Assembly: GCA_013815345.1 (NCBI GenBank)
Contig: JACDGK010000001.1
Span: 67,076-102,433, forward strand
DNA from: Patescibacteria group bacterium
GTDB taxonomy: Bacteria; Patescibacteriota; Minisyncoccia; Phycocordibacterales; Phycocordibacteraceae
DNA length: 35,358 bases
Reading direction: 5' to 3'
Position 1 is the stretch's first letter, and each line of letters begins with the position of its first letter. Both the position numbers and the translations under genes were made by a program. This document shows, in pieces, positions 1 to 35,358 of the stretch. Below the pieces are notes generated by a model. The model did not search any database. It had not been told where the DNA came from and saw only the letters and a list, made by a program, of their open reading frames with translations.

Positions 1-615
1 GAGTCGAACGGTGGCGAGCGCGATAATAGTGGAGGCGATGGCAAAGATAATGACAATAGCGAGGCCTGCCTGTTCGGTCGCGTGGATGGCAGTCGTAAGG
101 CGGTCGATAACGATTTTGTTTTGTGCGTAATCGACGTGATCCACGATTGAGGTACCGCTTTGCACGAGATCAGTGTCACTATTCACATAATCAACAATGC
201 TCTGATACTCGGTAGGGTCTGTGGCTTTTATCGAAAGTGAGCCTCCGAGCGGATTGGCACCAAGCTCGTTAAGCGCATTAAGCGTGAGCTGATCATTTGC
301 ATGACGATCTTTGAACTGGGTAAGAGCGTCAGCGCTCGAAGTATAGGTAACCGCAGTAACTTGTGGAAGAGCCGTGAGCTTGTCTTTCAAATTCAAGATG
401 TTCCCTTCGCCAGCACTGGTGGTGAAATACACACTCACATCAACCTTGTCTTTCACTTGTTGAAGCGTGAACGTGAGAAGTGCTGAGAGAAAAATAAGGA
501 GACCGATGATAATCAGCGTGACCGTCATGATGAGCACCGTTGCAAAAGAAACCGCTCCGCTGCGCATGAAGCTTTTAGTACCACTCGTAAGCACTCGTCG
601 GAAAGAAGTAAGCAT
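1..615 (-). CDS. ftsX: Cell division protein FtsX (partial, C-terminus runs off the window)
   Basis: Manual translation of the complement from ATG at 615 gives MLTSFRRVLTSGTKSFMRSGAVSFATVLIMTVTLIIIGLLIF...VDVSVYFTTSAGEGNILNLKDKL..., open to the window edge. FtsX-like N-terminal TM plus extracellular domain; lies directly upstream of ftsE on the same strand. Confidence 0.9.
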   Translation of the reverse strand, partial: MLTSFRRVLTSGTKSFMRSGAVSFATVLIMTVTLIIIGLLIFLSALLTFTLQQVKDKVDVSVYFTTSAGEGNILNLKDKLTALPQVTAVTYTSSADALTQFKDRHANDQLTLNALNELGANPLGGSLSIKATDPTEYQSIVDYVNSDTDLVQSGTSIVDHVDYAQNKIVIDRLTTAIHATEQAGLAIVIIFAIASTIIALATVRL

Positions 616-622
616 AGATTAC

Positions 623-628
623 ATTATA
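623..628 (-). promoter_or_regulatory. Predicted -10 of ftsX (TATAAT), 7 nt upstream of ATG
   Basis: Complement reads CCC TATAAT GTAATCT ATGCTTACT. Confidence 0.5.
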
Positions 629-661
629 GGGCACCGAATATATTCACTCCGTTCATTATTT

Positions 662-1342
662 TCATAGTATATATTGGCCTTGAGGGTCGTCACGAATAAC
701 GCGGCCGCGATCCATCGTGATTACGCGTTTGCCCATAGCATCAACGACGCCTTTATTGTGCGTCGTGATGAGCACCGTCGTGCCAAGTTCGTTAATCTTT
801 TTCAGAATCTCGACAACTTCGTAGGTATTGATCGGGTCAAGATTTCCCGTCGGCTCATCCGCAATGATGAGGTCGGGCTGATTGATGATGGCACGACCAA
901 TCGCGACTCGTTGCTGCTCGCCTCCAGAAAGTTGACTCGGAAAATGATTCGCTTTGTTGCTCAAATCCACCAGCTCAAGAATGTAGGGCACATCTGATTC
1001 GATTTCATCATCATGACGACCCGCCGCTTCCATCGCAAAAGCAATATTTTCATACGCAGTCTTATTTGGAATAAGACGAAAGTCTTGAAACACCATACCG
1101 ATCTTTCGACGGTAGTGGTGCACGGCACTTGCGCGAAGCGCATGCACATCAATTGATTCAAAAAATACCGAACCCGTGGTCGGCTTTTCTTGAGCGAGGA
1201 GCATACGCAGAAGTGTTGTCTTGCCCGCGCCAGAATGCCCGACGACGGAAACAAATTCTTTTGGATTGATAGAGACGGTAATATCCTCCAAGGCAGGGGT
1301 TCCATCACGATAAATCTTGGAGACGTTGTCGAAATAGATCAT
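662..1342 (-). CDS. ftsE: Cell division ATP-binding protein FtsE (ABC ATPase)
   Basis: Walker A GHSGAGKTT, signature LSGGEQQR, Walker B LIIADEP; FtsE-like start MIYFDNVSKIY; adjacent to ftsX. Confidence 0.93.
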   Translation of the reverse strand: MIYFDNVSKIYRDGTPALEDITVSINPKEFVSVVGHSGAGKTTLLRMLLAQEKPTTGSVFFESIDVHALRASAVHHYRRKIGMVFQDFRLIPNKTAYENIAFAMEAAGRHDDEIESDVPYILELVDLSNKANHFPSQLSGGEQQRVAIGRAIINQPDLIIADEPTGNLDPINTYEVVEILKKINELGTTVLITTHNKGVVDAMGKRVITMDRGRVIRDDPQGQYIL

Positions 1343-1356
1343 GTCAGTAACAGATA

Positions 1357-2238
1357 CTATTGTACCCCACTCTCGGTTGCTGCGTCTATAAAACTATCCA
1401 GATCACCGGCTAAAACAGCGTCAGGATCATGCGATTCATGCCCCGTTTCGTGGTCCTTGACCAATTTATACGGGTGGAGAATGTACGAACGTATCTGACT
1501 TCCCCATTCGTTGGCGGTTGTAGCGGCAATTGAACGCCCTTTTGCCTCGGCATCACGTTTTTTCTCCTCTATCGCAAATAGTTTTGCCTTGACGAGATCG
1601 AGCGCCTTTTCACGATTTGCTTGTTGGCTGCGCTCGCTCGATACGTGCACAGAGACTCCTGACGGGATGTGCGTAATGCGAACTGCGGTCTCGCGTTTGT
1701 TCACATTTTGGCCGCCCGCTCCTCCGGAGCGGGCAAACTGTATTTCCAAATCGTCCGGCTTGAGCTCGATCTTGTCTGTTACAGAAAGCTTCGGAAGTAC
1801 TTCTACGAGCGCAAACGATGTCTGACGCTTGTCGTTTCCATTAAAAGGAGAGATGCGCACCAGACGATGCACGCCTGACTCACGTTTGAGTCGACCATAC
1901 ACTCCCTTGCCGGTGATTTCTATCAACACATTACGAAAACCTCCGTGATCGTTTTCGTTCGCATGTAATTCCCATACACTCCAATTTTTATTTTCTGCAT
2001 ACCCTTCGTACATTCGTCTTAGCATGCGAGCAAAATCTTCAGCGTCATCCCCACCGGCGCCAGCAAGAATCGCAAGGGTCGCAGGTCCCGCATCGTGATT
2101 GTCGCCATCACCGCCTTCTTTTAGATTTTGATATTCACGGACGAGTCGCTGTGCGTTGTCTTTGTCTGCCCAGAAATCTGGCGTCGCCATGAGGGCTTCG
2201 ATTTCCGAAAGTCGTCTTTGCTGCTCTTCTGCGTTCAT
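1357..2238 (-). CDS. prfB: Peptide chain release factor 2, shortened domain I
   Basis: GGQ motif ([11 protein letters not shown]) and RF2-type SPF motif ([16 protein letters not shown]). The likely start is MNAEEQQ at 2238; the track ORF start at 2271 lies inside a palindrome. Confidence 0.88.
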
Positions 2239-2245
2239 CTGGTTG

Positions 2246-2251
2246 AGTATA
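2246..2251 (-). promoter_or_regulatory. Predicted extended -10 of prfB (TGCTATACT), 7 nt upstream of ATG
   Basis: Complement reads TTTTGC TATACT CAACCAG ATG. Confidence 0.5.
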
Positions 2252-2292
2252 GCAAAAGTCACCCTGCACAAGTGCAGGGTGACTTTTGCTAT
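2249..2292. terminator. 44-bp perfect palindrome (21-bp arms, 2-nt loop), terminator-like
   Basis: ATAGCAAAAGTCACCCTGCAC-AA-GTGCAGGGTGACTTTTGCTAT, between tRNA-Thr(CGT) and prfB. Confidence 0.75.
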
Positions 2293-2296
2293 TTTG

Positions 2297-2369
2297 AGCC
2301 GGGGGCGAGAATCGGACTCGCGACCTATAGTTTACGATACTATCGCTCTACCAACTGAGCTACCCCGGC
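2297..2369 (-). tRNA. tRNA-Thr(CGT)
   Basis: GCCGGGG/CCCCGGC acceptor, D-arm GCTC-AGTTGGTA-GAGC, anticodon loop ATCGTAA, T-arm GCGAG-TCCGATT-CTCGC; CCA not encoded. Confidence 0.93.
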
Positions 2370-2417
2370 ATTATTCTTTCGACCAAACCACTTTTTGTAT
2401 TACGGTCTACAACCGTG

Positions 2418-2489
2418 AGCCGATGGGCAGAATTGAACTGCCGACCTACTCCTTACCATGGAGTTGCTCTACCCCTGAGCTACATCGGC
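2418..2489 (-). tRNA. tRNA-Thr(GGT)
   Basis: GCCGATG/CATCGGC acceptor, anticodon loop ATGGTAA, T-arm GGCAG-TTCAATT-CTGCC; CCA not encoded. Confidence 0.94.
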
Positions 2490-2668
2490 GAGTGAGGGTA
2501 AAAGGAAGGAGATTTCCTAAGTTCATTCCTTTTCGCCCGAGCGAGCACGATGCAAGCTTCGCTTACAGCGGCGATCGCACCTTCGCATCGTATCCGAAAT
2601 CACTGATTATTTCAATTACTCCGAGAGAAGACTGGCTCAAAATTCATAAAAAGGATATCCTTACGAAA

Positions 2669-3160
2669 ATGGAAACTCCCGCGGAGAATAAAAACATATA
2701 CGAACTCTTCAGGATAAGCATTCTGCTTAAAGGTGCTATCTCACTTCTGGAAGTAGTAGCAGGAATCGTCATCCTTTTCATCCCGCCGAGTCTTATACTT
2801 CGAGCGGCTACCTTTCTGACTAATAGCGAATTAGCCGAGGAACAGCATGACTTCATCGCCTCCCACCTTCTCCAGCTTGCACAGCAATTTACCGCTGACA
2901 CCGCAACATTCGTATCGATTTACCTTTTAAGTCGTGGCCTGGTGAAAGTTTTCCTTATTTGGGCACTCTTAAAGAATAAACTCTGGGCCTACCCCGCATC
3001 GCTCGTAGTGCTTGGTCTCTTTGTGGTGTACCAGATCTATCAAATAATCACAACGCATTCTTTCATCGTTATTGGCATTACGATATTCGATCTTTTTGTC
3101 ATGTATTTCATCTGGCGCGAATACCAGATTGTCCGCGATCAAAGGAAAAACACTGCGTAA
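2669..3160 (+). CDS. Multi-pass membrane protein, DUF2127-like
   Basis: METPAENKNIYELFRISILLKGAISLLEVVAGIVILF...; in frame with the 2156-3160 ORF, but the upstream part of that ORF crosses tRNA genes. Confidence 0.7.
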   Translation: METPAENKNIYELFRISILLKGAISLLEVVAGIVILFIPPSLILRAATFLTNSELAEEQHDFIASHLLQLAQQFTADTATFVSIYLLSRGLVKVFLIWALLKNKLWAYPASLVVLGLFVVYQIYQIITTHSFIVIGITIFDLFVMYFIWREYQIVRDQRKNTA

Positions 3161-3161
3161 A

Positions 3162-3527
3162 TTACTCTACTACTTCATCAAATGCTTTACGTGCTCTTTT
3201 TATTGAGGACCTCATTCGGAATTCAAGTTCTCCAAGCCCGTCATTCCCTACTTCTTTCCGTTTTTGTGAGTCGTGCATGACCTTGGCATATTCATATATA
3301 TCCATCCATTCTTCTGCGGTAAGTTGATCAGTGAAAGGATCGTTTATATCAGCGCCTTGTTTGGAAAAAAATGCCTCTACTTCGATAAATTCATTTGACG
3401 ATAAACGCTCGCGTCCGATTCCATGCACCGGTGCTCTTGAAACAACTGCCTCACGCATGCTTGTTCTCGTTTTATCTTCCAATGAAGACACTGGACGTTT
3501 AGATTGAGAAAATCCTTCCATTCCCAT
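3162..3527 (-). CDS. Hypothetical protein (121 aa)
   Basis: Open frame directly after the 3531-3941 gene on the same strand; acidic/basic soluble composition. Confidence 0.55.
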   Translation of the reverse strand: MGMEGFSQSKRPVSSLEDKTRTSMREAVVSRAPVHGIGRERLSSNEFIEVEAFFSKQGADINDPFTDQLTAEEWMDIYEYAKVMHDSQKRKEVGNDGLGELEFRMRSSIKRARKAFDEVVE

Positions 3528-3530
3528 ATT

Positions 3531-3941
3531 TTACCTATTCGGTGACACAGCAACAACCAACAAAACTGCGGCGAGCCAAAAAAGAATACCTGCGCCGATA
3601 AGCGCGAGCCAAACGATGGTCCAGGTGCGCTGATGTTTCTTGAAATGTTCAATGCTATCCCAGTGGTGGTTCTGCCAGGCCCATTCATTTCCTTTTACAC
3701 CGAGAATGAACACCATCACGAAACCGACAACGGGAACAAAGGTTAGCAGTGCAATATAGGTACTATTTCCGAGTCCCCAAATCCAATTCAATCCAAATGC
3801 TCCCCAATTCCATCCTTTAATTTCAGGTGGAATGACCGACATTCTTCCTTGTCCTGAAGTGTTTGCCGCAGGACTTACCGCCTGTGGTGAAGGCTGAGGC
3901 AAGGTGAATTCGCTTGCAGGTACAATCGGGTCAGAATCCAT
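3531..3941 (-). CDS. Hypothetical membrane protein (conserved WNWGAFGLNWIWG motif region)
   Basis: MDSDPIVPASEF... followed by PPEIKGWNWGAFGLNWIWGLGNSTYIALLTFVPVVGFVM... and a second TM segment. Start chosen at 3941. Confidence 0.65.
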   Translation of the reverse strand: MDSDPIVPASEFTLPQPSPQAVSPAANTSGQGRMSVIPPEIKGWNWGAFGLNWIWGLGNSTYIALLTFVPVVGFVMVFILGVKGNEWAWQNHHWDSIEHFKKHQRTWTIVWLALIGAGILFWLAAVLLVVAVSPNR

Positions 3942-4035
3942 TAGTACCTTTATTGTATAGCTCCTGGTACATGAAAGTGCTTTTATCCCCACTCAGTCGG
4001 TATATAGTTAAATGCATATAAGTTAACGTCTACGC

Positions 4036-4572
4036 ATGGAAGTTTGTATCATAACCGGCTCGATCCGTGAGGAGAATACCACAGAGAAAGTGTCGCAGGC
4101 TTTTGCAGCTGCGATAAAAGAAAAGAATATTCCTTATTCGGTACTGTCTCTTCTTCCTTTCGATACGCTTTTTACGGGAACCTTTGTGTATCTTGAATCG
4201 GCGACAGGAGCGCAGCGGGAGGAACTGGAAAAAATGTATCGCGCGACGACACTCGTCTTCGTTGTCCCTACGTATTACAAAGGGATGCCTGGGGCATTAA
4301 AAAATTTCTTTGACCTCGTACGATCGTCCGAAGTATATGCGAACAAGACGATAGCGTTTATAAGCAGCAACCATAAGAATCAAGAATATGGCGCACGGCA
4401 AGCGCTCGAAGTCATGATGGGGCTTTCACTCTTCTTTAAAATGCACATCACGGTTGTTCCTGAGATTCTGATTCAAAACCAGGCTGAAATAAATAAGAAT
4501 GAAAATAAAAATGAAATGCGACGGTTTGTTGAACTTTTGGAAGAGTACACGCCTACCGCAATTAAGATATAA
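4036..4572 (+). CDS. NAD(P)H-dependent FMN reductase/flavodoxin-like protein
   Basis: N-terminal CIITGSIREENTTEKV phosphate loop and VFVVPTYYKGMPGALKNFFDLV, typical of the NADPH-dependent FMN reductase family. Confidence 0.8.
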   Translation: MEVCIITGSIREENTTEKVSQAFAAAIKEKNIPYSVLSLLPFDTLFTGTFVYLESATGAQREELEKMYRATTLVFVVPTYYKGMPGALKNFFDLVRSSEVYANKTIAFISSNHKNQEYGARQALEVMMGLSLFFKMHITVVPEILIQNQAEINKNENKNEMRRFVELLEEYTPTAIKI

Positions 4573-4617
4573 AGTGAATCGCGAATTTCTCTTCATCTTT
4601 CGAACAGACAATGTTCC

Positions 4618-4623
4618 TATACT
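4618..4623 (+). promoter_or_regulatory. Predicted -10 (TATACT), 8 nt upstream of ATG 4632
   Basis: TTCC TATACT TATCTTCT ATGAAACTT. Confidence 0.5.
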
Positions 4624-4631
4624 TATCTTCT

Positions 4632-5288
4632 ATGAAACTTACTAAATATATACACTCGTGCGTGTTTCTAGAGAAAAACGGTGAGAAATTACTTATCGAT
4701 CCGGGAATATTTACGTTCATGCAAGACGTCACTCCTGAAACGTTTAAAGATGTGCGAACGATTCTGATTACCCACAATCATCCCGATCACGTAGACCCAA
4801 AAGCACTCAAGATCATTGTGGAGATGAGTGGCGCGACAATAGTGACAAACGAAGAAGTGCAGAAAGCCCTTGAAGCAGCGGACGTACAAACGACCTTTGT
4901 CACCGGTTTGAATTACGAAACTTCTGAATTCAAAATAGAAGGTATCGCAGCAGCCCATGCAAACATTCTCTCTGACACCCTTCCGAAAAATACCGCCTAT
5001 CTGATCAATCAAGTACTTCTCGTACCAGGTGACTCATTCTCTGAAACACTCACGCAGCTCGGGGGTGTGGAAGTCTTGCTACTGCCAATCATGGCGCCGT
5101 GGATGACCGAGCTGTCGGTAGCTGAATTCGCTCGACTCGTTCATCCAAAACGTATCGTTCCCATTCATGATGGGTATGCGAAAGATTTCTTTTTGCAAAA
5201 CCGTTACGAGAATTTTAAGAAGAATTTCAGTAAAGACGGCATGGTCTTCGAAATGCTTGCCAAACCAGGTGATTCAATTGAAATCTGA
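4632..5288 (+). CDS. Metallo-beta-lactamase-fold hydrolase (UlaG-like)
   Basis: MKLTKYIHSCVFLEKNGEKLLIDPG and ITHNHPDHVDPKAL (HxHxDH); VPIHDGY near the C-terminus. Confidence 0.83.
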   Translation: MKLTKYIHSCVFLEKNGEKLLIDPGIFTFMQDVTPETFKDVRTILITHNHPDHVDPKALKIIVEMSGATIVTNEEVQKALEAADVQTTFVTGLNYETSEFKIEGIAAAHANILSDTLPKNTAYLINQVLLVPGDSFSETLTQLGGVEVLLLPIMAPWMTELSVAEFARLVHPKRIVPIHDGYAKDFFLQNRYENFKKNFSKDGMVFEMLAKPGDSIEI

Positions 5289-5293
5289 GGAAA

Positions 5294-5959
5294 TTAGCTA
5301 CGTTTGCGATTCTTTCTCACTGTTTTGTTTAAGGCTACGTCAAGAGGAGTGCCGAGATCATTACGGAGATAGAAATAACCAATCGCGCTGCCAATAAGTG
5401 CTCCAATCGTATCCACAATTTCGTCTTTCATCGTGTCCACGACGCCAGTCTGCCGTTGTTGCATGTTCGTATGCACGAGCTCATCTCCAGAAAATTCAAA
5501 AACTTCCCACAGTAACCCTGCTGCAAGAGAGAAACAAAAGGCAAAAAGACAAAGAACGATAGGCTTTGCTGCGATTCTCCCTCTCTTGAAAAAGATAACG
5601 ATTACCATCAGTCCTATGAGTCCGAATGCAATGCCTGAACCGCTGTGCAGCATGATGTCCCACCACCAATGTTTCTGATAGTAATGTTCTATCTGTCCGA
5701 GAATAATAGTCGCATACAGAAACGCACCAATGAGTATAGTGAAAAGTGACGGAATATATATTTTGAACTGTTTCTCTACAAAAAACGGAACGACAAAAAA
5801 TGCTATAGAGGCGAGCGAGAGACCGACTGATTCCCAATTTTGCTGATACGCCGCAATAATCCCTCCAATGATGAGAAAAGCAAGTATTGCTACATAAATA
5901 CCGCCTACCCAATTGAGCGGGAACACTCCTTTTTTATACGTTTCGCCAAATAGTTTCAT
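5294..5959 (-). CDS. Multi-pass membrane protein (YjdF/DUF2238-like)
   Basis: Several TM segments; HSGSGIAFGLIG, AAGLLWEVFEF and DTMKDEIVDTIGALIGSAIGY motifs. Confidence 0.6.
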   Translation of the reverse strand: MKLFGETYKKGVFPLNWVGGIYVAILAFLIIGGIIAAYQQNWESVGLSLASIAFFVVPFFVEKQFKIYIPSLFTILIGAFLYATIILGQIEHYYQKHWWWDIMLHSGSGIAFGLIGLMVIVIFFKRGRIAAKPIVLCLFAFCFSLAAGLLWEVFEFSGDELVHTNMQQRQTGVVDTMKDEIVDTIGALIGSAIGYFYLRNDLGTPLDVALNKTVRKNRKRS

Positions 5960-6053
5960 ACTGATTTATGATGTTTAGATTGTATCAGGTTTGGTCTCAT
6001 TTTGACGTTTCCTACAGATACGTGCAGATGCATCCTGTGCCGGCAAAAGCGGT

Positions 6054-6059
6054 TATACT
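6054..6059 (+). promoter_or_regulatory. Predicted -10 of glmS (TATACT), 10 nt upstream of ATG 6070
   Basis: GCGGT TATACT ACTACATACT ATGTGTGGAATAGTC. Confidence 0.5.
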
Positions 6060-6069
6060 ACTACATACT

Positions 6070-7899
6070 ATGTGTGGAATAGTCGGCTACATTGGCTCTA
6101 AGAACGCAACGCCCTTTCTCATAGAGGGTCTTAGGGCCCTTGAATATCGAGGCTATGATTCTGCCGGAATCTACGTCGCCGGAAAAGGAGCTATTAAACG
6201 TGCAGGAAAGGTGTCGAATCTTGCGGAAAGTATCCCTGCTGGTTTTGCGGGACCATCGGGTATTGCGCATACGCGATGGGCAACGCATGGTGCTCCAACT
6301 GAAAAAAACGCCCATCCACATTCCGATGACACAGGTACGGTGTGGCTAGTTCATAACGGCATTATTGAAAATTATGCCGAGATTCGAACACGACTCCAAG
6401 ATACCGGTATTATTTTTCAATCTGAAACCGACACGGAGGTACTCGCGCAACTTATCGGATGGTACTACGCCGAAAACATTCCGCTTGAGGAAGCCGTGAG
6501 CGAAGCATTAAAAGAAGTTCGAGGCGCGTATGGCATTGCCGTTGCTTCTACTCGTGAACCCGAAAAGCTTATTGCCGCACGTCTTGGAAGCCCACTCATG
6601 ATAGGCATTGGGGACGAAGGCTACTACATCGCGTCAGATGCAACGCCGGTACTCTCGCACACGCGGCAAGTTATTTATTTAAGTGATGGTGAAATGGCTG
6701 TTCTCACCCCCGAAGCTTATTCGATTATGACGTTGATGCGCGATCCTTTAGATAAAGAGGTGGAAACATTGGAGTGGGATCTTGAAGCTGCTCAAAAGAA
6801 AGGCTACGAGCATTTCATGCTCAAAGAGATTATGGAAGCGCCCGAAGTATTGGAAAATACCTTGCGTGGAAGGTTGGATATTGAAAACAACGCGATTCAT
6901 TTAGGAGGCCTTCGCGAAGTTGAAGATGCTCTTCGCAACGCGAAACGAATCATTATCACTGGTTGTGGAAGTGCGTACTATGCAGGACTAGTTGGAGAAC
7001 TACTTATTGAAGAACTCGCCGGGATACCGGTGGAAGTAGAAATAGCCTCGGAGCTTCGCTATCGGCGATTTACCACGACTCCCGAAGATACGATTCTGAT
7101 TGCCGTCTCTCAATCAGGCGAGACCGCCGATACTCTTGAGGCAATTCGTGAAGCAAAGAAGCACGGTATGCTCACGCTCGGCATCGTGAATGCCGTTGGC
7201 TCAACGATCGCCCGCGAAACAGATGCGGGAGTATACAACCACGCAGGGCCTGAGATAGGCGTTGCATCAACAAAAGCGTTTCTTTCTCAAATGACTGTTT
7301 TTGCACTGGTCGCCCTCTTGCTCCGTGAGTTACACACGGAGCGATCAGACGCCCATTCGTCTGCGGAGATCATTCGACAACTCACCCGTATGCCCGAATA
7401 TGCTCGTCGGATTCTTGAAAATACTGATAGCATCGCAGCGATAGCAGCTAGGCATGTGGATATGCGTGACGCGCTCTACATTGGCAGGAAGTTTCAGTAT
7501 CCTATCGCGTACGAAGGTGCTTTGAAATTAAAAGAAATATCCTATGTGCATGCTGAGGCATACGGGGCAGGCGAGATGAAGCACGGCCCGATTGCACTTA
7601 TTGATTCGAGCTTCCCCACTGTCGCGCTCATGCCCAGAGATTCTTTGTATGAGAAGACACGATCGAATATCGAAGAAATACGCGCACGTGGCGGAAAAAT
7701 AATTACGATAACGACCGGAGATACTGCGGACGCTGAGCTACTCACTGAAGATGTGATTATCGTCCCCGACACACACGAAGCGCTTATGCCGATACTTACG
7801 ACGATCCCACTTCAACTCTTTGCGTACTATGTTGCGCTCGCCCGTAACCTCCCTATCGACATGCCCCGTAATCTCGCAAAGTCAGTAACGGTTGAATAA
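6070..7899 (+). CDS. glmS: Glutamine--fructose-6-phosphate aminotransferase (isomerizing)
   Basis: Class II glutaminase N-terminus MCGIVGYIG (Cys2 nucleophile), THGAPTEKNAHPH, two SIS domains, C-terminal DMPRNLAKSVTVE. Start moved from 5968 to the MCG methionine. Confidence 0.96.
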   Translation: MCGIVGYIGSKNATPFLIEGLRALEYRGYDSAGIYVAGKGAIKRAGKVSNLAESIPAGFAGPSGIAHTRWATHGAPTEKNAHPHSDDTGTVWLVHNGIIENYAEIRTRLQDTGIIFQSETDTEVLAQLIGWYYAENIPLEEAVSEALKEVRGAYGIAVASTREPEKLIAARLGSPLMIGIGDEGYYIASDATPVLSHTRQVIYLSDGEMAVLTPEAYSIMTLMRDPLDKEVETLEWDLEAAQKKGYEHFMLKEIMEAPEVLENTLRGRLDIENNAIHLGGLREVEDALRNAKRIIITGCGSAYYAGLVGELLIEELAGIPVEVEIASELRYRRFTTTPEDTILIAVSQSGETADTLEAIREAKKHGMLTLGIVNAVGSTIARETDAGVYNHAGPEIGVASTKAFLSQMTVFALVALLLRELHTERSDAHSSAEIIRQLTRMPEYARRILENTDSIAAIAARHVDMRDALYIGRKFQYPIAYEGALKLKEISYVHAEAYGAGEMKHGPIALIDSSFPTVALMPRDSLYEKTRSNIEEIRARGGKIITITTGDTADAELLTEDVIIVPDTHEALMPILTTIPLQLFAYYVALARNLPIDMPRNLAKSVTVE

Positions 7900-7909
7900 C
7901 TTTTTTAAA

Positions 7910-8026
7910 TTAGTGAATACCGTTAGAGCCAATTGGAGCTACAGTATCGGAGAATAAATAATCGGCACCAAGGAAGAATGCTATCAATACTACTAATGCT
8001 ATAAGTATAATTTTTAAGATTTTCAT
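7910..8026 (-). CDS. Small single-TM protein (38 aa)
   Basis: MKILKIILIALVVLIAFFLGADYLFSDTVAPIGSNGIH, starting immediately after the GH5 gene stop. Confidence 0.45.
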   Translation of the reverse strand: MKILKIILIALVVLIAFFLGADYLFSDTVAPIGSNGIH

Positions 8027-8028
8027 AA

Positions 8029-9276
8029 TTATTCGGTCGTTCCTCCACGGAAAAAAGTACTGAGCCTCGCTATCCAGTCTGGCTTCTGAATCCACGATCC
8101 GTCCGATGTCTGATATACAACGCCTATATCACCGTCTGCTAAACCTTTCGAGGTAGTAGGCGAGCGATACGTCCAGTACGCAAAGCCAATATTATTAGTG
8201 TGAAAGAGGTCAAGCACATCCTGTACATATTGGAAACCGCCGGGAGTTCCACTCCTGATACCAACCTGATTAATGAAAATGGGGACGGCATGAGCATCGC
8301 GGAAATGAGTCGCACAGCCAAGCAAACCGCTAAGGAATGTTTTGTTCAACGTTACCACCTGACCTTTGCCGGAATAATTACACACATCAGAGCTCAATCC
8401 TTGATCTTGATAAGAGCCAGGATACCCGGTGAGCGTGGCACCGGGAGTTTTGATCTCCTTCACATATGCCGGAAGTTCGTAGAAATTTGCCGTATAGATC
8501 ACATTGCTTTGATCAGGAATATATACTTGTTCCAGATCACGGATTTCATAGTCTTTTGACGGACCGATGATAACAGGCGTGACTGGATCCACCGTACGCA
8601 CCGCGGTTATGAGTTTTTCGTAGAAAGCTTTTACGTCGGTATTCGTAAATGGTTTTGGTGGATGTGGCTCGGAAAGCAGCTCGTATGACGCGATGTAGGG
8701 AGTGTCTTTATAACGATTTGCGAGAAATTCCCACATCTGTATATACTGCGGAATTATTTTTGGATTGGTCCAGAAATCACAATCGCCACCACGTACCATC
8801 ACATCTACCCATAGGTGTTGCGAGGTTGCCCATGCAACTTCTTGATCGACGAGCGCAAGATTAGCAGGGAGAATGTTGCCCGGTGCCCCCGAGTCATAGC
8901 TGTCTTGCGAGCTTTTGCTCTTCTGGGTGCCAGCACCGCAACTCGTCGCTTTTGAGCCATCCCCGAAATACCACGAGAGCGGAATACGGACAATGTTTGC
9001 ACCTTGGGCGATATTATCTGCCGCGTCTTGCTGCTCGGCAGTCCCCCAATCACCCCAGTTGTAGCCGCGAAATATAAATGGTTTACCGTCTGGTGCGTAA
9101 ATGGTACTTCCTTTTATGGTGAGACGTTCCGGACCGGATGTAGTGTTATGAGGCAATAGATTTCCCACGCCAAGATTTGTAATGTTGCCCTGATTGCTGT
9201 ACCAAAAGACTCCCACTCCTACGAGAATGATAAGAATCAGCGCTCCGAAGATGAGGAAATAACTTCTCTTCTGCAT
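8029..9276 (-). CDS. Membrane-anchored or secreted glycoside hydrolase family 5-like (cellulase) protein
   Basis: N-terminal TM; DGKPFIFRGYNWGDWG, GANIVRIPLSW, YELLSEPHPP (catalytic-acid region), VPIFINQVG. Confidence 0.8.
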   Translation of the reverse strand: MQKRSYFLIFGALILIILVGVGVFWYSNQGNITNLGVGNLLPHNTTSGPERLTIKGSTIYAPDGKPFIFRGYNWGDWGTAEQQDAADNIAQGANIVRIPLSWYFGDGSKATSCGAGTQKSKSSQDSYDSGAPGNILPANLALVDQEVAWATSQHLWVDVMVRGGDCDFWTNPKIIPQYIQMWEFLANRYKDTPYIASYELLSEPHPPKPFTNTDVKAFYEKLITAVRTVDPVTPVIIGPSKDYEIRDLEQVYIPDQSNVIYTANFYELPAYVKEIKTPGATLTGYPGSYQDQGLSSDVCNYSGKGQVVTLNKTFLSGLLGCATHFRDAHAVPIFINQVGIRSGTPGGFQYVQDVLDLFHTNNIGFAYWTYRSPTTSKGLADGDIGVVYQTSDGSWIQKPDWIARLSTFFRGGTTE

Positions 9277-9285
9277 GCTAAAAAT

Positions 9286-9510
9286 TTATTTCACTTCCTT
9301 CGCCGAGCTAAACCAGGTATAGATAAAGGAAAATATACTCAAGATAAGAGCTGCAAGACCATGTTTGAAATGAATGGTTGCAGATCCTATTTCATATCCA
9401 GGCACATACGTAGGAAGGTGTCCTGCTGGTGTCGTCCAATAGAATATGGCAATTCCCAGGAACACGACTCCCCCAATAATGCCCAGGCCGGTAAGTAATT
9501 TTTTATTCAT
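9286..9510 (-). CDS. Small two-TM hypothetical protein (74 aa)
   Basis: MNKKLLTGLGIIGGVVFLGIAIFYW...HGLAALILSIFSFIYTWFSSAKEVK. Confidence 0.55.
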   Translation of the reverse strand: MNKKLLTGLGIIGGVVFLGIAIFYWTTPAGHLPTYVPGYEIGSATIHFKHGLAALILSIFSFIYTWFSSAKEVK

Positions 9511-9551
9511 ATCCAGGTGAGCTCGCAATGGCGGAAGATTGGATGTGGTAC

Positions 9552-9752
9552 TTACCCAGCTTGCGACCCAAGAATAAAGTTCACAAGTTTCGGTACCCAT
9601 ATGTTCTGAGTGAAGAGAAGTCCTATTCCAAGAATAATAAGCACGAGCAGAAAAATTCGTATAAACGTAATAAATGAAGAGGTTTCTGATTTTGTAGATA
9701 CTGTAGTGGTGGTAGTCGTCGTTGTTTGTTGCGAGCTTGGTGTTGTTTCCAT
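9552..9752 (-). CDS. Small membrane protein with poly-Thr N-terminus (66 aa)
   Basis: METTPSSQQTTTTTTTTVSTKSETSSFITFIRIFLLVLIILGIGLLFTQ...; TATACT box 6 nt upstream of ATG. Confidence 0.5.
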   Translation of the reverse strand: METTPSSQQTTTTTTTTVSTKSETSSFITFIRIFLLVLIILGIGLLFTQNIWVPKLVNFILGSQAG

Positions 9753-9758
9753 AAAAAG

Positions 9759-9764
9759 AGTATA
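9759..9764 (-). promoter_or_regulatory. Predicted extended -10 (TGCTATACT), 6 nt upstream of ATG 9752
   Basis: Complement reads CTTGC TATACT CTTTTT ATGGAAACA. Confidence 0.5.
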
Positions 9765-9869
9765 GCAAGAGTTCAAACGTACTGTCGCCCGACATATGGG
9801 GACTTGTATTTACTTATTCAAAACCGATGCGCACTCTCGTGGACGAGATTGGGACTAAGATTAGTAAAA

Positions 9870-10721
9870 TTAAATAGACTCGCCTGGAGCAGGCTCCTTT
9901 AAAAATTCAAGTTCTCGCTTTAAGAGTTCGATCACTTGCGGATTGCAAACATGCTCAAGAGAAACAAAAGTAAGTTGGCCATACGGCACAACATTCCTTC
10001 GTTTCGCCTGGTATATATCCCAACAAATGCGTGCGAGTGTTCCGGACATGAACGTAAATCCTTCATTAATGACCTTATCCGCAACATCGGCTAGATTCGA
10101 AAATATCTGATGTGGCTGACCATGGGTAAAGATTACAGGCTCTATAGAATTACCAAACCGTTCCATATTCTCGGAAAGAGTAATGACTCCAGAATAGAAC
10201 CTTTTCAGAATGTCTCGATAACTTTCTCCAGACGCACTGAAATATTCCCGCAATTTCGGATAGCGATACATACCATTCTCCCGTAGCAATGGATCGCCAA
10301 AATGATAGTCGAGATTATCCTTGGAAGAATCCTCGATATTAAAGGTTTCTGCGCTGAATATCTTGCCCCCGATCTTAAGCCCTTCAAATGAGTCGCCCGG
10401 TACATATCCTTTGGGCAAAATAAATTCGCCTTGATCAATTTCACGTAGATTCTGATCAATCTCTATTTTTACCCTTATGCCTGAAGACATAGTAGCCAGA
10501 TTCTCACGAACTAATTCGGCGGAACGCATCGCACGCCGTTTGGGAGATACGCAGAACAGAAGCAACTTGTGACCTGACGCCATCGCATACTGATATAGAG
10601 CATTTGCCATTTCAGTGGCTCGTTCTTCCTGGCCAGGAATCAACTCCGCATCACGGCCTTATGTTAGATCATCCTGATCTTCGAGATGTTTTGCTATCGG
10701 AATGCTTAAATTTTCCTTCAT
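9870..10721 (-). pseudogene. Histidine-phosphatase (phosphoglycerate mutase)-like gene interrupted by an in-frame TAA
   Basis: From ATG 10721: MKENLSIPIAKHLEDQDDLT-TAA-GRDAELIPGQEERATEMANALYQYAM..., then CVSPKRRAMRSAELV and VIFTHGQPHQ. The downstream ORF alone (TTG 10643) lacks the first catalytic-His segment. Confidence 0.6.
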
Positions 10722-11245
10722 ACCGATTTTACTGAAGAATCAAGAGCCATGTTCAGTATCTTGAGATCTCGTTTCCTAACATACGTACCTTCTTCATTAC
10801 GAGGTTCAATCTTCTCAAGGGTATCGATTGCTGCAATAATAGACATCCATTCAACGGTAAAACCCCGAGATTCTTCCTCCGGTTCTAGTATAGGATTTCC
10901 GATAGCAGAAGCTGTTGCGGAGTAGCAGTGGGAGTACTGAACAACTTTCTTGTGCCCTTTGATTTCGCAGATATGGCCCAGGAAGGTTATGCCAGAAATA
11001 TGTGCACCAATCTCTTCTTTGCATTCTCGTATCAATGCTTCAACCGGACTCTCTCCCGATTCTATGCCGCCGCCCGGCAGCTTATACCGGCCTTCTTTGG
11101 TTATGTGTATAAGTGCAATATCATCACGAGTATTCTTTACGATTGCTCGGACCGTATATCGCTGATTAAACGAAGTATAAACCTCTCGGGAAATCCTTTC
11201 AGGGTTTATTTCCGCGGCATCTTCACTCATTAAGACGTCTTCCAT
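10718..11245 (-). CDS. NUDIX hydrolase
   Basis: Nudix box GGIESGESPVEALIRECKEEIGA; stop overlaps the ATG of the following ORF (ATGA). Start uncertain (11263 or 11245). Confidence 0.85.
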   Translation of the reverse strand: MEDVLMSEDAAEINPERISREVYTSFNQRYTVRAIVKNTRDDIALIHITKEGRYKLPGGGIESGESPVEALIRECKEEIGAHISGITFLGHICEIKGHKKVVQYSHCYSATASAIGNPILEPEEESRGFTVEWMSIIAAIDTLEKIEPRNEEGTYVRKRDLKILNMALDSSVKSV

Positions 11246-11274
11246 ACATACACAGGATATCACTTATTGGAACC

Positions 11275-11304
11275 AGAAAGACCGCCCACATGAGCGGTCT
11301 TTCT
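11275..11304. terminator. Terminator-like hairpin, 11-bp arms
   Basis: AGAAAGACCGC-CCACATGA-GCGGTCTTTCT. Confidence 0.65.
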
Positions 11305-11320
11305 GTAATTTCGAACGTTG

Positions 11321-11433
11321 GCGCGGTCGAAGGGACTTGACTCGCGTCACTAAGCTCGAAGGCTCGCTAAGTGCGCCAGCCGCGGCTCAGCATTCATGCC
11401 CCGCAGGAATGCTTCCGCCGTTCAAGTCCCTTC
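11321..11433. repeat. tRNA-Asp-3'-end-derived palindromic element, candidate structured RNA
   Basis: 11321-11340 (GCGCGGTCGAAGGGACTTGA) is identical to 11488-11507 at the tRNA-Asp 3' end. GAAGGGACTTGA (11329-11340) and TCAAGTCCCTTC (11422-11433) form perfect 12-bp inverted arms. Confidence 0.7.
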
Positions 11434-11449
11434 TCTCACACATGAGATA

Positions 11450-11482
11450 CAGAAAATGCCGGAAAGAATCCGGCATTTTCTG
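11450..11482 (-). terminator. Intrinsic terminator of tRNA-Asp, 13-bp arms
   Basis: CAGAAAATGCCGG-AAAGAAT-CCGGCATTTTCTG, just downstream of the tRNA-Asp 3' end. Confidence 0.75.
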
Positions 11483-11488
11483 ATCTAG

Positions 11489-11562
11489 CGCGGTCGAAGG
11501 GACTTGAACCCTCGATCTCCGCCGTGACAGGGCGGCGCTTTAACCAGCTAAGCTACGACCGC
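11489..11562 (-). tRNA. tRNA-Asp(GTC)
   Basis: GCGGTCG/CGACCGC acceptor, anticodon loop CTGTCAC, T-loop TTCAAGT. Confidence 0.94.
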
Positions 11563-11670
11563 AAACGAAGCTAACTTTCAGACTTTAACGGTTTTTCGGC
11601 CTTCCAGCAAGGGTTTTAAATAAATCTCGAAGTGCAACAAGTCCCCACGCTGTATTTAATATAAATAGGG

Positions 11671-11742
11671 TGCCGGCGGGTGGAGTCGCGCCACCGTCTA
11701 GGGTTTATGAGTCCCTCGTTCTAACTCTTGAACTACGCCGGC
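11671..11742 (-). tRNA. tRNA-Met(CAT), elongator-type, with non-canonical D- and T-loops
   Basis: GCCGGCG/CGCCGGC acceptor (G1-C72), D-arm GTTC-AAGAGTTA-GAAC, anticodon loop CTCATAA, T-arm GGTGG-CGCGACT-CCACC. Confidence 0.85.
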
Positions 11743-11813
11743 ATTCAGAGGAATAGGCACTCTCCTCAGTAGCTTTACCTTACTATCTTATGGCTTCGTC
11801 TTCAAGAATTCCA

Positions 11814-12770
11814 CTATCCGAGCGCAAAAAGCCAGTATAAAAGGAAGAGCGCTGGAATCAAAAAGATAAATCCGACAGCGCCTGAAATCAGAATCGAATG
11901 AAAAACCGCAACACTCGTGAAGGCTGCCGTCACGGTAACCGAAGGATAGACGAGATACGGTAAGTGAAGATACACGCTACCGAAAAAGAGCATGCCGAAC
12001 GCCGTGCACGCAGCAAGAAATGACCACGTGAAGAGGCGAAAGTGAACGAAGATAGGTATGGAGAGTGCGACGATAGTAACCGCGATAAAACCGTTTGTTG
12101 CCGCGGACAAATGCGCAAGCGCGTACGGAGCGGTACGAAATGGTCCGGTTAAATAGAGCGCGGCTGCTCCGTACCATACTAGGAGCGCAAAGTAGCACAG
12201 ACGCGCAAGATACGGGTGGAAGGCTTTTCTCTGGGTGTATTCCAGAAAGAACGTTGAAGAAATCAATAGAATGGTCGTGATAACAAGAAGAATAAGTGAG
12301 ATCGAGAGTACATCAAGCGGCCACGGCATGCGCATGCCGGTCACCATGACGTGATAGAAGTTCGACAAAGTAAGTGCAGCACCCCAGCTACCCACGAAGA
12401 ACGCGAGGCGCCACGGCATGCGTCCGCTGTCCCCATAGAAAAGTCCAAGAATACCGATAATACGCACAATGAAGAACACCAATGCAATATAAATAACGGG
12501 AAAAAGAAGCGGTGAAAGGAGTGGCATCGCTTTTGGAAAACACGTAAAGAGAATCATCACAAAGAAGATGAGGAAGATATTTGTCGTCTCCCAAATAGGG
12601 TTAACGTAGCTACGAATTGTTTCTCGTTCCAGAAGTTTTTCAGGCAAAAAAAGATACAGCGCGGCACCAAACTCAATCGAGGAAAGCACGAGGTACAGAA
12701 ATAAAAAGATGGCACCCACACCGTACGCGATGTCAGGTGCGGTAATGGATGCGAAGAGAGAATGGAACAT
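11814..12770 (-). CDS. cydB: Cytochrome bd ubiquinol oxidase subunit II
   Basis: Multi-pass protein directly downstream of cydA; FGAALYLFLPEKLLERETIRSYVNPIWETTNIFLIFFV matches the CydB N-terminal pattern. Confidence 0.88.
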   Translation of the reverse strand: MFHSLFASITAPDIAYGVGAIFLFLYLVLSSIEFGAALYLFLPEKLLERETIRSYVNPIWETTNIFLIFFVMILFTCFPKAMPLLSPLLFPVIYIALVFFIVRIIGILGLFYGDSGRMPWRLAFFVGSWGAALTLSNFYHVMVTGMRMPWPLDVLSISLILLVITTILLISSTFFLEYTQRKAFHPYLARLCYFALLVWYGAAALYLTGPFRTAPYALAHLSAATNGFIAVTIVALSIPIFVHFRLFTWSFLAACTAFGMLFFGSVYLHLPYLVYPSVTVTAAFTSVAVFHSILISGAVGFIFLIPALFLLYWLFALG

Positions 12771-12773
12771 AAA

Positions 12774-14201
12774 TTAGGTATGGGTCGATTGGTCTTTCAG
12801 CTTGTGGCCGAGATCTTTCGGGTTTCCACTTGTAGGTAGCACCCCAGTGAAGTATTTCTGCATGACGAATGGTTTCCTATAGTGTCGACTTAGCACCCAG
12901 TAGGTGACCGCAAAAAGTACGAGGTAGAGAAGGGGAAAGATAGAAGCCACGACTACAACATTGGGTGCGGTTGTAAAAGCTTCAGCAGTCGTCATGATGC
13001 CTCTGATGACATACGGCTGCCGACCTATTTCGGTTACCATCCACCCGCACTCAACTGCTATGAATGCGAGTGGCCCCGCAATGACTATTGCCAAAAGCAA
13101 CGGGCGCGCGAACATCCACTCCCCTATCTTCCACCGTCTTTTTCGTGCAAGGAAAAGGAGGAAGAACGCCGTGCAGACCGCCCCGATAAACATGCCGATG
13201 GTGATCATGATATCGAGCGGATAATGAATGAAAAGCGGTGGCCACGTAGAAGGATCGAACGCATCAAGCCCTTTTACCGTCGCATGAAAGTCGTTAAAGG
13301 CGAGAAAACTCAACATACCGAAAGGAATCGTAATTGCACCCTGAATAGTAGTGCCGTGAAGTATGCCGCCATATTCAAGGGGTGCCGTACTTTCGGTATG
13401 AAGCACATGTTCCGCTGCCGCGAACTTAAGTGGTTCGTTGCTGGCGAGGTATTGTCCGGACTCATGTCCCATGAGTCCGGTAGCGACGATGAGGCCGAAG
13501 CCGAGCAGCATAAGGAGAGTGAGAATTTTTTTGTAATACGCGGTTCGCGCCGCATCGGCGCGAACCTTTTTCTTCAAAAGAAGCAGTGCGTATATCGCCG
13601 CGACCGCTATCGTCGTCGTGAGATAGTACGCGAGGATGGAGTGCGAAGTTTCGAACGGCGTTGCTGGGTTGAACATCGCTTTCCACGGATGAATATCGCT
13701 TGCAACACCGTTTATATACGTGAAGCCCTGAGGACTATTCATGAACGCATTCGCCGTCGTTATGAAAAAAGCTGAGGCAGCAGAACCGAGCACGAGCGGT
13801 ATCGAACACGCCCAGTGCACCCATTTATTGAATCGATCCCAGGAAAAAAGATAGATACCGAGAAAGATCGCTTCGATGAAGAATGCAAATCCTTCGAGAA
13901 AGAAGGGCAACCCTATCACCTGCCCGGCAAGCGCCATGAAAACTGGCCAAAGAAGCGAAAGCTGAAATGAGATAATCATGCCTGAGATACCGCCCACTAC
14001 AAAAAGAGTACCCATCGCAAACGACCACCGTCGCGCCGTCGCGTACCATTCATCATCTTTATTAAGGATACCGAGCAGCTCGACCAATGAAATAAGCAGC
14101 GGCAAACCCACCCCGAGAAGGGCAAAGAGTATGTGAAAACCAAGAGAATCCCCCATCAAGCTCCGCCCGCCCGTGAGCTGTGCGTGTAGATTTGGATCCA
14201 T
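12774..14201 (-). CDS. cydA: Cytochrome bd ubiquinol oxidase subunit I
   Basis: GFHILFALLGVGLPL, EGFAFFIEAIFLGIYLFSWDRF, ANAFMNSPQGF, GWMVTEIGRQPYVIRGIMTTAEA (GWxxxExGRQP is diagnostic). Confidence 0.95.
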   Translation of the reverse strand: MDPNLHAQLTGGRSLMGDSLGFHILFALLGVGLPLLISLVELLGILNKDDEWYATARRWSFAMGTLFVVGGISGMIISFQLSLLWPVFMALAGQVIGLPFFLEGFAFFIEAIFLGIYLFSWDRFNKWVHWACSIPLVLGSAASAFFITTANAFMNSPQGFTYINGVASDIHPWKAMFNPATPFETSHSILAYYLTTTIAVAAIYALLLLKKKVRADAARTAYYKKILTLLMLLGFGLIVATGLMGHESGQYLASNEPLKFAAAEHVLHTESTAPLEYGGILHGTTIQGAITIPFGMLSFLAFNDFHATVKGLDAFDPSTWPPLFIHYPLDIMITIGMFIGAVCTAFFLLFLARKRRWKIGEWMFARPLLLAIVIAGPLAFIAVECGWMVTEIGRQPYVIRGIMTTAEAFTTAPNVVVVASIFPLLYLVLFAVTYWVLSRHYRKPFVMQKYFTGVLPTSGNPKDLGHKLKDQSTHT

Positions 14202-14229
14202 ATAGCCTTATCTTACAACACCATCTCTC

Positions 14230-14448
14230 TTAACTCTTCTTTTCCCGCGTCAGATTCCACAAAAAAAACGAGATCATCGAGACAAAGAAACATACCGTCC
14301 CAAAGGTATCTTCACGAGGAAATGGCAAAAGATGAGTAAGCGGCAGAGAGAGCGTTTGCGGATGTATTTCGGAGTTTAATACGATGTAAAACCATCCTAA
14401 CAAACCGAAAACAAAAAGAGTGAGGCTAAGCGATCGCAACAATTTCAT
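14230..14448 (-). CDS. Small two-TM protein upstream of cydA (72 aa)
   Basis: MKLLRSLSLTLFVFGLLGWFYIVLNSEIH...FGTVCFFVSMISFFLWNLTREKKS; same strand, 28 nt before the cydA ATG. Confidence 0.55.
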   Translation of the reverse strand: MKLLRSLSLTLFVFGLLGWFYIVLNSEIHPQTLSLPLTHLLPFPREDTFGTVCFFVSMISFFLWNLTREKKS

Positions 14449-14461
14449 ACTAACCAAAAAA

Positions 14462-15760
14462 CTATGGCGCAATTAGTTGCGAGAAGAGTGAATACGAGGG
14501 TTTAGGGGTACCATCGAAGCGAAGAAGTCCGAAAAAGTTTTCGACCGTGTCAGAGCTCGTGCCTTGGTCTTTATAACTGTATAAAAAGAATGGGCCTGCC
14601 CAGGTGTAGGTTTTGTGTTGCTGTATGGCACTTTGGAGAATTTGCGCTTGGACACTTTCGGTGACGTGATCGGCTCCGGACTCGGGATTAGTGGCACTCG
14701 TTGCTACTTTACCCGGACCGCCGGTCGGTGAACCGAATTCGGTAAACCAAATCTTTTTATCCGAATCTCCATTGGTGACCATAATGCTTTGCAAACTCGG
14801 GTTCGTCTGTGACATCTGCGACCATGCATTCCAGGATTGATAATAGGTAGGTAAAACAGGATACGTGTAGGGATGAAAACCAAAAGCATCAAAGTATCCT
14901 TTTGCGCCGTTTGCGTACATGCCTTTAAGAAAATCCATTGGCGAAATCCTACCTCCCTTGGTTATCGCCGGGGAAAGGCCTCCTGAGATAATAATGGATG
15001 AAGGTTCAACGGATTTGATCGCCGTATATGTATATTTAAGAAGCGTCGTGTATGCCGCTGGATCAGGTGAGGGTTTCCAAAAGCCATTTGAATTAGGTTC
15101 ATTCCATATCTCCCACGCCACGATACCTTGCGGTGCATAGCGCGTAGCGGCAACTTTTGCGAATGTGGCAAATGCAGTGGGGTCGGCAGGCTGACATTTT
15201 GGAGTGCCTGCGCATGCAGAGGAACGCGCCCATTTTGGGGTGTAGTCGAGGATTGGTAAAAGCTGTATCTGATGGGCGTTTGCCGCCGCGACCACCCGGT
15301 CCATATTCGTCCAGTTATAGGTCGTACTGTTGACGGGTTGTATGTCATTCCACGCCATATCCAATCGTATCCAACCCACATGTAAAGAAGCCAAGTCGTT
15401 GAGTGTTGTATTAAGGTCAGTAGCACTGAGACCAGGAAGAAGATCTCCCATGGCAACGCCATAGTTATAGTTTAGATTGGGATTGAGCGTCGGCGATATA
15501 GAATGTGAGACGTTTGTTATCGTTTTTGTGACTAACGTACTCAGTAGTGAAAAAGGATTGCTTGAGGTCGACTCGGTGATCGTAGCGACACTCGCAGATT
15601 CAGCGAATTCAGATGGAATGCTTGATATGGCGTCGCTATCTGATATAAGGTAGAGACCAGCGCAAATACTACCAAAGATGACAAAGCCCAAAAATATGAC
15701 CAACGGAAGACGCACTTTGTGCCTATCTCGATTGTCATCGTATGTTATTCCCGAATTCAT
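14462..15760 (-). CDS. Secreted glycosidase, GH39/PslG-like
   Basis: N-terminal TM; VGWIRLDMAWNDIQP, IVAWEIWNEPNSNGFWKP (acid/base WNEP), IWFTEFGSPTGG (nucleophile region). Confidence 0.8.
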   Translation of the reverse strand: MNSGITYDDNRDRHKVRLPLVIFLGFVIFGSICAGLYLISDSDAISSIPSEFAESASVATITESTSSNPFSLLSTLVTKTITNVSHSISPTLNPNLNYNYGVAMGDLLPGLSATDLNTTLNDLASLHVGWIRLDMAWNDIQPVNSTTYNWTNMDRVVAAANAHQIQLLPILDYTPKWARSSACAGTPKCQPADPTAFATFAKVAATRYAPQGIVAWEIWNEPNSNGFWKPSPDPAAYTTLLKYTYTAIKSVEPSSIIISGGLSPAITKGGRISPMDFLKGMYANGAKGYFDAFGFHPYTYPVLPTYYQSWNAWSQMSQTNPSLQSIMVTNGDSDKKIWFTEFGSPTGGPGKVATSATNPESGADHVTESVQAQILQSAIQQHKTYTWAGPFFLYSYKDQGTSSDTVENFFGLLRFDGTPKPSYSLFSQLIAP

Positions 15761-15846
15761 ATGATTTTAAATGGTTGTAGAAGCCTCACCGTCTGTTTTC
15801 ACAACTATTTTCCGGCTATTATAGAGTATACAGAAAAAATCTCTTT

Positions 15847-17112
15847 ATGAAAGAAAAGATACGCAGTCTATACGCAGATACCTTATTTAGGAACTCGTTC
15901 TATCTCATGCTGAATACGGTAGTGATGGCGGGACTCGGATTTGGGTTCTGGCTTATCTCTGCTCATCTTTTTTCGCCGTCTGATATTGGCATTGCGAGCG
16001 GTCTTATTTCAGCAATGGCCCTTATCTCCTATGTGAGTCTGCTCGGTTTTAATAACACCTTTGTACGGGTATTGCCTACTTCTACGAATAGAAGTACAGA
16101 GATAAATACCGGTTTATTACTTTCATTGCTCGTAGCAGTTGTCGTCGCGATCGGATATCTGATTGCTATTCCACACATAGCCCCACGTCTTGACTTGGTG
16201 AATAAAAATCTCTTCTACAGCCTTGGCTTTATAGCGCTCGCTGTTTTCGCTACCATGAACATGCTGACCGACAGTATCTTTATCGCACTTCGAGCAGCAA
16301 AATATAATCTTTTGATCGATGGAGGCATCACCAGCGGCATAAAGATGCTTCTCCCTTTTGTATTCGTATCGCTCGGGGCATACGGCGTGTTTGCCTCGGC
16401 TGGCGTTGCTGCCGGTTTTGGAATGATTGCCAGTATTATATTCCTTATCTATAAATTTGAGTATCGTCCTCGGCTTCACATCCATCGTCAGACTGTTCGC
16501 AGTATTTTTCATTACTCGTTTGCCAGCTACCTAGCAAATCTTTTAAATATTGCTCCGACGCTTGTTTTGCCGTTGCTCATTATCAATCGTCTTGGCCCGG
16601 CACCTGCTGGTTACTACTATCTTGCGTTCATGATGGCAAACTTGCTCTATGCAGTCGCGTATTCAATTTCTCAATCACTTTTCGCGGAAGGCTCATATGG
16701 GGACATTTCCTTGGAGAAATTGGCCCGTCGTTCGGTAGTGATTCTTGGGGTTATTATGATTCCTGCTGCATTAATTCTCGGAGCAGCAGGTCCTTTCATT
16801 CTACAAATTTTTGGTAAATCTTACGGTGTCGAGGCATCTCCTGTTCTCATTACGCTTTCTCTCGCCGCTCCTGCCGTTGCTGCGTATTCAATAGGGAACG
16901 TGCTTTTACGACTTAGAAATAAAATTTATTCAATCATTGCCGTAAACGTGGTCTATTTTGCCGGAATAAGTGGCTTTGCAATTTTGTGGGTGGGTAAGGG
17001 ATTGACGTGGATAGGTTTTGCGTGGATCATCGGAAACGTGCTTGCCGCTCTTCTGTCTTTTATTTTATTTTATGCTGACGAACAGTCTCGTACTGTTCGT
17101 ACTTCTGTTTGA
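15847..17112 (+). CDS. Polysaccharide biosynthesis protein / oligosaccharide flippase (Wzx/MurJ-like)
   Basis: About 12 hydrophobic segments; FGFWLISAHLFSPSDIGIASGLISAMALISYVSLLGFNNTFVRVLP is typical of RfbX-type flippases. Confidence 0.83.
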   Translation: MKEKIRSLYADTLFRNSFYLMLNTVVMAGLGFGFWLISAHLFSPSDIGIASGLISAMALISYVSLLGFNNTFVRVLPTSTNRSTEINTGLLLSLLVAVVVAIGYLIAIPHIAPRLDLVNKNLFYSLGFIALAVFATMNMLTDSIFIALRAAKYNLLIDGGITSGIKMLLPFVFVSLGAYGVFASAGVAAGFGMIASIIFLIYKFEYRPRLHIHRQTVRSIFHYSFASYLANLLNIAPTLVLPLLIINRLGPAPAGYYYLAFMMANLLYAVAYSISQSLFAEGSYGDISLEKLARRSVVILGVIMIPAALILGAAGPFILQIFGKSYGVEASPVLITLSLAAPAVAAYSIGNVLLRLRNKIYSIIAVNVVYFAGISGFAILWVGKGLTWIGFAWIIGNVLAALLSFILFYADEQSRTVRTSV

Positions 17113-18337
17113 GGATCAGGGGAGTTGCATGTGCCCTTTTAATATAATCGGGGAGAACCGCTGCGAGATGCTTTTTATATGAGCTTTGTTCCGCGACTAA
17201 TTCCTTAAATAAGATAAGGAGTTTCTCGGCCGTGACGTCTTCTATCTTGATGACCCATGTATCAAGACCCAGGTCATGCATAATACCGCTTGTTTTATAC
17301 TCATATTCAATTGCTATCGCCGGAACGTAACTGGTAAGACTAAAAATAACCGAATGAAATCGAGTGCCGATCACAAAATCTAAATCGTTATATACTGCTT
17401 TGATCTCATAGTGATCGTAGTCATTATGGAGTATTCGTGCTCCCTCTTTTTCATTCATACGGATATAGACCCTTTCGGCTGTATCACGGTCGTCATCATG
17501 ATGATATTTCGCCGTTACTTGAGGTATGAAAAGTACGGTCATCGCATAGTCACGTATGACCGCATCAGCGAAGGTCGCAACAGCCTGTTCATATTGAGCC
17601 TGTGCGGCTTGATTAAGCCACTTTCGAACCGTTACACCTATAATGGGCACGATGCGAGGAATGCTAAAATCAGCATGTAAATCTCTCCTGATCGCTGTCG
17701 ATAAAGAGAATCCGCTATCAATCGACCGAGTCATATTCGTGAGACCGAATCGTTGTAATAAAGTAAATGAAACGTCTTCACGTACAATGATGCCGTCCAT
17801 CTTTTTAAGTATGTACGTCGCAAAATATCGTTGTAACTTCGAGCCAAAGGGTCCGATCGACTGGGCATACAGAATAGTAGGCTTACCGAGAATCGCACTG
17901 AGAAGTAATGGGTGGAGAAGCAGGAGCAAAATAACCGTACTGCCGTACTCCGGATTTCCTCTAAGATATCCTCCGCCAACTGGCGCAATGAGATTTGTCT
18001 CACGATAGAGCGCGCAGAGTTCTTGTAAATGAGAAGGGAGCGGTAGATTTACTTTAGCGATTCTATAGAGTACTGCCCAGAGCAACGTGCTCGCCATTAC
18101 AAAAAAAGCATAGAGTAATTTGAGCGCTCGATTTTCGTAACGCGTAATGGCCCAGTACATAAAAGCGTTTCTCACTGGTACCTCTTCAAATTTCTCATTT
18201 TTTCTTACTTGGTCAATAGTAAGAATTGTTATCTTCGGATTATCAAAAATATTCTTTAAATCATTGATTAGCACGCTTAGGAGCGCAGCGTCACCTTTAT
18301 TTTCTTTCGAGAATACGTGTGAAATTATTATCTTCAT
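17060..18337 (-). CDS. Polysaccharide pyruvyl transferase family protein
   Basis: MKIIISHVFSKENKGDAALLSVLI; APVGGGYLRG; LYAQSIGPFGS; DFVIGTRFHSVIFSL. Confidence 0.83.
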   Translation of the reverse strand: MKIIISHVFSKENKGDAALLSVLINDLKNIFDNPKITILTIDQVRKNEKFEEVPVRNAFMYWAITRYENRALKLLYAFFVMASTLLWAVLYRIAKVNLPLPSHLQELCALYRETNLIAPVGGGYLRGNPEYGSTVILLLLLHPLLLSAILGKPTILYAQSIGPFGSKLQRYFATYILKKMDGIIVREDVSFTLLQRFGLTNMTRSIDSGFSLSTAIRRDLHADFSIPRIVPIIGVTVRKWLNQAAQAQYEQAVATFADAVIRDYAMTVLFIPQVTAKYHHDDDRDTAERVYIRMNEKEGARILHNDYDHYEIKAVYNDLDFVIGTRFHSVIFSLTSYVPAIAIEYEYKTSGIMHDLGLDTWVIKIEDVTAEKLLILFKELVAEQSSYKKHLAAVLPDYIKRAHATPLILKQKYEQYETVRQHKIK

Positions 18338-19502
18338 GAAAAATATCCTCGTATATACACTCAAGTTGATCAACAAAGCGCTCAACACTAAAAAACGTAG
18401 AGGCAGTAGCCGCCGCCCTGCCCATTTCGATTAGAGAATTTTTATCTCCAAGAATCTTACGTATTGCCGCACTCAGAACTTTTGCATCCTTCGGAGGTAC
18501 AAGATATCCTGTTTTTCCATCCTCAATTAACTCAGGAATGCCTCCGGTCGTGGTACCTATCACCGGTCGTCCTACGGCAAATGCTTCGAGGCAAACCGTG
18601 GGAAAATTTTCAGGCCAAATAGAAGGTATCACCACTAACGAAGCAGCTTCGTATTCACGGAGAATATCTTTTGCTTGAATCCATCCATGAAAAACTATCC
18701 GGTCAGTAAGTCCGAGCTCATTTCCTAGAATCTCGAGTTCACACCGGTATGCACCATCCCCCACTATATGTAACTCTATCTGAGGAATGGTAGCAAGAAC
18801 AGCAACAAAAGCACGTAGCAAGTAGTCTACCCCTTTTATTTTTTCAAGTCTTCCTACATATAAAACTCTTCGGGTCGTGGAAAGCGGTTTATATACCGGA
18901 AGCTCAATACCATTATATATCTGAATGATCTTTTCCACTGATACGTCGGTACACAAAGCTTCAGTAATATATCTGCTCGACGCAATGAAGATTTTAATGC
19001 GACGAAGCGCAATAAGATAGAGTGGGCGTTGAATATACCGATAAAACCAGAACCGCAGGGTACCCATGAACGTTAAATCCTTTAGATCGAAAGGATTTTT
19101 CTTATAATCTTTCGGTAGAAGAAACCAGGGCAATAATTTGACGATAAATTCTTCCGGCCCATGAATAGTCATCATTGCAGGAATGTTTCGAGCGGCAAAA
19201 AGGACTGAAGGTGAACATGCTCCTAATGTATGGAAGTGGATAAGATCAGGACGAAAATCATTGATTGCTTTTCGCATCGCACGATACGAGGGAATATAAA
19301 AAAGGTGATGAAAGACTTTAAAAAACGAGTTATGAGGGATTGATTTGAATTCATAATCACTAAATTTCCCGCTACCTTGTAGATCTGAAGACAGAACTTT
19401 CACCTCATGACCTCGCTTCTGTAACTCATGCTGCATTGAAAGAACCAGTGTTTCAGCACCTCCGGCAAGATAGCCCGTACTAATGACATGCAGGATTTTC
19501 AT
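18297..19502 (-). CDS. Glycosyltransferase family 4
   Basis: N-terminal ISTGYLAGGAETLVLSM; VGRLEKIKGVDYLLRAF; PSIWPENFPTVCLEAFAVGRPVIGTTTGGIPELIEDG. Confidence 0.9.
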   Translation of the reverse strand: MKILHVISTGYLAGGAETLVLSMQHELQKRGHEVKVLSSDLQGSGKFSDYEFKSIPHNSFFKVFHHLFYIPSYRAMRKAINDFRPDLIHFHTLGACSPSVLFAARNIPAMMTIHGPEEFIVKLLPWFLLPKDYKKNPFDLKDLTFMGTLRFWFYRYIQRPLYLIALRRIKIFIASSRYITEALCTDVSVEKIIQIYNGIELPVYKPLSTTRRVLYVGRLEKIKGVDYLLRAFVAVLATIPQIELHIVGDGAYRCELEILGNELGLTDRIVFHGWIQAKDILREYEAASLVVIPSIWPENFPTVCLEAFAVGRPVIGTTTGGIPELIEDGKTGYLVPPKDAKVLSAAIRKILGDKNSLIEMGRAAATASTFFSVERFVDQLECIYEDIFHEDNNFTRILERK

Positions 19503-19503
19503 T

Positions 19504-20799
19504 TTACGATCTTTTGAAAGAGGGGTGCGTCACGTGGCTGAGGTACAGTGCGATTCTCTTTTCTCCGATAAAATCGGCATCATATTTACTTCGGCTGGCC
19601 GTTAAAGCCTTTCCCATTATGACGCTTTGATCGGGATGAGTAATAAAATACTTCATGGCAGCGACCATCTGCTCCACATTTCCCATTTCTATGAGAAAAC
19701 CCGTTTTGCCATCCTCGATACCTTCTGTTGCTCCTCCTACGGCAGTTGCAATAACGGGCGTACCGACCGAGATGCCTTCAAGGATAAATCTTCCAAACGG
19801 CTCTGGCCATCGTGAGGGCGCAATAATGGCCAATGATTCCCGGTAAAAGGTGAGTACTTTAGAAGGTTCTACTCTCCCGAGCAAGGTTACGCAGTCCAAT
19901 TGCTTTTCTTTAATATAATCACTAAGTTTTTCGAAATCTGCGCCTGTTCCTGCAATTTTTATGGAAAACGACTCTTTTACTTCGGTTTTAAGAATTTCTA
20001 CGGCCGCGATCAGATCCCAAATCCCTTTCTCCTTTTCGATACGTCCTCCATACGCAAATGTTGGAGTGCTCGCCTTCACGACGGATTGGGTTGTATCAAA
20101 ACTTTGCGAAATATTATTAATCATTACCGTCTTGTCGGCATGAAAACCATTAAGGATTAACTGTTTCTGCACATATCGGCTATTAGGTACCAGTGTTATG
20201 TCGTGAGAATGATTTATGACATACCGAAGAGACGATTTATATAGGTTGAATACAAGTGACTCGTAGAGCGCGAAGGGAGTAGCGAAAAGTTGCAAAAACG
20301 CATTATTGGTTCGATAGCCTTTGTTCAGACATTTGAATCCGTGATGGGACTGAAGAGGATCGTCTATTTCATTATCCCTAAATTGAGCCGGACAAATCAA
20401 ACTATAATCACGGCAGTCTATAAAAAGAGGAATTTTCGTAAAAAATTTAATTGCGAGAATTATCGGTGTGAAATAGAAGGGCGTAATGACTATGTTTACG
20501 ACATCAGGCTTGAGTTTTTTTAGCAATCGAAGAACTCGAATTGAAGAAATACAAGGTATGAGAAGAATATCAAATGCATACCGTATTGAAGCGAGGGCAC
20601 TCTTGGTACCTACCGATGCCCGGAGAAGTATTGGATACACGGTAACGTCGTTTTCTACCCACGGTGAATTTCTAAACTCAGAACAAGCAACGGAGACTGT
20701 ATGTTTTTGAGTAAGCCAACGAGCAACCAATGAGGTGCTTATTTCTGCGCCTCCCTCAATATACGGAGGATAATTCTCTGAGATAAATAAAATGTTCAT
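19504..20799 (-). CDS. Glycosyltransferase family 4
   Basis: ENYPPYIEGGAEIS; GRIEKEKGIWDL; APSRWPEPFGRFILEGISVGTPVIATAVGG. Confidence 0.9.
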   Translation of the reverse strand: MNILFISENYPPYIEGGAEISTSLVARWLTQKHTVSVACSEFRNSPWVENDVTVYPILLRASVGTKSALASIRYAFDILLIPCISSIRVLRLLKKLKPDVVNIVITPFYFTPIILAIKFFTKIPLFIDCRDYSLICPAQFRDNEIDDPLQSHHGFKCLNKGYRTNNAFLQLFATPFALYESLVFNLYKSSLRYVINHSHDITLVPNSRYVQKQLILNGFHADKTVMINNISQSFDTTQSVVKASTPTFAYGGRIEKEKGIWDLIAAVEILKTEVKESFSIKIAGTGADFEKLSDYIKEKQLDCVTLLGRVEPSKVLTFYRESLAIIAPSRWPEPFGRFILEGISVGTPVIATAVGGATEGIEDGKTGFLIEMGNVEQMVAAMKYFITHPDQSVIMGKALTASRSKYDADFIGEKRIALYLSHVTHPSFKRS

Positions 20800-23189
20800 C
20801 GATAGATTCGCGTGCCGCCGTTGTTATAAATAAGGTCTTTATTTACATCAAGAAATTGAATCGGGTATGAATACGGCACGAGATCTCCATTAAAACTAAA
20901 GGCAGCTTCATGATCCTTAACGGTGCCATACCCTAAGAATATAAAAGAATTTTTTCGAATTAAATCAGGAAAAATATCGTTAAAGGGTCGCAAATCAGTT
21001 AATGATTCAAACTTTCCTCGAGTAAGGAGGTCAGTGGATATTTCAAACTGAATATGACTGGTATCTCCTCCTTCGGCAATTAATGACGATACCAACCAAT
21101 TTACCCCATACACCTCAGTACCTTTTGTAACATAATTATCATAATAAATACCTAAGTTGTTTAGATGAAGTGCGGGTACATTGCCGCCGAGTATTTGCGG
21201 AATGAAAGAAGTTGAATAAAGGAAAAAGAGCACGAGAAGCCCTAATGAAAAACGTCCACTGAATTTTGCAAAAGTAAGGCGTCGATTTACTAATCTAAGA
21301 AGACTCGTTATCCATTTTCCGAGTGCCGTACTCCCGATAACGATAATAAACCCAAGTACGAATAATGATTGCTGTAGAGCTCTAAAGACTCCGTATTGAG
21401 CTGATAACACTGGGAGCACAAGATTTAAAAATATGAAGATAAGACAAAATGAAGCTACCAGGTAGAGTTCGCTATCAATCTTTTTTAATGAGGAGTTTCT
21501 ATACAGTATGTACAACATACCGATCGGCGCTAATATCTCTAGCAATTTTGCAAGTAGTTGTTCAAGAAAAGATGACGTGGCACTACTATTAATGCCAAAC
21601 CAATTTATAAATTGACCGAGTACGGTCGCAGGAAGCTTCTCATTGTCGAGGACCCGAATCGGATACTGACTATAGCTCGCTTGGGGATAGTACGTCCCAG
21701 GGGGCGCCGCGTCTCGTAGCGGACCTACGATGTCAGTGATGAAATTTTGAAGTTCATGTGTATGGTCTATTTTTGCAAAACTTAGCAAACTTAGCGCATC
21801 AATAGATTTATTGTTTCCCGCAGAGCCTGCTTGAATAGCAGAGATAGTTTGGGTAATAACAGAAGTAATACTGTTGCTTGTTTGGGTAATTGTTGAGGTC
21901 CATAAAAAACTTGCTAGCACGAGGAATGTGATCATGAGGAACGTGATGCGAGATTTTTTAAAAGCTCTTTCACCGGAAACAAATAGGCCTGTTTTTAAAA
22001 AGTATGATTTCCTTTGCAAGAAGGAAAAAATAGTTGCGAAAAGTGGTTTTGAGACGACCACGAGGCCAAAGACAAAAAGAATAGTGTAGGTAGTGGAATA
22101 ATGAGAAAGTATGACGCCAATTCCCATAATGACAAATAGCGCTCTTCGTAATCGCAGCGATATTCCCGGCTCAAAAATGATATACAACATGAGTCCAAAA
22201 AAGAGAAAGGCTATTTCCTGCCGCACGATGAACGGCATATCGCTAAAGAAGGTGGGAAATGCAATAAAATAGAGAGCGCCAAGTAATGCGTTACGGGCAC
22301 TGGTCCATCGAAGGCCAATTAAATAAACTAGCACTGCACAAAGTGCGAAAAATATCTGAAAGAAAATCTTGAATACGTACTGATCCAGCACTCTGAGGAG
22401 ATTCGTAAATAGAGTGGGCAATATCGTAATGCTTAGGCACGCATTGTACGCATCCCGATACGCGGCCATACTCCACAAACCACTTGTCTTAGCGAGTTGG
22501 AACACCTGCGTCTCTCGTTGAATATCATGTCCCGTCACATACCATCCGCGAAGACTCGTCATGAAAAGAAGCGATACGGTCATAAAAAAAAGTGCCGTGG
22601 GAATCACATTTTTATCCGCCGAATCGCTCTGGCGTACCAAGAGCGGAATATAGAGCGCCATAGAACCAAGCATTATCAGGGTAATTATTCCGCTTCCTCC
22701 ATCATTCAAATGAATGGCACCGAGTACCGACAAAATGACGAAGAGTATCGGCGTAAGGGCGATGACTGCGTCACGAGCAGTATCAAAAAGCACATAAGGC
22801 TTACATTGTATTTCGATATCCTTTACGCGTAGCCAAACGATACCCATTAAGATACTTACTAAAAGGTATATATCGAACAAAAGAAAGGGTCTATCAAGTG
22901 GTCGTGCTACACCAACAAATGGGAGAAGGGTATTACCCAAAAGAACACTGACCATTAATTCAAGAATGCTAAATCCAATTATCACTACGAGATAACCCCA
23001 GAAGGGGAGGTTTTTTATCTCAAGAGCAAATACCGTCAAAAGGCCCGGGACGAGTGAGAGAAAGAGAAATCCTACAATATTCAGCACTTCAAAATGATTG
23101 AATTGTGTTATCGAGAGCGCGAAAAATAAACCCATCCATACAACGGTTCCGAGAAAAAGGTGCGTACGGGTTAGAATGAGAGCTTTCAT
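20796..23189 (-). CDS. Large multi-pass membrane protein (797 aa), DUF2206-like; candidate polymerase or glycosyltransferase-C-type protein
   Basis: Many TM segments, GWYVTGHDIQRETQVFQLAKTSGLW loop, soluble C-terminal region; 4-bp overlaps with both neighbours. Confidence 0.6.
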   Translation of the reverse strand: MKALILTRTHLFLGTVVWMGLFFALSITQFNHFEVLNIVGFLFLSLVPGLLTVFALEIKNLPFWGYLVVIIGFSILELMVSVLLGNTLLPFVGVARPLDRPFLLFDIYLLVSILMGIVWLRVKDIEIQCKPYVLFDTARDAVIALTPILFVILSVLGAIHLNDGGSGIITLIMLGSMALYIPLLVRQSDSADKNVIPTALFFMTVSLLFMTSLRGWYVTGHDIQRETQVFQLAKTSGLWSMAAYRDAYNACLSITILPTLFTNLLRVLDQYVFKIFFQIFFALCAVLVYLIGLRWTSARNALLGALYFIAFPTFFSDMPFIVRQEIAFLFFGLMLYIIFEPGISLRLRRALFVIMGIGVILSHYSTTYTILFVFGLVVVSKPLFATIFSFLQRKSYFLKTGLFVSGERAFKKSRITFLMITFLVLASFLWTSTITQTSNSITSVITQTISAIQAGSAGNNKSIDALSLLSFAKIDHTHELQNFITDIVGPLRDAAPPGTYYPQASYSQYPIRVLDNEKLPATVLGQFINWFGINSSATSSFLEQLLAKLLEILAPIGMLYILYRNSSLKKIDSELYLVASFCLIFIFLNLVLPVLSAQYGVFRALQQSLFVLGFIIVIGSTALGKWITSLLRLVNRRLTFAKFSGRFSLGLLVLFFLYSTSFIPQILGGNVPALHLNNLGIYYDNYVTKGTEVYGVNWLVSSLIAEGGDTSHIQFEISTDLLTRGKFESLTDLRPFNDIFPDLIRKNSFIFLGYGTVKDHEAAFSFNGDLVPYSYPIQFLDVNKDLIYNNGGTRIYR

Positions 23190-24298
23190 ATAGAGACTTC
23201 TTTATATATTTCCTCAACCGTGCCTACCAACTCCTCCCACGAATAATTTTGAGCTTTCTCAAGGCTCGATCGTGAGAGTATTTTTAATTTCTCTGGGTGT
23301 TCGATAATGTCCGTAATAGCAGCAGCAAACGTCTCCGGTGAGGGAGTATCGACGAGTATTCCAACATCTTGGAGGAGTTCGGAAATACCTGGGACGTCAG
23401 ATCCGATTATAGGTAGTGCGGCGGCCATAGCTTCGAGAGCCACTAAGGGCATTCCTTCTATGTCAGATGGCATGACCAGAACATCAGCATTTCGGTAATA
23501 GTCTTTTAATTCTTCGCCGTATTTTTTACCAGCAAAAGTAACATTGGTAAGAGCAAGTTTTTCGGTAAGATTCTCTAACTTTTCTCTGTCTTCTCCATCG
23601 CCCACAATCGTGAGTTCAATTGGCACAGTAAGTAGTGCAAGCGCCGAAATAACTCGCTCTACCCTCTTCTGAACAGCGAGCCGTCCAACGTATAAAAGCC
23701 GCAGAGGTGTGTGATGAGTCGTGCGCGGCTCGTGTGCAAAGAATGACTTCCCTACTCCATTTGGAACGATTCGTATATTATTTTTAGAAACCTTGTATTC
23801 CTTTTGAATAAAATCTCCTTGCTCATCGGAAAGAACGATGACTTTGGTTGCGTGGCGCAAGGTACGAGACAACACGTGTTTTTTATACAAAGGGAGAAGC
23901 GCACCAAAAGAGCCAGAAGGGCCAACATCGAGATGATAATGCCCGATGAACGCAAAACCTCGCAGCTTCGCAGCGAGCAAAACGATCTCTGGAATGCCGG
24001 CTTGAGCAATATGGACATGCAAGATCGTTCCTCGAGGCAAAAAGAATATGCGGAAAAATAATGACCACATGACAGGAGTATGTGCAATCTCGGTGCTTTT
24101 TAAGCGCGTCACTTCATAGAATGGTTCGCGTTCGTGAGAAGGGGCACCTTCGGCGCCCACATCGGAAGTTAAAACGCGAACGTCATACTCTCTTCGTGCG
24201 AGCTCCTGAGCTATTTCATAAGCAACCGCCTCCATGCCGCCGATATGGGGCGGATAGTAGGCTGTTATATGAACAGTAGACGGTTGTTTCTTTTCCAT
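23186..24298 (-). CDS. Glycosyltransferase family 4
   Basis: YYPPHIGGMEAVAYEIAQEL; LLYVGRLAVQKRVERVI; MPSDIEGMPLVALEAMAAALPIIGSDVPGI. Confidence 0.92.
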   Translation of the reverse strand: MEKKQPSTVHITAYYPPHIGGMEAVAYEIAQELARREYDVRVLTSDVGAEGAPSHEREPFYEVTRLKSTEIAHTPVMWSLFFRIFFLPRGTILHVHIAQAGIPEIVLLAAKLRGFAFIGHYHLDVGPSGSFGALLPLYKKHVLSRTLRHATKVIVLSDEQGDFIQKEYKVSKNNIRIVPNGVGKSFFAHEPRTTHHTPLRLLYVGRLAVQKRVERVISALALLTVPIELTIVGDGEDREKLENLTEKLALTNVTFAGKKYGEELKDYYRNADVLVMPSDIEGMPLVALEAMAAALPIIGSDVPGISELLQDVGILVDTPSPETFAAAITDIIEHPEKLKILSRSSLEKAQNYSWEELVGTVEEIYKEVSI

Positions 24299-24303
24299 AC
24301 CTC

Positions 24304-25461
24304 TTACGAAAGGTCTTTAAAGACCTGCGATACGTCACTCGCGATCTGCTGCCAACTATACTGTTCTGTCATAAGTCGTCGTCCTCGTTGACCCATACTA
24401 TTCCTTTCATCAGTGTTTTTTAGGATGCGAATTATTGCTTCAGCTAATTTCACGGAGTCAGCAGGAGGTATAACGTATCCGGTGCGATGTTTCTCAATAT
24501 CTTTCGTTATGCCTGCGACGTCTGTGGTAACAACCGCCAACTCGCTTGCCATAGCTTCAAGAAGCACGATACCAAACCCTTCTATCTCGATTGAAGGGAG
24601 GACGAACACTTTCGAGTTCTGGTAATAGGAAACCAGTTCCTCTTGCGTCTTAGGACCGTGGAATTCGATTACCTTCTCTAAGCCAAGTGCTGCTGCTTTT
24701 TCACGATATTCTGATACAAGTATTCCTTCTCCCACAACGATTAGTTTTATATTCGGTATTTCAGACTGTATACGTACCATCGCATCGAGCAGATACTCAA
24801 AACCTTTAAATCGATGGTGCTCGTCGAGGATTGAAACAAAGAGAATCGTATTTCCCGTTGATTTTGCGAGCGAGGGTTTAAAAAAGTCGGTATCAATGCC
24901 GTTTGGTATCGTGACTATTTTATTTTTGAAACGATTGAGTAGCCGACGTGTATTTTTGAAAGCAGTTCTCCATTCAGGATTTACAATAATGATTTTATTC
25001 GTTAGTAACAGAGTAAGCTGAAAGAAGGTGTGAAGGTACACCCACGTGATTATTTTGCCCACCACATCCGGCTTATCCATATCATTATGAATAGTCAGCA
25101 CCGATCGCTTTCCTTTCAATTTTGCAATCAGCACTGTTAGATCAGCCGTCCAGGGCGTCGGCATGTGCGCGTGGCCAATATCAAAGTCCGTCTTCCATAA
25201 AACGGACGGGAGACTGCTGGAAATATTTGTATTTGCGACTTTAAATTTGTATGAGAGTCTCTTTACGCTGATGTTATTTTCTATGATTTCCTCTTCCTTA
25301 CTCTCCGTTTCGTTAGCACACACCACGAGTATATCGTAGTTCAATTTGGTGAGCTGTTTTGCAAGATAATAGACATGGTTCTCAACACCGCCGATATAAG
25401 GATGAAAACGGATGGGTGTTTCGAGTATTCGGATCTTGGTTTTTTTATTATCTTTTTTCAT
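24304..25461 (-). CDS. Glycosyltransferase family 4
   Basis: FHPYIGGVENHVYYLAKQL; LPSIEIEGFGIVLLEAMASELAVVTTDVAGI. Start at MKKDNKK. Confidence 0.9.
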   Translation of the reverse strand: MKKDNKKTKIRILETPIRFHPYIGGVENHVYYLAKQLTKLNYDILVVCANETESKEEEIIENNISVKRLSYKFKVANTNISSSLPSVLWKTDFDIGHAHMPTPWTADLTVLIAKLKGKRSVLTIHNDMDKPDVVGKIITWVYLHTFFQLTLLLTNKIIIVNPEWRTAFKNTRRLLNRFKNKIVTIPNGIDTDFFKPSLAKSTGNTILFVSILDEHHRFKGFEYLLDAMVRIQSEIPNIKLIVVGEGILVSEYREKAAALGLEKVIEFHGPKTQEELVSYYQNSKVFVLPSIEIEGFGIVLLEAMASELAVVTTDVAGITKDIEKHRTGYVIPPADSVKLAEAIIRILKNTDERNSMGQRGRRLMTEQYSWQQIASDVSQVFKDLS

Positions 25462-26608
25462 ACTCCAACAGTATCTTACTATACTCAGCACCTCGATCAT
25501 TCCAATTGAATCCTTGCACTACTTTATGGTATCCCGCTATGCCAAACGTGCGTTCGAGTTCGGGATTCTGCAGGAGTTCCAAAAGCTTTTCTTTCAGCAG
25601 GCCAACGTTTCCTGGTGGGATTAAAAATCCCGTTTGAGAATCGGTAACCAGCGAGGGAATATCGCCAATATTGCTCGCAACCACCGGCAAACCTGAAGCC
25701 ATAGCTTCAATAATTGTCATGCCGAAACTCTCGTTTATTGAAGGAAGCGCAAAAACATGGGCACGCTGATATTGTTCAGACAGATCTGCGCCGGTAAGTC
25801 TACCGGTGAAAGAAACATTTTTTTGTAAATCAAGTTCTTTTACCTTGTGTTCATATTCATTTCTCATATCTCCGTCACCAACAATGACCAAATGTACGTT
25901 CGGCATCTCTGACTGCAATGCTTTGACTGCTTCGATAAGGGTGATAAGACCTTTATGTTGTTCTGCTATTCCAAGACCTGCGACGAAGAGTATTGTGGGT
26001 CGTTTTGCTCTTTTTTCCGGCATAGGACTGAAGATACTGACATCTACTGCAGGAGTAATAGTACTTGTTTTAGCTGAATATTTGCTTAAAAAATTTAATC
26101 GAACGGAATTTGACGAACATATAATGTGGTTAGCTCTTCGAAGAAGCATGCCAAGCGGTCCATTTTCATACAACGCGATGAGGATATTAATGAGACAAAG
26201 ATTACTTTTGTCAGATTTCATCATGCTGCCGGCATGATAGGTAACGATGACTGGTCGTTTTCCCGCAAGCATGGCTGTGATATCGCCAATTCCCGGGACG
26301 GGCATGTGGATGTTGATGACATTCGGATTTTCTTCTTTAAGGATTTTCTGGATCTTGGTAACCCAACTTACAGAAAAAGGAGTGTTAGAGAGCTTAAAAT
26401 AATATCCCAGACGATACACCGTCAGCCCGCTCATCTCTATTTTTTCATCATGCCCATACCGTTCACTGGTCGTAATGACAACGACATGCCAATGGTGTTG
26501 TTTCTGGAGGCGAGTGGCTATTTCAAAAGCGTATTTCTCTAAGCCGCCGCCATGCGGTGGAAAATAAGGAGCGACTATGGCAAGTGTTTGTTGTTTTAAA
26601 TCATTCAT
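25448..26608 (-). CDS. Glycosyltransferase family 4
   Basis: PYFPPHGGGLEKYAFEIATRL; LPSINESFGMTIIEAMASGLPVVASNIGDIPSLV. Confidence 0.92.
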   Translation of the reverse strand: MNDLKQQTLAIVAPYFPPHGGGLEKYAFEIATRLQKQHHWHVVVITTSERYGHDEKIEMSGLTVYRLGYYFKLSNTPFSVSWVTKIQKILKEENPNVINIHMPVPGIGDITAMLAGKRPVIVTYHAGSMMKSDKSNLCLINILIALYENGPLGMLLRRANHIICSSNSVRLNFLSKYSAKTSTITPAVDVSIFSPMPEKRAKRPTILFVAGLGIAEQHKGLITLIEAVKALQSEMPNVHLVIVGDGDMRNEYEHKVKELDLQKNVSFTGRLTGADLSEQYQRAHVFALPSINESFGMTIIEAMASGLPVVASNIGDIPSLVTDSQTGFLIPPGNVGLLKEKLLELLQNPELERTFGIAGYHKVVQGFNWNDRGAEYSKILLEYEKR

Positions 26609-27303
26609 ACCAATTCTTGGTTTGTCAGATAGCGAACACCCTCCCGCTTACTGATGTATTGCAGAACATTCTCCAGCCGTTCCCAATCGTTATTTTTTTC
26701 TATTTCCCAGGAATGTCCCCAGAGATGAAAGACTCCTCCTTCTGATCGAGTCTTTTCGAAAAGTACGATTGCGAGATAATCCCAATTCAAATAGCTTTTA
26801 AAAAATCGGCGCACGCCGACTTCCTTTAGAATAGGCAGTGCGTCTGACCAGTGCCGATAGGCATGAATGGTGGTGGGTAGTGCGTAGACATCGCTACCGA
26901 TAGCGGTAGCGAAACGCTTCACGGTACGGGCAAGAGTAAAACCTGCTTCCTGTACCATGTTCTCATGTCGTTTCTCCCAAAAGCCGCTCGGGTAACAAAA
27001 GCTCGAAATCGGTGTTTGCACTATTTTTTCGAGGTATTCTTTTGAATCATCGATTTCCTTCCGCGCATCCTCATCCGATAGTTTCGTGAGGTCAGGATGC
27101 GTCATGGTGTGCGCACCGATTTCAAAATCTTGGGCGAGTGTTACGATTTGTTGATTGGTTAATCGATCTTGTATAGGGAATTCTCTATCTTCCGGAGAAA
27201 TATAAAAAGTTCCTTTAATCTCGTATTTTCGCAGAAGCTCTGAAAGTTTTACATCCAGAACGTGTCCATCGTCCCAGCTGGTTGTTACAATCGTTTTTTT
27301 CAT
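26605..27303 (-). CDS. Polysaccharide deacetylase (NodB/CE4-like)
   Basis: TTSWDDGHVLDVKLSELLRKYEIKGTFYISP; IGAHTMTHPDLTKLS; SSFCYPSGFW. Confidence 0.87.
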   Translation of the reverse strand: MKKTIVTTSWDDGHVLDVKLSELLRKYEIKGTFYISPEDREFPIQDRLTNQQIVTLAQDFEIGAHTMTHPDLTKLSDEDARKEIDDSKEYLEKIVQTPISSFCYPSGFWEKRHENMVQEAGFTLARTVKRFATAIGSDVYALPTTIHAYRHWSDALPILKEVGVRRFFKSYLNWDYLAIVLFEKTRSEGGVFHLWGHSWEIEKNNDWERLENVLQYISKREGVRYLTNQELV

Positions 27304-27306
27304 AGG

Positions 27307-29133
27307 TTATACCCACGAGAGCTCGATATTCTGCATTACATTTTTCCAGTCATGCTGCTCGATACCCTGCTGCGGACTCATGAGGTCAGGGTTGTCGAGA
27401 ACAAGCTGAATTTTTTGAGCGATTTCGTGCTCGTTTGGCTGCACAAGATACCCGTTCACGCCTTCACGAATGAGGTCTTTCGCAGCATTATCCTGGTGAG
27501 AGGTAGTAATGACAGGTAGACCTGCGGCATGAGCTTCAACAACAACCATGCTGAATCCTTCCCGCACCGAAGGCAGTACAAGTAGTTTTGATGCCTTCAT
27601 GAGGCTATAGATACCGATGTTATGTTCGATTCGATCAACGATCTTTATATTTCCCTGAAGACCAAGACTTTTAATAAGCGTTCGGATTGCAGACTTTTCG
27701 GGGCCATCGCCTACTATCACTCCTCGAATATCGGGAATATTTTCTTTGAGAATTCCCATTGCTTTTACGAAGAGCTCAACGTTCTTATGCTTGAGAAAAC
27801 GGCCGACCATGATAACGTCGCTTTCTTGATTTGAAGGAATCGTATTGTAAATCTCTTCAAGATCAGCCCCGGGAGGAATCGTCTTTATCGCACATCGCAC
27901 ACTGGCCTGCTGAAGACGTCGCGTGGTATGCCATGAATTAGAAATGATGACATCTGGAAGTTTGAAAGAAAGTTCTTCGATAATGTATCCGATCCAGCCT
28001 TGGGGTCCGTTTAGATATTCCATCCAATAGTCTTTACCCCATACTTCATGCCATGTCGCGTAAAGCTTCTTACCCCTTAGCCACGTAACAATGCGCGCGC
28101 TGAAGATAGGAAAAAATGGTATGTGGTCGACATCGAGCACATCAAAAGAAGCGAAGAGAAGCTTGAAGGTGGCAAGACTGAACCAGATAGCCTGCACCAT
28201 GGAGCGACGCTCACCGCTATAGAGTGGATGAAGTTTACAGAGAGCGTGGAAATATACTCCATCTTCTTGTATGACTTTTGGGCCTTCCCACCACTTCATT
28301 GTATAAATATGCACTTCTCTCCCCTCTTGCACGAGTCGGCGAGAGATTTCATAGAGACGTTTTTCTTTACCTCCTTTATGAAAGGGCATGACAGCATCAG
28401 AAACGAATGCGATGCGTTGCACTTGCGGTTGCCACAATAGATTCTTCAGGAACATACCAAGGATCCGAACACCATCTGAAATCGGATTCAACGAAGAATC
28501 GCCCGCACGCGAATCGTAACTAATCGGGACTGAGGTAATTTCTTCTCCTAGCTGTGCCATTTTGGTAATCATTTCCATTTCTATAGCAAATCCTTGAGAG
28601 GTGAGATGCGGACGCAACCGCATAAGGGCCTCGCGCTTCCAGGCAAAGTAGCCCGTAAGCACATCGGTAACATTCACTCGATAAAAAATGCGAACAAGAT
28701 GGGTGAAGACCAAATTACCAAAGCGGTTAAAGCTCGTCATCGAATCGACTCCGATACGGCCCCCGAGACGAGAGCCGATCACCACGTCAGAAAATCCTGA
28801 CTCGAGAGGCTCAATGAGGCGCAATAATTCTGAGGCACGATACGTGTCATCTCCATCGAGCATTACGATAAAATCAGTATCTTCCGAGACCTTATCAATA
28901 CCGAGTCGCAATGCATTCCCTTTGCCTTTCTTTGGTTCGTACAAAACAGTAGCACCATGAGCACGCGCGATCTCCGCGGTACGATCACTCGAATTATTGT
29001 CGATAACGATGCATTGAAGTTCGTAGCCGTTTATTCGGGCTTTTTCGGTAGGAAAACTTGTGAGAACATCAGCAATTCCTTGCTCTTCGTTAAAGCATGG
29101 AATAAGGACGGTGATTTTTGAGGTTGAAGTCAT
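27307..29133 (-). CDS. Bifunctional glycosyltransferase: N-terminal GT2 fused to C-terminal GT4
   Basis: GT2: LIPCFNEEQGIADVL...VMLDGDDTYRASELLRLIEPL. GT4: DAVMPFHKGGKEKRLYEISRRL...LPSVREGFSMVVVEAHAAGLPVITT. Confidence 0.88.
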   Translation of the reverse strand: MTSTSKITVLIPCFNEEQGIADVLTSFPTEKARINGYELQCIVIDNNSSDRTAEIARAHGATVLYEPKKGKGNALRLGIDKVSEDTDFIVMLDGDDTYRASELLRLIEPLESGFSDVVIGSRLGGRIGVDSMTSFNRFGNLVFTHLVRIFYRVNVTDVLTGYFAWKREALMRLRPHLTSQGFAIEMEMITKMAQLGEEITSVPISYDSRAGDSSLNPISDGVRILGMFLKNLLWQPQVQRIAFVSDAVMPFHKGGKEKRLYEISRRLVQEGREVHIYTMKWWEGPKVIQEDGVYFHALCKLHPLYSGERRSMVQAIWFSLATFKLLFASFDVLDVDHIPFFPIFSARIVTWLRGKKLYATWHEVWGKDYWMEYLNGPQGWIGYIIEELSFKLPDVIISNSWHTTRRLQQASVRCAIKTIPPGADLEEIYNTIPSNQESDVIMVGRFLKHKNVELFVKAMGILKENIPDIRGVIVGDGPEKSAIRTLIKSLGLQGNIKIVDRIEHNIGIYSLMKASKLLVLPSVREGFSMVVVEAHAAGLPVITTSHQDNAAKDLIREGVNGYLVQPNEHEIAQKIQLVLDNPDLMSPQQGIEQHDWKNVMQNIELSWV

Positions 29134-29136
29134 AAC

Positions 29137-29598
29137 TTATTCCTTATTCGGGACAAAAAATTGAATAGATTGGTTTAGTTGTGGAAGCACTATCACAAAA
29201 GAAGTCTGCGTATTTGATGAAGCAAACGTGTAGGACTCAGCGATGGTCGAGAAAGCATCGCTTGCAAGCTCTACCTGACCTCTATCAACGGTAGTGGTGG
29301 CTGTCCCATTCCCATTAGTAGATAAGACGTACACCTTGTACGGATATGACATGGTATGTCCCTCGACATTGTGAATGGTGAAAGAAAAAGAAACGGTAGT
29401 ACCCGGGACGATTTTTGAGGGAAGATTAGCAGAAAGTGTACTGAAATCCTTAATATAGAGCTCCGTAAAGGCTTCCCGCTGCGGCACCAATTTAAGCTTG
29501 TTTAGTTCAACGTTTATTGCCTCTCTGAAGATATACAAAAAAGAAGCCGCTAAAACGATTAAAATCAAAAAAATGAGTAAATAAGGGCTTTTTTTCAT
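29137..29598 (-). CDS. Membrane-anchored extracytoplasmic protein (DUF1616 C-terminal-like)
   Basis: N-terminal TM then FTELYIKDFSTLSANLPSKIVPGTTVSFSFTIHNVEG (beta-rich). Confidence 0.5.
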   Translation of the reverse strand: MKKSPYLLIFLILIVLAASFLYIFREAINVELNKLKLVPQREAFTELYIKDFSTLSANLPSKIVPGTTVSFSFTIHNVEGHTMSYPYKVYVLSTNGNGTATTTVDRGQVELASDAFSTIAESYTFASSNTQTSFVIVLPQLNQSIQFFVPNKE

Positions 29599-29617
29599 GT
29601 TAGGGAGGTAGCAAATG

Positions 29618-29644
29618 GGCCTGGGAGGTGCAACAACCCAGGCC
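29618..29644. other. 8-bp-arm hairpin in the intergenic region
   Basis: GGCCTGGG-AGGTGCAACAA-CCCAGGCC, 20 nt upstream of the 29598 start on the minus strand. Confidence 0.5.
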
Positions 29645-29704
29645 TGTAAATTACCATATCATACTTATAAAATAAAGCAAGCCCAGTGAGTTTTTTGTGA
29701 AATA

Positions 29705-30256
29705 TTATTTCTTTAAAAAACTCTTGAGCATTCGTTTCTGTCCAGCTATTATGAGAGGAAAAAGAGGTACGAAAAGGAGCCCAATTCCTCCTACCGATTG
29801 CGTTTCAAAGAGCGTAGCGTCGATAATTCGCAGCTTACCTTTTTCATCTATTAGCACGTTGTGAAGCGAGCGGGTCAAGAGACCGCTGTATCCGATAAGA
29901 TCTATTGGCGCATGACCTTCCTTTTCCATCTTTTCAAGTGCAGTAATTATTCGCTCCAGCTGCTCTCGCACCTCGGGATTTCGCACGTGCTTCGCTTGGA
30001 GCGGCACCCCTTTTACGTACGCTTGTATCTCAATGTGTTGGCTGCTATTGGCATCGCCCACCTCTTCGGTCTCGACGATAAAATCGTTAAAATACTCTTT
30101 GCAGAGCTTGTAGTCAGCTCGTAGTTTTTGCCGCATCTTTTTTCCGATGAGTAAATGGAGCGAGGAAAATTTAATGACCTGATTCTCACCGTACTGATAC
30201 ACAATACTATCCGCACCACTTCCGATTCTTTTCCCAACTTTTGACCTGTCGTACAT
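29705..30256 (-). CDS. Minimal protein-kinase-like fold protein (183 aa)
   Basis: Gly-rich loop IGSGADSIVYQYGENQVIKFS with VIK-type Lys; LHNVLIDEKGKLRIIDATLFE (N and D catalytic/metal motifs). Confidence 0.6.
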   Translation of the reverse strand: MYDRSKVGKRIGSGADSIVYQYGENQVIKFSSLHLLIGKKMRQKLRADYKLCKEYFNDFIVETEEVGDANSSQHIEIQAYVKGVPLQAKHVRNPEVREQLERIITALEKMEKEGHAPIDLIGYSGLLTRSLHNVLIDEKGKLRIIDATLFETQSVGGIGLLFVPLFPLIIAGQKRMLKSFLKK

Positions 30257-30262
30257 TTACTA

Positions 30263-31108
30263 TTACTTGTACTTTTCAATATCACCGTATACCCCTCTCA
30301 CGAGATCAATGTCTTTATTTGAACGTACGAGGAGCTCAATGTTTTTGTCTTTCTCAGCTTCAAGCACCTTGCTTCCATAGGGATCTCCGACTCTCTTGTC
30401 ATACATCTCGCGGAATGCTTCAAAGTCTTTGATGAAACAGTGTCCCCCAGCTCCACGGCCCGTCAAATGAACCGGTTCGGAGTGACTCGCACCGATGCGT
30501 GGATCGTGGATGAATGCCTCACGAATGCTTTTCCAATCCCCACCAGTAGAATCAACAAGGTCATAGAGCATGTTCATAAAGACAACCTTGGTGAAGAGGT
30601 AACAATTGCCTGCGTATTTAACGAACTCTGCATCTTTTGCCAACATGATTTTCGCATACGGCGCTTCGGGCAATACATCCAGGACTTCTTGCGCTTTGGA
30701 TTGATATTCTTCGGTGTCATGAGGAATGCCGACGATATTTCTGCTCGGGTGCGCGGCATCATACGCGGCCGTCGTCTCTACCAGGAACTCAGGACTATGG
30801 AAAACAAAAATGTCGGGATTTTCTTGCTGAATGGATTCGGTGGTTCCCGGAACGATAGTCGATTTAATAACCGCGACGTTTCCTTTACCGACATATTTAA
30901 TAACGCTTCGAACGATGGAGTCATCAAAACCGTTTTCATTCGTTGGCGTTGGAACAGCGATAAACACGATGTCACATTCGCGAATTTTATCTTTGTTAGC
31001 GATATACGGCTCCTCGAGTGCGAAACGAGTCACATCGTACCTGCGCGTTTCAAAATCAGTCGCGTAGTTTTTGCCAATCCAGCCTTGTCCGATAAATCCT
31101 ATTTTCAT
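30263..31108 (-). CDS. UDP-glucose/GDP-mannose dehydrogenase-like protein, C-terminally short
   Basis: KIGFIGQGWIGKNYA; DIVFIAVPTPTNENGFDD; KSTIVPGTT; FHSPEFLVE; GRGAGGHCFIKD catalytic Cys. Confidence 0.82.
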   Translation of the reverse strand: MKIGFIGQGWIGKNYATDFETRRYDVTRFALEEPYIANKDKIRECDIVFIAVPTPTNENGFDDSIVRSVIKYVGKGNVAVIKSTIVPGTTESIQQENPDIFVFHSPEFLVETTAAYDAAHPSRNIVGIPHDTEEYQSKAQEVLDVLPEAPYAKIMLAKDAEFVKYAGNCYLFTKVVFMNMLYDLVDSTGGDWKSIREAFIHDPRIGASHSEPVHLTGRGAGGHCFIKDFEAFREMYDKRVGDPYGSKVLEAEKDKNIELLVRSNKDIDLVRGVYGDIEKYK

Positions 31109-31114
31109 ATATCA

Positions 31115-31120
31115 AATATA
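31115..31120 (-). promoter_or_regulatory. Predicted -10 (TATATT), 6 nt upstream of ATG 31108
   Basis: Complement reads GT TATATT TGATAT ATGAAAATAGG. Confidence 0.4.
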
Positions 31121-31131
31121 ACAGAAAAATA

Positions 31132-32355
31132 TTACCCGGTCGGGATAAGATTCTTGCCGAGTCGCTCGAGCTTGTTCCATGATTGCGTGATCCCAAAAAC
31201 ATACTTTGTGGCCGCTTTCAACGTTGCGAAGGCTATAAGGTGGTTATACCAAAGACTATCAATACTACTGAGCCAGAGAAGTCGTTTGTCCTCTTTATCC
31301 ATAACTAAGGCATACAACATGATAGTGGCCTGAATAGTTGCCATTAAAATGTAAAAAGGTATGAACTCCAGAAGTTTTCCGAGAAAAATGGTGCGGAGCA
31401 CGGTAAAGACAAAAAGGAATGAAATAAGGACATCTATCCAAGGAAAAATCATAAAATACGGCAACGCAATCATGCCCATTTTTCCGTATTGCGCATTAAA
31501 AATCATGTCGTTATGTTTTTTCAAGATTTGAAAACCTCCAAAAATCCACCGAACACGCTGCTTTAGAAAATCAGCAATAGTTTCAGGAGCCTCTGTATAG
31601 GCAATCGCCTCAGCATTGTATTCGACTTTATATCCTATCTTCGCAATGGAAATCGTAATGTCCATGTCCTCAACTAGTGTATCGCTCGAATAGCCACCTA
31701 CTTTCATAAGTGCTTCTTTTCTAAACGCTCCGATTGCACCGGAAATAATTTGCATGCAATTGATCTGTGCGAATGCTTTGCGTTGAATGGTAAGACCCGA
31801 AATATATTCGGCCGCTTGCTGCTTGCTCAAGAGATTAGCTCTGTTTGCCACCTTTACGTTTCCCCCAACCGCCCCTACACGAGGGTCTTTGAAGGATTCA
31901 ACGAGGTGTTTGACCGTATCAGTAACGAATAATGAATCCGCATCAATACTGACGATGATGTCACCACGTGAGTTTCGTATACCATAATTTAGCGCACTCG
32001 CTTTTCCACCATTGTTCTTAGTATAAAATGTGATGTTTCGAGGATAGCTTGCTGCAAGTCCTGCACATACCATACGTGTAGTATCCGTACTTCCGTCATC
32101 GACGAGAATGATTTCACAATTTTTATATGACTGTTTTAAAAGACTTTGCACACAATTTTTCACGGTTAGCTCTTCGTTGTACGCAGGAACGATGATGGAA
32201 ACAGGGGGATTGTAGTGTATGCCCTTATTACGGCGCGTCTTTCCCTTACTCGTTTTGTGGTGTGTTCCGGAGAGAACACAGAATATGAGGATCTTCGCCG
32301 CCAAAAGCAGAAGAAGGGTGAGCATCAAGAATTCTACGAAATTACTAATCGCCAT
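31132..32355 (-). CDS. Membrane glycosyltransferase family 2 (processive, chitin-synthase/PgaC-like)
   Basis: IIVPAYNEELTVKNCVQSLLKQ; IILVDDGSTD; VSIDADSLFV; VEDMDITI; QRVRW (QxxRW) motif; C-terminal TMs. Confidence 0.9.
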   Translation of the reverse strand: MAISNFVEFLMLTLLLLLAAKILIFCVLSGTHHKTSKGKTRRNKGIHYNPPVSIIVPAYNEELTVKNCVQSLLKQSYKNCEIILVDDGSTDTTRMVCAGLAASYPRNITFYTKNNGGKASALNYGIRNSRGDIIVSIDADSLFVTDTVKHLVESFKDPRVGAVGGNVKVANRANLLSKQQAAEYISGLTIQRKAFAQINCMQIISGAIGAFRKEALMKVGGYSSDTLVEDMDITISIAKIGYKVEYNAEAIAYTEAPETIADFLKQRVRWIFGGFQILKKHNDMIFNAQYGKMGMIALPYFMIFPWIDVLISFLFVFTVLRTIFLGKLLEFIPFYILMATIQATIMLYALVMDKEDKRLLWLSSIDSLWYNHLIAFATLKAATKYVFGITQSWNKLERLGKNLIPTG

Positions 32356-32407
32356 GGGAATAAAAACTAAATTACGGTTGGTCTATATATTAATATACAA
32401 TTTTAAC

Positions 32408-32444
32408 TTTGTCAAGCATCCTATTGACAAAATGTCGTTATAAT
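32408..32444 (+). promoter_or_regulatory. Inverted repeat TTTGTCAA-N8-TTGACAAA followed by a -10 TATAAT
   Basis: IR arms 32408-32415 and 32424-32431; TATAAT at 32439-32444, upstream of the 32504 ORF. Confidence 0.5.
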
Positions 32445-32503
32445 GCTTATTTACTATCAGAGGCTTTGCTGATGGGCCTGAAATAGGTAAGAGGAGTTAT
32501 CGC

Positions 32504-33001
32504 ATGATGATGCGAGGAAAGATTTTATGCATTGCACCGGACGATTTCGCCGATGAGGCAATTCGCAGGGAGGCGCGCCGAGAAAATGGAGATGTCTATC
32601 CGCTCTACTATGACCGCCACCTAGGCTACGGCGGCGCTGATATAGACGGCGAGATTGATGACAAAGAGCGATTCGAAAGCGCCATGTGCGACCTTGCGGC
32701 AAACGTAAGGCGGGAGAATGCGCCAGTGCTTGTCGTCGGCGGACTCGGAAAGATTCCTCTTCTGAGCTCAATCGAGCTCGCGAACTTCATTTTGGACAAT
32801 ACCGAGGTGAAAACCGTCCTTGTTGTATTCGCTCGGGAAAGGGGCTTTATCTACAAAACTAAAATGTTCCAGTTCTATCGCGGAGGTTTCGCGATACCCT
32901 TTGTCGGTGAACGGTTGCATTACGTATCTTTCTGGCCAGAGATCATTCAGATCGCGCGTTTCCACAGGGACCATCCGGCGGCGGAACAAACTGCGCCATA
33001 G
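32504..33001 (+). CDS. Hypothetical soluble protein (165 aa)
   Basis: ORF preceded by an SD-like AAGAGGAG, with promoter-like sequence upstream and a strong terminator downstream; starts MMMRGKILCIAPDDFADEAIRREARREN. Confidence 0.7.
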   Translation: MMMRGKILCIAPDDFADEAIRREARRENGDVYPLYYDRHLGYGGADIDGEIDDKERFESAMCDLAANVRRENAPVLVVGGLGKIPLLSSIELANFILDNTEVKTVLVVFARERGFIYKTKMFQFYRGGFAIPFVGERLHYVSFWPEIIQIARFHRDHPAAEQTAP

Positions 33002-33029
33002 ACGAGGCTGAAGGACACTTCCCTTCTTC

Positions 33030-33073
33030 AAGAACCTTTTTCGCGACCGACGCGAAGAAGGTTCTTTCTTTTT
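33030..33073 (+). terminator. Rho-independent terminator, 16-bp stem
   Basis: AAGAACCTTTTTCGCG-ACCGA-CGCGAAGAAGGTTCTT followed by TCTTTTT. Confidence 0.85.
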
Positions 33074-33148
33074 ATAAGACGGTGCATTGTCATATTTCTT
33101 ACTTTATGGCAAAGTGCAAAGACTCAATCACACAGAGGATATGGCTCT

Positions 33149-34279
33149 ATGGATATACTGAAAAAAATAGTTACTTCTCCGCTTAAAAGCGCCGACATCA
33201 TAATAAATGGCAGCCGTCCTTTCGATATTCAGGTACATAACGAACGCCTCTATGGTCGAGTACTCTTTCAAGGATCGCTTGGCTTTGGAGAGTCGTACAT
33301 GGATTGTGATTGGGACTGCGATGATCTTGCTGAATTTATTTCCCGTGTAATACAGGCAGGCGTGGATCGAGGCCGACTAGGTTTGTCCGGTACTTTTCTA
33401 AAACTCGCACAACTTTTCCACAATGCGCAGAATATTCGCCTTGCTCGTCGTGTCGCTGAGCGTCATTACGACCTTGATAACAATTTATATAAAGAGATGC
33501 TTGACCCTCGTCTGGTATATACCTGTGGCTACTTTGGGCGAGGAGCAGAAACACTTGCACAAGCGCAGGAAGGCAAAATGCGGCTCGTGTGTGAAAAGAT
33601 AGGTTTGAAAAAAGGAGATCGCATTTTAGATGTAGGGTGTGGCTGGGGATCATTTGCGAAATTTGCTGCGGAAGAATTCGGTGCTGAAGTTGTCGGAATA
33701 ACGATCGCCCAAGAACAGCTCGCGCTCGGTCAGGAACTCTGCAAAGGCCTTCCTGTGGAACTGCGCTATATGGATTATCGCGATGTACCAAAGAATTTTC
33801 CGAAAGGCCACTTTGACCACATCGTCTCTATTGGCATGTTCGAGGCAGTGGGTCCCAAAAACTTTCGTACCTACATGGAATCACTTCGACCTGTTCTGAA
33901 AAAAGATGGGTTCTTTTTGCTTCATACTATTGGAGGGCCACTTGGTGGATTTGATTCGTGGATTGAGAAGTATATTTTTCCCGGCGGGATCATTCCTACT
34001 CTTGAACAAATCTCCCTGTCAGTTCGTGAGCTTTTCATTATTGAAGATATCCATAATATCGGCGCAAACTATGACCGCACTCTTTGCTTGTGGATGAAAA
34101 ATTTTGATGCATCATGGGAGAAATTAAAAGCGACCGGGAAATACGATGAGCGTTTTTACCGCATGTGGCGCTACTACCTACTCTCCTGTGCGGGCTCATT
34201 CAGAGCACGTGCAAATCAACTCTGGCAGATCGTACTTTCTCCGAATGGCGTGCCGGGTGGGTATACGTCAGTTCGTTGA
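33149..34279 (+). CDS. cfa: Cyclopropane-fatty-acyl-phospholipid synthase family methyltransferase
   Basis: GSLGFGESYMDCDWDCDDL; ILDVGCGWGSFAKFAAEEFGAEVVGITIAQEQ; FEAVGPKNFRTYM; FPGGIIPTLEQI. Confidence 0.92.
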   Translation: MDILKKIVTSPLKSADIIINGSRPFDIQVHNERLYGRVLFQGSLGFGESYMDCDWDCDDLAEFISRVIQAGVDRGRLGLSGTFLKLAQLFHNAQNIRLARRVAERHYDLDNNLYKEMLDPRLVYTCGYFGRGAETLAQAQEGKMRLVCEKIGLKKGDRILDVGCGWGSFAKFAAEEFGAEVVGITIAQEQLALGQELCKGLPVELRYMDYRDVPKNFPKGHFDHIVSIGMFEAVGPKNFRTYMESLRPVLKKDGFFLLHTIGGPLGGFDSWIEKYIFPGGIIPTLEQISLSVRELFIIEDIHNIGANYDRTLCLWMKNFDASWEKLKATGKYDERFYRMWRYYLLSCAGSFRARANQLWQIVLSPNGVPGGYTSVR

Positions 34280-34314
34280 TACGTTTTAGCTTTGGAGTAA
34301 ACCAATAAAAGAAA

Positions 34315-34342
34315 AAGGCCGAATCCCTTGGGACTCGGCCTT
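34315..34342. terminator. Bidirectional terminator between convergent cfa and purA
   Basis: AAGGCCGAATCCC-TT-GGGACTCGGCCTT, 13-bp stem with one mismatch. Confidence 0.78.
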
Positions 34343-34348
34343 GCTGCT

Positions 34349-35358
34349 TTACAAATACACCGTCTGGTCTCGCTCACGACCGACCGACACGGCGACTACG
34401 GCAGTCTTCGTTTGCTTCTCGATAAAGGAAACTATGTCAAGGAGCTCTAAGGGCAAGTCCGCTCTCGTACGAGCGCCACTGATGTCGCGTTGCCATCCGG
34501 GGAAATCCTGGTAGCAAGGTGAAACGTGACGAAGTATTTCCGAGTTCGGAATTGCTTTTACCAGAAGATCTTCCGGGTGGAGCACGTAATCGCCCATGTC
34601 GTAGATCGGACCCCGATACAGATGGGCGTTGCAGATCAGGATACGTTCGCACGTGTCCAAAACGTCCACCTTCGTCAGGATGAGTTCCTGCCCTGCAAAC
34701 TGCAAAGCATAGCGAAGCAAGGGAAGATCGAGCCAGCCGGTACGACGTGGTCGGCGGGTGGTTGCACCATATTCGTTACCCGCCTGCCGTACGCCGATCC
34801 CCTGCTCGAACGGATCATCACTATTGACCGATGCAGCAGGAAACGCTTCTCGCTCTTTGTCTGCTGATTGACCAGACACACTGCACCACTCTTCGGATCG
34901 TTCACCACCAAGCTCGGTTGGAAACACTCCTTCCCCGACCCTGGTCATATATGGTGCCTTCACGATGCTGAAGACTCGATCGACATCCTTTTCTCGCAAG
35001 CCGACCCCTTTTACAAGGCCCGCAAGCGAGCAGTCCGAAGACGTAACATGGGGATGAATGCCGTGGTCGACCGACAGCAATACGCCTTGAGCGCCTTCGA
35101 GGAGAATGTTGCGCTTTCCGACCTGCTGCCGAAGCAACGTGTCAGTGTCGCACACCATATCTCGAATACGCGAGGCATACTGCAGATATCGTTTGATAAT
35201 TGCATCTTGATCGAAGATGGTTTCAGGGTGATAGAACCGTCCCTTTTCCAGGTGTTCGTGTCCCATCACTGCTTTCGCCATCTCTGGGTCGACGCACCGG
35301 ATGAAGTACGCTTTTTCATCGAGATTGCGACGCAGTTTTGTTCGAAAGGTAGCGGGGT
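34349..35358 (-). CDS. purA: Adenylosuccinate synthetase (partial, N-terminus beyond window)
   Basis: ILLEGAQGVLLSVDHGIHPHVTSSD; KAPYMTRVGEGVFPTELGG; RRPRRTGWLDLPLLRYA; frame remains open upstream of M 35281 to the window edge. Confidence 0.93.
   Translation of the reverse strand, partial: PATFRTKLRRNLDEKAYFIRCVDPEMAKAVMGHEHLEKGRFYHPETIFDQDAIIKRYLQYASRIRDMVCDTDTLLRQQVGKRNILLEGAQGVLLSVDHGIHPHVTSSDCSLAGLVKGVGLREKDVDRVFSIVKAPYMTRVGEGVFPTELGGERSEEWCSVSGQSADKEREAFPAASVNSDDPFEQGIGVRQAGNEYGATTRRPRRTGWLDLPLLRYALQFAGQELILTKVDVLDTCERILICNAHLYRGPIYDMGDYVLHPEDLLVKAIPNSEILRHVSPCYQDFPGWQRDISGARTRADLPLELLDIVSFIEKQTKTAVVAVSVGRERDQTVYL

Follow-up and report, generated by a model that had tools for sequence, protein, structure and literature searches.

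The window is a 35,358-nt stretch of contig JACDGK010000001.1 from a Patescibacteria group bacterium. It carries a tRNA-Met and a tRNA-Asp gene, both on the minus strand, and therefore the whole locus is read on that strand. Element coordinates are window positions. Behind tRNA-Asp lie, in minus-strand order, a hairpin (T1), an inverted copy of the tRNA 3' end (arm A'), a core of ~80 nt, and a direct copy of the tRNA 3' end (arm A), with no gene inside the unit (Table 1). The original prediction had reported an exact 20-nt repeat of the tRNA-Asp 3' end (11321-11340 and 11488-11507) and an inverted copy with 12-bp arms at 11420-11433. Both hold, the first with 20/20 nt identical and the second with 14 nt matching the 3' part of the tRNA and 12 nt matching the direct copy. 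The 14-mer of the A' arm occurs twice in the whole window versus 0 times in 100 shuffles. The fold predicted for the minus strand, either as RNA or as DNA, is a stem A'/A bearing two branches, and the strand is more stable than its shuffled versions (RNA z of -6.3 with the distal hairpin and -3.7 without it; DNA z of -4.8). The earlier description of the element as derived from tRNA-Asp is correct for the arms alone, as the core is not tRNA-derived. Elsewhere in the window, a long run of glycosyltransferase-like genes (18297-29133, minus strand) is presumably a surface polysaccharide cluster, and a release-factor-like ORF (1357-2271, minus strand) seems to continue N-terminally in a different frame, which may reflect the programmed frameshift usual in prfB.

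Table 1. Features of the tRNA-Asp locus (window positions).
Feature	Position	Strand	Basis
tRNA-Met	11668..11743	(-)	ARAGORN
tRNA-Asp (gtc), gene with the unit inserted behind; 3' end at 11488	11488..11562	(-)	ARAGORN; Rfam 72 bits
Inserted 167-bp unit	11321..11487	(-)	Without it, tRNA-Met, tRNA-Asp and native terminator are arranged as in G020 and G010
Hairpin T1, part of the unit, 14-bp arms, terminator-like	11450..11482	(-)	Missing from empty sites
Inverted arm A', complementary to T-loop and 3' side of the T-stem of tRNA-Asp	11420..11433	(-)	14/14 nt; family arm ends at T54
Core branch P2/hp1 (GGCGG..GAGCC)	11384..11419	(-)	Covarying helix in the family
Core branch P3/hp2, motif ACTTAG..CTTAGTGAC at 11346-11372, extrahelical A and T•T mismatch	11341..11383	(-)	Pattern match, model R1 match, covariation
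Direct arm A, repeats the last 20 nt of tRNA-Asp; displaced end if insertion	11321..11340	(-)	20/20 nt
T2, native tRNA-Asp terminator, now downstream of the unit	~11275..11304	(-)	Homologous hairpin directly behind tRNA-Asp in G020 and G010

Two genomes of the same genus, G020 (locus L006) and G010 (locus L007), have tRNA-Met and tRNA-Asp in the same order, and there tRNA-Asp runs straight into CCAACGTT.. and a homologue of the window's distal hairpin. The window without the unit aligns with both, whereas alignment scores are lower with the unit kept (119 instead of 182, and 130 instead of 193). Because these empty sites carry the distal hairpin directly after tRNA-Asp, it is the native terminator. 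Thus, the two strong hairpins between which the unit was originally placed are present, but only one of them is a neighbor: T1 belongs to the unit, and the coherent unit is 11321-11487 on the minus strand with T1 included. The possibility that T1 is a copy of T2 was rejected, with a clear likeness in just 1 of 23 intact cases. A second pair of sites is found at tRNA-Gln, filled in G136 (unit of ~191 bp, repeat of ~19 bp) and empty in G140; the native trailer AGTGCACACGAAT.. stands behind the tRNA in the empty site and behind the direct arm in the filled one. By parsimony both pairs would represent gains, the alternative being an exact loss between the repeats.

The core is also present behind other tRNA genes. 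In BLASTN it is 85% identical over 47 nt to a sequence behind tRNA-Ala of G047, where the tRNA-Ala end is repeated on both sides of it, once inverted and once direct, and a palindromic version of it is located behind tRNA-Asp in G096, from another family of the order. The pattern ACTTAGN{6,36}CTTAGTGAC gave ~105 copies in 47/395 relatives versus ~11 with the reversed pattern as a control, and these counts are lower bounds because the pattern misses many copies (in G160, 0 by the pattern and 11 by the covariance model R1). The architecture is common to many tRNA isotypes and tmRNA: tRNA, hairpin, inverted end, core, and direct end, with arms matching the local tRNA. The original prediction had proposed looking for recurrence next to other tRNA 3' ends, and a same-strand tRNA or tmRNA 3' end is indeed found <600 nt upstream in 64 of 71 distinct cores; three of the 7 others lie at contig edges. 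The median distance from tRNA to core is 70 nt, and the 12 copies (of 64) that begin >170 nt from the tRNA are mostly later units of arrays. At other loci with no called tRNA, Rfam gives tmRNA or group I introns nearby (the introns at L047:5182-5484, L056:8683-8942 and L116:1113-1391). These introns presumably sit in tRNA genes, which would explain the tRNAs missed by the caller.

Two classes of limits are observed. In one, the T-loop class, T54 is the last position of the inverted arm, and position 56/57, 7 nt past CTTAGTGAC, is the first of the direct arm; in the other, the inverted arm spans no more than roughly the final 5 nt of the tRNA. A sample of 20 further model matches has the same architecture in most cases, and two of them, both in G281, lie within partial tRNA copies. 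At L273:900-1210 the element breaks the T-arm of a degenerate tRNA-Gly-like gene, just before an intact tRNA-Gly that is in turn trailed by another element-like unit. At L275:930-1201 it has a partial 5' copy of tRNA-Pro on one side and an intact tRNA-Pro on the other; therefore, insertion near the D-arm occurs too. The family is wider than model R1, since core relatives without ACTTAG exist at L112 (G438, tRNA-Gly) and L113 (G483, tRNA-Ala). These distant cores retain GCCGGAG..GAGGCGGGGTCG..GTGACC together with the tRNA arms.

The 20-bp repeat includes the T-loop, which is a usual attB (PMC2647930), as would be left by a phage, island, or satellite that once integrated at tRNA-Asp and was then lost. 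Such an ordinary att duplication, the plain integration scar of the original prediction, is contradicted by the recurrence of the core at many tRNAs, where both its fold and the inverted arm are common to many of them, and by its multiple copies and strong covariation. Moreover, there are no genes between tRNA and core, most element-rich genomes have an Xer-type recombinase only, and no match was found in phages, plasmids or viral contigs (the latter scanned with the narrow pattern only). We consider this origin highly improbable. An attenuator of the tRNA, in which, on read-through, A' would have two alternative partners, the 3' end of the tRNA and its downstream copy, agrees with the complementarity of A' to both, with the common strand, and with the short distance to the tRNA. 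However, the terminator-like T1 usually precedes A', later array units are far from the tRNA, and the element is patchily present, at many isotypes and tmRNA, so that this reading is very unlikely as well.

The covariance model R1 rests on 24 cores and a structure drawn by hand, and its E-values are rough. In the R1 core fold 89.7% of the cells pair, and double changes occur in 20/30 pairs. Covariation among homologues, another check proposed originally, scores 0.413 versus 0.05-0.09 for controls with slid partners. Both motif halves are uninformative in this respect, being set by the search pattern, whereas P2, the outer P3, and the upper hairpin lie outside of it. One P2 pair is G-C in 25, C-G in 24, A-T in 9, and T-A in 4 sequences, with no exception among the 62. 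The linker is exactly 12 nt long in 58/62 sequences (11 nt in the window copy). On the tRNA-sense strand there are 44 G•T versus 17 A•C pairs, and because of this excess the tRNA-sense strand appears, from sequence comparison, to be the one that folds. The G•T share is 6.6% in the core and 5.0% in tRNA acceptor stems. A CTGC loop caps 30 of the 168 hairpins near the elements (L045-L104), in positions adjoining the tRNA or inside the inverted arm. This is an enrichment, CTGC being outside the ten commonest loops among 346 hairpins elsewhere. A search of Rfam 15 gave no family above the gathering score for the element, and the permissive mode gave nothing credible.

Most of the genomes are MAGs, and N runs occur at the hairpins of a few copies, as might be expected of an assembly artefact, but this explanation, like that of a chance palindrome, is contradicted by copies in MAGs of many studies, by the covariation, and by the exact boundaries, and its probability is negligible. 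The main rival to a mobile cassette is a functional structured ncRNA (acting, e.g., in tRNA maturation or as the RNA part of an RNP) copied beside tRNA genes, with the terminal stem taken from the tRNA end and the distal terminator ending the RNA. The conserved branched fold with its non-canonical motifs and compensatory changes, a G•T share near that of acceptor stems, the prevalence of G•T over A•C on the sense strand, and the downstream terminator all argue for such an RNA; selection for RNA function would also preserve the fold, and to that extent counts against the cassette. On the other hand, the element is absent from many relatives and orthologous tRNAs, its copy number ranges from 0 to 27, it has no Rfam match, and ahead of the core there is usually a terminator-like hairpin and no space for an obvious promoter. 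Overall, a structured RNA seems to us rather unlikely.

In respect to distribution, R1 finds 10-27 copies in many genomes (27 in G281, 22 in G240, 21 in G259) and zero in others, in a selected panel that is not random. Those with zero include the genus of G133 and G137, sister to the element-rich genus of G136, G139, G140, and G143. In an even sample of the phylum under stricter filters the element is present in 9/288 genomes. Most genomes at first deemed element-free carry copies once scanned with the better model, R1. A scan for the main subtype in 85,462 species genomes gave 33 loci, nearly all in Patescibacteria, with hosts that include Kaiser-, Campbell-, Yonath-, Nomura- and Wolfebacteria. 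The genome of the window has two copies by R1. The second one (G000:C9:157447-157528, locus L110) is outside the window and has a direct arm, CAATCCCCCACCTCCACA, resembling a tmRNA 3' end, with no tmRNA or tRNA called within 1.5 kb. Our literature searches, which covered few subscription papers and no preprints, found no description of such an element, and the family is apparently undescribed so far.

The small mobile element, one of the options in the original prediction, is well supported by the empty sites, by related cores at different tRNAs, and by arrays. Of 71 copies, 17 have their most similar core within their own genome, versus 1.7 expected, usually at another tRNA and with unlike arms, as for tRNA-Asp and tRNA-Ala in G096 or tRNA-Ala, -Leu, and -Ile in G158; G245 has a near-identical pair of cores, with neither tRNA called by ARAGORN. 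Gene conversion between resident copies could also yield such related cores. Taken together with the empty sites and arrays, they are best read as movement, and the insert is probably a member of a gene-less, non-autonomous family of mobile cassettes that targets tRNA/tmRNA 3' ends in Paceibacteria. As for the enzymes, a tyrosine recombinase (PF00589) is present in every tested genome, mostly as the sole one, and equally in element-free genomes; from its length and universality we take it as Xer-type. No dedicated tyrosine integrase was found in most element-rich genomes. The Y1 transposase (PF01797) is absent from G240, G096, G225, and G247 (22, 13, 10, and 17 copies, respectively) and the reverse transcriptase (PF00078) from 12/16 element-bearing genomes. 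RAYT/Y1 and reverse-transcriptase mobilizers were rejected as requirements, since the genes are absent from many rich genomes.

For the movement of the cassette we suggest the following scheme. The active form would be the tRNA-sense single strand, with A' paired to A and the core as a branched cap. Its point of attachment would be either the T-loop, where A' stops at T54 and A begins at 56/57, or a site close to the acceptor end. Attachment would proceed by single-strand exchange of the sort known for integron attC sites or phage CTX, by hairpin-primed copying of a folded-back strand, in which the inverted arm would be written from the local tRNA, or by both. This step would fall to the housekeeping Xer recombinase or to a factor in trans, one of which would have to act because no dedicated enzyme was found. 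The limits [1-56][57-76]-T1-A'-core-[57-76]-T2 are those that would be expected from a one-strand T-loop exchange between the tRNA gene and a folded circle (core-A-T1-A'). New units would enter at the same site beside the tRNA, with older ones shifted outward, as in arrays. One-strand exchange alone does not explain arms that match the local tRNA. Plain crossover of the folded circle was rejected as the full mechanism and retained as a part of it, as it fits the unit limits and not the differing arms of near-identical cores. Palindromes spanning the tRNA through the trailer are found around hairpin T1 and look like products of hairpin-primed copying. At yeast breaks, short insertions templated by fold-back have been documented (PMC11724301). 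No single known mechanism fits all the observations, because it would have to account both for arms matched to the local tRNA and for a T1 that was not copied from T2. Folded single-strand exchange and/or hairpin-primed copying is thus offered as a tentative mechanism, possible rather than probable. With similar reserve, the element may represent a novel type of mobile element, in which a folded cassette without genes lands at tRNA/tmRNA genes and each time has its inverted arm rewritten from the local tRNA by hairpin-primed copying. One core could thus be refitted to any tRNA, and in place of its own enzyme the cassette would rely on a housekeeping recombinase or on replication.

If this is true, a mobile family with up to 27 copies per ~1-Mb genome has been unnoticed in one of the largest bacterial groups, and essential tRNA genes can serve as general landing sites by means of carried, adapted copies of their ends. 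Folded-strand recombination would then reach beyond integrons and filamentous phages, or else a new structured RNA is revealed. The observations bear on the plasticity of the reduced CPR genomes, and the covariance model allows the family to be tested directly in further genomes.

Among known systems, REP/BIME palindromes with their RAYT (Y1) transposases and MITEs are short, non-coding, repeated, hairpin-forming, and mobilized in trans. The element shares the first four of these features and would likewise be mobilized in trans, but its arms match the target and Y1 genes are missing from several rich genomes. In the E. coli tyrT operon, the rtT repeats (Rfam RtT), like the element, are located behind a tRNA and each hold a copy of its 3' end; however, they are confined to one locus and lack the inverted arm and common core, and no RtT match was found in the element loci. 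In CTX-type phages and other elements that use it, the host Xer acts on a folded strand and the target is dif. The element would likewise pair a folded single-strand site with a housekeeping recombinase, the role of Xer being putative here, while its target is tRNA and not dif. Integrative elements that target tRNA and tmRNA genes use att sites at the T-loop and 3' end (Williams 2002, as cited in PMC2647930). With these the element has in common the direct duplication of the tRNA 3' end, the empty site in relatives, the position of crossover at the T-loop, and the intact upstream tRNA; in contrast, its units of 167-191 bp have neither genes nor their own integrase, carry an additional inverted copy of the tRNA end, and occur as one family at many isotypes. 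The element lacks defining features of tRNA integrative elements, of REP/RAYT, of retroelements (group II intron, retron, DGR), and also of attC cassettes. Integron attC sites have a folded single strand with paired boxes, an unpaired spacer, an extrahelical base, and strand asymmetry, and their cassettes form arrays stacked behind one receiving site (PMC2727003). The element has no recognized attC boxes and no cassette gene between sites, its receiving sites are many tRNA genes instead of attI, and its arms copy the local tRNA. Its fold nevertheless has a bulged A, an internal loop, and a T•T mismatch, a likeness of form only, and strand asymmetry and arrays are present in it too. By analogy, the attC cassette would be the known system that works most like the element.
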